In this document: positions 1 to 64,000 of the stretch, piece by piece | How the letters are laid out: the number at the start of each line of letters is the position of its first letter | Position numbering within the stretch: position 1 is the first letter of the stretch | Origin: Thermoflavifilum sp. | GTDB lineage: Bacteria; Bacteroidota; Bacteroidia; Chitinophagales; Chitinophagaceae | Assembly (NCBI RefSeq): GCF_014961315.1 | Contig: NZ_CP063141.1 | Span: forward strand, 1,488,001 to 1,552,000 | Direction of reading: 5' to 3' | Length of the DNA stretch: 64,000 nt | Program-made: the position numbers and the translations under genes | Notes under the pieces: generated by a model | The model's database searches: none | Seen by the model: the letters and a program-made list of their open reading frames with translations, nothing else | What the model was told of the DNA's origin: nothing

Positions 1-926
1 CGCTGGGTGTGGGAGCCTGGACGGCGGCCGTGTTTCATTTCATGATTCATGCATTCTTCAAGGCCCTGTTGTTTTTAGGCGCTGGTGCCGTGATCATGGC
101 TATGGAGGAAGAGCATGATATTTTCAAGATGGGCGGGCTGAGAAAAAAAATGCCGATTACCTACTGGACTTTCCTTGCTGCTTCCGGAGCACTTGCCGCC
201 ATCCCGCTGATTACGGCCGGGTTTTACAGTAAAGACCTGATTCTGTTTGATGCGCTCGCTTCCACGCAGGGCAGTGTTTATTTGTGGCTGGGTGGTTTTG
301 TGGGGGCATTCATCACCGTGTTGTACACCTTTCGCATGGTGTTCGTCACTTTTTACGGGGAGCAGAAAAAACCCATTGCTCATCATCCCGAACAGGAGCG
401 GGCCATGATGATTCCGTTGGTGGTATTGGGCGTGCTTTCAATTGTGGGTGGATGGGTGGAATTGCCCCATGCCTGGGCAGATTTTACGCCGTTCTCGCAT
501 TTGCTGGAAGCCACCCTGCCGGCCACCACCCTGAAGCCGGGCATGGAAAGCAACGAATGGTGGTTGCAGTTGCTTACAGCGGTCATCGTATTCATCGGCA
601 TTTACGTTACCTGGGTCGCTTATGTGAAAAAGCCGGCCATGGTAACGGCCTGGAGAGAAACCGCATTCGGAAGGGCCTGCCATCAGTTCTTTTACAAAGG
701 ATGGATGTTCGATCAGCTGTATGATGTATTGTTTGTGAAACCAGTTGTATGGCTTTCCCGTATCGACGAGCATGATTTCATCGATTACCTATACGAAGGT
801 TTTGGACGGTTGAATGCCTGGATACATTCCGGTTTCAGCCGCACCCAGAGCGGATCTCTACGCTGGTATTTGCTCTGCATTGCTTTCGGGCTATTGTTCA
901 TCTTTAGCTTAATCTTATTCGTATGA
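1..926 (+). CDS. nuoL: NADH-quinone oxidoreductase subunit L, C-terminal part (5' truncated by window edge)
   Basis: This is an antiporter-like membrane subunit of respiratory complex I, which couples NADH:quinone electron transfer to proton pumping. The visible frame opens at base 3 and runs back out of the window, so about 308 of the usual 610-640 residues are present. The segment begins in the conserved FHFMIHAFFKALLFLGAG helix, with the channel His and Lys, and ends in the hydrophobic C-terminal anchor that follows the amphipathic lateral helix. The stop overlaps the start of nuoM (ATGA), as expected in the nuo operon. The in-frame GTG at base 9 is not the true start. Confidence 0.95.
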   Translation, partial: LGVGAWTAAVFHFMIHAFFKALLFLGAGAVIMAMEEEHDIFKMGGLRKKMPITYWTFLAASGALAAIPLITAGFYSKDLILFDALASTQGSVYLWLGGFVGAFITVLYTFRMVFVTFYGEQKKPIAHHPEQERAMMIPLVVLGVLSIVGGWVELPHAWADFTPFSHLLEATLPATTLKPGMESNEWWLQLLTAVIVFIGIYVTWVAYVKKPAMVTAWRETAFGRACHQFFYKGWMFDQLYDVLFVKPVVWLSRIDEHDFIDYLYEGFGRLNAWIHSGFSRTQSGSLRWYLLCIAFGLLFIFSLILFV

Positions 927-2461
927 CGCTTACCTGGATACTGTTAATTCTGTTGATTGGAGGCGTGCTTGCCTGGATATTTTCAGGCTGGAGCCGGTGG
1001 ATTGCTACGCTGGCTGTTTTGATCGACCTGATACTGGCTTTGCAGTTGTGGTTGACGCATCCCATAATGCCCATACCACAGCATACGGGCATGGTTCCAA
1101 ACTGGATAGCGGAAACGCAATACCACTGGATTCCCTTGCTGGGTGCGAGTTTTCACTTGGCTGTGGATGGATTCAGTCTGCTGATGCTTGTGCTTACCCT
1201 GTTTATTGGGTTGCTTTGTGTATGGATTTCGTGGCATGATCCGGTTACCCGGCAAAATACGGGATTCTTTCATTTTCACCTGTTATGGCTGATAGCCGGT
1301 ATTGCTGGCGTGTTCATGGCAATGGACTTATTGTTGTTTTATTTTTTCTGGGAGTTGATGCTTATTCCCATGTTTTTCCTGATCAGTGTCTGGGGCGGAC
1401 TACAACGCAAGAAGGCAAGCCTGAAGTTCTTTTTATTCACCCAGTTCAGCGGATTGTTCATGCTCATAGCCATTCTGGCATTATATCTTTTACATGGTCA
1501 GCAAACCGGACAATATAGCTTTGATTATGCCGATTTGCTGGGTAATACTGTATCGCGTTCTGTGGCTGGATGGTTGCTTGCGGGTTTTTTGCTGGCTTTC
1601 CTGGTGAAATTGCCCGCCTTTCCTTTTCACAGCTGGCTTCCCGATGCTTATACTCAGTCGCCCACCGGCGGTGTGGCTTTGTTGGCCGGACTCATGTCCA
1701 AAACCGCGGCTTATGGTATGCTGCGTTTTGCGTTGCCCCTTTTCCCGGAAGCTGCCCGGCAGTTTGCACCTGTGATGGTTGTACTTGGCGTAGCCGGCAT
1801 TTTATACGGTGCTAAACTGGCTTATGCACAAACCGATTTGAAACGCTTGATTGCCTTCTCCAGCTTCAGCCACATGGGCTTTATCCTGTTGGGTATTTTT
1901 TCCATGCAGGAGCTGGCCTATCAAGGTGTTGTCGTAGAAATGGTGGCACATGCAATCAGCATCACGGGATTGTTTTTCATTGCCGGTATGCTTCAGGCGC
2001 GTTTGCAAACCACCGGTCTGGATGCGATGGGTGGGTTCTGGGAATACATGCCCCGGATGGGGGGTGTGACCATGGTATTTGTGATGGCTACGCTGGGCCT
2101 GCCAGGTCTGGGTAATTTCATAGCAGAATTTTTGATTCTTTCCGGCACCTATCAGGTGCATGTCCTCTGGGCTGTACTGGCTTCGCTGGGATTGATCGCT
2201 TCCATGATTTATGCACTGGTGATTTTACAACGCGTCTTCCACGGAAAGAGCAGGCAGAGCCTTTCCCAAGCGGATCTTAAACCACTGGAAGGATTGGTAA
2301 TGGCCTGCTTGATTGCTGCGATTGTATGGGTGGGTATTTACCCGCAAAACGTGATTCGTTCGGTACAGCCTGTGGTGCAGCAGTTGAAACAGGTGGTGGA
2401 CCATCGGCAAACGGCTGTGGATCAGCATCTGACATGGAATGGTTACACATTGCTCAAATAA
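923..2461 (+). CDS. nuoM: NADH-quinone oxidoreductase subunit M
   Basis: Proton-pumping membrane subunit of complex I, 512 residues, the usual length. It shows the conserved glutamate in FFFWELMLIPMFF (about residue 144), the lysine in KLPAFPFHSWLPDA (about 228) and a second channel lysine in the YAQTDLKRLIAFSS helix. The whole protein is about 14 hydrophobic helices. The ATG at 923 overlaps the nuoL stop by four bases, which points to translational coupling. nuoN follows 10 bases after the stop. Confidence 0.97.
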   Translation: MTLTWILLILLIGGVLAWIFSGWSRWIATLAVLIDLILALQLWLTHPIMPIPQHTGMVPNWIAETQYHWIPLLGASFHLAVDGFSLLMLVLTLFIGLLCVWISWHDPVTRQNTGFFHFHLLWLIAGIAGVFMAMDLLLFYFFWELMLIPMFFLISVWGGLQRKKASLKFFLFTQFSGLFMLIAILALYLLHGQQTGQYSFDYADLLGNTVSRSVAGWLLAGFLLAFLVKLPAFPFHSWLPDAYTQSPTGGVALLAGLMSKTAAYGMLRFALPLFPEAARQFAPVMVVLGVAGILYGAKLAYAQTDLKRLIAFSSFSHMGFILLGIFSMQELAYQGVVVEMVAHAISITGLFFIAGMLQARLQTTGLDAMGGFWEYMPRMGGVTMVFVMATLGLPGLGNFIAEFLILSGTYQVHVLWAVLASLGLIASMIYALVILQRVFHGKSRQSLSQADLKPLEGLVMACLIAAIVWVGIYPQNVIRSVQPVVQQLKQVVDHRQTAVDQHLTWNGYTLLK

Positions 2462-2471
2462 TTAAACATTT

Positions 2472-3917
2472 ATGTGGCATCAGCATCTTTTACCTGCATT
2501 ATTCCCCCAGATCATACTTGCGGCGGCGGCCGTATTGTGTATGTTGTTGATTGCAATCAGGCGAAACCATGCCGTCATCCATCTTTTCACGTTACTATCG
2601 CTTATTCTGGCGCTTGCTTCATTAGGCAAAATATATGGCTCAACTACGGTTGATGGATTATTTGTGATGGATGGATTGGGCCTTTTCATGGAGGGATTGA
2701 TTTTAATTACTGCGTTTTTCATTACCATTTTTTCCTATCCTTATTTTGCTGAATCGCTGATCGAGCGTGAGGAATATTATGTTCTTCTCTTGCTGGCCAC
2801 GTTGGGGGCGACTTCCATGGTCATCAGCAATCACTTTGTGTCGTTTTTCCTTTCGCTTGAAATCCTGAGCGTATCGTTATACACGTTAATCGCGTATCCG
2901 AAGAACATGTCAGCCTCTGTGGAGGCCGGAGTGAAATACCTGATGTTAGCTGCCGTTTCATCGGCGATCCTGGTATTGGGTTTTGGACTGATATATGTTC
3001 AAACGGGCCAGCTTGGCCTTTCCTTGCCAGGTCAATCAGCTACCGGTGGTGTTGATGCCAATGGATGGCTGATAACGGGTCTGGGTCTGGTGATAGCCGG
3101 GCTCGGGTTTAAACTGGCCCTGGTTCCCTTTCACTTATGGACGCCCGATGTATATGCTGGTGCGCCGGCTCCTACTTCAGCCTTTGTGGCCACCATTTCA
3201 AAGGGTAGCGTTTTTGTGTTTCTCTGGCGTCTGTTTGATAGTTATGGGATGATGTCGCAAGCCGTAGAACTTATTTTTGTGGTTATTGCCATTGCTTCAA
3301 TGCTCATAGGCAACTGGCTGGCGCTTTTGCAACAAAATATCAAACGGCTGCTGGCTTATTCATCTATTGCCCATCTGGGATATTTGATTGTGGCTTTTGT
3401 GGCATCAGGCGAAACGGGTTTGCATGCTGCGGTGTTTTATCTAATCGCTTATTTCATCAGCATGCTGGGCGCTTTTGGAATCATAGGCTTCTTGAGTGAG
3501 CCTGGTGAAAATGGTCAACACGAAAAGCTTGCCCTGTCGTCCTATACCGGCTTATTCTGGCAAAAACCCGGCTTAGCCATATTGTTTGCCGCGATTATGC
3601 TTTCCCTGGCCGGTATTCCACTCACGGCAGGATTCATCGGTAAATTCTACATATTGTTATCGGGTGCTCACAGCATGCAATGGCTGCTGGTGATTGTACT
3701 TATTCTTTCCAGTGTAATCGGTTTGTTTTATTATTTGCGTGTTGTGATTCAGTTATTTACCAGGTCGGATGTTCCCCTCAGTTATTCCACCTCGCCCTAT
3801 GCGGTGTCGACCGGACTGGCATTTCTGGTATTATTTATTTTGTTGATCTGGTTTGGCGTGATGCCCGGACATTTAATTGATCAGATTGCACAGATGGTAC
3901 ATGTATTTAAGGGATGA
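2472..3917 (+). CDS. nuoN: NADH-quinone oxidoreductase subunit N
   Basis: Third antiporter-like subunit of complex I, 481 residues. Family signatures include the FKLALVPFHLWTPDVYAGAP helix (about 212-232) with its channel lysine, and NIKRLLAYSSIAHLGY (about 288-303). It is hydrophobic throughout with 13-14 predicted helices. It closes the nuoL-M-N cluster. Its last 11 bases overlap the 3' end of the convergent GNAT gene, and no hairpin terminator was seen between them. Confidence 0.96.
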   Translation: MWHQHLLPALFPQIILAAAAVLCMLLIAIRRNHAVIHLFTLLSLILALASLGKIYGSTTVDGLFVMDGLGLFMEGLILITAFFITIFSYPYFAESLIEREEYYVLLLLATLGATSMVISNHFVSFFLSLEILSVSLYTLIAYPKNMSASVEAGVKYLMLAAVSSAILVLGFGLIYVQTGQLGLSLPGQSATGGVDANGWLITGLGLVIAGLGFKLALVPFHLWTPDVYAGAPAPTSAFVATISKGSVFVFLWRLFDSYGMMSQAVELIFVVIAIASMLIGNWLALLQQNIKRLLAYSSIAHLGYLIVAFVASGETGLHAAVFYLIAYFISMLGAFGIIGFLSEPGENGQHEKLALSSYTGLFWQKPGLAILFAAIMLSLAGIPLTAGFIGKFYILLSGAHSMQWLLVIVLILSSVIGLFYYLRVVIQLFTRSDVPLSYSTSPYAVSTGLAFLVLFILLIWFGVMPGHLIDQIAQMVHVFKG

Positions 3918-4461
3918 TACTTTCATCGAGCCATTTGGTGAAATAAATTAAGTCGACATACTCGCCGCTGGGCTGGCGTAAGAATCTGGACAGTCGGCCC
4001 TGTTCCACGAATCCGAAGGATTGATACAGATGAATGGCTCGTTCATTATTGGCCATCACCTTGCAATACAGCAGTTTAATCTGGGGATGTGAGCTGAGCC
4101 AGCGAAACATTTGCGTCATCAAACGACGGCCTATACCCATGTTCCAGTATGGCCGGATAACGGCAATGCCAAATTCCGCCGTATGCTCAATTTTGCTGCG
4201 ATTGCCCCGGGTAACGCTCAAGGTGGCTACGATTTGTTGTTGTACCAGTGCCACCAGATACAGGTTATACGGATGGGCGCGAAAACTGCGAATGAAATCC
4301 TGTTCGGTGCGCAGGGTATGTTGCCTGGCCTCATCCGGAGTGGTCATTAAGAAATCGCTATCCTGTACGGCTTGCTGAAAATAATTCAACAACGCTGCAG
4401 CATCGCTGGGCTCGGGTTCACGAATAATCAACTCTTGCCCGTTTGCCAGAAAATAGTGCAT
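3907..4461 (-). CDS. GNAT family N-acetyltransferase
   Basis: 184-residue member of the GCN5-related acetyltransferase superfamily, which transfers acetyl from acetyl-CoA to an amine. The core runs from about residue 13 to 165. The acetyl-CoA pyrophosphate loop is visible as NMGIGRRLM (about 107-115), followed by the typical VMANNERAIHLYQSFGFVEQGR stretch (split here only for description: VMANNERAIH then LYQSFGF), as in RimJ/RimL- and SpeG-like members. The substrate cannot be told from sequence. A near-consensus -7 element (TAATTTCG on the minus strand) lies just upstream at 4467-4474. Confidence 0.9.
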   Translation of the reverse strand: MHYFLANGQELIIREPEPSDAAALLNYFQQAVQDSDFLMTTPDEARQHTLRTEQDFIRSFRAHPYNLYLVALVQQQIVATLSVTRGNRSKIEHTAEFGIAVIRPYWNMGIGRRLMTQMFRWLSSHPQIKLLYCKVMANNERAIHLYQSFGFVEQGRLSRFLRQPSGEYVDLIYFTKWLDESIIP

Positions 4462-4567
4462 GTATCGAAATTAGATAAAAACTTGCACCCGCTCATGCAT
4501 AGCATACAGATATACGTTTGTTGTTTAAAGGCGCTGAACAAACCAGTTCATCGACCAATATATCCTT

Positions 4568-5836
4568 TCAGCTGATTTTGCTTGATCCCATATAAGGATG
4601 AAGCACAGCAGGCAGCAGAATCCCATCAGGCTGTTGATGATTTTCGAGTAATGCAGCAACGATGCGGGGCAATGCCAGTGAGCTGCCATTTAAAGAGTGT
4701 ACCAGCCGGGTTTGTTTGCCATCGCGGAAACGAATTTTCATGCGCTGGGTCTGGAAGGTTTCGAAATTCGATACCGAGCTTACCTCCAGCCACCGTTGCT
4801 GGGCGGCGCTGTACACTTCGAAATCGTAAGTCAGGGCCGAGGTGAAACTCATATCGGCACCACATAATTTCACGATGCGGTAAGGTAATTCCAGCGATTG
4901 CAATAACCCTTCCACATGAGCCACCATTTCTTCCAGCACTTCATAGGAACGGTCGGGATGAACCAGCTGCACGATTTCCACTTTATCGAACTGGTGCACC
5001 CGGTTCAATCCGCGCACATCTTTACCGTAGGAACCGGCCTCACGGCGGAAGCAGGGCGTATAGGCGGTCATTTTGATGGGCAGCTGATCTTCCTGTAGAA
5101 TGGTATCGCGGTAAATATTGGTCAACGGTACTTCAGCGGTGGGAATCAGGTATAGCTGGTCTTCGGAGATGAAATACATCTGGCCTTCTTTATCGGGCAG
5201 TTGGCCGGTGCCGAAAGCCGTTTGTTCGTTGACCAGCAGGGGAGGCAAATATTCTACATATCCCGCCCGGATATTATAGTCCAGGAAATACTGAATCAGG
5301 GCTCTTTCCAGGCGTGCGCCGGCACCCTTAAATACCGGAAATCCGCTGCCCGTGAGCCGCGTACCGATGTCGAAATGAATCAGGTCATAACGCGTGGCCA
5401 GTTCCCAGTGGGGTAAGGGCTTTTCGGGCAATGTGGGCGAAACGCCTCCCTGACGGACGATCACATTGTCGGCGGCCGATTGACCGGCAGGCACGCTTTC
5501 GTGGGGCAGGTTGGGAATTTGAAGCAGCAATTGCTGAAGTCGCTGTTCCGTTTCATCCAGTTGTGTGCGCAGCTCATCGAGCTGTTGGTTCCAGCGGGCT
5601 ACTTCTTTTTTCTTTTCCTCGGCTGCAGAAGTCTGGCCCGTTTTCATCAGCTGGCCAATTTCCCGGGAAGCCATATTGCGCTGGTTTTGCAAGCGATCGT
5701 GTTCGGTGATCAGCTGGCGACGATGTTCGTCGAGCTGGAGTATTTCATCAATGAGCTGGATCCGGGTAAAATGTTTAACAGAAAGCCGTTCGATGACCCA
5801 GTCTTTTTTTTCGCGAAGCAGTTGAATGGCCAGCAT
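4568..5836 (-). CDS. serS: Serine-tRNA ligase
   Basis: Cytoplasmic class II aminoacyl-tRNA synthetase charging tRNA-Ser (and tRNA-Sec where present), 422 residues, the usual length. The N-terminal long antiparallel coiled-coil arm spans about residues 28-105. Motif 2 is visible as FRREAGSYGKD (about 263-273) and motif 3 as the LVHSLNGSSLALPR stretch near residue 380. The start ATG lies about 16 bases downstream of a consensus Bacteroidota -7 element on the minus strand. Confidence 0.97.
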   Translation of the reverse strand: MLAIQLLREKKDWVIERLSVKHFTRIQLIDEILQLDEHRRQLITEHDRLQNQRNMASREIGQLMKTGQTSAAEEKKKEVARWNQQLDELRTQLDETEQRLQQLLLQIPNLPHESVPAGQSAADNVIVRQGGVSPTLPEKPLPHWELATRYDLIHFDIGTRLTGSGFPVFKGAGARLERALIQYFLDYNIRAGYVEYLPPLLVNEQTAFGTGQLPDKEGQMYFISEDQLYLIPTAEVPLTNIYRDTILQEDQLPIKMTAYTPCFRREAGSYGKDVRGLNRVHQFDKVEIVQLVHPDRSYEVLEEMVAHVEGLLQSLELPYRIVKLCGADMSFTSALTYDFEVYSAAQQRWLEVSSVSNFETFQTQRMKIRFRDGKQTRLVHSLNGSSLALPRIVAALLENHQQPDGILLPAVLHPYMGSSKIS

Positions 5837-5851
5837 GCCTTAAATTTTGTG

Positions 5852-5859
5852 CAAAGATA
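5852..5859 (-). promoter_or_regulatory. Bacteroidota -7 promoter element for serS
   Basis: TATCTTTG on the minus strand matches the TAnnTTTG -7 consensus and lies 15 bases before the serS ATG, giving a very short leader. No -33 TTTG at ideal spacing was seen. Confidence 0.55.
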
Positions 5860-5900
5860 GGCGCTTGGCAGGCAATCGCAGGTTTTACATAAAGGAGTTT

Positions 5901-7469
5901 TTAACTCCATTTCACCTCAAGGGCATTTGCTAATGTGCTGGGTGCCGTGGCAGGCAATTGCACTACGAGGGCATCGGGTTGTTGTGTCCAGGAAATGGCA
6001 TCATCATATCCCAGCAGGCGTACATGTATTATCCGACCCGGTGATAGTTCGTGCTCACGACCGAGCTGCGGGATGTGTAGTTGCAAGGAGGAAGGCCACC
6101 CCATGAAAAACACATAGAGGCTCTTACCCTTGGTGGTGAAGCGGATATCGTCGGCGGTCAAGGCGTGGCGGTTGCGTTCGTTGAAGCTGGTGCCTTTTGC
6201 AGGCTGGCTGTTGGGGCCGTAGCCGAAGATTTTCCAGGGACGGGTATCATAAATGCCTTCACTGTTGATTTGCATCCATTCCGTAATGGCTTGCAGGATA
6301 GCCAGTTCACGATCGTCGAGCATGCCGCTGTTCGGCAAAGGAAAATTCAGCATCAGGTTGCCATTCCGGCTTACGATATCCACTAACATGTCGATGATCA
6401 TCTTGGGTGTTTTGTAATGCGCCCGCACATCATAATGCCAGTGGCCAATACAGGTATCTGTTTGCCAGGGTCTCGGCCAGATGGTATCCACTACGCCCCG
6501 TTCCACATCCAGCACACAGGTGCCCACCAGGCTGTCTTCCTGACGTTTGCTGGTATAGACGGCTGTTACCTCGCGGCCGCCGTTGCGTTGATAACTGGAG
6601 TTGTAGAGATGGGCTACGATGGCCAGTCCCCAGTCTTCAAACGGGATAGGACCGTCACAGTACAGCAAATCCGGTCGATATTGATCGATTAAATCCTTGA
6701 TGCGTTTAAACCAGTGAGCCTTCCAGCTTTCGGGGATACCGGTTTCATCCCAGCTCAAGTGGGTATGTACGCTGTTGATGTCGTGATAAAAATCCCAGTA
6801 ATCGGGATTTTGTCCGTCGTAGGGTACGCCAGCTTCTGGGCCAGAAAGGTCGCTACCATGGCTGGTGGAAAACCATTTATAGCTGATCCACAGGTGATCG
6901 CTTACGGCGAATTTGAGATCATGTTTAAGGGCTGCCGTCCGGAACAACCCCACGATATCTTTATGTGGACCCATGTTCACCGCATTCCAGCGGTTGTAGG
7001 TCGAATGCCATAAGTCGAAATTATCATGATGCACGCCCATACTCATGAAATAGCGGGCGCCAGCTTTTTTATACAGGCCCACCAGATAGTCGGGATCAAA
7101 GCGATCGGCTTTCCAGGTGGGAATAATGTCTTTAAACCCAAAATGAGAAGGATGACCATAAGTTTTTACATGGTATTGGTATTGATCGCTACCCTGGATG
7201 TACATGTTACGCGCATACCAGTCGCCATACTCGGGTGCCGATTGTGGTCCCCAGTGTGCCCAGATCCCAAATTTGGCATTGCGGAACCATTCCGGTACTT
7301 CATAATGCTGCAAAGACGCACGCGTGGGCTGAAAAGGGCCCGGCGCAATATCGGGTGAAAACCCATTTTTCTTACTGAAACCTGTTGCATGTAGCAGGCG
7401 GGGAATAGCCATGGCCGGTAATCCAGCCGCCATCCATTTTAAAAGGGTACGTCGAGAAATCGGCTGCAT
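5901..7469 (-). CDS. Alpha-L-fucosidase, GH29, with twin-arginine signal
   Basis: Predicted periplasmic or exported exo-fucosidase releasing L-fucose from glycans, 522 residues. The N-terminus has a twin-arginine motif SRRTLLKW (residues 5-12) followed by a hydrophobic stretch and LLHATG, so Tat export is likely. The GH29 catalytic barrel starts at about residue 50 (PEWFRNAKFGIWAHWGP). The likely nucleophile Asp is in DLLYCDGPI (about residue 271). The C-terminal beta-sandwich covers roughly 410-522. No sugar transporter, SusCD pair or other glycosidase is adjacent, so it stands outside a polysaccharide-utilisation locus. Substrate linkage cannot be inferred. Confidence 0.9.
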   Translation of the reverse strand: MQPISRRTLLKWMAAGLPAMAIPRLLHATGFSKKNGFSPDIAPGPFQPTRASLQHYEVPEWFRNAKFGIWAHWGPQSAPEYGDWYARNMYIQGSDQYQYHVKTYGHPSHFGFKDIIPTWKADRFDPDYLVGLYKKAGARYFMSMGVHHDNFDLWHSTYNRWNAVNMGPHKDIVGLFRTAALKHDLKFAVSDHLWISYKWFSTSHGSDLSGPEAGVPYDGQNPDYWDFYHDINSVHTHLSWDETGIPESWKAHWFKRIKDLIDQYRPDLLYCDGPIPFEDWGLAIVAHLYNSSYQRNGGREVTAVYTSKRQEDSLVGTCVLDVERGVVDTIWPRPWQTDTCIGHWHYDVRAHYKTPKMIIDMLVDIVSRNGNLMLNFPLPNSGMLDDRELAILQAITEWMQINSEGIYDTRPWKIFGYGPNSQPAKGTSFNERNRHALTADDIRFTTKGKSLYVFFMGWPSSLQLHIPQLGREHELSPGRIIHVRLLGYDDAISWTQQPDALVVQLPATAPSTLANALEVKWS

Positions 7470-7660
7470 CTATCTGGCTTTTATGAAAATGAAAATACAA
7501 ATTTTTCATGGGCGAGTGTATCATGTTATACCTTATCGTGCAGCTCACGACGCCCAATTCAGCATTCAGCAAATACGGCTAAGGGTCAGCTTCGCCCCTG
7601 TTTATTAAAACTCCGGCATCGGGAACCCCTCGTACGCATGGGTTAGCCCCAAACAGCACA

Positions 7661-9316
7661 TCAATATTTTCCCACGATAGGAATCCGTCGGCCGCGGCCG
7701 AAGGCTTTGGAGGATACCCGGATGATGGGGCAAAACTGATTGCGCTTGTATTCATTTCGGTTGACCATGGGCACCACCTGTTGCACCAGTGCTGGATCGA
7801 AGCCCATATCGATGATTTCTCGTATGGTTTTGTGTTGTTCGATATATTGATACAGGATGGGGTCGAGCTGTTCATAGGGTGGCAGGCTATCGGTATCGCG
7901 TTGTCCGGGTCGGAGTTCAGCCGAAGGGGCTTTGTGCAGGATGGAAGTCGGGATGATCTCCTGCTCGCGATTGAGGTGATATGCCAGGGCATATACCTGC
8001 AGTTTGTACACATCGCCCAGCACGCTCAAGCCTCCGGCCATATCGCCGTAGAGCGTGCCGTAACCCACGGCCAGCTCGCTTTTATTCGATGTGTTGAGCA
8101 GGATATATCCGAACTTATTGGCCACGGCCATCAGGAGGTTACCGCGGATGCGGGCCTGGATGTTTTCTTCAGCCAGTCCGAACGGTCGATCCTGAAATAC
8201 GGGTTTCAGGGTCTGTAAATAGCTGTGGTATATATCGCGGATGGGTATGATTTCATATCGATTGCCCAGGCGTTGGCTGAGCGCTATGGCATCTTCCACA
8301 GACGCGGAAGAAGAATAATCGGAAGGCATGAGGACCGACAGCACCCGGTCGGCGCCCAGGGCTTCACAGGCCAGCACGGTGGTCACCGCACTGTCGATGC
8401 CTCCGGAAGAGCCAATCACACAACGTTCGAATCCCATCTTCGAGAAATAATCCCGGATACCCATCAACAGGGCCTGATGGATGCGATCGATCTGAAATGT
8501 CGGCCTGAGCGTTTGTGTGGAGGCCGGCGGCTGTTGGGTGATGGCAGGCTCATGGGTGAGGTTTTCCAGTTCGATGATCTCAAAGGCTTCTTCAAATGAG
8601 GGTAAATGCCTGACCAGCTCGGCACGTGCATTGAATACCAGCGAGGCGCCGTCGAACACCAATTCGGTTTGTGCACCCACGGTATTGCAATAAATCAGGG
8701 GCACATGATATCGCCGTACATTTTCCCGGATAATTTCAATCCGTTGTTGTTCGTGATCGTAATCAAAGGGTGATGCGGAAATATTGATGATGCAGTCGGG
8801 TTGTTCCTGGATCAATTGATCGAGCGGAGAAAGCCGATATAACCTGGGTTCAACCACATTCCAGATGTCCTCGCAAATGGTAAGGGCGATTTTTTTATTC
8901 CGGAATTGCACACAATGCCAGCTGTCGGCCGGCTCAAAATAACGACTTTCGTCGAACACGTCGTAAGTGGGCAGCAATGTTTTATGCACCACATCCTGGA
9001 TCTGCCCGTCGGACAACAGATAGGCGCTGTTGAAAAGTCGCTTGCCCTGCGGGACAGGATTGCGTGTGGGAGCACCCACGATAACGCCTATGCCCTCGGT
9101 GCAGGTGCTGATTGCTTTGACGGCCGCTTCGCACTGATCGATGAAATCATCCAGTTCCAGCAGATCCATGGCCGGGTAGCCACAGATACATTGTTCGGAA
9201 AACACCACCAGATCGACCTGATGCCGGCGTGCCCGGTCGATGGCCTCTTTCATTCTGGCAATGTTGTATTCAAAATTTCCAATATGGTAATTCTGTTGTG
9301 CCAGCGCAATTTTCAT
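7661..9316 (-). CDS. nadE: Glutamine-hydrolysing NAD+ synthetase
   Basis: Last step of NAD biosynthesis: amidates nicotinic acid adenine dinucleotide using ammonia from glutamine. The protein has 551 residues from the chosen ATG at 9316. The N-terminal nitrilase-like glutaminase (about 1-270) shows the catalytic Glu (FSEQCICGYP), Lys (HKTLLPTYDVFDE) and Cys (LTICEDIW). The C-terminal synthetase shows the PP-loop SSGGIDSA (about 302-309). The frame extends upstream to 9385, but a TATTTTTG -7 element at 9340-9347 lies inside that extension and supports the MKIALAQQNYH start. It diverges from gldB, a neighbourhood also seen in other Bacteroidota. Confidence 0.95.
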   Translation of the reverse strand: MKIALAQQNYHIGNFEYNIARMKEAIDRARRHQVDLVVFSEQCICGYPAMDLLELDDFIDQCEAAVKAISTCTEGIGVIVGAPTRNPVPQGKRLFNSAYLLSDGQIQDVVHKTLLPTYDVFDESRYFEPADSWHCVQFRNKKIALTICEDIWNVVEPRLYRLSPLDQLIQEQPDCIINISASPFDYDHEQQRIEIIRENVRRYHVPLIYCNTVGAQTELVFDGASLVFNARAELVRHLPSFEEAFEIIELENLTHEPAITQQPPASTQTLRPTFQIDRIHQALLMGIRDYFSKMGFERCVIGSSGGIDSAVTTVLACEALGADRVLSVLMPSDYSSSASVEDAIALSQRLGNRYEIIPIRDIYHSYLQTLKPVFQDRPFGLAEENIQARIRGNLLMAVANKFGYILLNTSNKSELAVGYGTLYGDMAGGLSVLGDVYKLQVYALAYHLNREQEIIPTSILHKAPSAELRPGQRDTDSLPPYEQLDPILYQYIEQHKTIREIIDMGFDPALVQQVVPMVNRNEYKRNQFCPIIRVSSKAFGRGRRIPIVGKY

Positions 9317-9339
9317 ATCGTCCCGGATGTGATATGCTG

Positions 9340-9347
9340 CAAAAATA
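9340..9347 (-). promoter_or_regulatory. Bacteroidota -7 promoter element for nadE
   Basis: TATTTTTG on the minus strand fits TAnnTTTG and sits 23 bases before the nadE ATG at 9316. It decides between that start and the longer in-frame start at 9385. Confidence 0.55.
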
Positions 9348-9415
9348 GGATATCTGGCCGGTGGACGGGGTGAGGGTATTAACAAATATTTGAGCCGGTA
9401 AACTTTTCAAATCGC

Positions 9416-9423
9416 TAAGTTTG
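9416..9423 (+). promoter_or_regulatory. Bacteroidota promoter for gldB
   Basis: TAAGTTTG fits the -7 consensus. A TTTG at 9389-9392 serves as a possible -33 element with a 23-base spacer. The gldB ATG at 9448 lies 24 bases downstream, which rules out the TTG at 9421 as translation start. Confidence 0.55.
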
Positions 9424-9447
9424 TGCGCACAGCTAAGCACAGGTGAT

Positions 9448-10497
9448 ATGAAACCAGGTTTACTTCGATTATGGATAGGCTGGATGAGTGTTGCAGCTGG
9501 GTTGCTGTTGTTCAGCAGTTGTGCACATCATGAGCGTCGTCCCCGGCCCGATGTATCGCATATCGAGGTGCCTCCCATCGTTATCGAGCGTTTCGATCAG
9601 GCGTTGACGACACTCGACACCACGCATCTGCATCAGGCTCTGGCTCGGCTTTACAAGCAATACCCCGCATTCATGCCGATCTATTTTGAACAGATCATGA
9701 ATTATGGGCCGTATAGCGATACCAATCGTTTGTTGTTTGAGGAAGTAAGGGCTATGTTGCGTTCAAAAGATATTCATGGTTTGCAGGATACCATCAATCG
9801 GCATTTTCCCGACCTGAGCTGGCTGGAACAGCAACTCAGAAACGGATTTCGTTATCTGAAATATTATTTCCCGACATACCCTGTTCCGCGGGTGGTGACG
9901 TTTTATTCGGGTCTGAACAATTTCGGGGCAATCACGATAGATACCAGTGTATTGGGCATTGGGCTGGATATGTTTTTAGGTGAAAATTATCCGTTTTATC
10001 TACAGGTGTCGGATCCTTATCCGCAATACATGTTGCATCAGTTTGCACCGGCATATATTGTGCCCGATTGCTTTAAGGCCATTCAGCAGCAGATGTTTCC
10101 ACCGGCTCAGGAAGGCACCTTGCTGGATATGATGGTGCAGGCAGGCAAGCAGTTGTATTTTCTCGACGCCGTATTGCCCGATGCGCCGGATAGTGTGAAG
10201 ATCGGTTTCACGCAAAAACAACTCGATTGGTGTAAACAAAATGAGCGCATGATCTGGCAATATTTCATTCAAAACAATTTACTCTATGTGCGCGATATGC
10301 AACAGGTCATGCATTATGTGGGGCCCGGCCCCAGCACGCAGGGCATGCCCAGAGAAGCACCGGGCAATATCGGCAGCTGGGTGGGCTGGCAGATCGTGAG
10401 AAAATATATGAACGATCACCCCCAGATTAGCTTACCTCAGCTCATGCAGATGCACGATGCGCAGCAATTGCTCACCGATGCCCGTTATCGGCCCTGA
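9448..10497 (+). CDS. gldB: GldB-family gliding motility / type IX secretion-associated lipoprotein
   Basis: 349-residue predicted lipoprotein: a hydrophobic signal ending in the lipobox LFSSC (Cys about residue 25). The rest matches the GldB family by its features: IEVPPIVIERFDQAL near the N-terminus, the FYSGLNNFGAI segment, and LDMFLGENYPFY (about residues 178-189). GldB is required for gliding in Flavobacterium johnsoniae, and homologues occur in non-gliding Bacteroidota. Its exact biochemical role is not established. The divergent nadE neighbour supports the family assignment. gldC, which often follows gldB, is not present. Confidence 0.85.
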   Translation: MKPGLLRLWIGWMSVAAGLLLFSSCAHHERRPRPDVSHIEVPPIVIERFDQALTTLDTTHLHQALARLYKQYPAFMPIYFEQIMNYGPYSDTNRLLFEEVRAMLRSKDIHGLQDTINRHFPDLSWLEQQLRNGFRYLKYYFPTYPVPRVVTFYSGLNNFGAITIDTSVLGIGLDMFLGENYPFYLQVSDPYPQYMLHQFAPAYIVPDCFKAIQQQMFPPAQEGTLLDMMVQAGKQLYFLDAVLPDAPDSVKIGFTQKQLDWCKQNERMIWQYFIQNNLLYVRDMQQVMHYVGPGPSTQGMPREAPGNIGSWVGWQIVRKYMNDHPQISLPQLMQMHDAQQLLTDARYRP

Positions 10498-10508
10498 AGC
10501 AAACCGCG

Positions 10509-11234
10509 TTATTCAAAATTCAGGGAAAAGACCACCATGTGCGATTTCATCCGCTCGATGACATCCGAATAAATCAATCCGGGTGTGGGTTTGAATATAT
10601 TGCGAAATCCATTGCTGATCTTCACTTCGGGTGAAAGCACAAACGCGGGAAAATAAATATGAAATCCGAATCCCAGTTCATAACCCAGATCATATTTGGC
10701 AAGCTGAATCATATCTTCTGCTTTTCGAGCCGTGGCATTGGTGCTCACATCATCTGCAAATCGAACTCCGGTAAAAGCGTATACCCTGAAATTACCGAAG
10801 CGATCGGAATTCAACACCGCATGCAGGGGAAAATTCAATAATACCGATTCAATTTTTTTATCTACAACAGATGAATCTTTGATGGTATAACGAATGTTGC
10901 GATCGGTGAAAATTAATGCTGGATTAAAACGCACATCAATGTGATCGGTTAACCGCATCGTTGCCCGGAAGCCCATGGTCAGTCCTCCGTTGTTCAAGGG
11001 AAGTACTACCTGGATACTGTCCTGCTGCAGAAAATAAGGTGAAGGATCCAGGTTAAAAGTAGATGCTGCATAACCGAGTGTAATGCCGAAATAGTAATCG
11101 GCGTTGTCAATATCACTGGAAAAAAACTGGGCTTGTGCAGGCATGGCGCGAAATAAACATAGGCCCAGAAAAACTACGATTGTTTTTTGTAACCGCAATA
11201 CACGGAACAAATTCCCCAGGTGTACTTTCTGCAT
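10509..11234 (-). CDS. porT: PorT-family outer membrane beta-barrel protein (type IX secretion)
   Basis: 241-residue predicted outer-membrane barrel. A signal peptide ends near AMPAQAQ (about residue 35) and is followed by alternating hydrophobic strands finishing in the aromatic-ended VVFSLNFE, typical of outer-membrane barrels. PorT/SprT is needed for type IX secretion in Bacteroidota. The gene lies directly downstream of ubiE, an arrangement that recurs in the phylum and supports porT over a generic porin. The first ATG overlaps the ubiE 3' end by 61 bases. An internal TTG start would reduce the overlap, so the exact start is uncertain. Confidence 0.82.
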   Translation of the reverse strand: MQKVHLGNLFRVLRLQKTIVVFLGLCLFRAMPAQAQFFSSDIDNADYYFGITLGYAASTFNLDPSPYFLQQDSIQVVLPLNNGGLTMGFRATMRLTDHIDVRFNPALIFTDRNIRYTIKDSSVVDKKIESVLLNFPLHAVLNSDRFGNFRVYAFTGVRFADDVSTNATARKAEDMIQLAKYDLGYELGFGFHIYFPAFVLSPEVKISNGFRNIFKPTPGLIYSDVIERMKSHMVVFSLNFE

Positions 11235-11929
11235 GTGACTTGCTGATAACCAATTTCAGTTAATTGATCGATCATGCGCTGACCGTATGGAAAAGCGCTC
11301 ACCGATTCGGGTAAATAACAATAAGCCTCTCGATGATGAGCCAACCATTTCCCGATCATCGGCGTGATATAACGAAAATAGAGGTGGTATAATTGTTTAA
11401 CCGGAAAAGATTCTGGATAAGAAAACTCCAGGATCACAGCTTTACCACCCGGTTTTAACACGCGCAACATTTCGCTGAGCCCGGTGTGCAGGTTTTCAAA
11501 GTTGCGCACGCCGAAAGCAACCATCACGGCATCGAAATGATGATCGGGGAAGGGCAGGGCTTCAGCATCGGCCTGTTGAAGCGTAATTCGGTCCTGCAGC
11601 TGTGCTTGTTCAATTTTTTGCTGACCCAGCTGAAGCATTTGTGCGGCAATATCCACACCGATAATGTGGGCCTGTGGATAAAACCGGGCAAGCATTAAAG
11701 CCACATCGGCCGTACCCGTGGCCACATCCAGTATGCTTTTGGGCTGCACATCGGCCAGCAGGCGAATGGCTTTCTTTCGCCATCGTATATCAATACCGGC
11801 AGATAGCAATCGGTTAAGCAAATCATATTTACCGGCAATTTCATTAAACATCTGCATCACCTGTGCTTTCTTGCTTAACTTTGATTGCTGATAAGGCACT
11901 ACCGGTGGCTTGTGAGCTGAAGTTGACAT
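11174..11929 (-). CDS. ubiE: Demethylmenaquinone/ubiquinone C-methyltransferase
   Basis: SAM-dependent C-methylation in menaquinone synthesis, 251 residues from the ATG at 11929. UbiE signatures: MFNEIAGKYDLLNRLLSAG (about 25-43), the SAM loop ILDVATGTADVAL (about 64-76) and AFGVRNFENL (about 138-147). The frame continues upstream to 12028 but lacks family similarity there. The -7 element at 11936-11943 is only seven bases before the ATG, so the mRNA is probably leaderless or nearly so. The gene is divergent from engB and overlaps porT downstream. Confidence 0.94.
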   Translation of the reverse strand: MSTSAHKPPVVPYQQSKLSKKAQVMQMFNEIAGKYDLLNRLLSAGIDIRWRKKAIRLLADVQPKSILDVATGTADVALMLARFYPQAHIIGVDIAAQMLQLGQQKIEQAQLQDRITLQQADAEALPFPDHHFDAVMVAFGVRNFENLHTGLSEMLRVLKPGGKAVILEFSYPESFPVKQLYHLYFRYITPMIGKWLAHHREAYCYLPESVSAFPYGQRMIDQLTEIGYQQVTCRKYTWGICSVYCGYKKQS

Positions 11930-11935
11930 GGTGCA

Positions 11936-11943
11936 CAAAGTTA
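11936..11943 (-). promoter_or_regulatory. Bacteroidota -7 promoter element for ubiE
   Basis: TAACTTTG on the minus strand matches TAnnTTTG. Transcription would start at or next to the ATG at 11929. Confidence 0.5.
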
Positions 11944-11980
11944 GCTGTTCATCTTCACAAGCTGCATGATTGTTTCGCCC

Positions 11981-12622
11981 ATGGAAATTATTTCTGCAAG
12001 ACTGGTGAGTTGCAGTGCGGATCTGCATAGTTTACCCAGGCCGCATCTGCCCGAATATGCCTTTGTCGGTCGGTCAAATGTGGGTAAATCATCATTCATC
12101 AACATGCTCACCGGCCAGCACATGCTGGCTAAAATCAGCGCCACACCCGGTAAAACACAAACCATCAATCATTATCTCATCGAAAGTCGTCCTGATCCCT
12201 TGCACCGCATCAGGCGGGGTAGCTGGTATCTGGTTGATTTGCCCGGCTACGGCTATGCCCGCCAGTCCATACAACAACGCAAAAAATGGGAACAACTTAT
12301 TCATGCATACCTGCAACAACGCAAAAACCTGGTTTATACTTTTCTGTTGATTGATAGTTCTATTCCTCCTCAGGCCATTGATCTTGCTTTTGCCGATCAG
12401 CTCGGTAACTGGCAAATTCCTTTTGTATTGATTTTTACCAAGACCGATAAAGAAAAACAACAGCTTGTGCACAAACATGTGCAGGCATTTCTGGCAGAGA
12501 TGCAGGCGCGCTGGGATCAGCTCCCCCCGCATTTTATGGCTTCAGCAAAGAAAAAAACAGGCAGAACAGAAATTCTGGATTTTATCCAGGAGTGGAATAC
12601 ACGCTTTCAAGCAATAGCTTGA
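11981..12622 (+). CDS. engB: Ribosome biogenesis GTPase EngB/YsxC
   Basis: Small GTPase acting in 50S ribosomal subunit assembly, 213 residues. G1 is GRSNVGKSS (about 30-38). G2 and G3 regions follow, with TPGKTQTINHY and VDLPGYGYA. G4 is FTKTDK near residue 146 and G5 is ASAKKKTG. The ATG at 11981 (MEIISA) fits the family start better than the in-frame ATG at 11966. The gene diverges from ubiE. Its 3' end nearly meets the convergent YkuK-like gene. Confidence 0.95.
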   Translation: MEIISARLVSCSADLHSLPRPHLPEYAFVGRSNVGKSSFINMLTGQHMLAKISATPGKTQTINHYLIESRPDPLHRIRRGSWYLVDLPGYGYARQSIQQRKKWEQLIHAYLQQRKNLVYTFLLIDSSIPPQAIDLAFADQLGNWQIPFVLIFTKTDKEKQQLVHKHVQAFLAEMQARWDQLPPHFMASAKKKTGRTEILDFIQEWNTRFQAIA

Positions 12623-12625
12623 AGA

Positions 12626-13099
12626 TTAATTCACGATTTTATTCGCGCAGCAACTGCTGGCAAAAGCATCGGGCTTGGCCTTAAAAGCAAAGCCCATACC
12701 CAGGATATAGCCCATGGCTTCGCGCAGGGCTTCATTGCTTTTGAAGTGAGGATTGGTGTTGATATCCGCATGCACTTCCATATCCACATCATATTCATTA
12801 AATAAATCACAGAGTTCATACGCGATTTCAATGCTTTTGCTTACTTCAACCAGCATGCGCTCCCGGATGGAATATCGCTGATGATCTTTTTCATTATGGA
12901 TGAACATGAAGCCTCCGTGTCCTTCGCGGAGAAATACAATTACCGTGGCAAATTCGGTTTCATCGCCTCTCACCTGGCTATCGGTGCCAATACATACTTT
13001 CAACCGGAAACCTTTTGCTGTTTCACGTTCAATAGCGCGGCGAACCTCTTCTTTTATGGGAAGTTTGATGGGTTCGCCATTAAATCTTCGCCAATGCAT
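12626..13099 (-). CDS. RNase H-like YkuK-family protein (DUF458)
   Basis: 157-residue protein matching the YkuK/DUF458 family, which has a ribonuclease H-like fold. The VCIGTDSQVRG stretch (about 35-45) carries the first acidic residue of that fold, and the EVHADINTNP segment (about 112-121) a later one. No enzymatic activity has been established for the family as far as I know. It ends four bases from the convergent engB stop. Confidence 0.85.
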   Translation of the reverse strand: MHWRRFNGEPIKLPIKEEVRRAIERETAKGFRLKVCIGTDSQVRGDETEFATVIVFLREGHGGFMFIHNEKDHQRYSIRERMLVEVSKSIEIAYELCDLFNEYDVDMEVHADINTNPHFKSNEALREAMGYILGMGFAFKAKPDAFASSCCANKIVN

Positions 13100-13200
13100 G
13101 TTAACCTGGTTCTGATGATAAAAAGAACATAATCAAGCAACTAATGTAGCAAAAAATCCTGAAGATGATATGTTTTGTTTTTGTTAACCAATATGTATGC

Positions 13201-13596
13201 TCAGTTGAATTCTTGATTTAATCCAGCAGTTTCAAACTGATGGGTGCTCAGCAACACCAGGGTACAGGCCTCAATGACAGCAATGCCGGCCTCTCGTAAA
13301 TGCTGCTCCAGTGGGGCGTTTTCAGTACCCGGATTAAAAATTACCCGCACCGGGTGCATGGCAATGAGTTTATTTTCATATTGATGTTGATGTCGCGGAT
13401 GAAGATACAGGCTTACTGTATGTACGGGAGTTGAAGGCCAGCTGGTAACTATGGGTACCTGATCAATCATGCCTTCATGAATGCCCAGCGCAATAACTGG
13501 ATAACCATGCTTCTGAAGCTGCTGTACAGCGAGATAACTGTATCGATGGGGATGTGGTGAGGCACCAATCACCAATGTTGTCCAAGATGCTGACAT
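13201..13596 (-). CDS. CoA-binding (Rossmann) domain protein, YccU-like
   Basis: 131-residue single-domain protein. The nucleotide-binding loop is TTLVIGASPHPHRYSY near the N-terminus, and the family signature FNPGTENA (about 90-97) is followed by a conserved acidic/Cys segment EACTLVLL. Such stand-alone CoA-binding domains resemble the N-terminal part of succinyl-CoA synthetase alpha. The cellular role is unknown. A near-consensus TAACTTTC element lies just upstream of the start. Confidence 0.85.
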   Translation of the reverse strand: MSASWTTLVIGASPHPHRYSYLAVQQLQKHGYPVIALGIHEGMIDQVPIVTSWPSTPVHTVSLYLHPRHQHQYENKLIAMHPVRVIFNPGTENAPLEQHLREAGIAVIEACTLVLLSTHQFETAGLNQEFN

Positions 13597-13680
13597 GATA
13601 TAAAAAATTCAGGGAAAGTTAGTGGAACCATTTGGTAATGCCAAAAGCCGATATTAATTTTAGCCCATAATTGTTTTTTT

Positions 13681-14877
13681 ATGCTGGCACGATTAAATGT
13701 TATCCTTACATTATTTTTGCTTGCAGCTTTTTTCTCCTGCAAAACAGCACATCATCAAACACAACAACGCGTTTATTCAATTGATTCTTTGATTATGGAA
13801 CATTTATTACCTGATTCTACGGCATTTGCCGACACGGTGGATGGGAAGGAAGTACGGATTTATTATATCGAAAATCACAGGGGAATGGCCGTAGCCATCA
13901 CCAATTATGGCGGGCGTATTGTGAGTCTGGTGGTGCCCGATAGCTCCGGAAATCCTGTTGATGTAGTGCTGGGTTATCCGAGCCTGCATGATTATCTGGC
14001 CGATAGCAATACCTATCTGGGAGCGCTTATTGGTCGTTATGGCAATCGCATTGCCAGAGGTACCTTTACCCTGAACGGCAAAACTTATCATCTGTATATC
14101 AACAATGCACCCAACAGTTTGCATGGCGGTCATCATGGGTTCGACAGCAAGGTGTGGGAAGCCCGCCAGCCGTCGGATAGCGTACTGGAGCTTACTTACG
14201 TTTCCCCCGATGGGGAAGAAAATTATCCGGGTACACTTACTGTGCGTGTGACCTACACCGTGACCGACGACAATGCGCTGAAAATTAGTTATGAAGCTAC
14301 GACCGATAAAACCACGATTCTTAACCTCACCAATCATGCCTATTTTAACCTCTCCGGTGAAGGATATCCGACTATAGGAAATACGATGCTTCAGTTGTTT
14401 GCTGATCATTATACCCCCATCGATAGCACATTAATTCCTACCGGGGAAATTGCACCTGTAACCGGAACGCCGCTTGATTTTACACGGCCCGTGGCAATAG
14501 GCGAACGGATCGATTCGCCCTTCATTCAGCTGCAGTATGGTCATGGATACGATCACAATTTTGTGCTGAATAAACCCAAACCCGATACTTTAAGTCTGGC
14601 TGCGATTGCTTATTCGCCCGTCACGGGTGTGGAAATGAAGGTATATACCACACAGCCAGGCGTGCAATTCTACAGTGGGAATTTTCTCGATGGTACCAGG
14701 CGTGGACTGAGTGGTAAGCCATATTTGCGTCGTTCAGCATTTTGCCTGGAAACCCAGCATTTTCCGGATTCCCCCAATCATCCGAATTTTCCCAGCACCG
14801 TGCTGAATCCGGGTCAAACCTTTACCAGCGAAACCATCTATGCATTTGGCATTCACGGCAAAAATGAAGAAGAGTAA
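13681..14877 (+). CDS. galM: Aldose 1-epimerase, predicted lipoprotein
   Basis: Interconverts alpha and beta anomers of hexoses, 398 residues. The N-terminal hydrophobic segment ends in AAFFSC, a lipobox (Cys about residue 20), so the enzyme is probably anchored in the periplasm, as often in Bacteroidota. Family motifs: GALIGRYGNRIARG (about 113-126), NSLHGG (about 144-149), NHAYFNLSGEG (about 219-229) and a late acidic catalytic region. A Rho-independent terminator follows 56 bases after the stop. It has no adjacent glycan-degradation genes. Confidence 0.93.
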   Translation: MLARLNVILTLFLLAAFFSCKTAHHQTQQRVYSIDSLIMEHLLPDSTAFADTVDGKEVRIYYIENHRGMAVAITNYGGRIVSLVVPDSSGNPVDVVLGYPSLHDYLADSNTYLGALIGRYGNRIARGTFTLNGKTYHLYINNAPNSLHGGHHGFDSKVWEARQPSDSVLELTYVSPDGEENYPGTLTVRVTYTVTDDNALKISYEATTDKTTILNLTNHAYFNLSGEGYPTIGNTMLQLFADHYTPIDSTLIPTGEIAPVTGTPLDFTRPVAIGERIDSPFIQLQYGHGYDHNFVLNKPKPDTLSLAAIAYSPVTGVEMKVYTTQPGVQFYSGNFLDGTRRGLSGKPYLRRSAFCLETQHFPDSPNHPNFPSTVLNPGQTFTSETIYAFGIHGKNEEE

Positions 14878-14932
14878 TCATGCGGCTGTGTCCATCGTCG
14901 GGCAGCGGCTTGTTGCATGATCGCTTGCCGAT

Positions 14933-14962
14933 GCGGATCCCTCAACGGTATCCGCTTTTTAT
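14933..14962 (+). terminator. Rho-independent terminator after galM
   Basis: Stem GCGGAT (14933-14938) pairs with ATCCGC (14950-14955) across an 11-base loop and is followed by a TTTTTATTTT tract on the plus strand. Confidence 0.7.
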
Positions 14963-15025
14963 TTTCGGCCCGGCCACATGCAGCTGAATGGCAGGATTGG
15001 ATGATTTTCTTATGGCCGGTGGGAA

Positions 15026-17026
<2,001 letters not shown>

Positions 17027-17037
17027 TTAAGAAAAGA

Positions 17038-17045
17038 CAAAATTA
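17038..17045 (-). promoter_or_regulatory. Bacteroidota -7 promoter element for gyrB
   Basis: TAATTTTG on the minus strand matches TAnnTTTG and lies 29 bases upstream of the gyrB ATG. Confidence 0.5.
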
Positions 17046-17110
17046 CACAAAATTGCTCGAAAATCGGGCATCTCGCATGCAGAAATAACGGCGAAGAATG
17101 CGGATTGTCC

Positions 17111-17118
17111 TATCTTTG
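17111..17118 (+). promoter_or_regulatory. Bacteroidota -7 promoter element for the AraC regulator
   Basis: TATCTTTG lies six bases before the ATG at 17125. It excludes the in-frame ATG at 17098 and suggests a leaderless transcript. Confidence 0.55.
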
Positions 17119-17124
17119 CAGATC

Positions 17125-18054
17125 ATGAATCAGGAACTGCAGTTTTTTCAGCATATAGGTCTGCGCCAGTTTGCCGATAACCGTCTGGAGCTGCTTTCTG
17201 AACGGCACTTTCAGATGGGCGATGCGTTGCAAATTCAGGTGAGCAGGTATTTGTGGGCTGAAGGTGAGCCTGTGGCAGCGGGCGCAATCATTTATCATCT
17301 GAGTAAAGAAGCTTCGGATGGGGAATCGGTGATAGAATTGAAATATTGCATTCCAGGCCGCCGCTATTGTGCCTTTGCTGGATGTAAAGGTAGCCTTTGC
17401 GTTTCTCCGCATCAGGAAGAAGATTGTCTGCATAGCCATTCAACGGCCGAAATGATTTCTATAGCCTTTTCTTCCAGCTTTTTCAGGTGGCTTGAACTGA
17501 AAGAAAGCTGGGTCAATATGGAACAGCCGTCAACCGCACCGAAGGCCCTGATCTGGAAGCCCGTGCAGGTAACTGCCCGTATCAGCGGCCTGTTGCATCA
17601 TCTGCTGCATCATCCCTATGAAGGACTGGATGAACGACTTTACCTGCAAAGCAAAGCACTGGAACTACTGGTATTTTCCCGGGAACAAATACACCAGGTC
17701 GCTCCACGTAAGCCCCGTTCACGTTTCCTGACCCATCCGGAAGACAGGCAAAAGATTTATCAGGCTCGCGACATGATGTTGCAGCATCTGGATGAACCAC
17801 TGACCATTCGCGAACTGTCGCGAAAAGTGGCCATGAATGAATGTTACCTCAAAAAAGGATTTAAAGAAATTTTCGGTACCACCATTTACGATTATTTCCA
17901 GCGGGAAAGGATGGAAAAAGCACGTCAATTACTCTATGAACAGGGACTCTCCGTGTCGGAAGTCGCTTCCCGGATGGGGTATTCCAGTATTTCTCATTTC
18001 AGTACGGCATTTAAGAAGTATACCGGGCTCAAGCCCTGTGAATTGATTCGATAA
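17125..18054 (+). CDS. AraC-family transcriptional regulator
   Basis: 309-residue DNA-binding regulator. The C-terminal double helix-turn-helix domain is at about 205-305: LTIRELSRKVAMNECYLKKG gives the first HTH and the stretch VSEVASRMGYSSISHF the second, ending in the family signature FKKYTGLKP. The N-terminal part, about 200 residues, has no recognisable sugar-cupin motif but resembles Bacteroidota AraC regulators of unknown ligand. It is transcribed alone between gyrB (divergent) and ileS. The start is set by the promoter element immediately upstream. Confidence 0.9.
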   Translation: MNQELQFFQHIGLRQFADNRLELLSERHFQMGDALQIQVSRYLWAEGEPVAAGAIIYHLSKEASDGESVIELKYCIPGRRYCAFAGCKGSLCVSPHQEEDCLHSHSTAEMISIAFSSSFFRWLELKESWVNMEQPSTAPKALIWKPVQVTARISGLLHHLLHHPYEGLDERLYLQSKALELLVFSREQIHQVAPRKPRSRFLTHPEDRQKIYQARDMMLQHLDEPLTIRELSRKVAMNECYLKKGFKEIFGTTIYDYFQRERMEKARQLLYEQGLSVSEVASRMGYSSISHFSTAFKKYTGLKPCELIR

Positions 18055-18166
18055 ATAAATTTTCCTGATTGGGATATCGATTTTTCCCGGTTCGATAAGG
18101 CCATAGCTTACGGTTGATTTAGCTTTGTGTCATGCAATGCTAAGCATCGCTCATGCTGATCTCCTG

Positions 18167-18202
18167 CATCCGTCCGGGCCTGTCCAGGGCGGATGTTCTT
18201 TT
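18167..18202 (+). terminator. Strong hairpin with U-rich tail between the AraC gene and ileS
   Basis: CATCCGTCC (18167-18175) pairs with GGGCGGATG (18187-18195), nine pairs including one G-U, and is followed by TTCTTTTC. It lies 110 bases after the AraC-gene stop and before the ileS promoter, so it most likely ends the AraC transcript. Confidence 0.6.
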
Positions 18203-18234
18203 CATCTCTACCAGACCGTGACGGGCATTTGTTG

Positions 18235-18242
18235 TATTTTTG
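18235..18242 (+). promoter_or_regulatory. Bacteroidota -7 promoter element for ileS
   Basis: TATTTTTG fits TAnnTTTG, 33 bases before the ATG at 18276. It overlaps the in-frame TTG at 18240, which therefore cannot be the start. Confidence 0.55.
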
Positions 18243-18275
18243 CATCCATTTTTTATTAAATCGACAGGCATTTGC

Positions 18276-21200
18276 ATGGCAACAAAGGCAACATATCCGG
18301 AGTATGCACAGCTGAATCTTCCGGCTTTTGAACAGGAAATCCTTAAACGCTGGGAACAGGAAAAGACTTTTGAACAAAGCATTGCTCAGCGGGAAGGTCG
18401 TCCTTCCTTTGTTTTCTATGAGGGGCCTCCTTCAGCCAATGGATTGCCGGGTATCCATCATGTCATTTCCCGGACACTGAAAGATCTGGTATGCCGTTAC
18501 AGGACGATGAAAGGGTTTCAGGTAAAACGTAAGAGCGGCTGGGATACCCATGGATTGCCCGTGGAACTGGGCGTGGAGCAGGAATTGGGGATTTCTAAAG
18601 CCGATATCGGGAAAAAAATTTCAGTCGAAGCCTACAACCGGCGTTGCAGGGAGGCCGTGCTGCGCTACAAAGACAAATGGGAAGAGCTGACCCGCCAGAT
18701 GGGATACTGGGTGGATCTCCAGCACCCCTATATCACCTTTGAAAATGATTATATCGAAACCCTCTGGTGGCTGTTGAAAAAGCTTTACCAGAAAGGGTTG
18801 CTCTATGAAAGCATCAGCATACAGCCCTATTCACCGGCGGCCGGCACAGGATTGAGTTCGCATGAGCTGAATCAGCCCGGTACCTATAAGTTAGTGAAGG
18901 ATGCCAGCGTGGTGGCCATGTTCCGTTTGCCCTGGGCCGATGCCCGCAATGCGGCTCATCCGGCCTGGAAGCGTATCCAGCAAGCCATTCTGGCCTATCG
19001 CCAGGCGCATGCCGTTGAACTACCCCTCGATCAGGAGCAGGTTTATTGCCTGGCGTGGACGACCACGCCCTGGACCCTGCCTTCCAACCTGGGGTTGACC
19101 GTAGGCCCCGAGTTCACCTACAGCCTCATCCGCACCCGTCATCCCTATACCCATCAGGTGGTACACGTACTGCTGGCCAAAGAAAAGGTAGGTGAATACT
19201 TTACCACCCCGGAAGCCGGTTCGGTGGAACAAACGCCCCTTGCATTCGACGGCCATCGCAAAATCAAATCGCCCTGGGTGGAATTGCTGACGTTGAAAGG
19301 GGAGGAACTCCAGGGATTATATTACGAGCAGCTCATGCCTTTCGAGGCCAACCGACCCGACCGTATCGAGGGCGACCCGTTCCGCATCGTCACGGGCGAC
19401 TTCGTGACTACAGCAGAAGGTACCGGCATCGTACACACCGCCCCGGCTTTTGGGGCCGACGACTTCCGCGTGGGTAAGCAATACGGACTGGGCATCCTGA
19501 TCCTGGTCGATAAAGAAGGTAAGTTCATCGACGGAGTGGGCGAATTCAGCGGCCGATATGTGAAAAATTACAAGGATGACCCCAATTATCAGGATGTGAA
19601 CGTGGATTTGTGCAACTGGCTGAAAGAACGTGGACTGGCCTTCCGGATTGAAAAATACGAACACAACTATCCGCATTGCTGGCGCACCGATAAACCCGTG
19701 CTCTATTATCCCTTGCAGGCCTGGTTTATTCGCACCACCGCTTTTAAAGATCGGATGGTGGAGCTGAACAAACGCATTCGCTGGAAGCCCGCCAGCACGG
19801 GCGAAGGGCGCTTCGGCAACTGGCTGGAAAATATTGTGGACTGGAACCTCAGTCGAAGCCGGTTCTGGGGTACACCGCTGCCCATCTGGCGTACCGACGA
19901 CGGCACCGAAGAAAAATGCATCGGCTCGGTGGCGGAACTAAAAGCCGAATTGAAAAAAGCAGCTTCCCTGAATAAACCCGAATACCTCCGCGATGAGGTG
20001 GAGCTGGACCTGCATAAGCCTTTTGTGGATGAGATGATCTTGCTGAGCGAGAGCGGCAAGCCCATGCGCCGGGTGCCCGATCTGGTGGACGTGTGGTTCG
20101 ACAGTGGGGCCATGCCCTTTGCCCAGTGGCATTTCCCGTTTGAAAACGCGGCTACCTTCGCCAGTAATTATCCCGCAGATTTTATTTGTGAGGGGGTCGA
20201 CCAGACGCGAGGCTGGTTTTATACCCTGCATGCAATCAGTGCGCTGCTGAAAGAAGAAATTCAGGATGAGCTTCGCCGGCAGGGCTTTCCGGCCGATGAG
20301 GAGCGCTATCCCGGCCTGGCATTCAAAACCGTGGTCTCCAACGGCCTGGTGCTCGATAAGCACGGCAACAAAATGAGTAAGCGCCTGGGTAATGTGGTCG
20401 ATCCATTTGAAACCATCCGCACCTACGGTGCCGATGCCACCCGCTGGTACCTCATCACCAATGCCTCGCCCTGGGAAAATATGCGTTTTGATGTAGAAGG
20501 CATCCGCGAGGCCCAGCGTAAGTTTTTCGGTACGCTTTACAATACCTATCAGTTTTTTGCCCTTTATGCCAATATCGACGGATTTACTTATGCAGAACAG
20601 CCCATCCCCGTAGCCCAGCGTCCCGCCATTGACCGGTGGATCTTATCGGCGCTCAACACGCTGGTGGCTAAGGTGAATGAAGCATTCGACGATTATGAGC
20701 CTACCACTGCCGGCCGGCTCATCGAGGATTTCGTGATTGAGCAGCTGAGCAACTGGTATGTGCGGCTGAACCGCAGGCGGTTCTGGAGCCCGTTGCGCCC
20801 CAGCGACAACGGACAGCAGGATAACCTGGAAAAAACATCGGCCTATCAAACCCTGTATGAGTGCCTGGAAACCCTATCCATGCTCATGGCGCCCATCGCC
20901 CCATTTTTCGCCGACTGGCTGTACCGCAACCTGAACGGGGTTACAGGTCGCATCCCAGCTACTTCGGTGCATCTGACCGATTTCCCGCAACCCCACGACC
21001 AGCTCAGCCACCCCGAATTGGAAGAACAGATGCGGCTGGCGCAGGAAATCACCTCATTGATTCTTTCCCTGCGTAAAAAGGTGAATATTAAAGTGCGTCA
21101 ACCCCTGCGTAAGGTGCTCATCCCCATTGTCGACGAGCGCATGAAACAACAGTTGCAGGCAGTGGAAGACCTCATCAAAGCTGAGGTGAATGTGAAGGAA

Positions 21201-21791
21201 GTGGAATATATTAGCGAATCGGGGATACAGTATCGCATCAAACCCAATTTTAAATTGCTGGGAAGTAAGCTGGGCAAAAAAATGAAGGCGGTCACCCAGT
21301 ATTTGCAGCAGCTCGATCAACAGCATATCCTTCAGCTCAAGCAGGGTAAGGCGCTGAGCTTAGCCTTTGTGGGCGACCGCCTGGCTATGCCCGGAGAAAC
21401 GGTGGAAGAAACCATTGCGCTGCTGCCCGAAGAAGTGGAAATCGTCCCGGAAGATATTCCAGGCTGGATGACCGCCAACAAGGACAACCTCACCGTTGCC
21501 CTCGATATCACCGTAACGCCCGAACTGGAAAAAGAAGGGCATGCGCGCGAGCTGGTGAATCGGATCCAGCGGCTGCGCAAGGACTCGGGATTGGAAGTAA
21601 CCGATCGGATTCAGGTGCAAATTGCCGACCATGAACTTATCCGGCCGGTACTGAGTGATTCGCATCTTTATAAGTATATTTGCACGGAAATTTTGGCAGA
21701 TCGACTGGAAATTGTTCCGCAAATTCAGCATGGTAGCTTGATTGAAGTTAATGAAGTGCCTTTAACCGTTCACCTTCAAAAAACCCGCTAA
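18276..21791 (+). CDS. ileS: Isoleucine-tRNA ligase
   Basis: Class I aminoacyl-tRNA synthetase charging tRNA-Ile with editing of valine, 1171 residues. The first catalytic signature is PPSANGLPGIHHVISR (about 49-64), where the HIGH motif reads GIHH, as usual in Bacteroidota IleRS. The second is KMSKRLGNVVDPFE (about 699-712). The editing domain with the TTPWTLPSN stretch lies near 263-271. Length and motif form fit the long, eukaryote-like class of IleRS. A DksA-like gene follows four bases after the stop, an arrangement common in the phylum. Confidence 0.97.
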   Translation: MATKATYPEYAQLNLPAFEQEILKRWEQEKTFEQSIAQREGRPSFVFYEGPPSANGLPGIHHVISRTLKDLVCRYRTMKGFQVKRKSGWDTHGLPVELGVEQELGISKADIGKKISVEAYNRRCREAVLRYKDKWEELTRQMGYWVDLQHPYITFENDYIETLWWLLKKLYQKGLLYESISIQPYSPAAGTGLSSHELNQPGTYKLVKDASVVAMFRLPWADARNAAHPAWKRIQQAILAYRQAHAVELPLDQEQVYCLAWTTTPWTLPSNLGLTVGPEFTYSLIRTRHPYTHQVVHVLLAKEKVGEYFTTPEAGSVEQTPLAFDGHRKIKSPWVELLTLKGEELQGLYYEQLMPFEANRPDRIEGDPFRIVTGDFVTTAEGTGIVHTAPAFGADDFRVGKQYGLGILILVDKEGKFIDGVGEFSGRYVKNYKDDPNYQDVNVDLCNWLKERGLAFRIEKYEHNYPHCWRTDKPVLYYPLQAWFIRTTAFKDRMVELNKRIRWKPASTGEGRFGNWLENIVDWNLSRSRFWGTPLPIWRTDDGTEEKCIGSVAELKAELKKAASLNKPEYLRDEVELDLHKPFVDEMILLSESGKPMRRVPDLVDVWFDSGAMPFAQWHFPFENAATFASNYPADFICEGVDQTRGWFYTLHAISALLKEEIQDELRRQGFPADEERYPGLAFKTVVSNGLVLDKHGNKMSKRLGNVVDPFETIRTYGADATRWYLITNASPWENMRFDVEGIREAQRKFFGTLYNTYQFFALYANIDGFTYAEQPIPVAQRPAIDRWILSALNTLVAKVNEAFDDYEPTTAGRLIEDFVIEQLSNWYVRLNRRRFWSPLRPSDNGQQDNLEKTSAYQTLYECLETLSMLMAPIAPFFADWLYRNLNGVTGRIPATSVHLTDFPQPHDQLSHPELEEQMRLAQEITSLILSLRKKVNIKVRQPLRKVLIPIVDERMKQQLQAVEDLIKAEVNVKEVEYISESGIQYRIKPNFKLLGSKLGKKMKAVTQYLQQLDQQHILQLKQGKALSLAFVGDRLAMPGETVEETIALLPEEVEIVPEDIPGWMTANKDNLTVALDITVTPELEKEGHARELVNRIQRLRKDSGLEVTDRIQVQIADHELIRPVLSDSHLYKYICTEILADRLEIVPQIQHGSLIEVNEVPLTVHLQKTR

Positions 21792-21795
21792 ACGT

Positions 21796-22605
21796 ATGGC
21801 AATCCAGAAAAAAAAGACACAGGACGAAAAAAAGCAAGCTTCAACCGTCCGTAAGGCCAATGCCCGATCTACCCGGTCGACTTCTTCATCATCCCGCAAA
21901 TCCAGTGAAGAGACCAAAAAAGCGGCTTCGACGACCGGAACCTCGAAGAGTAGCGTTTCGGCTCTTACAGATGCCAGACGTTCGGCCGCTAAGGCTGCTA
22001 AGCAACAGACTGCCGTGACTGATACGGAGATGGGTACCACATCCTCATCCTCAGCGGCCGATCAGCCAAAAGCGAAAAAAACGGCTTCTACAACCCGTTC
22101 CACCCGTTCATCTGCTGCGAAGACTGTATCCGCGCAAACCGAAAACAAAGAAGAACGGGCAGAAATTGTGTATCAACCTGAGTTTGAAAAATCTGTACTC
22201 GATCAGCCCGGTCAGCATTCCGGGCCCGTATACCGTTACAGCGATGCCGAATTGCAGGAATTCAAAGAATTGATTCTTAAAAAACTCGAGGCTGCCCGCC
22301 AGGAGCTAGCTTATCTGCAAGGCCTCATCACCCGAAAAGATGAAATGGGTACGGAAGACACGGAAAATAAATACATGAGTATGGAAGACGGTTCCGGTAC
22401 GCTGGAACGTGAGCAACTCAACCAGATGGCCAGCCGCCAGATTCAATACATCTCACACCTGGAAAAAGCTCTGGTGCGTATCGAGAATAAGACTTACGGA
22501 ATTTGCCGCGTGACCGGTAAACTCATCGACAAGGCTCGACTCCGTGCCGTACCGCATGCCACCCTGAGCATCGAAGCCAAAAAAGCACTCAGCAAGGGCA
22601 GTTAA
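21796..22605 (+). CDS. TraR/DksA-family protein with long basic N-terminal tail
   Basis: 269 residues in two parts. Residues 1-120 are a low-complexity Lys/Ala/Ser/Thr-rich tail resembling histone H1-like tails. Residues about 145-269 form a DksA-like domain: a coiled coil (FKELILKKLEAARQELAYL), the EDGSGTLEREQLNQMA stretch and a degenerate zinc finger with only one of four cysteines (YGICRVTGKLIDKARLRAVP). Loss of the zinc ligands is usual in the Bacteroidota branch. It probably acts on RNA polymerase or the nucleoid. It sits four bases after ileS, but lspA, a frequent next gene, is absent. Confidence 0.88.
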   Translation: MAIQKKKTQDEKKQASTVRKANARSTRSTSSSSRKSSEETKKAASTTGTSKSSVSALTDARRSAAKAAKQQTAVTDTEMGTTSSSSAADQPKAKKTASTTRSTRSSAAKTVSAQTENKEERAEIVYQPEFEKSVLDQPGQHSGPVYRYSDAELQEFKELILKKLEAARQELAYLQGLITRKDEMGTEDTENKYMSMEDGSGTLEREQLNQMASRQIQYISHLEKALVRIENKTYGICRVTGKLIDKARLRAVPHATLSIEAKKALSKGS

Positions 22606-24443
22606 AGCTCTGCGGCCGGTACATCGATTTGTTGCATCCGAATCAATCTGCGATAGGTTCCATCGAAAGCCATCAATTCGTCGTGCGAGCCATGCTCCAC
22701 GATACGTCCGTTGCTCAGCACATAGATCTCATCAGCATGCTGAATGGTGGAAAGTCGATGTGCCACAATAATGCTGGTGCGGTTTTTCATGAGTCGCTGA
22801 ATGGCCTCCTGTACCAGCCTTTCGCTTTCGGTATCCAGCGACGAGGTGGCCTCGTCTAAGATCAAGATCGGCGGGTTCTTCAACACAGCACGCGCAATGG
22901 TGATGCGTTGTTTTTCACCACCGCTCAATTTGATTCCCCGATCGCCCACATTGGTAGCATAACCCTGCTCCTTTTGCATGATGAAATGATGCGCATTGGC
23001 CACCTTTGCCGCTGTTACGATATCCTCTTCCCGTACCTGACCCGAAGCGCCAAGCGCAATGTTGTTGGCAATCGTGTCGTTAAATAAAATCGGCTCCTGT
23101 GTTACAATACCCATCAATCTGCGCAAATCCTGCAGGCGATAATCCTTGATATTCACCCCATCAATCAAGATTTCCCCTTCAGTAACGTCGTGAAAACGGG
23201 GAATCAGATCAACCAGCGTGGATTTTCCGGATCCGGATGCACCTACAATCGCAATCGTTTTGCCTTTAGGGATGGTCAGCGAAATCTTATCCAGCACCAG
23301 CTGATCGCGATAGCGAAAGCTTACATTGCGAAATTCAATGGCATGCTCAAAGCTATGAATCGGGATGGCATCTGGTTTTTCCACCACGGTAATGGGTGTG
23401 GAAAGAATGTGTTGAATACGTTCGGCGCTGGCCCGGCCTTTCTGGATATTGTACGAGGTGGTGGAAAACGATTTTAGCGGATTGATGATCTGGGAAAAAA
23501 TGGCGATATAGGCGATGAATACATCGGCACTGACAATGGGAGGATTCGACAGGGCAAGCTGTCCGCCGAAAAACAATACCACACAGAGCACCACCACACC
23601 CAGGAACTCGGATAGAGGAGAGGCCAGATCACGCCGGCGATTAATGCGATTTTTAATTCGAAACAGCTGATGATTTTCATGCTGGAATTTCGTCTGCTGG
23701 TGGCGTTCAGCATTAAAAGCCTTCACCACACGTAGCCCGGTAATGGTTTCATCCATGATCGACAACAGGTTGCTGAGCCTTTGCTGTCCGGCATTGGAAT
23801 GTCGCTTCAGGGATTTGCTGATACGTCCGATGATGAGCCCTGCTACAGGCAACAAAACCACTAAAAACAAGGTGAGCTGTGGGCTTAAAATCAACAGCGT
23901 GCAGAAATAAATCAATACCGTAAACGGATCCCGGAAAGCACTTTCCAGAAAACTGATGATAGAAACTTCGATTTCCTGCACATCATTGGTCATCCGGCTC
24001 AGGATATCTGCTTTTCGTTCCTCTGAAAAATATCCGATAGGCAATGCAATGACATGGTTGAACAGATCCCTGCGGATATCCATCAGGATGCCGTTTCGAA
24101 TGGGCGTACTGATGAAAGAAGCGCCATATAAAAACAGGTTTTTCAGCAAAATGGCGGCAATCACCACCAGGCAGATGAAGCCAATGGCATAAGATTTACC
24201 GTAAGCATCGATAACCTGCGTGAGATAGTAATTAAACAACTGCATCAGGCCCGAGGAGGAAAGATGAAATACCGGTCTGGTGTGTATAGGTTGCGTTTTT
24301 CCAAAAATGAGCGATAGAAATGGAATGAGCATCGTAAGCGATATCAACGAAAAAATGATCGACAACAGGTTGCAGATAAAATACAGCAAAATGCCCTGCA
24401 CATGTTTTTTCAGATAACGCAATACCCACAAAATATTTTTCAT
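22602..24443 (-). CDS. ABC exporter, MsbA-like (fused permease and ATPase)
   Basis: 613-residue half-transporter of the type IV ABC exporter class, probably lipid A/lipid or drug export in the inner membrane. Residues about 1-330 contain six transmembrane helices. The ATPase shows Walker A VGASGSGKSTLVD (about 402-414), the signature LSGGEKQRITIARAV (about 507-521), Walker B ILILDEATSSLD and the H-loop IVAHRLST. It is convergent with the DksA-like gene, overlapping by four bases. Substrate is not deducible, and MsbA is a best guess from architecture. Confidence 0.9.
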   Translation of the reverse strand: MKNILWVLRYLKKHVQGILLYFICNLLSIIFSLISLTMLIPFLSLIFGKTQPIHTRPVFHLSSSGLMQLFNYYLTQVIDAYGKSYAIGFICLVVIAAILLKNLFLYGASFISTPIRNGILMDIRRDLFNHVIALPIGYFSEERKADILSRMTNDVQEIEVSIISFLESAFRDPFTVLIYFCTLLILSPQLTLFLVVLLPVAGLIIGRISKSLKRHSNAGQQRLSNLLSIMDETITGLRVVKAFNAERHQQTKFQHENHQLFRIKNRINRRRDLASPLSEFLGVVVLCVVLFFGGQLALSNPPIVSADVFIAYIAIFSQIINPLKSFSTTSYNIQKGRASAERIQHILSTPITVVEKPDAIPIHSFEHAIEFRNVSFRYRDQLVLDKISLTIPKGKTIAIVGASGSGKSTLVDLIPRFHDVTEGEILIDGVNIKDYRLQDLRRLMGIVTQEPILFNDTIANNIALGASGQVREEDIVTAAKVANAHHFIMQKEQGYATNVGDRGIKLSGGEKQRITIARAVLKNPPILILDEATSSLDTESERLVQEAIQRLMKNRTSIIVAHRLSTIQHADEIYVLSNGRIVEHGSHDELMAFDGTYRRLIRMQQIDVPAAEL

Positions 24444-24622
24444 GAGAAGGCTGTTTAAAGGTTTACGATTCCCTGCTTGCTGCCGGCTGGTGATAGCGCC
24501 TGCCGACAGGGTTCAACGGAAAATGAACATATGACCCGCATTTCATGTGAAGCTCATGAAAACCCCGTAAATTTACAAGTTAACAGGCAGAGGATTGGTT
24601 TTTTCATGTAAAAAGCATCATC

Positions 24623-24994
24623 ATGCAGGAATCCAAACGTCAGAGACAGGTAGCGCGATTGATTCAGGAAGAGCTGAGTGATATTTTTCAACGCCAGGGT
24701 CTGAACATCTCACACGGGGGTATGATCTCCATTTCCGGTGTAAAAATGACCCCGGATTTGTTAGAAGCAAGGGTGTATGTGAGCTTTTATCAAATTACGG
24801 ATCCCGATCAGATGCTGGCTTTGATAAAAGATCGAAAATGGGAAATCAAAAAACAGCTGGCGGCACGGATCAAACATCAGCTGCGTCGCATTCCTGAATT
24901 ACAGTTTTTCCGCGACGATACGCTGGAGCAGGTCTTTCGCCTCGAAGAAATCTTTAAGAAGATTCATGAACAGGACAAGCCTGCCGAAGAGTGA
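24623..24994 (+). CDS. rbfA: 30S ribosome-binding factor A
   Basis: Small KH-fold factor needed for late 16S rRNA/30S maturation, 123 residues. The family start RQRQVARLIQEELSDIFQR (residues 5-23), central MTPDLLEARVYVSFY and C-terminal IPELQFFRDDTLEQVFRLEEIF are clear. Its stop overlaps the start of the following permease gene (TGATG), indicating coupling. Confidence 0.94.
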   Translation: MQESKRQRQVARLIQEELSDIFQRQGLNISHGGMISISGVKMTPDLLEARVYVSFYQITDPDQMLALIKDRKWEIKKQLAARIKHQLRRIPELQFFRDDTLEQVFRLEEIFKKIHEQDKPAEE

Positions 24995-26238
24995 TGGCCA
25001 ATCTTGGAATGGAGCTCAGGTTTGCCCGGAGGTATTTTCTGGGACGGAAATCCACCCAGGCCATTCAGCTCATTTCATGGGTAAGCGTGCTGGCTATTGC
25101 GGTGGGTACAGCTGCCCTCATCATCGTGTTGAGTGTGTTCAACGGGTTTGAAGACCTGGTCAAATCGCTCTACTCTTCCTTTTATCCGGCTCTACGGGTA
25201 ACGCCCCAGCATGGCCCCATGTTTCAGGTTACACCCCAGCAACTGCAGGCCATTCGCCAGATGCGCGGTATTAGTGCGGTGAGCGAAACCATTGAGACCA
25301 AAGCCAGCATCCGCTACAACGATCGGCAGATGATTGCCATTGTAAAAGGGGTAGACAGTGCTTATGAACGGGTGACGGGTGTAAAAGATAAACTGGTGCA
25401 GGGCGCTTATACCTTAGGCTCGGCCGAACTGCCCGGAGCCGTCATCGGTATAGGCATTGCTTCGGCACTTGGTGTAGATCTGCAGAATCCGCTCTATCCA
25501 TTGCTGGTTTACGTGCCGAATCCGCATGTAGAAACATTCTTAAATCCTGAACAGGCTTTGCGGGTGGGAAGCCTGATGCCCCAGGGCATATTCGCCATTC
25601 AAGAAGAGTTTGATGATAAGTATGTGATTACCCGGATCGACGCCCTGCGTCAATTGCTCTTATGGCCTCAGGATGCGGTTTCCGCATTAGAAGTCAGCGT
25701 GCATGATCGAGCATCTCTTCCCGAACTCACCCGGCAAATTCAGAATATCCTGGGAGCCGGCGTGGTGGTGAAAACCCGCTATGAGCAGAATGAAACGCTA
25801 TATCAGGTGATGCAGACGGAAAAATGGGTGGTATATGCTCTCTTGAGCTTTATCCTGGTGATTGCAGCCTTTAATATGATTGGAGCCCTTTCCATGCTGG
25901 TCATTGACAAGCGGCACGATATTGCCATCCTTCAGGCGATGGGGGCTACTGGGGGCCTCATTCAACGGATTTTTCTTGCAACCGGCCTCTGGATAGCCTT
26001 TATGGGTGCGGCAATCGGCGTATGTCTGGCGCTGGTGCTGTGTATAGGCCAGCAACGCTATGGCTGGATCAAGTTAGGTGGACATTCTTTTGTGATTGAT
26101 GCCTATCCGGTGAGTTTAAAGGCGCAGGATTTCATCCTGGTGGTATTGACTGTAGCCATCATTGCTGCATTGGCTTCCTATTTACCCGCATACCGTGCCG
26201 GCCGGCAACAGCTCGATTTAAAATCGCTTCGTGCTTAG
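24994..26238 (+). CDS. FtsX-like ABC transporter permease (LolC/LolE type)
   Basis: 414-residue inner-membrane permease. The N-terminal helix is at about 22-45 (ISWVSVLAIAVGTAALIIV). A large periplasmic domain spans about 46-270, followed by three helices (about 275-300, 325-350, 375-400). This is the LolC/E or MacB-like architecture, used to release lipoproteins toward the outer membrane. The FtsX signature KRHDIAILQAMGATGGLI is present. No ATPase partner (LolD) is nearby. The start overlaps the rbfA stop. Confidence 0.9.
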   Translation: MANLGMELRFARRYFLGRKSTQAIQLISWVSVLAIAVGTAALIIVLSVFNGFEDLVKSLYSSFYPALRVTPQHGPMFQVTPQQLQAIRQMRGISAVSETIETKASIRYNDRQMIAIVKGVDSAYERVTGVKDKLVQGAYTLGSAELPGAVIGIGIASALGVDLQNPLYPLLVYVPNPHVETFLNPEQALRVGSLMPQGIFAIQEEFDDKYVITRIDALRQLLLWPQDAVSALEVSVHDRASLPELTRQIQNILGAGVVVKTRYEQNETLYQVMQTEKWVVYALLSFILVIAAFNMIGALSMLVIDKRHDIAILQAMGATGGLIQRIFLATGLWIAFMGAAIGVCLALVLCIGQQRYGWIKLGGHSFVIDAYPVSLKAQDFILVVLTVAIIAALASYLPAYRAGRQQLDLKSLRA

Positions 26239-27074
26239 AAATCGCCCAGCGAAGTTTCGGGAAGCTGAGCCATAGCACGTTTGAATTGCTCTTCATTGGG
26301 CGCTGTGCCGTGCCATTCATGGTTGTTTTCCATAAAATCAACTCCTTTGCCCATCACGGTATGCATGAGTATGGCCACGGGCTTTCCTTTACCGGTAAGG
26401 GTCTTGGCTTTTTCGAGCGTGTCAATCACCAGTTGCAGGTTGTTGCCATCCTTCAATTCAAGCGTTTCCCAGCCGAAGACATGAAATTTTTCTACCAGGT
26501 TACCCAGGCCGGCCACCTCACTGGTGGGACCGTCAATTTGCTGACCGTTCCAGTCGACCGTAGCAATCAGGTTATCCACCTTGTGATGAGCCGCAAACAG
26601 GATGGCTTCCCAGCACTGGCCTTCTTCTAATTCACCATCGCCATGCAGGGAAAAAACCCAGCGTTTGTCGCCGCTGAGCTTTTTACCTAAAGCAGCCCCG
26701 ATAGCCACACTCATACCCTGACCCAGTGAACCGGTGCTGATGCGTACGCCGGGTAGGTGCTCGTGTGTGGTGGGATGCCCCTGCAACCGCGAATTTATCT
26801 TCCGAAATGTATATAGCTCTTTCAGCGGAAAATAACCTGCACGCGCCAGTGTGCTGTAATACACAGGTGAAATATGGCCGTTGGAAAGTATGAAAATATC
26901 TTCGTCTTTGCCAGACATGGTAAAGTCCGGGTTGTGTTTCATCACCTGAAAATACAAGGCGGTAAAAAATTCCGTGCATCCCAGCGAACCACCCGGATGG
27001 CCACTCTGCGCGAGATACACCATGCGAATAATATCCCTTCTGATTTGTGCGGCGATTTCTGTAAGCGAAGCCAT
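26235..27074 (-). CDS. Transketolase, N-terminal (thiamine-diphosphate) subunit
   Basis: 279 residues, equal to the N-terminal third to half of a full transketolase, as in split two-subunit enzymes. It shows HPGGSLGCTEFFTALYF (about 26-42), GSLGQGMSVAIGAALG (about 116-131) and the ThDP/Mg motif GDGELEEGQCWEA (about 144-156). The C-terminal pyrimidine-binding subunit normally lies downstream, but here the next gene downstream is on the opposite strand (convergent permease), so the partner must be elsewhere. A TACTTTTG -7 element lies 20 bases upstream. Confidence 0.92.
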   Translation of the reverse strand: MASLTEIAAQIRRDIIRMVYLAQSGHPGGSLGCTEFFTALYFQVMKHNPDFTMSGKDEDIFILSNGHISPVYYSTLARAGYFPLKELYTFRKINSRLQGHPTTHEHLPGVRISTGSLGQGMSVAIGAALGKKLSGDKRWVFSLHGDGELEEGQCWEAILFAAHHKVDNLIATVDWNGQQIDGPTSEVAGLGNLVEKFHVFGWETLELKDGNNLQLVIDTLEKAKTLTGKGKPVAILMHTVMGKGVDFMENNHEWHGTAPNEEQFKRAMAQLPETSLGDF

Positions 27075-27094
27075 GATACCTGATTTTTAAGTGT

Positions 27095-27102
27095 CAAAAG
27101 TA
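27095..27102 (-). promoter_or_regulatory. Bacteroidota -7 promoter element for the transketolase subunit
   Basis: TACTTTTG on the minus strand matches TAnnTTTG, 20 bases before the ATG at 27074. Confidence 0.5.
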
Positions 27103-27159
27103 AAAGAAAATTTTTAAGCAGCAGGAGACGCCATATCTGAAATCCCGATAGGAGGCTGC

Positions 27160-27191
27160 TTTGTGAATATGAACAAATTCCTGTAGGTTTG
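27160..27191 (+). promoter_or_regulatory. Bacteroidota promoter for frr (-33 and -7)
   Basis: TTTG at 27160-27163 and TAGGTTTG at 27184-27191 with a 20-base spacer match both parts of the Bacteroidota consensus. The frr ATG is 19 bases downstream. Confidence 0.65.
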
Positions 27192-27210
27192 CACATCCCA
27201 AAATACTTCT

Positions 27211-27774
27211 ATGGAAGAAGAACTTACCCTGATCATAGAAGATGCCGAAGAAAAAATGCAGAAGGCCATTCAGCATCTGGAATCGGAACTGGTGAAGATT
27301 CGTGCCGGTAAAGCTAATCCGCAGATGCTGGAAGGGATTCAGGTGGAATATTACGGGTCGATGGTGCCCCTGCATCAGGTGGCCAATATTACGGCTTCCG
27401 ATGCCCGTACCATCGTCATTCAACCCTGGGAGAAACAGATGGTTCCGGTCATCGAAAAGGCCATCATCGCAGCCAATCTGGGCTTTAACCCACAGAACGA
27501 CGGACAGATCATCCGGATTTTTCTGCCCCCGCTGACCGAGGAACGGCGGCGTGATTTGGTGAAACGGGTAAATGCCGAAGGCGAGCAGGCCAAGATTGCC
27601 ATCCGCAATATCAGGCGGGATGCCATCGAAGAAATTAAAAAATTACAGAAAAATGGCCTCAGCGAAGACCAGGCCAAGGATGCCGAAGAAGAGGCCCAGC
27701 AGCTGACCAATAAATTCATTGCCCTGGTCGACAAGTACTGCGCGGCCAAGGAAAAGGAAATCATGATCGTATAA
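27211..27774 (+). CDS. frr: Ribosome recycling factor
   Basis: Releases ribosomes from mRNA after termination together with EF-G, 187 residues, the standard length. Family stretches: ESELVKIRAGKANPQML (about 29-45), the central DARTIVIQPWEK (about 65-76) and the C-terminal RRDAIEEIKKLQKNGLSEDQ helix. It is transcribed from its own well-matched promoter. pyrH, often adjacent to frr, is not here. Confidence 0.96.
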   Translation: MEEELTLIIEDAEEKMQKAIQHLESELVKIRAGKANPQMLEGIQVEYYGSMVPLHQVANITASDARTIVIQPWEKQMVPVIEKAIIAANLGFNPQNDGQIIRIFLPPLTEERRRDLVKRVNAEGEQAKIAIRNIRRDAIEEIKKLQKNGLSEDQAKDAEEEAQQLTNKFIALVDKYCAAKEKEIMIV

Positions 27775-27852
27775 GTCGCTTTTCTTTTTAGATCGGCCTG
27801 AAAAATTTCTGTAAAATCTTCTACATTCGGGTGTATCCCAAACACACCCGAT

Positions 27853-28629
27853 ATGGAAAAGTCCGTACAGTTATCCCGGATATCAACCCGTGCCCCCGAT
27901 GCGCTGCAGAAAAAATCGGTGAAAAAAGAAACCCGCAAGCTGAAAAAGGCCATCGCCCGTTTGCAAAATATCCTGTATGCCGAAGGACGACACAGCCTGC
28001 TGGTGGTGTTGCAGGGAATGGATGCCAGCGGCAAGGATGGGGCCATCCGGCATGTATTCAACCGTGTCAACCCCCAGGGCGTGAAAGTGGTCTCATTTAA
28101 GGTGCCCACGCCTGAAGAAGCTGCACACGATTTTCTCTGGCGCATACATGCACATGCGCCGGCCCGCGGCATGATTCAAATTTTCAACCGTTCGCATTAT
28201 GAAGATGTACTCATCACACGCGTGCACGGCTGGATTGATGATGCCACGGCGCGCAGGCGCATGCAACACATCAATCATTTCGAGCAGTTACTCCTCGATC
28301 ATCAAACCACCATCCTTAAGTTTTACCTGCACATATCCCGGGAAGAGCAGGATAAACGACTGGAGGAACGATTAAAGAATCCGGAAAAACGCTGGAAATA
28401 CAGTCCATCCGACCTGCAAGAAGCCCGCAAATGGCACGACTATCTGCATTATTATGAAGAAGTTTTCGATACCTGCAGTCCGGATATCCCCTGGACGATT
28501 GTGCCAGCCGATCAGAACTGGTACAAAGCCTATGTAATCGCCGATGCCGTACATCGGGCCCTGGCCGACATGCATTTGCGGTATCCACGTCGTTCCCATC
28601 TTAAGTCATCCAAACCTACGTCTCATTAA
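27853..28629 (+). CDS. Polyphosphate kinase 2 family protein (PPK2)
   Basis: 258-residue PPK2-family enzyme, which transfers phosphate between polyphosphate and nucleotides. Walker A is VLQGMDASGKDGAI (about 53-66). The RHVFNRVNPQGVKVVSFK stretch follows, then the lid and Walker B region IFNRSHYEDVLI (about 115-126). Typical late residues include WKYSPSDLQEARKWHDY. Class (AMP- or ADP-phosphorylating) cannot be assigned with certainty from sequence alone. A near-consensus TACATTCG lies upstream at about 27819. Confidence 0.93.
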   Translation: MEKSVQLSRISTRAPDALQKKSVKKETRKLKKAIARLQNILYAEGRHSLLVVLQGMDASGKDGAIRHVFNRVNPQGVKVVSFKVPTPEEAAHDFLWRIHAHAPARGMIQIFNRSHYEDVLITRVHGWIDDATARRRMQHINHFEQLLLDHQTTILKFYLHISREEQDKRLEERLKNPEKRWKYSPSDLQEARKWHDYLHYYEEVFDTCSPDIPWTIVPADQNWYKAYVIADAVHRALADMHLRYPRRSHLKSSKPTSH

Positions 28630-28640
28630 TCCTGAAGATC

Positions 28641-29252
28641 ATGCACGGGCTTATGGCTTTGTTCTGGATGGCTCTGGTTGGGGCGTTGTGGGTAGAATGC
28701 TGGTATCGCTGGATCTCGTGGATGAGCCGGAAATATTGTGTGAAGCGGGTAGCGGATCTGGAGCCCTGTACCCATGCGCTGGTGCTGGGCACCCGGGCCC
28801 GGGTGGGCAGAAAATGGAATCCGTATTTGCTGTATCGCTTGCAGGCCGCATGGACCCTGTTGCAGGCCCGTAAAGTAGAAACGCTTATCCTCAGCGGTTC
28901 CCATGTATCGGGCCAGGCAGATCAAACAACGAGCATGAAAACCTGGTGTCTGGAAAATGGGATTTCGCTACATCAGATCCGCGTTGATGCGCATGGCAAC
29001 CGCACCTGGCAGTCGCTTCAGCATTGCCGGGAAGCCGGTATCCCGCATCTGATCATCGTTTCCCAGCATTTTCATAATGAACGAGCCGTTTATATTGCAC
29101 GCTACATGCGCTTACGTGTACAGGCATTCGATGCGGCAGATGTGCATGGCCGTATCCAGTGTCGCCTCCTGTTGCGTGAACGCCTGGCTCGTGTGCGGAT
29201 GTTGATGGATATGGCCATGGATCAATGCAAAAAATATTGCTCTAAAATTTGA
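28641..29252 (+). CDS. DUF218/YdcF-family membrane protein (SanA/ElyC-like)
   Basis: 203 residues with one N-terminal hydrophobic segment (about 4-26) and a DUF218 domain: ALVLGTRARVGRKWNP (about 46-61), LILSGSHVSGQADQT (about 82-96) and DAHGNRTWQSL (about 113-123). SanA/ElyC relatives act in envelope and peptidoglycan-related processes, but the function of this member is unknown. It follows the PPK2 gene by 11 bases and may be cotranscribed. Confidence 0.85.
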   Translation: MHGLMALFWMALVGALWVECWYRWISWMSRKYCVKRVADLEPCTHALVLGTRARVGRKWNPYLLYRLQAAWTLLQARKVETLILSGSHVSGQADQTTSMKTWCLENGISLHQIRVDAHGNRTWQSLQHCREAGIPHLIIVSQHFHNERAVYIARYMRLRVQAFDAADVHGRIQCRLLLRERLARVRMLMDMAMDQCKKYCSKI

Positions 29253-29294
29253 TTTTTGAAATCAGGTGATATATCTTTCAAAAAAAATTGAACG

Positions 29295-29723
29295 ATGTCG
29301 TTCTGGAAAGATTTTCGGGATTTTGCCATGAAAGGCAATGTCATTGACCTGGCCATTGCGGTAGTGATTGGTGGCGCTTTTGGTAAAATCGTGAGTTCGC
29401 TTGTCAATGATGTATTGATGCCCGTGCTCGGGTTGCTCACCGGCGGTATTAATTTCAGTGATAAAAAAATCATATTGCAGGAAGCGCGGATGGATGCTGC
29501 CGGCAAGATCATCAAACCGGCAAATACATTGAATTATGGCGCATTCATACAGTCGGTCATCGACTTTTTGATTATTGCCCTGTGTATTTTTTTAGCCATA
29601 CGGGCTTTGCAGCGGTTACAACGTAAAAAGCAGGAACAAGCTCCACCTGCGGCCCCACCTCCTCCCTCCAACGAAGAAAAGCTGCTGGCCGAGATTCGCG
29701 ACCTGTTGAAAAACCGCTCCTGA
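29295..29723 (+). CDS. mscL: Large-conductance mechanosensitive channel
   Basis: Inner-membrane tension-gated channel that protects against hypo-osmotic shock, 142 residues. The conserved N-terminal [20 protein letters not shown] leads into TM1, followed by [23 protein letters not shown]2 is at about 73-100 and the cytoplasmic helix at 120-140. A Pro-rich linker (PPAAPPPPS, about 117-125) before the C-terminal bundle is a minor feature of this copy. Confidence 0.95.
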
Positions 29724-29764
29724 AAGATTTTTTCCAGCTCAGCTCAATCACTTTTCTTTGCAGC

Positions 29765-30778
29765 ATGAAAGCTTCATGGAAAGGTGTAGCCCTGTGGCTG
29801 ATGTTAGGCGTATGCTTGTGGGGATCGGCATGGGCCCAGCAGGATATCACCCATCTGAAAAAGGATATCGATTATTTCGAAAAAGCCAAAATAGGCCAGC
29901 CGCTCGATACCCTGGAAGGCTGGCGCGAGGGGGCTATGGTCAACCTGAGCCTCACGCAGGGCACCCTGCAGAACTGGGCGGCTGGCGGCGACCCATTTTC
30001 ACTGTCGATCAATGGCATGAGCAGCTTATTTGCCAACTACCGCAAAGGCAATGCACGCTGGGATAATGCCCTGACCATGGCCTACGGCGTACAGAAAACC
30101 ACCAGCACCGGCATGCGTAAGACCGACGATAATTTTGACCTGTCCAGCAAATATGGCTATCGCTTTTCTCCTAAATGGTATGCCGGTGCCCTGTTCGACC
30201 TGCGTAGCCAGTTTGCCAACGGTTATCTGTATCCTAAAGACTCGGTGATTTCCCATGCTTTCGCCCCGGCCTATGCCTTGCTGGCTTTAGGGTTTAACTG
30301 GCAGTACAACGAACATTTCTCCTTGTTTCTTTCCCCGATGACCTCGCGGCTTACCATCGTGGCCGACCGCCGACTGGCCAATCTGGGGGCTTATGGGGTT
30401 GACAGTGCCGTTTACGAGTATCACAGCGACGGCACCCGCACACTCGTGCAGCGCAGCAAGCTGGCCAGCTATCAGCTGGGCGCTTACCTTTCGGCGCAAT
30501 TCAATCAACAGGTGATGCCCAACGTGAACTGGAATACCCGGTTAGATTTGTTTTCCAACTACCTGAAAAATCCACAAAACATTAAGGTTTACTGGATTTC
30601 GGTGGTGGGACTGAAGGTAAACCAGCTCATTACCGTTACCCTGAACACCGAATTGATTTATGACGACGATGTGCGCATCTGGCAGAACAAAGAAGGCGTG
30701 TACGGACCACGTACGCAGTTTAAAGAAATCCTTGGGGTGGGATTTTCCTATACATTTACCCGAAAGCCCGATAGTTAA
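29765..30778 (+). CDS. DUF3078 domain outer-membrane barrel-like protein
   Basis: 337 residues with a signal peptide ending in GSAWAQ (about residue 25). It matches DUF3078 by GWREGAMVNLSLTQGTLQNWAAGG and the following repeated amphipathic strands (TMAYGVQK, LSSKYGYRFSPKWY, NWNTRLDLFSNYL), with an aromatic-ended C-terminus. It is probably an outer-membrane barrel of unknown function, common in Bacteroidota. It lies between mscL and scpA in the same direction. Confidence 0.85.
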   Translation: MKASWKGVALWLMLGVCLWGSAWAQQDITHLKKDIDYFEKAKIGQPLDTLEGWREGAMVNLSLTQGTLQNWAAGGDPFSLSINGMSSLFANYRKGNARWDNALTMAYGVQKTTSTGMRKTDDNFDLSSKYGYRFSPKWYAGALFDLRSQFANGYLYPKDSVISHAFAPAYALLALGFNWQYNEHFSLFLSPMTSRLTIVADRRLANLGAYGVDSAVYEYHSDGTRTLVQRSKLASYQLGAYLSAQFNQQVMPNVNWNTRLDLFSNYLKNPQNIKVYWISVVGLKVNQLITVTLNTELIYDDDVRIWQNKEGVYGPRTQFKEILGVGFSYTFTRKPDS

Positions 30779-30782
30779 CCCT

Positions 30783-30790
30783 TATCTTTG
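30783..30790 (+). promoter_or_regulatory. Bacteroidota -7 promoter element for scpA
   Basis: TATCTTTG lies 23 bases before the GTG at 30814, right after the stop of the DUF3078 gene. Confidence 0.5.
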
Positions 30791-30813
30791 CGATTATCCA
30801 ATTTCATGATCCT

Positions 30814-31599
30814 GTGCCCGAGCGTTTGACTTATACCATCCATCTGCCGCAATTTGAGGGCCCTTTCGACCTGCTGTTGTTTTTCATTGAGCGGGATGAA
30901 ATCGATATTTACGACATACCCATAACCCGGCTGATTCGCGATTTTCTGGATTATATCCATCAAATGGAGTCGTTAAATATCGAACTGGCCAGCGAATTCA
31001 TCCTGTTTGTCTCGACCCTCATGCGTATCAAGGCCAGAATGCTACTACCCCGACGGGAGCTGGATGAAAAAGGACAGGAAATCGATCCCCGACAGGAATT
31101 GGTGGATAAGATCCTCGAATATAAAAAATACAAACAGGTGGCCGCCGAACTGGCACAACGCGAGGCCGAGTGCCAGCAGCAGGTGAAACGCGGCAATGTG
31201 CTGCGCGACCTGGAAAGGGTAGGCGAAACCATGGCCGAGGGTACCGAAGTGCAAACCCTCACCCTGTTCAAGCTCATGAAAGCCTACCAGAAAGCCCTCA
31301 TCCGCCTCGACCAGCGACTGCATAAACCCCAGCATGTGGTGATGCGCTACCATTACACCATGGAAAGCTCCCGCGAGTTTATGGTGCAGCTCGTTGCCAC
31401 CCAGCGCACCGTCCCTTTCGCCCGGCTGTTCGATTATTTTGAAAACCGCATGCACGCCATCTTCCTGTTTCTGGCCATCCTCGAACTCGTCCAGCAGGGC
31501 ATCATCGGTTTGCTCACCGGCGAAGGACATAACAATTTCATCCTCGAATACCAGCCCGCCACTACGGCCCTGCCCGCTTTTCCAGAAGCCGAAAACTAA
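30814..31599 (+). CDS. scpA: Segregation and condensation protein A
   Basis: Kleisin subunit of the SMC-ScpAB chromosome condensation complex, 261 residues. The N-terminal SMC-binding part is LPQFEGPFDLLLFFIERDEIDIYDIPI, whose start QFEGPFDLLL is the family hallmark (about 11-20). The middle is charged, and the C-terminal winged helix starts near residue 190 (FARLFDYFENRMHAIFLFLAILEL region). A GTG start is used because no in-frame ATG precedes the conserved N-terminus. scpB is not adjacent. Confidence 0.92.
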   Translation: MPERLTYTIHLPQFEGPFDLLLFFIERDEIDIYDIPITRLIRDFLDYIHQMESLNIELASEFILFVSTLMRIKARMLLPRRELDEKGQEIDPRQELVDKILEYKKYKQVAAELAQREAECQQQVKRGNVLRDLERVGETMAEGTEVQTLTLFKLMKAYQKALIRLDQRLHKPQHVVMRYHYTMESSREFMVQLVATQRTVPFARLFDYFENRMHAIFLFLAILELVQQGIIGLLTGEGHNNFILEYQPATTALPAFPEAEN

Positions 31600-31729
31600 A
31601 CATCCTGCCGCGCGGCTGTGTCTTGACAGACGAGGAACAGGCTGTATTTTTTGCACAATATTTGTTGTAACAAATAAAAGCCGTATCTTCGGCATGTTCT
31701 TTTTTAAAAACCATAAAATCAATAAAGCT

Positions 31730-32272
31730 ATGGCAGAAACAGCAACCCAGACCATCTGGAAGGTAGATCCCACACACTCCGAAATCCTGTTCAAGGTGCG
31801 CCACATGGTCATTTCGACCGTCACGGGCAGGTTTGAAAGGTTTGACGGTACGGTGGAAACCGAAGGCGACCGGCTGGAAACAGCCAGGGTTGAATTTGTG
31901 ATCGACACGGCCAGTGTGAACACCGGTGTGGCCGACCGCGACAATCATTTGCGTTCCGATGATTTCTTCAATGCGGAGAAGTATCCGCAGATCCGGTTTG
32001 TATCCACCGCTTTCAAGAAAATTAACGATCAGGAATACGAGCTCACGGGTAATCTCACCATTCGCGACGTGACGCGTCCCGTGCAGCTCAAGGTGGAATA
32101 CGGGGGCATGGTAAAAGATCCCTGGGGCAATACCCGTGCGGGTTTTGTGGTAACCGGAAAAATCAACCGGAAGGACTTTGGCCTGAAATGGAATATGCTG
32201 CTGGAAACCGGGGGAGCCGTGGTGAGCGACGAGGTGCAGGTACAATGTGCCGTAGAGTTTGTCCACAGCTGA
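31730..32272 (+). CDS. YceI-family protein, cytoplasmic-type (no signal)
   Basis: 180-residue YceI lipocalin-like protein. The family start IWKVDPTHSEILFKVRHM (about 10-27) and the DNHLRSDDFFNAEKYPQIRF stretch (about 70-89) are clear. YceI folds bind long isoprenoid or lipid chains. The ATG at 31730 gives a protein with no signal peptide; a longer in-frame frame extends into scpA and is not credible. A clear terminator follows. A second, exported YceI gene lies at 61815-62426. Confidence 0.92.
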   Translation: MAETATQTIWKVDPTHSEILFKVRHMVISTVTGRFERFDGTVETEGDRLETARVEFVIDTASVNTGVADRDNHLRSDDFFNAEKYPQIRFVSTAFKKINDQEYELTGNLTIRDVTRPVQLKVEYGGMVKDPWGNTRAGFVVTGKINRKDFGLKWNMLLETGGAVVSDEVQVQCAVEFVHS

Positions 32273-32291
32273 TGTGCACGGGTCGTTTGCA

Positions 32292-32320
32292 AAGCCGGCT
32301 TTCGGGCCGGCTTTTTTATT
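32292..32320 (+). terminator. Rho-independent terminator after yceI
   Basis: AGCCGGC (32293-32299) pairs with GCCGGCT (32306-32312), loop of six, followed by TTTTTTATTTATTT on the plus strand. It abuts the convergent 3' end of dxs. Confidence 0.85.
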
Positions 32321-34260
32321 TATTTCGCCTGCAGGCGGGAGGTGCTCACCAGCACTTTTTCCTGCAGCACGCTGCGTACGGTGGCTGCTATGCCTTCGGC
32401 ATCGTAGCCACACTCGTGATGCAGTTCGGCTGGTTTGCCGTGTTCCACCACCCGGTCGGGGATGCCTAAGATGTGCAGCTCGTTGTGGTATCCGTTGAGC
32501 GCCATGAATTCGGCCACGGCACTGCCCAGTCCGCCGATGCGCGCGGCATCTTCCACGGTGATGATGATGGGGAATTCCTGCAAGACCTGATGGAGCAGTT
32601 GTTCGTCAAGGGGTTTCAGAAAACGCATGTCGAAATGCGCCGGCTCAATACCCTCTGTGAGCAGGGTTTTCCGTGCTTCGCCGACGAAGTTGCCCGCATG
32701 GCCTATGGAGAGTATGGCCACTTCTTTGCCTTCGGCTATCTGGCGGCCCTTGCCGATGGGTACCTCCTGAAAAGGCTTGCGCCAGTCGGGCATCACGCCC
32801 TGCCCGCGTGGATAGCGAATCACAAAGGGATGGGTGATATGGGGCAGCTGGGCCGTGTACATCAGGTTGCGCATCTCCACCTCGTTCATGGGGGCGCTGA
32901 TGATTAAGTTCGGGATCGGCCGCAGGTAGGCCAGGTCGTAGGCGCCATGATGCGTGGCCCCATCTTCGCCGACCAGTCCGGCCCGGTCCAGACAGAACAC
33001 CACGGGCAGGTCCTGGATGGCCACGTCGTGGATGAGCTGGTCGTAGGCCCGCTGCATGAAGGAGGAATAGATGGTACAGTACACCTTCAAGCCCTGTGTG
33101 GCCATGCCCGCCGAAAGGGTAACGGCATGTTGTTCGCAGATGCCCACATCGAAAGCCCGGTGTGGCATTTTTTCCATCATGAACTTCAGCGAAGAACCCG
33201 AAGGCATGGCCGGCGTGATGCCGATGATTTTATCGTTTTGCTCGGCCAGCTCCAGCAGCGTCCAGCCAAACACATCCTGGTATTTGGGTGGCTCGGGCGT
33301 GGGCGACACTTTTTTCTGGATTTCCCCGTTCACCTTGTCGAACAATCCCGGTGCATGCCACTTGGTCTGGTCTTTCTCGGCCGGCGCATAGCCCTTCCCC
33401 TTCACGGTGACGATATGTAGCAGCTTGGGCCCGGGGATTTCCTTCAGGTCGATCAGGGTATCCACCAGCTTTTGTACGTTATGACCGTCGATGGGCCCGA
33501 AATAGCGCAGGCCCAGGGCTTCAAAGAGATTGCTGGAGCGGGTGAGCAGCCCTTTCAGGCCGGCCTCGAGTTTGGCCGCCAGCTCACGGGAGATATCGCT
33601 CATGGGCAGTTTGCCCAGTAATTTCCAGATGTCTTGCCGCAGCTTGTTGTAGGTAGGCGAGGTGGTGATATCGGTCAGGTATTCTTTCAGGGCGCCCACA
33701 TTGGGGTCGATCGACATGCAGTTGTCGTTCAGGATGATGAGCAGGTTGGTATCCGACACGCCCGCATGGTTCATGGCTTCAAAAGCCAGTCCGGCCGTCA
33801 TGGCTCCATCGCCGATCACGGCGATATGCTGGCGCTTTGTATCGCCGGCATATTTGGCGGCCAGGGCCATGCCCAGTGCGGCCGAGATGGAAGTCGACGA
33901 ATGCCCCACGCCAAAGGTATCGTAGATGCTTTCGCTGCGACGGGGAAAGCCGCTGATGCCCCCATAGCGGCGGTTGGTATGGAATACCTTACGGCGGCCG
34001 GTGAGGATTTTATGGGCATAGGCCTGATGGCCCACATCCCATACCAGCTGGTCGTAGGGCGTCTGAAACACATAATGCAGCGCCACGGTGAGCTCAACGA
34101 CCCCGAGGTTGGCGGCGAAATGTCCGCCATACACACTCACCATGTCGATGATGTATTCCCGCAGCTCATCACAGAGCAGGTTCAGCTGCTCGCGCGACAG
34201 CTTGCGCAAGTCGTCGGGATATTCGATCTGGCTGAGCAAGGGACCCGGTTGGATATTCAT
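32320..34260 (-). CDS. dxs: 1-deoxy-D-xylulose-5-phosphate synthase
   Basis: First enzyme of the MEP isoprenoid pathway, condensing pyruvate and glyceraldehyde 3-phosphate with ThDP, 646 residues. Motifs: [19 protein letters not shown] (about 45-63), [12 protein letters not shown] (about 78-89), the ThDP motif [15 protein letters not shown] (about 149-163) and, in the transketolase-like C-terminal half, [18 protein letters not shown]. The ATG at 34260 (MNIQPGPLL) fits the family start; upstream in-frame residues to 34326 do not. It diverges from the restriction-modification island. Confidence 0.96.
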
Positions 34261-34411
34261 CGGATGCATGAATAGTTGTGAATTAAAATGTTTACAATAT
34301 ACGGACGAAAAAAGTTCGCAGATCAAACGCGAAAGTTACGACGATTTGGGGAATAAAATCTTTCTTGCCCGGCCCGGCTGCTCGTCGGGTAGCGGATATA
34401 GGGGGCAAAAA

Positions 34412-34442
34412 TTGTAGGAGCAAAATTTTATTGATAGTTTTG
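34412..34442 (+). promoter_or_regulatory. Bacteroidota promoter for the restriction-modification gene
   Basis: TTG at 34412-34414 and TAGTTTTG at 34435-34442, spacer 20, match the host consensus. The ATG at 34479 is 36 bases downstream, so the foreign-looking gene seems to be read from a host-type promoter. Confidence 0.55.
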
Positions 34443-34478
34443 ACGGGAATGTAATCCCGGTAAAATCTTTCATTTCCC

Positions 34479-37400
34479 ATGTCGCCACGCGCTAAACCAG
34501 CCACCTCTTCCAGACGCCAGATTGAAACCTACGAACATCGCGATAAACAGCGCGTCAACAACCCGCCCGCCGGGCTGGTGACGCCCGACACTGACCCAGA
34601 CGCGGGGCAGAAGAAAAAGCGCTATGCCTACGACCCACATCTCGACCCGCAGCTCGTCTGGGCTGGCAAAGCCGAGCACATATCCTTCGAAGTGCCCACG
34701 GTGTCGCTCCATGTGCACGAGCGCATCGATCCCAAGACCATCATCGAGACGGTGCGCAAGAAAAACGGTCAGCCGCAGCCGGTGCAGTTAGGACTGTTCG
34801 AAGAAGAGCGCAAAGAACCCCTGCACGAGGCCATCCAGTTCTACCAGCACAAGCACGACTGGAGCAACCGCCTGATCGCCGGCGACTCGCTCCTGGTGAT
34901 GAACTCGCTGCTGGAAAAAGAGGGCCTGGCAGGCAAGGTGCAGATGATCTATATAGACCCGCCGTATGGCATCAAGTACGGCTCCAACTTCCAGCCCTTC
35001 GTCAACAAGCGCGATGTGAAGGACGGCAGGGACGAAGACCTCACCGCCGAGCCGGAGCAGATCAAGGCTTTCCGCGACACCTGGGAGCTGGGCATTCACT
35101 CCTATCTCACCTACCTGCGCGACCGGCTGCTGCTGGCGCGAGAGCTGCTCACCGAGAGCGGCAGCATCTTCGTCCAGATCAGCGACGAGAACGTTCACCA
35201 CGTACGCGAGTTGATGGATGAGGTGTTCGGGGCGGGAAATTTTGTGAATCTCATTGCCTTTCGGACTCACAGCCCATTAGGGGTGAAGCTCTTGCCCAAC
35301 CCATACGATTACTTGATTTGGTATTCAAAGGACAAATCCAAACTCAAGTACAGACCACTATATGTCTACAAGGACAGTGGTGAGGGAACACAGTTTACGT
35401 ATATCGAAATGAAAGATGGGGCTCGCCGTAGCATGACACGAGATGAGCGGCAGCATCCTGAGCTCACACCAGAAGGCGCAAGGGTTTTTCGCCTAGTCAA
35501 TTTGCCGTCGTCTGGTTACACAGAAAGCTGCACATTCGATTTCATGTTTGAGGGACAGACATACAAGCCTTCGCGGGGGCGAAGTTGGAAGACCACCTTA
35601 GATGGCATGCAAAGGCTCGTGACAGCGAGGCGTGTTTATGCAACAGGCACCTACCTGAACTACGTTTACTTCCTCGACGATTTTCCGCTAAGCAACCTTT
35701 CCGGAATGTGGGCCGATGTCTACACAGAGCTCGATAAGCAGTACGTCGTGCAAACTGGCACGAAGGTTATCGAACGCTGCCTCCTGATGACCACCGACCC
35801 GGGAGACTTGGTCTTCGACCCGACCTGCGGCAGCGGCACCACGGCCTATGTGGCCGAGCAGTGGGGCCGGCGCTGGATCACCTGCGACACCTCGCGCGTC
35901 GCCATCACCCTCGCCAAGCAACGGCTCATGACCGCCGTCTTCGATTACTACGAGCTGGCGCATCCCAATGAGGGCGTGGGCAGCGGTTTCAAATACAAAA
36001 CCGTGCCCCACGTCACGCTCAAGTCCATCGCCAACAACCCGGAGATTGACGGCATCTACGCTCGCATGCATCCGGCCATCGAAAAGGCGCTGGCGGAGCT
36101 GAACGCCGCGCTCAAAGGCAGGCCCATCAAGTTCAAGGTCACACAAGGCGGGCGCGCCGGGCAATTCGTGGACTTCGCTGCGCCGGATTCCGCCACCTTC
36201 ACCCTGCCCGCCGGCCAGGTGGTCAAGGTCAACGAACTGGTGGAGTGGGAAGTGCCGTTTGAGTTTCCAACCGATTGGCCCGATGCAGCCCGCCACTCGT
36301 TCGAAGCCTTCCACGCCGCCCGTCGCGCCATGCAAAACGAAATGGATGCCGCCATCGCCCGCCTTATCATCAACTCCCCTTATGAGGAGCCGCAGCGTCA
36401 CTGGCGCTACGACCGGAACAAACGCACCTTTGAGCTGGTCGAGGGTCGTCGACCGGCGGGGTATGTGGTGGCAACACCAGGTTCAGAATCGTTCGACGAT
36501 CCCGGTAATTTCGTTGAGATTGGGTTGGTCAACCAGATCCGCCCACGTGTCAAGGCCTGGCGCGAGGCGGGCTATCCGGGTGTCACCAGTATCACCAAAC
36601 GCCTGCTCGAGCACTGGCGCGATCCGGAGGAGTTCGAGACCCGTCGGTTCTTCTTTTGCCAGTTGGAGGCAGTAGAAACGCTCATCTGGCTCACCGAAGC
36701 GCCGGCCGCCGAGCGCGTGGGGATCGAGATTCCCGGCGACGGCGGGGCTTTCGTGCGCCAGTGCTGCAAGATGGCCACCGGCACGGGCAAGACCATCGTG
36801 ATGGCGATGGTCATCGCCTGGCAGGTCTTGAACAAGGTGGCTTCGCCGCAGGACGCCCGCTTTTCCAAGAACGTGCTAGTGATCGCGCCGGGGCTCACGG
36901 TGAAGAAGCGGCTGGCGGTTTTGGAACTCTCGGCGGAAGGGAATTACTACGAAGCCTTTGACATCGTGCCCTCAGCGTTGCTCGACAAGCTGCGGCAGGG
37001 TAAAGTGCTGGTCCGCAACTGGCACGCCCTGGCCTGGGAGAGCGAAGAGCAGATCCAGAAGCGTAAGAGTGTGGACAAGCGCGGGGTCAAGAGCGACGAG
37101 GCCTACACGCGTGAGGTCCTGGGCGAGATGGCCAATGCACGTAATATCCTGGTGATCAACGACGAGGCACATCATGCGTGGCGCGTGAACCCGGAAGCGG
37201 TCGGCAAGTATATGCGTCAGCGCGACCTCAAGGACAGCGCCGCCGAAGCCACCGTGTGGATCGGTGGACTCGACCGGCTGAATCGAACGCGTGGCATCCT
37301 CAAGTGCTATGACTTTTCGGCCACCCCTTTCGCCCCTTCGGGTAAGCGAAGCGGCGAAGAAACGCTGTTCGGCTGGATCGTTAGCGACTTTGGCCTGAAC

Positions 37401-38144
37401 GACGCCATCGAGTCGGGGCTGGTGAAAACTCCTCGCGTCGTCATACGTGACGATGCCGTTCCTGACACCACAACATACAAGTCGCAACTGTATAGTATCT
37501 ACAACACCTCCAAGGTAAAAAGCGACCTGAATAGGCGCGCCAAACCTGAAGAACCCTTGCCCGACCTGGTTCTGAATGCCTACCACCTCTTGGGCTACGA
37601 TTGGCGCGAGGCGTGGAAAGCCTGGCGCGCGGCCGGCCAGCCGACGCCGCCGGTGATGATCACGGTCGCCAACCGCACCGAAACGGCGGCGCGCGTGAAG
37701 CATGCCTTCGACACCAAGCGCATTTACATCGACGAGTTGTGCGATCCCGAGCGCGTGCTGCACATCGACTCGAAGGTGCTCGATGAGGCCGAGGCGCGGG
37801 ACGAGCCGGCCGCAGCCGATGCGCCCGAGGAGGAAGAAGGCGAGGCGGAAGAGGAAACTGCTACGTCTCTCGCGCGTAAACTAACCAAGGCGGAGCAGGC
37901 GGAGCGACTGCGGCGGACCGTGGACACGGTGGGCAAGGTGGGGCAGCCCGGGGAGAAGATTCAGAACGTCATCTCCGTTGGCATGCTCTCCGAGGGCTGG
38001 GATGTCAAAACCGTTACCCATATCATGGGCCTGCGCGCGTTCACCTCGCAGCTTCTGTGCGAGCAGGTGGTGGGCCGGGGCTTGCGGCGCACATCCTACG
38101 AGCTGAACCCCGAGACAGGTTTGTTCGATCCGCGGAGTACGTGA
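34479..38144 (+). CDS. Fused Mod-type N6-adenine/N4-cytosine methyltransferase and Res-type helicase (nuclease end lost by frameshift)
   Basis: 1221 residues in two parts. Residues about 60-625 are a beta-class DNA methyltransferase of the type III Mod kind: catalytic DPPY (160-163) precedes the SAM motif DPTCGSG (447-453), with a target-recognition region between them. From about residue 632 (NSPYEEPQRHWRYDR) it reads as the start of a Res-type restriction subunit (BPTD_3080-like). That part has Walker A ATGTGKT (766-772), DEAH (895-898) and motif VI QVVGRGLRR (1196-1204). In related systems these are two genes, and Mod has several hundred more C-terminal residues. The frame ends after GLFDPRST, where a missing G near 38132-38133 would restore DPAEYVNIFG and join the nuclease part. 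Base composition is GC-rich compared with the neighbours. Confidence 0.85.
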   Translation: MSPRAKPATSSRRQIETYEHRDKQRVNNPPAGLVTPDTDPDAGQKKKRYAYDPHLDPQLVWAGKAEHISFEVPTVSLHVHERIDPKTIIETVRKKNGQPQPVQLGLFEEERKEPLHEAIQFYQHKHDWSNRLIAGDSLLVMNSLLEKEGLAGKVQMIYIDPPYGIKYGSNFQPFVNKRDVKDGRDEDLTAEPEQIKAFRDTWELGIHSYLTYLRDRLLLARELLTESGSIFVQISDENVHHVRELMDEVFGAGNFVNLIAFRTHSPLGVKLLPNPYDYLIWYSKDKSKLKYRPLYVYKDSGEGTQFTYIEMKDGARRSMTRDERQHPELTPEGARVFRLVNLPSSGYTESCTFDFMFEGQTYKPSRGRSWKTTLDGMQRLVTARRVYATGTYLNYVYFLDDFPLSNLSGMWADVYTELDKQYVVQTGTKVIERCLLMTTDPGDLVFDPTCGSGTTAYVAEQWGRRWITCDTSRVAITLAKQRLMTAVFDYYELAHPNEGVGSGFKYKTVPHVTLKSIANNPEIDGIYARMHPAIEKALAELNAALKGRPIKFKVTQGGRAGQFVDFAAPDSATFTLPAGQVVKVNELVEWEVPFEFPTDWPDAARHSFEAFHAARRAMQNEMDAAIARLIINSPYEEPQRHWRYDRNKRTFELVEGRRPAGYVVATPGSESFDDPGNFVEIGLVNQIRPRVKAWREAGYPGVTSITKRLLEHWRDPEEFETRRFFFCQLEAVETLIWLTEAPAAERVGIEIPGDGGAFVRQCCKMATGTGKTIVMAMVIAWQVLNKVASPQDARFSKNVLVIAPGLTVKKRLAVLELSAEGNYYEAFDIVPSALLDKLRQGKVLVRNWHALAWESEEQIQKRKSVDKRGVKSDEAYTREVLGEMANARNILVINDEAHHAWRVNPEAVGKYMRQRDLKDSAAEATVWIGGLDRLNRTRGILKCYDFSATPFAPSGKRSGEETLFGWIVSDFGLNDAIESGLVKTPRVVIRDDAVPDTTTYKSQLYSIYNTSKVKSDLNRRAKPEEPLPDLVLNAYHLLGYDWREAWKAWRAAGQPTPPVMITVANRTETAARVKHAFDTKRIYIDELCDPERVLHIDSKVLDEAEARDEPAAADAPEEEEGEAEEETATSLARKLTKAEQAERLRRTVDTVGKVGQPGEKIQNVISVGMLSEGWDVKTVTHIMGLRAFTSQLLCEQVVGRGLRRTSYELNPETGLFDPRST

Positions 38145-39190
38145 ACATCTTCGGCGTGCCCTTTACCTTCTTGCCGCACGAAGGCGGGCAAGACGGCCCG
38201 CCTCCTCCGCCCACGCCCAAGACCGCCGTCGAACCGGACCCGGGCAAGGCGGAGTTCGAGATCCGCTGGCCGAACGTGGTGCGCATCGACCGGGTGTTTC
38301 AACCCACGTTGACACTGGACTGGTCAAAGGCGCGCAACCTCGAACTCAATGCAGCGCAGACGGCGCAGGTGGCGGAGCTGGCGCCGATCCTCGAAGGCAA
38401 GCCCGACGTGACGAAGATCGAGCGCATCGAGCTGGAGCGTCTGGCGCGGGAGTTCCGCACGCAGCGAATCATCTTCGAGACGGCGCGCGACGTGCTCGAC
38501 CAGATGAAGCACACCTGGAAGGGCAGCCGCGAAGTGTTGCTCGCGCAGTTGGTGCGGATCGTCGAGCGGTTCATCGCCTCCGACCGGATCACGATCACGC
38601 CGCCCTTGTTCTACCAGGACGAGCTACGCCGTCGGCTCATCATCACGCTCAACATGTCGCGGGTGGTACAGCACGTGTGGGAGGCGGTGCGGCAGGAGAA
38701 TACCGAGCGGCTTACCCCGGTCTTTGACCGCGACCATCCCATTCGCTCCACTGCGGACATGCGCACCTGGTACACGGGCAAGCCGTGCGAGCGAACGAGG
38801 AAGTCGCACATCAACGTCTGCGTGTACGACAGCACATGGGAGGCGTCCGATGCCTTTATGCTCGACAACAGCGACGTGGTGGCCGCCTGGGCCAAAAACG
38901 ACCACCTGGGGTTCGAAGTGCTCTACGTGTATCGCGGCGTGGTGCGGAAGTACCGGCCGGATTTTCTCGTGCGGTTGGCTAACGGCGACATGCTGGTGCT
39001 GGAGACGAAAGGTCAGGACACCGAACAGGATCAGGTCAAACGCCGCTATCTGGACGAATGGGTGCAAGCGGTGAACGCGCATGGCGGCTTCGGCCATTGG
39101 CGATGGGCGGTTGCACAACACCCTGGCGAGATTCGGGATGTGCTCCAGCGATGCTTAGCGTCGAGGATGGAGCCTATCAATCGCATCTGA
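38135..39190 (+). pseudogene. C-terminal part of the Res subunit with PD-(D/E)xK nuclease, out of frame
   Basis: About 351 codons continuing the restriction subunit from EYVNIFGVPFTFLPHEGG. They include the region after the helicase and a terminal nuclease core: PD at 38957-38962 in YRPDFLV and E-x-K at 39002-39010 in VLETKGQD. It is one base out of frame with the upstream gene, and no plausible ribosome site or start was seen at the break. The simplest reading is a one-base deletion, real or from assembly. If real, the nuclease is not made and the methyltransferase may persist alone. Confidence 0.8.
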
Positions 39191-39591
39191 AGGCCATCTG
39201 CTAAATGGAACATTGCCTCATTTTCCTATTAGTAAGATTGGTTTTTTCTTGGTTGTCAGTTAATTTTACGAATTAATCTTCGCATCGATTACGGACGTGC
39301 GATGTTTAGAATTAGTTAGAATGAGCATAGTAAAGATGACAGTGCAGCATGAGTATTTGAACAAAATCAGAATTATATTAATACTGTTGAAGCATTCGAT
39401 AAGAAATTTCCTCCATAGGAAACAATCGTCTGAGTGTAGGGGACCGGTGGATAGTATAGAGATATAGATTGCGTAAATGCGTGTTAGGCAGCAGTCAGAT
39501 AAATAAAGTTATTGATTATGCCTGTGGTCTTTAGCTCAGGCCTTTTGATAATCAGGGGCGTGAAAAATTAAGAATAAGAATTTCTTTGATT
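39191..39591. other. 401-base non-coding, AT-rich stretch between the Res fragment and a methyltransferase gene
   Basis: No credible gene, tRNA or insertion-sequence end was found. Composition switches abruptly from the GC-rich island to AT-rich. A weak hairpin, GCCTG/CAGGC with TTTTG after it, lies near 39519-39547. TCGCA...TGCGA forms another short inverted pair at about 39281-39303. It may be decayed insertion DNA. Confidence 0.5.
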
Positions 39592-40317
39592 ATGAAGAGC
39601 TCAAACAGATACGGATATACCGAGCGTTTATTTTCTGGAGGACTTCGAAGCAAGCTGCATTATGCAAGATTTCACTGGTTCAAGACTAAAGTTGAAAGAT
39701 TAAATTGTCAGATTAGCTCTGTGTTGGAGTTGGGATGTTTTGATGGGAAGTTGATTACTTTTTTCCCAAGTAAGCCATTAAGGTACGTTGGATTCGATGC
39801 AAATTGGGAGGGTGGGTTAGATATAGCGAGGTCAAAATGGGCAGATGAACCGAATTTCTTTTTTTACGAAGCTAGTTCACCGGAGGATATGCATCTCGAG
39901 AAAGATGATATTTTTAGTATCGCGGTTTCAATGGAAACACTTGAACACGTTCCTCCTCAGATGGTTGATGGGTATCTACGAAAGATAGCTCAACATCTCG
40001 ATGGATATTTTTTCGTTACAGTCCCGAATGAAAAAGGGATTCTTTTCCTTACAAAGTGGTTGATCAAGAAGACATTGAGAGCTGATGTACAGCATTACAC
40101 TATTTCTGAGTTGATCAACGCAACTTTAGGAAGAATGGATCGGGTGGCTCGTCGGGAACATAAAGGGTTCGATTATGATCTGCTCATCAAACAAATAGCG
40201 CAATATTTCGATGTCATTGATGTTTCTGGAATTCCGTTTGGATGTTTTCCTCCCTCACTTTGTTTCGGGATCGGTATTGTGGCCAAATCTAAGAAATCCA
40301 TATCTATACCTGAGTAA
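39592..40317 (+). CDS. SAM-dependent methyltransferase (class I), AT-rich, likely acquired
   Basis: 241 residues. The SAM-binding loop is SSVLELGCFDGKLITFF (about 43-59), followed by YVGFDANWEGG with the acidic ribose-binding residue, and SMETLEHVPP (about 111-120), the late motif of Methyltransf_11/23-type enzymes. The ATG at 39592 is preferred over the in-frame TTG at 39586. Codon use and base content are clearly more AT-rich than either flank. Such enzymes are often found in O-antigen or natural-product clusters. The substrate is unknown and no such cluster is adjacent. Confidence 0.8.
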   Translation: MKSSNRYGYTERLFSGGLRSKLHYARFHWFKTKVERLNCQISSVLELGCFDGKLITFFPSKPLRYVGFDANWEGGLDIARSKWADEPNFFFYEASSPEDMHLEKDDIFSIAVSMETLEHVPPQMVDGYLRKIAQHLDGYFFVTVPNEKGILFLTKWLIKKTLRADVQHYTISELINATLGRMDRVARREHKGFDYDLLIKQIAQYFDVIDVSGIPFGCFPPSLCFGIGIVAKSKKSISIPE

Positions 40318-40356
40318 GGCGCTTCTTAGCGGCGATTCTGCAGTGCCCATTTTATG

Positions 40357-40387
40357 CCTGTAGGGGAAGCTTGTGATTCCCCTACGG
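40357..40387. repeat. Long perfect inverted repeat at the right edge of the accessory island
   Basis: GTAGGGGAA (40360-40368) pairs with TTCCCCTAC (40377-40385) across eight bases, extendable by two outer pairs. No T tract follows on either strand, so it is not a standard terminator. It lies between the AT-rich methyltransferase and the sensor kinase. Confidence 0.6.
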
Positions 40388-40433
40388 ATGGGTCATGATC
40401 TTAAACTATAAAAAAACTGCAACAAAATATTCC

Positions 40434-40453
40434 GATACTAGTATCCCCCCCCA
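40434..40453. promoter_or_regulatory. Perfect palindrome GATACTAGTATC adjoining a C9 tract
   Basis: GATACTAGTATC (40434-40445) is a perfect 12-base palindrome. Its last C begins a run of nine Cs (40445-40453), about 80 bases before the LytS-like kinase start. It could be an operator and the C run a slippage-prone tract. No TAnnTTTG promoter was found near it. Confidence 0.4.
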
Positions 40454-40534
40454 CGCTTATCCTCAAAATTTTCCACTGGTCAAAAAGGGATATCATGCTT
40501 GGGCTGAAAAGCCTACTTTTGAAAAGAAAAGCGG

Positions 40535-41620
40535 ATGTTCAGGCGGGTGCGCACATATTACTGGTGGTGCCAGATCGGCGGCTGGATGGCTTTCTGGTTG
40601 TTCAGTACCCTGGTGAGCTACATGTATAGCCAGAGCGTTACCCTGCAATCGCTCATCGACCGCACGGTGTTCATCCTGGCTGGCATCGGGGTTACCCATG
40701 CTTTTCGCCTGTTCATCCTCCACAGGCAATGGCTGCAGCTGCGGCTCGACAGGCTCATCTGGCGTATGTTGCTGGGTGTCGTCGCCAGCAGTGTGCTGAT
40801 TACCGCCATCGTGGATGCTTATAAGTATGCCTTTCACCTGATGACGCCTCAGGAAAAATCCTTTGAATTCGGCCGGTTTTTCAGCGTATTCATCATCATC
40901 CTCATCTGGTCGCTGATTTATATTTTATGGCACTATGTGGAAAAGGAGCGCAAATATCAATTCGACCGGCTGCGGCTGGAGTCGATGGTGAAAGAGTTAC
41001 AGCTCAAGACCATCAAATCGCAACTCAATCCGCATTTTATCTTCAACGCACTCAACAGCATTCGCGCGTTGATCGAAGAAAATCCCGCAAGGGCACGCGA
41101 AGCCGTCACCGAGCTGTCGAACATCCTGCGCAACTCCATGCAGGCCGAAAAAGCCGAAACGGTATCGCTGGAAAACGAGGTGGCCATGGTGCGCGATTAT
41201 CTGGCGCTGGAGATGATTCGCTTTGAAGAGCGCCTGGAGGTGAACCTGCACATTGATCCCGCTACGCTAGCTTTGCCCGTACCGCCCCTCATGTTGCAAA
41301 CGCTGGTGGAAAATGCCGTCAAGCATGGCATTTCCCGGGCCGTGCAGGGTGGGCGAATAGACGTTGTCTCGCATCGGGTGCAGGGGTTTCATGAGATTAT
41401 CGTGCGCAATACGGGTAAGCTTGCCGGTTCCGGTCTGGAGCCGGGTTTTGGCTTGCGGAGTACCTGCCAGCGGCTGGAAATTTTGTTCGGCCAGGAGGCG
41501 AGTTTCGATATCCGTGATGCGGGCGACCGGCTGGTAGAAGCGCGGGTGCGCATTCCGCTGGCCGCTCAGGAGCGGCTGCAGCGCGAGCAATCGGTTCAAC
41601 AAGCATATAAAACGTTTTAA
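40535..41620 (+). CDS. LytS/YehU-type sensor histidine kinase
   Basis: 361-residue membrane kinase. Four N-terminal helices lie at about 12-31, 43-62, 76-97 and 113-135, followed by a short coiled coil. The His_kinase domain has the phospho-acceptor in LNPHFIFNALNSIRALI (His167). The ATP-binding region is marked by LVENAVKHGIS (about 257-267) and a GFGLRSTCQRL glycine-rich loop. There is no periplasmic sensor, so the membrane domain itself may sense. It is paired with the LytTR regulator 13 bases downstream. Confidence 0.93.
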   Translation: MFRRVRTYYWWCQIGGWMAFWLFSTLVSYMYSQSVTLQSLIDRTVFILAGIGVTHAFRLFILHRQWLQLRLDRLIWRMLLGVVASSVLITAIVDAYKYAFHLMTPQEKSFEFGRFFSVFIIILIWSLIYILWHYVEKERKYQFDRLRLESMVKELQLKTIKSQLNPHFIFNALNSIRALIEENPARAREAVTELSNILRNSMQAEKAETVSLENEVAMVRDYLALEMIRFEERLEVNLHIDPATLALPVPPLMLQTLVENAVKHGISRAVQGGRIDVVSHRVQGFHEIIVRNTGKLAGSGLEPGFGLRSTCQRLEILFGQEASFDIRDAGDRLVEARVRIPLAAQERLQREQSVQQAYKTF

Positions 41621-41632
41621 AAACATATTGTT

Positions 41633-42367
41633 ATGATCAGCCATTTCACGCGAGCCCTGATTATCGACGATGAGCGCCTGGCACGCAATGAGCTCAGGCG
41701 CCTGCTGAAGGAGTTTCCGGAAATTCAGGTGGTGGGTGAGGCGGCCAATGCGCAGGAAGGCCTTGAGCAGATCGAAAGCCTGGAACCCGACTTGTTGTTC
41801 CTCGACATCCAGATGCCCGACAAGACGGGTTTTGAGCTGCTGGAAATGCTCGACAGGGTGCCCACCGTGATCTTTACAACGGCCTACGATGAATATGCCC
41901 TGAAGGCCTTCGAGTTTAATGCACTCGATTACCTGATGAAACCCATAGAGCCGCGTCGCCTGGCCGATGCCCTGCAGAAGCTGCGCCAGCAGGAGCAGAA
42001 GGAAAAACAACAGCTCCTGGGCAGGGGCGTGCTCTCGGAAAACGACCAGGTGTTTGTGAAAGACGGCGAACGCTGCTGGTTTGTGAAGCTGCACGAGATC
42101 CGCCTGTTCGAAAGTGCGGGCAACTATGCACGCGTGTATTTCGGGAACAACAAGCCCCTGATCCTGAAATCGCTGAACGCCCTCGAAGAGCGGCTCGACC
42201 CCCGCGTGTTCTTTCGGGCAAACCGCAAGCATATCGTCAACCTGCGCCATATCGAAAAAATCGACCCGTATTTTAACGGCGGACTGCTGCTGGAGATGCG
42301 AGGCGGCGAGAGAATCGAAGTCTCGCGCCGGCAGGCGGTAAAGTTCAAAGAGATGATGAGCCTCTGA
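41633..42367 (+). CDS. LytTR-family response regulator
   Basis: 244 residues. The receiver domain at about 5-120 has the acidic pair IIDDER, phospho-acceptor Asp58 in LLFLDIQMPD and the late Lys in YLMKPIEP. The LytTR DNA-binding domain (about 140-240) has FESAGNYARVYF and FFRANRKHIVNLRHIEKI. It is the cognate partner of the upstream kinase. Targets are unknown, and LytTR proteins bind paired direct repeats. It ends six bases from the convergent GGGP-synthase gene. Confidence 0.94.
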   Translation: MISHFTRALIIDDERLARNELRRLLKEFPEIQVVGEAANAQEGLEQIESLEPDLLFLDIQMPDKTGFELLEMLDRVPTVIFTTAYDEYALKAFEFNALDYLMKPIEPRRLADALQKLRQQEQKEKQQLLGRGVLSENDQVFVKDGERCWFVKLHEIRLFESAGNYARVYFGNNKPLILKSLNALEERLDPRVFFRANRKHIVNLRHIEKIDPYFNGGLLLEMRGGERIEVSRRQAVKFKEMMSL

Positions 42368-42372
42368 TGGAC

Positions 42373-43140
42373 TTAATGCATGGTGGTGGCAGGCAGGGAA
42401 TGAAGCGCAGCCGTCATATCCTTGATGAGCTCCTGATCTTTTTCAATGGCGTTGCCCACCACAATCACGTCGGCACCCGCGCGAGCCATCCGATAGGCGG
42501 TTTCCGGATCACGGATGCCACCGCCTACGATGAGGGGCAGGGAAATATTTTCCGATACGCGACGCAGCATCTGCTCGCTGATGGGATGCCGGGCGCCGCT
42601 GCCCGCATCCATGTAAATGATTTTCTTCCCCAGCATTTCCCCGGCCATGGCTGTGCACATGGCAATATCATCTTTATCGGCCGGGATGGGGGCGGCATTG
42701 CTGATATACGAAACGGTGGTGGGTACTCCGCCGTCGATCACCATATACCCCGTTGAAATCACTTCCACGCCGCTTTGCTTGACGGCAGCCGCCGACAATA
42801 CATGCTGACCGATGAGCAGCTCGGCATTACGCCCGGAAATGAGCGACAGGTAAAGCAGGGCATCCACATGCCGGCTCAGCTGGGTGGGACTGCCCGGGAA
42901 TAATATCAATGGTATCCGGCAATGTTGCTTGATGTGCTGGCAGTACGCATCCAGGCGATCGGTAATCATAAGGCTACCGCCGATCAATAAATAGTCCACC
43001 CCCGCATCTTCGCTCAGGGTAAGCAATCGATTCAAATCAGGAAAATCAATATTGTCCGGATCAATCAATACCGCAAAAGCCTTTTTGCCTTTTTGTTTGT
43101 TTTCACAGAATGTGGTATAGACGGGCTGGTGAGTTTGCAT
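42373..43140 (-). CDS. Geranylgeranylglyceryl phosphate synthase family protein
   Basis: 255-residue TIM-barrel prenyltransferase of the GGGPS/PcrB family, which joins a polyprenyl diphosphate to glycerol 1-phosphate by an ether bond. Family motifs: AFAVLIDPDNID (about 21-32), DYLLIGGSLM (about 49-58), LILFPGSPTQLS (about 77-88), the substrate-binding YMDAGSGA (about 174-181) and LIVGGGIRDPETA (about 200-212). Bacteroidota members form a distinct bacterial group, and the prenyl chain length is not inferable here. A consensus -7 element lies just upstream. Confidence 0.92.
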   Translation of the reverse strand: MQTHQPVYTTFCENKQKGKKAFAVLIDPDNIDFPDLNRLLTLSEDAGVDYLLIGGSLMITDRLDAYCQHIKQHCRIPLILFPGSPTQLSRHVDALLYLSLISGRNAELLIGQHVLSAAAVKQSGVEVISTGYMVIDGGVPTTVSYISNAAPIPADKDDIAMCTAMAGEMLGKKIIYMDAGSGARHPISEQMLRRVSENISLPLIVGGGIRDPETAYRMARAGADVIVVGNAIEKDQELIKDMTAALHSLPATTMH

Positions 43141-43159
43141 GTCTGGAAAGGCTTATGTA

Positions 43160-43167
43160 CAAAGCTA
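43160..43167 (-). promoter_or_regulatory. Bacteroidota -7 promoter element for the GGGP-synthase gene
   Basis: TAGCTTTG on the minus strand matches TAnnTTTG, 19 bases before the ATG at 43140. Confidence 0.55.
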
Positions 43168-43233
43168 TGATTTTTTTCCTATTAGCAACCGATAACCCCC
43201 TGAAAGCCGCGGCCGGGAGGTACGTGCGATGAG

Positions 43234-43248
43234 TTATTCACAATTGTG
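43234..43248. promoter_or_regulatory. DnaA-box match overlapping a palindrome upstream of nrdJ
   Basis: TTATTCACA (43234-43242) fits the TTATNCACA DnaA-box consensus exactly and overlaps the perfect palindrome CACAATTGTG (43239-43248), about 90 bases before the nrdJ ATG. Confidence 0.35.
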
Positions 43249-43334
43249 CAAAACAAGTGGAAGTGCCCAAAACGGGAATCCATTATTTTCGTTTTCCCGG
43301 TCGGGAAATTTTTCACGATAAAAAGATCTGGATT

Positions 43335-46300
43335 ATGACAACCAAAAACCAAACCCTTGCTCAGGGGCTCCAATTCCATCGCTATTTCACGAAAGAAGGC
43401 CTGAGCCCCTACGACATGTTCTCCTATGAACTCCGCACCTCGGTGATTCGCAATCCCAATGGAGAGGTGATTTTCGAGATGAACAATGTGGAGGTGCCCG
43501 CGCACTGGTCGCAGATTGCTACAGATATCTTAGCCCAGAAATATTTTCGTAAGGCCGGCGTGCCACAGCCCGACGGCAGCCTGGGACGGGAGACCTCGGT
43601 GAAACAGGTGGTGCATCGACTGGCCAACTGCTGGCGCAACTGGGGGGAACGCTACGGCTATTTCGCTTCCGCCCACGATGCCCAGGTGTTTTACGATGAG
43701 CTGGTTTATTGCATGCTCAACCAGATGTGTGCGCCCAACTCGCCGCAATGGTTTAATACGGGCCTGTATGATAGCTATGGCATCAAGGGCAAGCCGCAGG
43801 GACACTACTATGTGGATCCGGAAACCGGCGAACTGAAAGAATCGACTTCGGCTTATGAACGTCCACAGCCCCATGCCTGCTTTATTTTGAGCGTGGAAGA
43901 CGACCTGGTGAATCCGGGTGGCATCATGGATCTGTGGGTGCGCGAGGCCCGCATCTTCAAATATGGCTCGGGCGTGGGTACCAATTTTTCCAATATTCGG
44001 GCCGAAGGAGAAAAGCTCAGCGGCGGGGGTTCTTCGAGTGGATTGATGAGCTTCCTGAAGATCGGCGATCGGGCGGCCGGCGCCATCAAATCGGGAGGCA
44101 CCACCCGACGGGCCGCCAAGATGGTGTGCCTGGACCTGGACCATCCGGAGGTGGTGGAATTCATCAACTGGAAGGTGGAAGAAGAAAAGAAGGTGGCCGC
44201 GCTGATCGCTGCCGGCTACTCATCGGATTATGAAGGCGAGGCCTACCGCACGGTGTCGGGTCAGAATTCGAATAACTCCGTCCGCATCCCCAACGAATTT
44301 TTCCGTATCCTGGCCGAGGATGGGATATGGGAAATGAAAGCCCGTACCACGGGTAAGACCATGCGCACCATTAAGGCTCGTGAGCTGTGGGATAAAATTG
44401 CTTATGCCGCCTGGCGCTGTGCCGATCCCGGCGTGCAATATGATACCACTATCAACGAATGGCACACCTGTCCGAAAGGAGGCCGCATCCGGGCTTCCAA
44501 TCCCTGTTCGGAATACATGTTCCTCGACAACACGGCCTGTAACCTGGCTTCCATTAACCTGCGTAAGTTTTACGACGAGGAAGCCAACCGATTCGATATT
44601 CCCGCTTTCGAATACGTGGTGCGGCTCTGGACGGTGGTGCTGGAGATCTCCGTGCTCATGGCCCAGTTCCCGTCGAAAGAGGTGGCTCAGCTCAGCTATG
44701 ACTACCGGACGCTGGGGCTGGGCTATGCCAATCTCGGCTCATTGCTGATGGTCAACGGCATACCGTACGACAGCGAACAGGCCCGGGCCATGGCTGCAGC
44801 CATCACCGCCATCATGACCGGCGTGGCCTACAAGACCTCGGCCGAAATGGCCATGCACCTCGGTCCCTTCCCGCGCTTCGCCGAGAACCGGGATGATATG
44901 CTGCGCGTGATCCGCAACCACCGGGCAGCGGCTTACGATGCCACCGATGCGTATGAAGGCCTGCAGATCAAACCCCAGGGCATCAACGCCCGCTATTGTC
45001 CTGATGACCTGCTGAAAGCCGCCACCCGTGCCTGGGATGAAGCCCTGCAGATGGGCGAGCAATATGGCTACCGCAACGCCCAGGTGAGCGTGATTGCGCC
45101 TACCGGCACCATCGGCCTGATCATGGATTGCGATACCACCGGCATTGAGCCCGATTTTGCCCTGGTGAAATTTAAAAAACTCAGCGGCGGCGGTTATTTC
45201 AAGATCATCAACCAGTCGATCCCGGTGGCTTTGAAACGGCTGGGCTATAGCGAGACGGAGATCAGGGCTATCGTCGATTATGCTCGCGGCACGGGGAGCT
45301 TTGAAGGGGCACCTCATATCAACCACCAGTCTCTGAGTGAGCGGGGCTTCATCGCCGAAGAGCTGAAAAAACTCGACCGGGCGGTAGCTTCGGCATTCGA
45401 TATCAGCTTTGTCTTCAACGTGTACACCCTCGGCGAGGAATGCCTGCAGCGGCTGGGCTTCAAGCCTGAACAGTATTTCAATCCCGACTTCAGCCTGCTG
45501 CATGCCCTGGGCTTCACCGATGCCGAAATTGAAGCCGCCAATGATTATGTGTGCGGCACCATGACGGTGGAGGGCGCTCCTTACCTGAAGCCCGAACACC
45601 TGCCGGTGTTCGACTGTGCCAACAAATGCGGGAAAAAAGGCCAGCGCTACATCCATCCGCATGGCCATATCCGCATGATGGCCGCCGTACAGCCCTTTAT
45701 TTCAGGAGCCATTTCCAAAACCATTAACCTGCCCAACGAGGCCACCGTGGCCGATATTGCCGATTGTTATTACTTGAGCTGGGAGCTGGGACTGAAAGCC
45801 TGTGCCCTCTACCGCGATGGCAGCAAATTATCGCAACCGCTCAGCAACCGCACAGAAAAGAAAAAAGAAGAAACGACAACGGAAGCGACTTCAACAAAAA
45901 CAGAAAAAATCGATTTGAACAGCCTCACCATCGACGAGATTCTTGAAGCCGCGCGGATTAAAATGCAGAGCAGTCCGGATACCTCCTTTATGCGGGCGCT
46001 GTCGCGGGTGGTCCAGCGCAAGACCCTGCCGGCCAAACGTCGCGGCTTCACCCAGAAAGCCAAGATCAACGGCCAGACCATCTTCCTGCGTACCGGGGAA
46101 TACAGTGATGGTACCCTCGGTGAAATCTTCATCGACATGCACAAAGAGGGAGCCACCCTCCGCTCGATGATGAACTGCTTTGCCATCGCCGTATCGATTG
46201 GCCTGCAATACGGCGTGCCGCTGGAAGAATTTGTGGATAAGTTTGTCTTCACCCGCTTTGAGCCTTCCGGGCCGGTAGAGCATCCCAACATCAAATTTGC

Positions 46301-46667
46301 CACTTCTATTGTGGATTATATTTTCCGGGTGCTGGGGTATGAATACCTGCATCGCGATGATCTGGTGCATGTACCCGATCCCGACCGGCAGACAGGTAGC
46401 GAAACAAGCGCTGATTGGAGCGGAAGAGCCGAGCCGGTGCAAACCCAGCCGGCGCAGGAGCTCCAGCTCAGCGACAAAAAGCAGCCCGTGCAAATGGAGG
46501 CGGCCGTGCATGAGGAAGCAGCCACGGGTGCACAGGCCGGCACACAGGCCTATCTGCGGCAGATGCAAAGCGATGCCCCTTCGTGCCCGAACTGCGGACA
46601 TATCACCGTGCGCTCGGGCACCTGTTACAAATGCCTGAACTGTGGTTCCAGCCTGGGCTGCAGCTGA
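43335..46667 (+). CDS. nrdJ: Adenosylcobalamin-dependent (class II) ribonucleoside-diphosphate reductase
   Basis: Makes deoxyribonucleotides using B12 as radical source, so it works with or without oxygen. 1110 residues from the ATG at 43335. The catalytic core includes [55 protein letters not shown] (the active-site Cys region) and [18 protein letters not shown]. The C-terminus carries [20 protein letters not shown], a metal-binding/redox swivel tail. A long Glu/Thr/Lys-rich linker lies near residue 840. No cobalamin riboswitch is visible upstream. A near-consensus TATTTTCG element is at 43285-43292. Confidence 0.96.
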
Positions 46668-46723
46668 GCTGTTAAAATTTTTCAAAGAAGCGAAAAGATA
46701 TGCTTGTTTTTTCTGGAAAAGTA

Positions 46724-46731
46724 TATATTTG
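46724..46731 (+). promoter_or_regulatory. Promoter-like element facing a nearby terminator (possible small RNA)
   Basis: TATATTTG fits TAnnTTTG, with TTG at 46704-46706 at a 17-base spacing. No plus-strand gene follows. A terminator begins 37 bases later. Confidence 0.45.
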
Positions 46732-46767
46732 CATTAAATAGGGTTTTCATAAGATAGTAACAAACGT

Positions 46768-46798
46768 CGGCGCCTTTCTAGGCGCCGTTTTCATTTTC
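46768..46798 (+). terminator. Rho-independent terminator after nrdJ
   Basis: CGGCGCC (46768-46774) pairs with GGCGCCG (46781-46787), loop TTTCTA, followed by TTTTCATTTT. The stop codon and last codons of the convergent Dph6-like gene lie inside it. Confidence 0.8.
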
Positions 46799-47497
46799 GG
46801 GAATCAGGTCGCAATACCAGAACACCGTGTCCCACCCCGTAGATCCTTCAGCGGCCGCAGGAAACTGCCTTTCTATGATTTCCCCCTTCCGGAAAGCTAC
46901 GGGAAAACGAAACAAAGGCCCATCGAACACGAAACTGTGAAATTCACCATTTTCCCCACACGGATCCACATCGGGCGGCAGATCTTCAATGAAGCGATGA
47001 TCGATGATACGTCCGGCAAACGAACGGTCGAGCCGATGACCATTTACACACACCACGATAGCCTGAAAACCGCTATCCACAAAGCGCTTCAACAGGTCGC
47101 GGGTATCCTCCTTCCAGAGCGGGAAGCTTGCTTTCATGCCTATGGTTTGCAGCTGTTGTTCCCGGTATCTACGCAGGTCTTCCAGAAAAATATCGCCGAA
47201 CACGGCGGTAGTGCAGCCCTCCTGTTGCAGTTCCATCAGGGCCTGTTGCATGGCGGCATTGTAGATGTCCATCGAAGCCTGCTCGGGCAGCCAGACTTTC
47301 TTGAGCGGCACGCCCAGCGATTGAGCCTGCAGGTCTAACAGGGTTTCCCGTACCCCGTGCATGGATATACGCCGGTAAGCCTCATTGCATGTGGTCAGGA
47401 AAAAGGCGATGTGCAAATGCTGCGAGGCCCGCAGGGTGAAATAGGCCATCATGGCGTCTTTACCCCCGCTCCAGTTGAGAAAGGCTTTTTCCTTCAT
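46778..47497 (-). CDS. Dph6/adenine-nucleotide alpha-hydrolase family ATP-binding protein (DUF71)
   Basis: 239 residues of the ATP pyrophosphatase superfamily related to diphthine-ammonia ligase. The PP-loop is LNWSGGKDAMMAYFTL (about 7-22). The DUF71 signatures YRRISMHGVRETLLDLQAQSLG (described in two parts: YRRISMHGVR and LLDLQAQSLG) and DPCGENGEFHSFVFDGP (about 190-206) are present. Bacteria lack diphthamide on EF-G, so the bacterial substrate is unknown. Its 3' end is embedded in the convergent terminator hairpin. Confidence 0.88.
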   Translation of the reverse strand: MKEKAFLNWSGGKDAMMAYFTLRASQHLHIAFFLTTCNEAYRRISMHGVRETLLDLQAQSLGVPLKKVWLPEQASMDIYNAAMQQALMELQQEGCTTAVFGDIFLEDLRRYREQQLQTIGMKASFPLWKEDTRDLLKRFVDSGFQAIVVCVNGHRLDRSFAGRIIDHRFIEDLPPDVDPCGENGEFHSFVFDGPLFRFPVAFRKGEIIERQFPAAAEGSTGWDTVFWYCDLIPENENGA

Positions 47498-47583
47498 ATT
47501 TCCTCCGTTGTTCGGGCAAAATAGCTGAATTTTCGGCTTGCCTGCAGGAGCCGGGATTTAGAAAAAAGGAAAAACTGTATTTT

Positions 47584-47591
47584 TATTTTTG
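47584..47591 (+). promoter_or_regulatory. Bacteroidota -7 promoter element for the YcxB-like gene
   Basis: TATTTTTG matches TAnnTTTG, 30 bases before the ATG at 47622. Confidence 0.45.
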
Positions 47592-47621
47592 ATTGAGATA
47601 AAAAAGGGTTAAATCCAGCTT

Positions 47622-48119
47622 ATGCAGGTCGTGTTTACTTATGATCGACGGTCCGTGATTGATGCGTTAAGGGTACATTTCATGAGCAGGAGTGAGGTAA
47701 AGTTTATGCGCATCATCCTGATGATCCTGTTTGGACTTACCGTGGTGGGGAATTTGATGGGTTATGTGTCGTTTGGGGCCGTATTTGGCATATTCATGAT
47801 GATGCTGCTGTTGTTACTCATTTTCTGGTTCTGGCTCCCTGTACTCACTTATAACAAGTCGGCCACCTTCAAAGACAATATTTGCTTGCAGTTGGAAGAT
47901 CAGGGCATGGCTATCGGTACGCGCAGCGGAGAACATCAGATTCGCTGGGAAAGTTTTCGGAATGTAGTGGAAACACGCGACTATATTTATTTATATCGCA
48001 ACACGCGTTCTTTTTTCATCATTCCCTGGAGTGCTTTCTCCAATGAAGCGGATCGGCAGGCGTTCCGCAATTTATTGCACAACAAGTTTTCCAGTTATGA
48101 GGTCAGTTCGACCCATTGA
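47622..48119 (+). CDS. YcxB-like membrane protein
   Basis: 165 residues. Two adjacent transmembrane helices lie at about 28-47 and 50-72. They are followed by a soluble beta-rich C-terminal domain resembling YcxB (IRWESFRNVVETRDYIYLYRN, then FFIIPWSAFSNEADRQAFRNLL; these are the family's hallmark stretches). Function unknown. It is convergent with the purine nucleoside phosphorylase gene, overlapping it by 25 bases. Confidence 0.82.
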   Translation: MQVVFTYDRRSVIDALRVHFMSRSEVKFMRIILMILFGLTVVGNLMGYVSFGAVFGIFMMMLLLLLIFWFWLPVLTYNKSATFKDNICLQLEDQGMAIGTRSGEHQIRWESFRNVVETRDYIYLYRNTRSFFIIPWSAFSNEADRQAFRNLLHNKFSSYEVSSTH

Positions 48120-48931
48120 TGCAGGCTGGAAGCGATGAGCCGGCTCAGGTGGCGGTCGGCTGCATGAGCCACGGCGAGGATCTCCTCTACGCTCACCGGT
48201 TGCAGATGATCGGGGTCGCATTCATCGGTGATCACGCTGATGGCTGTGCAGGGCAGTTTCACCTGATTGGCCACGATGACCTCGGGCACCGTGCTCATGC
48301 CCACCATGTCGGCACCTATGGTGCGCAGGTAACGGTATTCGGCGCGGGTTTCCAGGCTGGGGCCCATCACCGCAGCATATACGCCCGTTTTCAAGGCAAT
48401 GCCCAGGCGGGCGGCCGTTTCGCGCATCAGCTGTTGAAAAGTGGGGTGGTAAGGCCGGCTCATGTCAGGAAAACGTTCGCCGAACGACGAATCGTGTGGA
48501 CCCCGGAGTGGGTTGTCGGGGAGGAGATTGATATGATCTTCAATCAACACGAGATCGCCTTTGCGCAGGTCGCTGCGGATGCCGCCAGCCGCGTTGCTGA
48601 TGATCAGCCAGCGCGCACCCAGCCGCTGCATGACCCGTACGGGAAAGCCAATCTCCTGCAGGCTGTACCCCTCGTAATAATGAAAACGACCCTGCATGAC
48701 CAGTACTTTTCTGGTGCCTATCTGACCCCAGAGTAACTGCCCTTTGTGAAAAGATACCGTGGAGATGGGAAAATGCGGGATTTCCGCGTAGGGTATCAGC
48801 TTTTCGATAGCAAGATATTGAAGGGTCTGGTCGAGACCCGAGCCCAGGATAATGGCGGCATCGGGTTTTTCAATGCCTTGTTCTTGCAAAAAACGTAACG
48901 TTTCGTTTAAACGGGCGGACAAGTTTGACAT
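48095..48931 (-). CDS. punA: Purine-nucleoside phosphorylase (inosine-guanosine type)
   Basis: Phosphorolysis of purine nucleosides to base and ribose 1-phosphate, 278 residues. Signatures: IILGSGLDQTL (about 28-38), the VMQGRFHYYEGYSLQ segment (about 79-93), SNAAGGI (about 118-124) and MVGMSTVPEVIVAN (about 199-212), as in trimeric PNPs. The ATG at 48931 is chosen over an in-frame start at 48979 that would overlap the divergent DUF547 gene. Only 46 bases separate it from the arsenosugar operon, so it may act in that pathway (inference). Confidence 0.93.
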   Translation of the reverse strand: MSNLSARLNETLRFLQEQGIEKPDAAIILGSGLDQTLQYLAIEKLIPYAEIPHFPISTVSFHKGQLLWGQIGTRKVLVMQGRFHYYEGYSLQEIGFPVRVMQRLGARWLIISNAAGGIRSDLRKGDLVLIEDHINLLPDNPLRGPHDSSFGERFPDMSRPYHPTFQQLMRETAARLGIALKTGVYAAVMGPSLETRAEYRYLRTIGADMVGMSTVPEVIVANQVKLPCTAISVITDECDPDHLQPVSVEEILAVAHAADRHLSRLIASSLHQWVELTS

Positions 48932-48977
48932 AAGAAATTGAACTTTAGAAAAGAAAATTACGTAATTACATATATCC

Positions 48978-49775
48978 ATGCATCGAAAACTGTTTTATAT
49001 CATGTGTTTTGTCCTGATCGGACAACAGGTGTCGGGTTGTGAATCGACCGGGCCGGTAGCGCATCCGCTGATGACCCATTATATCGTGTTGTCTCAAAAC
49101 CTGCTTTATGCCGTGCGGACGGGCGATTCCACACGAGCAGATATCGATACGCTCGCCCGGGCCAGCACACAGGAGCTGGCCCGGCAGCTGGCAGACGACG
49201 CGGCGAAAAAAGCGTTCTGGCTGAATGTGTACAATGCCTTTGTACAGATCTTCCTTCAGCACGATACCACCTTATATCAGCATCGTCCCGCATTTTTCAG
49301 CCGTAAAAGCATAGTCATTGCCGGTCATCACCTCAGCCTCGATGATATCGAACACGGCATGTTGCGGCATTCCAAAATCAAATGGAGCCTGGGATACCTC
49401 AACAAACCCTTTCCTTCTGCATTTGAAAAGCAATTTCGGGTGGATAGCCTCGACGATCGCATCCATTTCGCTTTGAATTGCGGCGCCCGGAGCTGCCCGC
49501 CTATTGCGTTTTACGACCCCGCCCACATCGACCAACAACTCGACTTGGCCACGAAAAATTATTTGTTTAACGAACTGAGTTACGACACCACCAGCCAGAC
49601 CCTCTATTTGCCGGCTATCATGGGCTGGTTCCGACATGATTTCGGCGGCAAGAAAGGAATGCTTAAGCTGGTGAAAAAATGGGGTTTTGTTCCGGAAGAT
49701 GCACATCCGCATATCCGGTTTAAGCCATACGACTGGACTTTATACCTTCATCATTTTCAAAACGATACACCATGA
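48978..49775 (+). CDS. DUF547-domain lipoprotein of the arsenosugar locus
   Basis: 265 residues. The signal peptide ends in a lipobox QQVSGC (Cys about residue 21). The DUF547 domain shows AFWLNVYNAFVQIFL (about 75-89), DDIEHGMLR (about 117-125) and FALNCGARSCPP (about 161-172), the last two being family hallmarks. DUF547 has a papain-like/transglutaminase-like fold by prediction, and its function is unknown. Its stop overlaps the next start (ATGA). It recurs in arsenosugar clusters. Confidence 0.88.
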   Translation: MHRKLFYIMCFVLIGQQVSGCESTGPVAHPLMTHYIVLSQNLLYAVRTGDSTRADIDTLARASTQELARQLADDAAKKAFWLNVYNAFVQIFLQHDTTLYQHRPAFFSRKSIVIAGHHLSLDDIEHGMLRHSKIKWSLGYLNKPFPSAFEKQFRVDSLDDRIHFALNCGARSCPPIAFYDPAHIDQQLDLATKNYLFNELSYDTTSQTLYLPAIMGWFRHDFGGKKGMLKLVKKWGFVPEDAHPHIRFKPYDWTLYLHHFQNDTP

Positions 49776-50110
49776 GTACCAACCATTATTACAATGCCCA
49801 GGATCTGGCCAGATTCGGACAGATCGGCGAATTCCAGCAATCGCTGGCCGACAAATTTTTCACTTATTACGGCGAAGTCTTTCAGGATGGGGCGCTCACA
49901 GCCAAAGAAAAAGCATTGATCGCGCTGGCTGTGGCTCATGCCGTGCAATGCCCGTATTGCATCGACGCCTATACCACCGAATCGTATAGCAAAGGCTGGA
50001 ATGAGGCGCAGATGATGGAAGCCGTGCATGTGGCCGCCGCCATCCGTGGAGGTGCTTCGCTGGTGCACGGGGTGCAGATGATGAATAAGGTGAAAGAAAT
50101 CAGCATGTAA
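49772..50110 (+). CDS. Arsenosugar biosynthesis-associated peroxidase-like protein (carboxymuconolactone decarboxylase fold)
   Basis: 112 residues of the AhpD/CMD fold. The redox motif CPYC (60-63) sits in VAHAVQCPYCIDAYT, followed by the usual histidine-containing helix. By family this is the small peroxidase-like partner named from arsenosugar loci. Peroxidase activity on arsenicals or a role in reducing them has not been shown to my knowledge. It is coupled to the DUF547 gene upstream and lies 24 bases before arsS. Confidence 0.88.
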   Translation: MSTNHYYNAQDLARFGQIGEFQQSLADKFFTYYGEVFQDGALTAKEKALIALAVAHAVQCPYCIDAYTTESYSKGWNEAQMMEAVHVAAAIRGGASLVHGVQMMNKVKEISM

Positions 50111-50134
50111 AATTTATCAACTAAATCCTGAATC

Positions 50135-51187
50135 ATGAAATCATTGCATGCACAGCATCATCTCCTGGCCGACACGTGCCGTCAACTGGAAGTGCTCGAT
50201 CAACTCGTGCCCGATCGGATACCGGCTTTTCAGGACAAACTTCGCGACCACGGGCAATGGCCCTTACGTGCCACCGGCATTGAAATTTTACAGATCAATG
50301 TCGGTAAGATGTGCAACCAGACCTGCAAGCACTGTCATGTCGATGCAGGTCCCGACCGCCGTGAGGTGATGACCCGTGAAACGATGCAATATTGCGTGGA
50401 CGTGGTGAAAGCCCATCATATCCCGATTGTGGATATCACCGGGGGAGCTCCCGAGATGAATCCGCATTTCCGCTGGCTGGTCGAGGCCTTGTCGCCGCTG
50501 GGTGTGCACCTGATGGTACGCTGCAACCTCACCATCATCCTGGCGAATAAGCGATATCATGACCTGCCCGAGTTTTACAAAACGCATCGCATGGAGGTCA
50601 TCGCTTCTCTGCCTTTTTATGCCGCCGATCGTACCGATAGGCAGCGGGGAGAAGGCGTGTTTGCGCATTCCATAGAGGCGCTCAGGATGCTCAATGAAGT
50701 GGGATACGGGTATCCCGACACCGGTTTGCAGTTGCACCTGGTGTATAATCCGGCAGGAGCTTTTTTACCGCCTTCACAGGCGCAGCTTCAACAGGAGTAT
50801 CAGCAGGTGTTGTGGGAACGATATGGTATTCGTTTCAATCAGCTGTTTGTGATCACCAATATGCCCATCAGCCGGTATCTGGAATATTTGCTGGCCACGG
50901 GCAATTATGAAACTTACATGCAAAAGCTGGTACAGGCTTTCAATCCGGCGGCTATATCCGGACTGATGTGTCGCAACACCCTTTCGGTGAGCTGGGATGG
51001 CTATTTGTATGATTGTGATTTCAACCAGATGCTCGATATTCCGGTGCAGCCAGAGGAAAGAAGGCATATCCATCAGTTCCGTGCCGATTTGCTTTCCCAT
51101 CGGGCAATCAGGGTGCATCAGCATTGTTATGGCTGTACGGCCGGAGCCGGCTCCAGTTGTGGTGGTCAAATCGTGAGTGAAGCATGA
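50135..51187 (+). CDS. arsS: Arsenosugar biosynthesis radical SAM protein ArsS
   Basis: 350 residues. The [4Fe-4S] motif is CNQTCKHC (Cys60, 64, 67), followed by HVDAGPDRRE. The glycine-rich DITGGAPEMNP is at about 106-116. The C-terminal region has the family-specific CRNTLSVSWDGYLYDCDFNQ and a Cys-rich end YGCTAGAGSSCGG. ArsS attaches a 5'-deoxyadenosyl group to dimethylated arsenic, producing the arsenosugar precursor. The stop overlaps the next gene (ATGA). This copy uses cysteine throughout, with no in-frame UGA suggesting selenocysteine. Confidence 0.93.
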   Translation: MKSLHAQHHLLADTCRQLEVLDQLVPDRIPAFQDKLRDHGQWPLRATGIEILQINVGKMCNQTCKHCHVDAGPDRREVMTRETMQYCVDVVKAHHIPIVDITGGAPEMNPHFRWLVEALSPLGVHLMVRCNLTIILANKRYHDLPEFYKTHRMEVIASLPFYAADRTDRQRGEGVFAHSIEALRMLNEVGYGYPDTGLQLHLVYNPAGAFLPPSQAQLQQEYQQVLWERYGIRFNQLFVITNMPISRYLEYLLATGNYETYMQKLVQAFNPAAISGLMCRNTLSVSWDGYLYDCDFNQMLDIPVQPEERRHIHQFRADLLSHRAIRVHQHCYGCTAGAGSSCGGQIVSEA

Positions 51188-51789
51188 ATGAACGGGCGCT
51201 TCTCATTTTTGTGCGGCGACCCGAGGCGGGGAAGGTGAAGACGCGTATCGCTCGTACTGCAGGCGAGGCCGCCGCCCTGTGGATTTATCACCAATTGCTG
51301 CGTCATACCCGTCGGGTAGCCGATGAAGTGAAGGCCGACCGATATGTGTTTTACGCGGATACGGCACCGGCGCAGGATCTCTGGGAGGAGACGCTTTATC
51401 GTAAGCGCCAGCAGGTCGACGGCACGCTGGGCATGCGCATGCTGGCAGCCTTTCAGGAAGTCTTTGCCCTGGGATACCGACGCGCGGTAATTATCGGCAG
51501 CGATTGTCATACCCTCACGCCTGCACATATCTACGAGGCCTTCATCCGTCTGGAGGCCTGCGATGTTGTCATTGGCCCGGCCCGGGATGGTGGATATTAT
51601 TTGCTTGGCCTCAACCGATTGATACCGTCGCTCTTCGAGGGCATCGACTGGAGCACCTCACGGGTGTTTGACCAGACCCTACAACGGGTGCGTCGTCAGC
51701 ACCTCACCGCTCATTTGCTCGACACATTGAGCGATGTGGATGAATGGGAAGACGTACCCGACGACTGGAAGAAACAGATCAAGGGTTAG
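51184..51789 (+). CDS. TIGR04282-type arsenosugar biosynthesis glycosyltransferase
   Basis: 201-residue GT-A fold transferase. The N-terminal nucleotide-sugar site is LIFVRRPEAGKVKTRIA (about 7-23). The metal-binding DxD-like region is VIIGSDCHTLTP (about 102-113) and the acceptor region GPARDGGYYLLGL (about 126-138). It is translationally coupled to arsS. Together with the convergent TIGR04283 gene it is a standard part of arsenosugar loci, presumably handling sugar transfer or aglycone attachment. Confidence 0.9.
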   Translation: MNERALLIFVRRPEAGKVKTRIARTAGEAAALWIYHQLLRHTRRVADEVKADRYVFYADTAPAQDLWEETLYRKRQQVDGTLGMRMLAAFQEVFALGYRRAVIIGSDCHTLTPAHIYEAFIRLEACDVVIGPARDGGYYLLGLNRLIPSLFEGIDWSTSRVFDQTLQRVRRQHLTAHLLDTLSDVDEWEDVPDDWKKQIKG

Positions 51790-51798
51790 TCTTCGTTA

Positions 51799-52575
51799 TC
51801 AACCCCGTGCTTTCGGAGGACCTGCCGGAGGCCTCCGGTAGTGGAGCAAACGTTGATACGTGGCGACCATTTCGTCCTGAGAAGCTCCTTTCCGCCACAT
51901 GCGGATAATCGTAAAGTTGGCGTACTGCACGCGCCACCAGGCGTTGTGCGCATATTTTCTGGCGGAGGTAGTGACGTATTGTGGCAGGATATGAAAATGC
52001 GTATGCTGGCGGATACGCTGGATGAAATCAAAATCTTCCATGATACGCAGTTCTTCCCGAAAGCCGCCCAGGCGATCAAACAGCTGGCGGGTGATGAACA
52101 ACGATTGATCGCCGCCCCGGCAGAACAAAAAAGGGAGGCGGGTAAAAAACTGATTGATTTTCAGCAACCATTTTCCGGAATCAAAACGCATCCTGAAACA
52201 GCCGGCTTGGGAACCGCGGGCCACGGCTTGCAGGATGCTTTCAGCGAAGCTTTCTGGCGGGAAGCTGTCGGCATGCAGGAAATACAGCACGGGAGCGATA
52301 GCCTGCCGGGCGCCTGCATTCATTTGTACGGCCCGGCCCGGAGCTGTGTGCAACACGATATCGGCTCCGGCCTGTTGGGCTTCCTGTGGCGTGCCGTCGA
52401 TACTGCCGCCGTCGGCCACGATGATCTCCACTTGTTCGACGAGGGAGTGGTTGTGGAGGTATGCGATGAGCCGGCCGATTTGTCCGGCTTCCTGGTAGGT
52501 GGGGATGATGATGCTCAACGATGCCTGCCGGCGGCTGCCGCCAGCATGAGGCATATCCATCGGGTGCATAGGCAT
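51799..52575 (-). CDS. TIGR04283-type arsenosugar biosynthesis glycosyltransferase (GT2)
   Basis: 258-residue family 2 glycosyltransferase. SIIIPTYQEAGQIGRLI opens the domain (about 21-37), EIIVADGGSIDGTPQEA follows, and the DxD-type metal site is YFLHADSFPP (about 97-106). No transmembrane anchor. It is convergent with the TIGR04282 gene and starts nine bases after rny, so it is probably read from the rny transcript rather than the arsS operon. Confidence 0.9.
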   Translation of the reverse strand: MPMHPMDMPHAGGSRRQASLSIIIPTYQEAGQIGRLIAYLHNHSLVEQVEIIVADGGSIDGTPQEAQQAGADIVLHTAPGRAVQMNAGARQAIAPVLYFLHADSFPPESFAESILQAVARGSQAGCFRMRFDSGKWLLKINQFFTRLPFLFCRGGDQSLFITRQLFDRLGGFREELRIMEDFDFIQRIRQHTHFHILPQYVTTSARKYAHNAWWRVQYANFTIIRMWRKGASQDEMVATYQRLLHYRRPPAGPPKARG

Positions 52576-52584
52576 ATCTTTCGG

Positions 52585-54153
52585 TTAACGTGCCACGCTG
52601 ATGGCACGTTTTTCCCGGATCACGGTCACCTTGATCTGGCCGGGGAACTGCATCTCATTCTGAATTTTCTGGGCGATCTCGAATGAGAGGCGGTCGGCAT
52701 CGCTGTCGCTCACCTTATCGCTTTCCACAATCACCCGCAGCTCGCGGCCGGCCTGGATGGCGTAGGCTTTTTCCACGCCCGGGAAGCCCATGGCCAGGGT
52801 TTCCAGGTCTTTGATGCGTTGCAGGTAGCTCTGCATGATTTCGCGGCGGGCACCCGGCCGGGCGCCGCTGATGGCATCGCAGGCCTGCACGATAGGCGCA
52901 ATCACATAAGTCATCTCGATTTCGTCGTGATGCGCGCCGATGGCGTTTACCACGGCCGGATGTTCGTTGTATTTCTCGGCCAGTTTCATGCCCAGCAGGG
53001 CGTGCGACAGTTCGCTTTCTTCGTCGGGCACCTTACCGATGTCGTGCAGCAGGCCGGCGCGTTTGGCAAGTTTAGGATTCAGTCCCAGTTCGGCGGCCAT
53101 GATGGCGCAGAGGTTAGCCGTTTCTTTGGAGTGCATGAGGAGGTTCTGTCCGTACGACGAGCGGAAGCGCATCTTGCCCACCATGCGAATGAGTTCGGGA
53201 TGCATGCCGTGGATACCCAGTTCGATCACCGTACGTTCCCCGATTTCCATCACCTGTTCTTCTAATTGACGTTTGGTTTTTTCGACCACTTCCTCGATGC
53301 GGGCCGGATGAATACGGCCGTCCTGGATAAGCCGTTGCAGCGACAGGCGAGCCACCTCCCGGCGCAGCGGATCAAAGCAGGAGAGCACGATGGCTTCCGG
53401 GGTGTCGTCCACAATCAGGTCCACGCCGGTAGCCGCTTCAATAGCCCGGATGTTGCGGCCTTCCCGGCCGATGATCTGTCCTTTGATTTCGTCGCTTTCG
53501 AGGTTGAAGACGGTGATGGCGTTTTCGATGGTTTGCTCGGCAGCCGTCCGCTGGATGGTCTGGATAATGATTTTTTTCGCCTCTTTGTTGGCTTTGGCTT
53601 TTGCCTCTTCCATCATCTCCTGCAGGTAGGCCATGGCCTGGGTACGAGCCTCCTCTTTCAAGCTTTCGATGAGCTGGGCTTTTGCTTCTTCTGCCGTGAG
53701 GCCGGCCACCTTTTCCAGGCGGCGGATATGCTCTTCCTGATGTTTTTCGAGTTCGGTGCGCTGCTGGTTGATGATTTCGATCTGGCGCTGCAGGTGTTGT
53801 TTCAACGCCTCGTTTTCCTGAATCTGCCGCTGGGCGTTTTCTACCTTCTGGTTGAGCGATTGTTCTTTTTGTTTGATTCGGTTTTCGGCTTCAATCAGCT
53901 TCTGGTTGCGTTGCAATACCTCTTTTTCATATTCGGCTTTCAGCTGCAGATACTTTTCTTTGGCTTCCAGCAGCTTTTTTTCTTTCAGGGTCTCGGCGGC
54001 AAGCTGCGCTTCAGAGAGAATTTTCTGAGCTTGCTCTTCGGCTTGTTGAATACGAATGCGGGTATTTTTAGAAAAAATCAATTTCCCGATCAGGATGCCC
54101 ACGATACATGCTACCAGGCCAATCCCGATTAACAATCCAATCGTAATATTCAT
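52585..54153 (-). CDS. rny: Ribonuclease Y
   Basis: Membrane-anchored endoribonuclease that starts mRNA decay, 522 residues. The N-terminal helix is at about 3-25 and a long coiled coil at about 30-205. The KH domain contains [26 protein letters not shown] (described in part: [14 protein letters not shown]). The HD domain is about 335-430 with the metal pair in LLHDIGK. The ATG at 54153 is preferred; the in-frame TTG at 54159 is two codons earlier. It belongs to the pheT-zapB-zapA-rny block. Confidence 0.95.
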
Positions 54154-54237
54154 GTGCAATGATTTGGTTCATAAAAAAATGCCTGATGGCTGATAAAAAA
54201 CAGTGTGCGAAGATACAAATTTCAGGGCTTCTGCGGC

Positions 54238-54525
54238 TTATTGCTGGAGAGCCAGATCCAGCAGGCTCTCAATCGCGCTCAATTGTGGTTGCAACGAATC
54301 GGTAGATTGCATCTGGCCTGGTTGGGTGGCGTAATAGATCAGGCACATGGCCACATAGTCCTGCATGTCTTTACCGGCATACAGGGTTTTGAATTCCAGA
54401 ATCTTCTGATTCAGGTTTTTGATAACCTGGCGAACAAAAGCTTCCTCTTCGGGATGAATCTTCAAACGGTACGATCTATCGGCGATGGTTACCTGAATGG
54501 CTATCAGCTCATCTGCAGCAGGCAT
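54238..54525 (-). CDS. zapA: Cell division protein ZapA
   Basis: 95-residue FtsZ-ring stabiliser. The family start is IAIQVTIADRSYRLKIHPEEEAFVRQ (starting about residue 7: IQVTIADRSYRL), followed by a helical C-terminal half. The ATG at 54525 is chosen because upstream in-frame residues overlap the zapB-like gene and lack similarity. It lies 13 bases after the coiled-coil gene. Confidence 0.88.
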   Translation of the reverse strand: MPAADELIAIQVTIADRSYRLKIHPEEEAFVRQVIKNLNQKILEFKTLYAGKDMQDYVAMCLIYYATQPGQMQSTDSLQPQLSAIESLLDLALQQ

Positions 54526-54538
54526 GGGGCAGGAAGGT

Positions 54539-54832
54539 TTAAAGTTGAAGTTCGGCAATACATAGCTCAATTTCGCGAATATAATCATTCAACAAGCTGC
54601 GGATTTCTTTCCTTGCCGGTTCATCCAGGTTCAGGGTATTGATTTTTACCATACGGGCAATCTGCAGCTGGGTGCGGAGGCGATCGACTTCGGCGCGGAG
54701 GCTTTGCAACTGCTGATCCTGTTCAGCAAGCCGGGTTTTAAGTTTGAGGTTTTCCTCCCTCATCATCCCGTACCGTTCGATCAATGTCCGAAGTTTGCGT
54801 TCAATCTGATCGAGTTGTTCCTGGGCGGTCAT
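54539..54832 (-). CDS. ZapB-like coiled-coil protein
   Basis: 97 residues, almost wholly a heptad coiled coil (about 5-62: EENLKLKTRLAEQDQQLQSL and following), with a small C-terminal tail. No enzymatic motif. Its place between pheT and zapA matches the small coiled-coil protein found at this position in Bacteroidota, where it is presumed to partner ZapA at the division site. This is by position, not by sequence identity. Confidence 0.75.
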   Translation of the reverse strand: MTAQEQLDQIERKLRTLIERYGMMREENLKLKTRLAEQDQQLQSLRAEVDRLRTQLQIARMVKINTLNLDEPARKEIRSLLNDYIREIELCIAELQL

Positions 54833-54853
54833 GGCTGAAACATTGTAAGCTTG

Positions 54854-57319
54854 TTATTTGCGCAGCATAATTTGCAATTCCTGATGCAACAGTTGAATGA
54901 TTTGCTGCAAAGATTGCTCCACATCTTCATCGGTAAGGGTGCGTTCCGGATGCTGAAAATAGAGGCTGATGGTACAGGATTTTTTGTCGGGGTACAGCTT
55001 TGCATTTTCAAATACATCAATCAGGCGCCATTCCTTCAAATAAGGAGCCTGTGATGCTTGAAGCACCTCTTCGATGCGGCTGTAGGGAACAGACTTGTCG
55101 ATGAAAAACGATAAATCTCTTCTTACTACCGGATAAGGGATGATTTCTCGATAAATGATTTGATGCCGGGATCGAGCCTCCACCAGTCTTTCCCATGCTA
55201 TTTCTGCGTAATAAACAGGCGGCTGCACATCCAGTGCTGCACAGGTCTGGTCGTCAACTGCACCCAGCACACCCAGGCTTGTGTGCGGGGTAATGATTTC
55301 CAGCGCAGGTTTCAGCCGTGGGTGTTTATGGGTTACACGAAACTCGCATGTGGGCACACCACTTAGCTGTAGCAGGTTTTGCAACAAGCCTTTCATGAAA
55401 AACCAGCCAGGGGGCTTTTGCATCGCGCCGGACTCGGCCCACCAGGTCGTGTGATGATCACCTGCCAGCCAGAGGGATAAATATTCCTGCTCCAGGTAGG
55501 CTTTTCCATGGTTTTCGGGATGATAGGTTTTTCCGAATTCGAAGAAGGCGATGGGTTCGTTGCGGTGGTGCTGGTTATAGGCCACGCATTCCAGTCCATT
55601 TTCCAGCATGGAAGGCCGCAGTACATCTAAAGCGGCATTCAGATGATTCAGTAAATGAACGACCTGTTCGGCCGGATAAACCGTGTAGAGCTGGCTTCGG
55701 GAAATAGAATTGGTATAAATTTCCTGGAACCCCTGGGCTACCAGGAAGCTGGAGAGGGTCTCCCTGAGATTTTCCTGGATCCGCAGGGGATGATGGGCCG
55801 GGGTGATGGTGATCTGGTCGGGAATAGGAATCTGGTCGAGCCCGTCAATCCGCATGATTTCCTCCACCAGGTCGGCTGCCTGTTTTACATCGTGTTTGAA
55901 GGGAGGCACCTGCCAGACCCACGCCTGTGCATGGCTGCTGATCAGTTCAAATCCCAGATCCTGCAGCAGGGGGATTACTTCTTCATCAGGGTAAGTTTTG
56001 CCACTCAGCGCGGTGAGATAGGTTTTTGTCAGGCGTATCTGCGGCGGTTGTTGTGGGTTGGGATATACGTCAACCGGTTGATAGCGAATCTGTCCGCCGG
56101 CTATTTCCTGGATGAGCAACGCCGCTCGTTTGAGGGCATAAGGTACACAGGTGATATCCACGCCTTTTTCAAAGCGCAGGGCGGCTTCGGTACGCAGGTT
56201 ATGGCGCAATGAAGTATGGCGAATGCTTCGGGGGGCAAACACTGCGCTTTCGAGGAAGATGCGGCGGGTATCGGGTTGAACACCGGAATCCATACCGCCG
56301 AGCACGCCGGCGATGCACATAGGAGCGTCGGCATTGCAGATCATCAGGTCATCGGTATCCAGCAGCCGGTCTTTCCCGTCGAGGGTGAGCAGGCGTTCCC
56401 CGGCACGTGCTTTTCTGATCCGGACAACATTACCGGTAATCGCTTCTGCATGAAAAGCATGCAGCGGCTGGCCACACTCATGCAGCACGAAGTTGGTGAT
56501 ATCTACCACATTGTTGATGGGTTTAACGCCGATAGACTCCAGGGCAGCCTGCAGCCAGCCGGGAGATGGGGCTATCCGTACGTTTTCAATGAGCAAACCG
56601 GCATATCGCAGGCAGGCATCGGTAGCTTCAATTTCAATCTGGATGGGAGAGGGCTCCAGCCCGGCTTCCGGAAAGGCCTGCACATCGGGCCATTGAAGAT
56701 CTCCCCTGAGTCGGTGGTGATGATTGATATATGCGCAGAGATCCCGGGCGACCCCCAGATGACTCATGGCATCCATGCGGTTGGGCGTGAGGCCGATTTC
56801 GAATACCTGGTCATGATAAACTTCCACGTATCTGGTCAGCGGAACACCAGGTTCAGCCGAAGGGTCGAGCACCAGAATACCACTGTGATCGGTTCCCAGT
56901 CCGATTTCGTCGGCCGCACAGAGCATGCCCTCGCTTTCTTCGCCACGGATTTTTGTTTTTCTGAGTTGAAAAGGCTCACCTCCCGTGGGATAAAGTGTGG
57001 TGCCGGGTAATGCTACCACCACCTTTTGTCCGACGGCAACATTAGGAGCGCCACATACAATTTGCAACGAGCGACCGTTGCCTATCTGTACGCGGGTGAG
57101 CTGCAGCTTGTCGGCATGCGGATGTTTCCATACGGCTTCCACTTCGCCCACAATCAAGCCTTCCAATCCACCGGGTATGGAAGAAAAACTGCTTAATTGT
57201 TCTACTTCCAACCCTACAGAAGTAAGGATTTTACCTATGTCTTCCGCGCCTAAGGTTGCAGGCCATCCGGCCTGGCCCAGCGGTAAGTATCGTAACAACC
57301 ATCGGTATGCGATCTTCAT
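54854..57319 (-). CDS. pheT: Phenylalanine-tRNA ligase beta subunit
   Basis: 821-residue beta subunit of the PheRS heterotetramer. N-terminal tRNA-binding (EMAP-like) domain about 45-160 (VGEVEAVWKHPHADKLQLTRV; hallmark HPHADKLQ). The B3/B4 editing region is near 210-400 (FHAEAITGNVVRIRKA) and B5 follows. The C-terminal ferredoxin-fold anticodon-binding domain ends at about 820 (YPVVRRDLSFFIDKSVPY). pheS is not in the window. A 120-base leader with inverted repeats precedes it. Confidence 0.96.
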   Translation of the reverse strand: MKIAYRWLLRYLPLGQAGWPATLGAEDIGKILTSVGLEVEQLSSFSSIPGGLEGLIVGEVEAVWKHPHADKLQLTRVQIGNGRSLQIVCGAPNVAVGQKVVVALPGTTLYPTGGEPFQLRKTKIRGEESEGMLCAADEIGLGTDHSGILVLDPSAEPGVPLTRYVEVYHDQVFEIGLTPNRMDAMSHLGVARDLCAYINHHHRLRGDLQWPDVQAFPEAGLEPSPIQIEIEATDACLRYAGLLIENVRIAPSPGWLQAALESIGVKPINNVVDITNFVLHECGQPLHAFHAEAITGNVVRIRKARAGERLLTLDGKDRLLDTDDLMICNADAPMCIAGVLGGMDSGVQPDTRRIFLESAVFAPRSIRHTSLRHNLRTEAALRFEKGVDITCVPYALKRAALLIQEIAGGQIRYQPVDVYPNPQQPPQIRLTKTYLTALSGKTYPDEEVIPLLQDLGFELISSHAQAWVWQVPPFKHDVKQAADLVEEIMRIDGLDQIPIPDQITITPAHHPLRIQENLRETLSSFLVAQGFQEIYTNSISRSQLYTVYPAEQVVHLLNHLNAALDVLRPSMLENGLECVAYNQHHRNEPIAFFEFGKTYHPENHGKAYLEQEYLSLWLAGDHHTTWWAESGAMQKPPGWFFMKGLLQNLLQLSGVPTCEFRVTHKHPRLKPALEIITPHTSLGVLGAVDDQTCAALDVQPPVYYAEIAWERLVEARSRHQIIYREIIPYPVVRRDLSFFIDKSVPYSRIEEVLQASQAPYLKEWRLIDVFENAKLYPDKKSCTISLYFQHPERTLTDEDVEQSLQQIIQLLHQELQIMLRK

Positions 57320-57521
57320 GAAATTCCAGTTGTTTGGTACTGTTCTACTGCGCTAACCAGGGCTTAAGGCGCGCATCCTGAGGTGTTGCCTCACCCTGCT
57401 ATTCCGTAGCGAATGAGCTTGGTTTCATCCGTACGATGGGGCGTAAAATTAAGAAGTTATGCCGTAGAAAAACTTTTACAAACCAGCAAGCAATCACCGA
57501 AAAATCTTTTTTCACGAGTTT

Positions 57522-57626
57522 TGTGGAAAATGATGTCTGGAATGATGATTTTTTGCAGAAATGGTGGAAAACTTCATCAAAATACCTGCATAACTTTGGT
57601 TAACTTGTTGGATAACCTGTGCATAC
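57522..57626 (+). repeat. Cluster of five DnaA-box-like nonamers with helical spacing
   Basis: TGTGGAAAA (57522), GGTGGAAAA (57563), CCTGCATAA (57585), GTTGGATAA (57607) and TGTGCATAC (57618) each differ from TGTGNATAA by one or two bases. All have the same orientation, with starts 41, 22, 22 and 11 bases apart, close to multiples of a helical turn. Confidence 0.4.
57592..57599 (+). promoter_or_regulatory. TAnnTTTG match inside the pheT-dnaB gap
   Basis: TAACTTTG fits the -7 consensus toward dnaB, 182 bases before its ATG. It overlaps the DnaA-box-like cluster, so it may be chance or may indicate regulation of dnaB by DnaA. Confidence 0.3.
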
Positions 57627-57781
57627 TTGCGGAATAAATTTTTTGCAGCAGGGCATCTTCGTAAATCTTAAAAACCTTTTACCTTAGAATCAACAGCATG
57701 AAAAGTTCATGATGAATTCATGAATTTTTCATATTGTGTTCATAGATACACCTCTACCTCGAAACCCAAAGTATTTGTTTG

Positions 57782-59335
57782 ATGGAAATAAATATCAGAA
57801 AGGATTCCCGATCAGCGGCCAGCAGAAAAAAGCCTGTAGACCTGAGCGGGTTAATGTATGGCAAGGTTCCTCCTCAGGCGCCCGACCTGGAAGAGGCCGT
57901 GCTGGGCGCAATTATGCTGGAAAAAACGGCCTATGAAACCGCACTCGAGATTTTGAAGCCGGAATGTTTTTATGTGGAAGCACATCAGCGGATCTTTGCG
58001 GCTATCCGCCGACTGGCCGATAAATCGCTGCCCGTAGATATTCTGACTGTAGTCGAAGAATTGCGCAAAACTGGAGAGCTGGAATTGGTGGGAGGTGCAT
58101 TTTATGTCACTAAGCTCACCCATGCCGTGGTTTCGGCGGCTAATATCGAGGCTCATGCCCGGATTATTTTACAAAAATTCATCCAGCGAGAATTAATCCG
58201 GATTTCCGGAGAAATCATCACCGAGGCGTATGAAGAAGGTACGGATATCTTTGATTTGCTCGATGATGCCGAAACCAAATTGTTTGAAATCACGGATAAT
58301 CATCTGCGGCAGAACTTTTCGCCGATTGATTCGCTGGTCGTGCGGGCCATCAAGCGCATCGAAGAGTTGCGCAATCGATCCGACAACATGACGGGTGTAC
58401 CTTCGGGCTTCAAAGCCCTCGATGCGGTAACTTATGGCTGGCAGAAATCTGACCTGATTATTCTGGCTGCGAGGCCTTCTGTGGGGAAAACGGCCTTTGC
58501 CCTCAATCTGGCGCGCAATGCAGCTTTGCATCCCACTCAGCCCGTTCCGGTTGCCGTGTTTTCCATGGAAATGTCGGCCGAGCAAATCGTACAGCGGTTT
58601 CTGGCGATGGAAACCGAAATTTCACTGGAAAACATCTCCCGGGGGAAATTGGCGGATTATGAATTTAACCAGCTCAGCCAGGGAGTGGCCAAACTGGCCA
58701 AGGCGCCTATTTTCATTGACGATACACCGGCGTTGAATATTTTTGAACTCAGGGCTAAATGCCGGCGCCTCAAGGGGAAACATCAGATCGGACTGGTGGT
58801 GATCGATTATCTGCAGCTCATGAGCAGCAATCATGAGAACCGAAATGTGAACCGCGAGCAGGAAATCAGCAAAATATCCCGTGACCTGAAATCGCTGGCG
58901 AAAGAATTGGAAATCCCCATCATCGCTCTTTCGCAGTTGAGTCGTGAGGTGGAAAAACGGAAGGAAACCAATAAAATGCCTCAGCTCAGCGACCTGCGCG
59001 AATCGGGCGCGATTGAACAGGATGCCGATGTGGTGATTTTCCTGTATCGTCCGGAATATTATGACATCACCACCAATGAATTCGGAGAATCTACCGAGGG
59101 CGAAACCTATGTGCGTATTGCCAAGCATCGCAATGGCCGGCTGGACACGATAAAATTGAAGATGTTGAAAGCGATTCAAAAATTCATTGAAATTGAAGAG
59201 CAGGGCCTTGCATCGCCTTTTGGTAAATCCTCATCCGGTGCATATCAGGAAAATGATTCGGCTCGTTTATACATTGAACGGCCTTCCCGAATGAATGAAT
59301 ACACCGATGATCTCGACGACGACGCTCCGTTTTAA
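57782..59335 (+). CDS. dnaB: Replicative DNA helicase
   Basis: Hexameric helicase of the replication fork, 517 residues. N-terminal domain about 30-135 (PPQAPDLEEAVLGAIMLEK). RecA-like ATPase about 200-455 with Walker A AARPSVGKTAFALNLA (about 233-248), Walker B LVVIDYLQLM (about 339-348) and the H4-region ALSQLSREVEKR. The C-terminus carries a short acidic tail. The ATG at 57782 is used; the TTG at 57779 directly precedes it. No intein. rsmE follows two bases after the stop. Confidence 0.96.
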   Translation: MEINIRKDSRSAASRKKPVDLSGLMYGKVPPQAPDLEEAVLGAIMLEKTAYETALEILKPECFYVEAHQRIFAAIRRLADKSLPVDILTVVEELRKTGELELVGGAFYVTKLTHAVVSAANIEAHARIILQKFIQRELIRISGEIITEAYEEGTDIFDLLDDAETKLFEITDNHLRQNFSPIDSLVVRAIKRIEELRNRSDNMTGVPSGFKALDAVTYGWQKSDLIILAARPSVGKTAFALNLARNAALHPTQPVPVAVFSMEMSAEQIVQRFLAMETEISLENISRGKLADYEFNQLSQGVAKLAKAPIFIDDTPALNIFELRAKCRRLKGKHQIGLVVIDYLQLMSSNHENRNVNREQEISKISRDLKSLAKELEIPIIALSQLSREVEKRKETNKMPQLSDLRESGAIEQDADVVIFLYRPEYYDITTNEFGESTEGETYVRIAKHRNGRLDTIKLKMLKAIQKFIEIEEQGLASPFGKSSSGAYQENDSARLYIERPSRMNEYTDDLDDDAPF

Positions 59336-59337
59336 CC

Positions 59338-60144
59338 ATGAATGCCCCATATTGCGCTTATCAACGTACGGATACCTGGCCTTTGCTCTATGTAGAGTCT
59401 ATACCCGATGTGGGCGAACAGGTTGAGCTGGATGCCGGGAATGCACGGCATTGCCTTCAGGTACTGCGCATGGAGCCAGGCGATCGGTTGTTGCTTACCG
59501 ATGGGCGTGGATTGAAGGCCGAGGCCACACTCGTAGAGATCCGGGCTGGAGCATCATCCCGGCGTAGCGGTCGGAAATCATCCCCGCCCTCGGCTGTTGT
59601 GCATCTCGCATCGGTCGTGCCGCAACCTTCGCCACCCGAGCATATCCTGGCCGTAGCCTTACCGCATCACGCCGGGCGGGCTGAATGGCTTATGGAAAAA
59701 GCTACGGAACTCGGCATCCGGCATATCTATCCGCTGATCACCGTGCGCTCGACCTATAGTCGGTGGAAACCCGAACGATATCACCAGTTGATGATTGCAG
59801 CCATGTTGCAGTCCTTCCAGTTTTACTTACCCGAACTCCATCCTCCCATTGCATTTGCCGAATGGATACATGCATGTCCTGCGGAAAGGCGAGCTATAGC
59901 GCATTGTGAGCCAGCTGCGAAGCTTGCTGTATGGCAATTTGTAGCACAAACGGGCAGCAAATGTATACTGGTCGGACCGGAGGGAGATTTTACACCGGAA
60001 GAAATTGAGATGGCGCGGAAAGCGGGCTGGCAGGAAATCTCACTCGGGCATACCCGGCTGCGCACGGAAACCGCCGCCATCGTAGCCTGCACCTGGATGA
60101 CCGCTACCGTTTCCGCATATCATCAGGCCATTAGTTCATCTTAA
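59338..60144 (+). CDS. rsmE: 16S rRNA (uracil-1498-N3)-methyltransferase
   Basis: SPOUT-class methyltransferase acting on 16S rRNA U1498, 268 residues. The PUA-like N-terminal domain has HCLQVLRMEPGDRLLLTDG (about 37-55). The trefoil-knot SAM site has LVGPEGDFTPEEIEMA (about 210-225) and SLGHTRLRTETAAI (about 234-247). It is two bases after dnaB and probably cotranscribed. Its last 14 bases overlap the convergent apaG. Confidence 0.94.
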   Translation: MNAPYCAYQRTDTWPLLYVESIPDVGEQVELDAGNARHCLQVLRMEPGDRLLLTDGRGLKAEATLVEIRAGASSRRSGRKSSPPSAVVHLASVVPQPSPPEHILAVALPHHAGRAEWLMEKATELGIRHIYPLITVRSTYSRWKPERYHQLMIAAMLQSFQFYLPELHPPIAFAEWIHACPAERRAIAHCEPAAKLAVWQFVAQTGSKCILVGPEGDFTPEEIEMARKAGWQEISLGHTRLRTETAAIVACTWMTATVSAYHQAISSS

Positions 60145-60514
60145 GTGGAGCAATCATTTGAAATTCGGGGATCTTTACTTCAAAAACCCGTTTGGTCATC
60201 AGGTTTTCCATCAGGTAGGTACCATACATCTTACCCATTTCGGTACGCAGGTTACAACCTGAAACATATTGATAGCGCTCGCCCGCAGCAATGATGGGCT
60301 GCATACCCACTACACCTTCGCCTTCAATTTCGCGTTTTACGCCATTGGAATCGACCACATACCAGTGTCTGCGTAACAATTTTATGGGAAACACATTATC
60401 ATTTTCAATCGTAATCCGGTAGGCAAACATGAATTCATTACCCATGGGGTTGGAATAATCGGGCTGAAAAAATGTTTCCACGCTTATGGTGATGCCTTCC
60501 GTGACCTTTTTCAT
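60131..60514 (-). CDS. apaG: ApaG-family protein
   Basis: 127-residue single-domain ApaG protein with a fibronectin-III-like fold. Hallmarks: FMFAYRITIENDN (about 28-40), LLRRHWYVVDSNG (about 46-58), EGVVGMQPIIAAGERYQYVSG (in part VVGMQPII) and the C-terminal MYGTYLM (about 95-101). ApaG has been linked to Co2+/Mg2+ efflux and to Ap4A levels, but its molecular role is not settled. The promoter side holds a 19-base interrupted palindrome. Confidence 0.92.
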   Translation of the reverse strand: MKKVTEGITISVETFFQPDYSNPMGNEFMFAYRITIENDNVFPIKLLRRHWYVVDSNGVKREIEGEGVVGMQPIIAAGERYQYVSGCNLRTEMGKMYGTYLMENLMTKRVFEVKIPEFQMIAPLKMN

Positions 60515-60556
60515 TTGTAGGTTGATTTGTGTAAAGATAAATATTTTATGATACTA

Positions 60557-60575
60557 TCCTGTAAAATTTACAGGA
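60557..60575. promoter_or_regulatory. 19-base interrupted palindrome upstream of apaG
   Basis: TCCTGTAAA (60557-60565), one central A, TTTACAGGA (60567-60575): perfect dyad. It lies about 20 bases upstream of a near-consensus minus-strand -7 (TATCTTTA, 60531-60538), as an operator would. Confidence 0.45.
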
Positions 60576-60626
60576 ACAAAAACAAAGGGTTGATCTTTCC
60601 GGACGATGATGCCGGCGATCAACCCT
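60576..60626 (-). terminator. Rho-independent terminator after the DUF5777 gene
   Basis: On the minus strand AGGGTTGATC (60626-60617) pairs with GATCAACCCT (60595-60586), enclosing a CCGG/CCGG inner pair, and is followed by TTGTTTTTGTT. Confidence 0.75.
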
Positions 60627-60642
60627 ACCTGATGCAACAACC

Positions 60643-61620
60643 CTACTGCTTCCAATCTGCTGCCGCTCCTCTGGCAAGCGTAAAAGTGCGGGTGAGATTG
60701 AAGCCCCACCGAAATTGTCCCCGGGTCCAGCTTGTGGTGGTGCCGGGTATGAATTGATTTTCCAGAATCGAAGTGGCATTGGTGAATTCAATATGAAACA
60801 CGTGTCCACCCGTTTCTATTTCCCAGCCAATGCCGATGGGAAAATAGAAATGTTGATTGAATTGTTGTTTATAGTAATTCTGTGAAGCCTGGCTGCGGAA
60901 AGGTGCTGCGAAATCGGCGATGATGCCCATGCGTTTGTTGATTTTGTATCGAAATCCGGCTCCTAAGGCAAACATCAGATGGGGGTCATGCGGAGCCGTA
61001 AGGGCACGAGCTACCCAGGTGGGAATCAATTCCGCAGAAAAGCTTTCCGAGAACTTACGGGCGAACAAGAATTGCACAACTCCACTCCAGCGGTCACCAA
61101 ATTGCTGAAAATCGATATTCGATTGTGGGATGGATTGGCGCTGTGCTGCACTGAACACCCCTCTGGCAAACAGCGCAAGTGAAACAGGCATCTGTCCATC
61201 GGTGGTTTGATCGAGCAATCGGTATTTTGCCGTGAGGTAAAAGAGCTGGGTTTGAAATTCAGAAACCCCGTTTGGTGCTCCTTTATCACGACCTATTCCG
61301 GCAGTGAAACGATTGCTGAATCCGTATTCGAATCCGATTAACACATCGCTGATTGCATCCATTCCAAAGAAAGTTTTACCCCCGCCATTGCTGCCTGCAA
61401 AATCGCCAAAACGATGGCCAACGATGAAGAGCAAATCATGTGCATGTAAAGTTTTGGTGGTTTGCAGATTCACCAGTGTGGTGCCTTTGAAAGTGGCTAT
61501 GACGGGCAAATGTGTGGTGGTGCTATCAGCAAAAAGTTTGCTCAGATCCTGCTGCGACCGGCCATCATGGGGTAGCAATAGCACCAGCGCCAGCATCGGC
61601 CATGCATAACATCTTTTCAT
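60643..61620 (-). CDS. DUF5777-family beta-barrel protein
   Basis: 325 residues with a signal peptide ending near DGRSQQ (about residue 23). The family start STTTHLPVIATFKGTTLVNLQT (in part FKGTTLVNLQT, about 44-54) and LHAHDLLFIVGHRFGDFAG are typical of DUF5777 barrels, which occur next to YceI and cytochrome genes in Bacteroidota. Function unknown; probably outer-membrane. It ends at a clear terminator. The YceI gene upstream, 195 bases away in the same direction, is the likely partner. Confidence 0.85.
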   Translation of the reverse strand: MKRCYAWPMLALVLLLPHDGRSQQDLSKLFADSTTTHLPVIATFKGTTLVNLQTTKTLHAHDLLFIVGHRFGDFAGSNGGGKTFFGMDAISDVLIGFEYGFSNRFTAGIGRDKGAPNGVSEFQTQLFYLTAKYRLLDQTTDGQMPVSLALFARGVFSAAQRQSIPQSNIDFQQFGDRWSGVVQFLFARKFSESFSAELIPTWVARALTAPHDPHLMFALGAGFRYKINKRMGIIADFAAPFRSQASQNYYKQQFNQHFYFPIGIGWEIETGGHVFHIEFTNATSILENQFIPGTTTSWTRGQFRWGFNLTRTFTLARGAAADWKQ

Positions 61621-61814
61621 GTTTTCCGTTTGTACCTGAAAGAATCGGATAATCAGCGGTTGAAGTTGCCTGTAAGCAGGCGGGAAATGTGCAGATTGCT
61701 ATGCAATGATGGATGAGCGTGCGGGTGAAATCGCTTCTTGATAGCATTTCCACACATGAGCTATTATGAATTATCTCGAAAAAACAAATTAGCCCAACGG
61801 TGCAATGCTACCAG

Positions 61815-62426
61815 TTATGCGCCCGGACTGCCCGATGCGGAATTATCCACGCTATACAGAGCATCCACCGTAACCTGCACCTGCTCGGCAATATCTTTCA
61901 TCAATAATCTTGGAATTTGAATCTGATGATCGGCAAGTTTTACATTAAACACGGCATGTCCGCTTACCTGTTTATTTTTTACGGTGAGTGTGGCTGGCAC
62001 TGTGTAGTTTTTGCTTACTCCATGAATCGTTAATATGCCCTGCACCTGTACGGGATAATTGCCATCCTTGCTGAGATCGGGCATCTGCAATACATTACCT
62101 TTGAATTCAGCATAAGGATATTTGTCGCTTTCCATGAAGTCTTCATTGAAATGCTCCTGCATCAAACTTCTCCGAAAGGTGAAGCTGCGGATCATGACCT
62201 TGAAATACAAACTACCATTTGCAGTGTTTAACGCCGAAACGGCCTGATCGCTTTCTGCTTTGATATCTTCAATGGGTGCCGGTGAATAAAAGGAGATATG
62301 CGCATTTCGGCAGATAAGGATATCGGCGGCAGTGCCGGAAGATGCAGGCTTATGCGCATGAGTCGGGAAAAAAGTCAGTGGTAGGATGTTGCCGAGAAAA
62401 AGAATTTTTTGAAGCAGATGCATCAT
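61815..62426 (-). CDS. YceI-family protein with signal peptide
   Basis: 203 residues from the ATG at 62426 (the next codon is also ATG). A hydrophobic signal ends near FFPTHA. The YceI domain begins at ILICRNAHISFYSPAP (about 36-51) and includes FRRSLMQEHFNEDFMESDKYPYAEFKG (in part ESDKYPYAEFKG) and HGVSKNYTVPATLTV. It would act in the periplasm, unlike the signal-less YceI at 31730. The pairing with DUF5777 downstream is common in the phylum. Confidence 0.88.
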   Translation of the reverse strand: MMHLLQKILFLGNILPLTFFPTHAHKPASSGTAADILICRNAHISFYSPAPIEDIKAESDQAVSALNTANGSLYFKVMIRSFTFRRSLMQEHFNEDFMESDKYPYAEFKGNVLQMPDLSKDGNYPVQVQGILTIHGVSKNYTVPATLTVKNKQVSGHAVFNVKLADHQIQIPRLLMKDIAEQVQVTVDALYSVDNSASGSPGA

Positions 62427-62497
62427 TAAAAGGTTTAGCAAAGTAAACGGGTTTACGGCCTATGGGGTTGGCCTGTGCGTCTAATTTTTTGTTAAGG

Positions 62498-63757
62498 TTA
62501 AAAATGATAGTTCAGCGAAAACCAGCTACCCAGGCTCTGCAATCTTACCTGACCATAGCCTATATCCGAAAGCGGCAATTTGAAATAAGGCTCAACCTGC
62601 ACGGAAAAATGTGGACTGATGGATTGTTCAAATCCGATGGAAAGGTTGCCGATAGCAAAGAAATGTTCGTTTACATTATCGAGTGATACATGCCAGGGGT
62701 AGCCGGGCATATAGCGTTTATAGGCATAGCGGTAATCTTCTTTTCGCATGAAATAGGACGAGATACCGGCTGCCACGAATAATCGTTGACGGCTCCCGGC
62801 AACGATATCCCATTGCAGGTTGAGGGGGACATCCGTGATTTTGCAGGCGGCCTGAATGGATTTGATATTTTCTTTTTCCTCGGGGGTGAGGGGCATGTGA
62901 TAATCGTCTGCAGTGCCGTTGTAGTTGGCCCGGCTGAACAGCATACCCGTTGCTGCATGCAGGCGAGATGAAAGCCTCACGTTCAGCATCCATCCCGTAC
63001 CAAATGAAGAATACGCGGCCGGTTTATTGGGTAATCGAGCCCAGGTGGGGCCGGTCATGATGCTGAATGTCCACCGGTAAGTTGAAAACCGCTTAAAATC
63101 AGCATTTGATAGGTGAATGGTTTGCTGCACCGGGAGATGGATTTGTGGGTGGGTGGTGGCATTTAACGGGGGTAAATTCACCGACCAGGAACGATTTGTC
63201 GTGGCAGCGTCTTCGTCGGCATGGGTGTCGGGCTGTTGCTGGGGTTGATGGTCTGCTGTGCGTGGATTGGTCGGTACTTGTGGATTGACGGCTGGTTGGG
63301 CCCGATCGGGTATGTGTGTACGGTTGGCTATCCCGGGCATAGGGGATGGTTGAGCCGATGCACCGGCGGAGGGCTGGCTGGTGCGGGTTTGTGTTTGTTG
63401 TATAGCCCGGGCAGGCTCAGATAGTGCTGGCGCCGTATGGTTATGGGAAGCAGATGCGGTGATGGAAGACCCTGATGGTGCCGAACGGGTTTGCTGGCTG
63501 GTGGGTTCAGGAGCGCGCATGGATACCTGTGGCTGCAGCCATAGCTTCCAGGAAAGCCAGCCTGCTGCGGCAGCTGTTGCTACGCCTATCCATAGCCAGC
63601 GCCGGAAGCGGATATGCCGGTCAGGACGGCCAGACTCGAGCCGACGGGCGATCTCCTGCCAGTTTTCCGCAGGTACCTGAGGCTGATGCATGGCAGCGGC
63701 TTCCCGAAAAAGCCTGTCCAGCTCATCATCGCTCATATCTGGAGTAAAGTTCTGCAT
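62498..63757 (-). CDS. Dual membrane-spanning anti-sigma factor-like protein (cytoplasmic head, TM, linker, C-terminal barrel)
   Basis: 419 residues from the ATG at 63757. Residues 1-52 are a soluble head with DDELDRLFREAAAMH and ENWQEIARRLE, as in Bacteroidota anti-sigma proteins. One transmembrane helix is at about 53-74. Residues about 75-205 are a Pro/Gln/Thr/Ser-rich disordered linker. Residues about 210-419 are amphipathic strands ending in WFSLNYHF, typical of small outer-membrane barrels. This layout matches Dma-type anti-sigma factors described in Bacteroides thetaiotaomicron, which span both membranes. It overlaps the upstream sigma-factor gene by 32 bases. Confidence 0.82.
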   Translation of the reverse strand: MQNFTPDMSDDELDRLFREAAAMHQPQVPAENWQEIARRLESGRPDRHIRFRRWLWIGVATAAAAGWLSWKLWLQPQVSMRAPEPTSQQTRSAPSGSSITASASHNHTAPALSEPARAIQQTQTRTSQPSAGASAQPSPMPGIANRTHIPDRAQPAVNPQVPTNPRTADHQPQQQPDTHADEDAATTNRSWSVNLPPLNATTHPQIHLPVQQTIHLSNADFKRFSTYRWTFSIMTGPTWARLPNKPAAYSSFGTGWMLNVRLSSRLHAATGMLFSRANYNGTADDYHMPLTPEEKENIKSIQAACKITDVPLNLQWDIVAGSRQRLFVAAGISSYFMRKEDYRYAYKRYMPGYPWHVSLDNVNEHFFAIGNLSIGFEQSISPHFSVQVEPYFKLPLSDIGYGQVRLQSLGSWFSLNYHF

Positions 63758-64000
63758 ATCTTGACAACAACATTTTGCGTAATTTTTCACGGGCTTTAGC
63801 AAGATTGGATTTGGAAGTCCCTACCGAAATGCCCAATTGACGGGCAATCTCCTCGTGAGAATATCCATCAATCACAAACAGGTTGAACACCATCCGATAA
63901 GCAGGTGAAAGCGTTTGCACCATTTTCATGAGCTCCTCGTGGCTGAGCTTATCCAGCGGTGTGGCCTGTGCTGCGGCTTTATGCATCACGGCATGATCTA
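63726..64000 (-). CDS. ECF RNA polymerase sigma factor, C-terminal part (truncated by window edge)
   Basis: The frame runs off the right end, and about 90 codons are visible. They hold sigma region 4: LSPAYRMVFNLFVIDGYSHEEIARQLGISVGTSKSNLAKAREKLR, described here as FNLFVIDGYSHEEIARQLG (helix-turn-helix first half) and ISVGTSKSNLAKA (recognition helix). The ATG/GTG near 63986 is internal. Coupled to the anti-sigma gene by a 32-base overlap, it forms a sigma/anti-sigma operon. Confidence 0.9.
   Translation of the reverse strand, partial: DHAVMHKAAAQATPLDKLSHEELMKMVQTLSPAYRMVFNLFVIDGYSHEEIARQLGISVGTSKSNLAKAREKLRKMLLSRYAELYSRYER

What the first reader, a model, noticed from the sequence alone, without database searches (positions are those of the whole stretch)
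34479..38144. Single-chain fusion of a truncated Mod-type methyltransferase to a Res-type helicase
The frame runs without a stop from a beta-class DNA methyltransferase (DPPY at 160-163, DPTCGSG at 447-453) straight into what looks like the native N-terminus of a Res-type subunit (about residue 632). In the two-gene relatives I know, Mod continues for several hundred residues past this point. The junction at about 36351-36372 therefore looks like a deletion that removed the Mod C-terminus, the stop and the Res start while keeping frame. A one-polypeptide methylase-helicase-nuclease would be an unusual restriction architecture.
Basis: partly seen in the sequence, partly recalled or inferred. 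Interest (0 to 1): 0.6.

Follow-up and report, generated by a model that had tools for sequence, protein, structure and literature searches.

The report
Broken, deletion-fused type III restriction system
A two-gene bacterial DNA-restriction system has been damaged by a 1-kb in-frame deletion that fuses its methylase to its helicase and by a frame break that cuts off its nuclease, so this looks like a recently inactivated copy and not a new single-protein restriction enzyme.

Summary
The open frame 34479-38144 (1221 aa) is real and joins a beta-class Mod methyltransferase to a Res helicase. It is not a one-polypeptide methylase-helicase-nuclease: the Res match stops at profile position 631 of 970, and the rest of Res, with the PD-(D/E)XK motif, lies in another frame (ORF 38057-39190). 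At that point the window is two bases longer than 72 of 79 aligned relative loci.

The junction is a deletion of about 1.03 kb relative to compact two-gene relatives. It removed about 337 Mod residues, the Mod stop and the first few Res codons, across 36349-36363, which matches both parents. None of 83 other distinct Res starts and none of 65 other loci with both genes is fused.

Both sides of the frame break are as constrained as in ten intact relatives (dN/dS about 0.09), so the damage looks recent. The site is a defence hot spot: two of four congeners are empty there, two hold other type III-like systems.

Best reading: a restriction-dead copy of a known type III-like system whose methylase may still work. 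Reads could not be checked.

The parts
34479..38144 (+). Fused open frame, 1221 aa: Mod without its C-terminal region, then Res without its first codons and without its nuclease
34479..36362 (+). Mod-derived part (residues 1-628); DPPY at 34956-34967, DPTCGSG at 35817-35837
   Evidence: PF01555, PADLOC MTase_III PDLC03632 profile 76-611 of 983, motif positions
35240..35790 (+). Approximate central region between the two methylase halves, likely the target recognition domain; lower G+C and poorly matched by relatives' DNA
   Evidence: gap between blastn matches q~760 and q~1264-1290, G+C 0.496 at 35250-35749; TRD assignment inferred from the beta-class order described for EcoP15I
36349..36363 (+). 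Deletion junction: 15 bp matching both the Mod side and the Res side of relatives
36363..38128 (+). Res-derived part in frame 1: MATGTGKT 36771-36794, DEAH 37161-37172, SATPF 37317-37331, QVVGRGLRR 38064-38090
   Evidence: NF046055 residues 627-1218
38129..38135 (+). Frame break in Res: net two bases more than in 72 of 79 aligned relative loci
38057..39190 (+). Second open frame: Res remainder (from about 38135) with the PD-(D/E)XK nuclease, PDFLV 38957-38971 and LETKG 38999-39013
   Evidence: NF046055 profile 630-968 of 970
38141..38144 (+). GTGA: a GTG codon of the second frame overlaps the stop of the first; possible but untested re-initiation site
39586..40317 (+). SAM methyltransferase-like ORF on the same insert (AT-rich), no evident link to the restriction genes
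   Evidence: PF13489, G+C 0.37-0.41

Best explanation
This is a recently damaged copy of a two-gene, type III-like restriction-modification system (large Mod plus a BPTD_3080-family Res). Shown by comparison: (1) an in-frame deletion of about 1.03 kb took away the Mod C-terminal region, the Mod stop and the Res start, and fused what was left; (2) a two-base length change in Res breaks the frame after the helicase and cuts the nuclease off. Inferred: if expressed, it yields a methylase-helicase chimera without nuclease and without the Mod region that, by analogy with the EcoP15I CTD, docks Res, so restriction is lost. The methylase core and central region are intact, and in EcoP15I Mod dimerises through its N-terminal and methylase domains, so methylation may survive. 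The deletion most likely arose by slippage or short-homology recombination between similar 15-bp stretches. Losing cutting while sparing the methylase is a common direction of decay (general knowledge, recalled).
For: Two profile pieces of one Res in two frames; net two-base excess against 72 of 79 relative loci; deletion diagonals of 1028-1040 bp in four compact relatives and 13-15 bp overlap of the two matches in six; native Res start missing; no fusion in 65 other two-gene loci or 83 other Res starts; lost region holds 76 invariant columns; dN/dS before and after the break like ten intact relatives, so recent damage; defence turnover at the site, with a congener keeping only a stub that matches Mod residues 3-42.
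Against: The same low dN/dS could mean the pieces are still used. The methylase and helicase motifs are intact. The two-base excess was not seen as exactly two bases in 7 of 79 relatives. Parental sequences of this strain are unknown; microhomology in relatives is only 8-10 of 15, and 0.24-4.9% of in-frame background pairs do as well. No reads or expression data.
Confidence: 0.8

Rival explanations
1. Methylation-only survivor: the chimera is an active, selected orphan methyltransferase with a helicase appendage, the restriction half being ballast. It overlaps with the best explanation but adds present selection.
For: Methylase motifs and central region intact; the EcoP15I Mod dimer forms through NTD and methylase domains, not the CTD (PMC4490356, passages); low dN/dS.
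Against: The lost C-terminal region is strongly conserved in 44 Mods, so a Mod without it may not fold or work; one genome only; a recent lesion gives the same dN/dS.
Confidence: 0.25
2. Re-partitioned working enzyme: a covalent methylase-helicase chimera plus a separately re-initiated nuclease half, still restricting.
For: GTGA overlap at 38141-38144 allows coupled re-initiation; the nuclease half is open to its end and under the same constraint.
Against: The GTG encodes a V of a stretch that relatives keep, so it is there by chance; no relative has this layout; two independent lesions in one operon are the usual look of decay.
Confidence: 0.04
3. Sequencing or assembly artefact at the junction, at the frame break, or both.
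For: Reads were not available; one base-level error would suffice for the frame break.
Against: One contig, 100% complete, one copy; the similar stretches are too short to collapse an assembly (inference); no gene split between frames against congener G007 in 67 window ORFs and 91 G007 ORFs with a homologue, overlapping loci counted twice (16 and 37 of these had in-frame stops in the partner, which I took for shadow ORFs without checking each).
Confidence: 0.07
4. Established family of natural Mod-Res fusions.
For: the genome search printed open frames of 1809-1957 aa over both genes in G122, G215, G547 and G769.
Against: Read out, G122, G547 and G769 have a TAA between the genes, and both G215 loci have frame shifts or stops. 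In 27 positive genomes of 400 no match runs more than 32 residues past the junction.
Confidence: 0.03

Closest known systems
Two-gene systems of large Mod (PADLOC MTase_III PDLC03632) and BPTD_3080-family Res (NCBIfam NF046055), e.g. L006, L003, L114
   Same: Mod core, central region, Res helicase and nuclease sequences, gene order, 80-87% Res identity to the nearest
   Different: They keep the Mod C-terminal region, a Mod stop, a Res start and an unbroken Res frame; the window has none of these
EcoP15I (type III, Mod2Res1; PDB 4zcf)
   Same: Beta-class Mod with DPPY; top Foldseek match of a relative's whole Mod; Mod CTD that contacts Res (PMC4490356, passages)
   Different: Separate subunits, short CTD (539-644); sequence match limited to residues 128-289 of the window's chain
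Type ISP enzymes (single polypeptide; LlaGI, LlaBIII names recalled)
   Same: ATP-dependent motor and methylase in one chain (PMC6158711, passage)
   Different: Order recalled as nuclease-helicase-methylase-TRD; the window is methylase-helicase with the nuclease cut off
RM.Eco29kI, engineered R-M fusion (PMC3039593, abstract seen)
   Same: Shows that fusing R and M genes can keep both activities
   Different: Type II, engineered, and the abstract speaks of no domain removed

Membership tests
Type III restriction-modification system | Beta-class Mod methylase with catalytic DPPY and AdoMet motif | tested here: met
   PF01555, DPPY and DPTCGSG, MTase_III profile
Type III restriction-modification system | Res subunit with SF2 helicase and C-terminal PD-(D/E)XK nuclease in one chain | tested here: not met
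   Helicase motifs in frame 1, nuclease in another frame
Type III restriction-modification system | Mod and Res as separate subunits | tested here: not met
   One open frame over the methylase and helicase parts
Type III restriction-modification system | Mod2Res1 assembly, ATP-dependent cleavage of two inverted sites | not testable with these tools
   Needs biochemistry
BPTD_3080 family restriction endonuclease (NF046055) | One protein reaching the curated score of 800 | tested here: not met
   791 bits for the fused chain, 372 for the second frame; together profile 2-968 of 970
Large Mod of these two-gene systems (PDLC03632 type) | Conserved C-terminal region of about 330 residues | tested here: not met
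   Absent from the window; 76 invariant columns in 44 relatives
Type ISP single-polypeptide enzymes | Nuclease, motor, methylase and TRD in one chain in that order (order recalled) | tested here: not met
   Order is methylase then helicase, nuclease not in the chain
EcoP15I Mod CTD equivalence of the lost region | Same fold and position | tested here: inconclusive
   Whole-Mod model aligns to 4zcf_A up to its last residue 644 at model residue 814, but the model is poor (pTM 0.39; rmsd 21.8); 4zcf is not among the listed rows for the region alone

The most novel reading that the evidence does not exclude
The two lesions re-partitioned a type III enzyme instead of killing it: a covalent methylase-motor chimera that no longer needs the Mod docking region, plus a nuclease half re-initiated at the GTGA overlap, together still restricting phage with a forced 1:1 Mod-to-motor ratio.
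Probability: 0.04. Interest if true: 0.6.

Novelty: new member of a known kind. Interest (0 to 1): 0.2.

Why it matters
As it stands, the locus shows how a two-gene restriction system can be disarmed in two small steps while its methylase frame is spared, at a chromosomal site that swaps defence systems between close relatives. If the chimera were active it would be a natural single-chain methylase-motor of type III descent and would allow a direct test of whether the Mod C-terminal region serves only to dock Res. There is no evidence of activity, so the finding is a case of gene decay and of modest interest.

Tried and rejected
Established-family reading: not borne out. The open frames of 1809-1957 aa that the genome search printed for G122, G215, G547 and G769 dissolved when read out: TAA between the genes in G122, G547 and G769, frame shifts or stops in both G215 loci.

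Alternative native Res start: of the 86 motif rows printed, none but the window's own copy has the window's MQNEMDAAIAR before LIINSPY.

Phage records: no match at E 1e-30. Plasmids: 41 records; of the 30 listed, 23 carry a methyltransferase and a separate restriction feature, and 7 have fewer or other labels; I did not read out the frames. IMG/VR: 7 loci, in each of which Mod ends at its own stop.

Literature: searches for a Mod-Res fusion gave nothing relevant in the 17 papers listed or in the 20 of 265 listed; BPTD_3080 is in no paper held. These cover only open-licence PMC papers, so I do not claim that none is in print.

Structure: the whole-Mod model is poor (pTM 0.39); the lost region alone is better (pTM 0.61) but has no Foldseek hit at E <= 0.001 and no convincing Pfam or PDB sequence match. 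EcoP15I is not listed for the region alone, which does not exclude it.

Counts that need care. The first Mod C-terminus count used a wrong motif pattern (0 rows) and was redone (10 rows, 9 with a stop inside the locus; the lowest value, 218, is from L046, whose Mod lacks the usual end). In one search, 7 of 79 relatives gave a net difference other than two bases (four -3, one +5, two +10). In one search five of these have Res in one frame (L012, L033, L064, L072, L073), L035 is split by an in-frame stop elsewhere, and L132 was not in that call; I take the odd values as alignment edge effects, unproved. Loci include a few near-identical pairs (for example L027 and L083, L082 and L114). Starts near a locus edge are cut, and sees only starts that fit its motif. 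Promoter scan: nothing above shuffles. tRNA scan of the window: none. Repeats in 34250-40560: one 18-bp direct pair and one 16-bp inverted pair, neither at the junction.

Full report
Observation. The frame 34479-38144 (1221 aa) is open as described. Pfam finds N6_N4_Mtase at residues 154-480 and ResIII at 760-902. DPPY and DPTCGSG are at the stated residues. PADLOC gives MTase_III PDLC03632 over profile 76-611 of 983, so the Mod end is missing. NCBIfam gives NF046055, BPTD_3080 family restriction endonuclease, over residues 627-1218 = profile 2-631 of 970, at 791 bits against a cut-off of 800.

The frame does not hold the nuclease. The next ORF, 38057-39190, matches the same profile from 630 to 968 and carries PDFLV and LETKG within 38957-39013. 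At 38129-38135 the window has a net excess of two bases against 72 of 79 relative loci that align across the site; the other seven gave other values (see Tried and rejected). The fused chain therefore ends shortly after QVVGRGLRR, helicase motif VI by general knowledge.

Relatives. One scan of the GTDB genome contigs found 474 stretches encoding relatives, of which the best 80 were kept. Whole-genome searches found matches in 44 of 395 genomes of the phylum, own genome included, in 11 of 394 of the family, including the own genome and G007's unrelated type III Mod at 35%, and in 27 of 400 genomes of the phylum of L006, a record titled Chloroflexi bacterium. Counting the window, 66 loci had both genes on the + strand; only the window has them in one frame. 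Of 84 distinct Res starts, only the window's has 200 or more open residues upstream of the Res motif; the median is 20 and the next value 178. In one search no match crosses the junction by more than 32 residues. In compact relatives the genes touch or overlap, for example Mod 5992-8874 and Res 8871-11714 in L006. In G122 (same class), G547 and G769 (same family) Mod and Res lie in one frame with a single TAA between them, so a full-length fusion would be one mutation away there; none was seen.

Junction. In blastn against L004, L006, L008 and L024 the left (Mod) and right (Res) diagonals differ by 1028-1040 bp. In these four and in L011 and L046 the two matches overlap by 13-15 bp; L011 and L046, whose genes lie further apart, give 1521 and 2713 bp. 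In other relatives the left match ended earlier, so they do not place the break. The Res N-terminus in relatives is M..TTIDRLIINSPYEEP; the window reads ..AMQNEMDAAIARLIINSPYEEP, Mod up to AIAR and Res from LIINSPY. Nine complete Mods that carry the junction motif have 218-344 residues beyond it, median 337. Identity of the two parental 15-bp stretches is 8-10 of 15 in six relatives; 0.24-4.9% of in-frame background pairs are as good. A short-homology deletion is thus likely but not proved.

What was lost. In 44 aligned Mods, 76 of 334 residues after the junction are invariant, against 104 of 626 before it. The region alone, from 40 sequences, is modelled with pTM 0.61. Its first half (model about 51-195) resembles PD-(D/E)XK proteins: 2vld_A, a repair endonuclease, Z 9.7 over 102 residues at rmsd 2.5; EndoMS 5gkj_B Z 9.1; 1y88 Z 8.6; AspBHI Z 7.7; MspJI Z 7.6; RNA polymerase subunit E chains also appear at Z 6-7. 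Foldseek gives no hit at E <= 0.001. The strand where E-x-K would be expected reads VVVSFGP in the consensus, so a catalytic nuclease is unlikely (inference). In EcoP15I the Mod CTD contacts Res extensively, and the Mod dimer forms through the NTD and methylase domains (PMC4490356, passages). By analogy the window lost a Res-docking region and kept the dimer and methylase parts; the equivalence of the two regions is inconclusive.

Age of the damage. Mean dN/dS of the window's Res is 0.092 before the break and 0.088 after it; ten intact relatives give 0.089-0.121 and 0.078-0.094. Apart from the two lesions the frames are open over the roughly 4.7 kb. The lesions are therefore young compared with the divergence from known relatives, or the pieces are still used; the first is simpler.

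Artefact check. The genome is one contig of 2.83 Mb, 100% complete, with one copy of the locus. Against congener G007 no gene was split between frames in either direction; in-frame stops in partners of 37 of 91 and 16 of 67 ORFs were taken as shadow ORFs without checking each. The restriction locus itself has no counterpart in G007 beyond the stub, so it is not part of that control. Reads were not available.

Setting. In all four congeners searched (G007, G496, G565, G615) both flanks match the window: the gene read here as dxs (name recalled) and a histidine kinase (PF06580). G565 and G615 have about 270 bp between the matched flanks, that is, no insert. G007 holds a stub matching Mod residues 3-42 at 65% identity and a different type III pair; G496 holds a DrmD-like helicase, an MTase_III, an REase_III and a protein with weaker capP/RmrA matches. 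The site is a defence hot spot, and in G007 a related Mod survives only as a stub.

Known fusions. An engineered type II R-M fusion keeps both activities (PMC3039593, abstract), and type ISP enzymes join a motor and a methylase in one chain (PMC6158711, passage), so a working fusion is not absurd in principle. Nothing here shows one.

Conclusion. A restriction-dead, recently damaged copy of a known two-gene type III-like system, with a methylase that may still work. The working-enzyme reading keeps a small probability through re-initiation at the GTGA overlap (38141-38144).

Noticed in passing
window 34360-40500; L124 (G007), L174 (G496), L175 (G565), L176 (G615): Defence hot spot between dxs (name recalled) and a histidine kinase: empty in two congeners, filled with other type III-like systems in two others.
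   Followed up: partly
L006 Mod residues about 682-826 (region model residues 51-195): The C-terminal region of these Mods is modelled with a PD-(D/E)XK-like fold without an evident E-x-K, followed by a beta-rich part; no Pfam family covers it.
   Followed up: partly
G122 (L111), G547 (L157), G769 (L156): Mod and Res lie head to tail in one frame with a single TAA between them, one stop codon short of a full-length fusion.
   Followed up: partly
Mod alignment A1, L006 residues about 515-632: Mods come in two length classes: 7 of 44 have 79-118 residues between the methylase core and the C-terminal region, 37 have 10-27. The window's Mod matches the long class.
   Followed up: no
window 39586-40317: SAM methyltransferase-like ORF of 37-41% G+C beside the 59-66% G+C restriction genes, so the insert is probably composite.
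   Followed up: no
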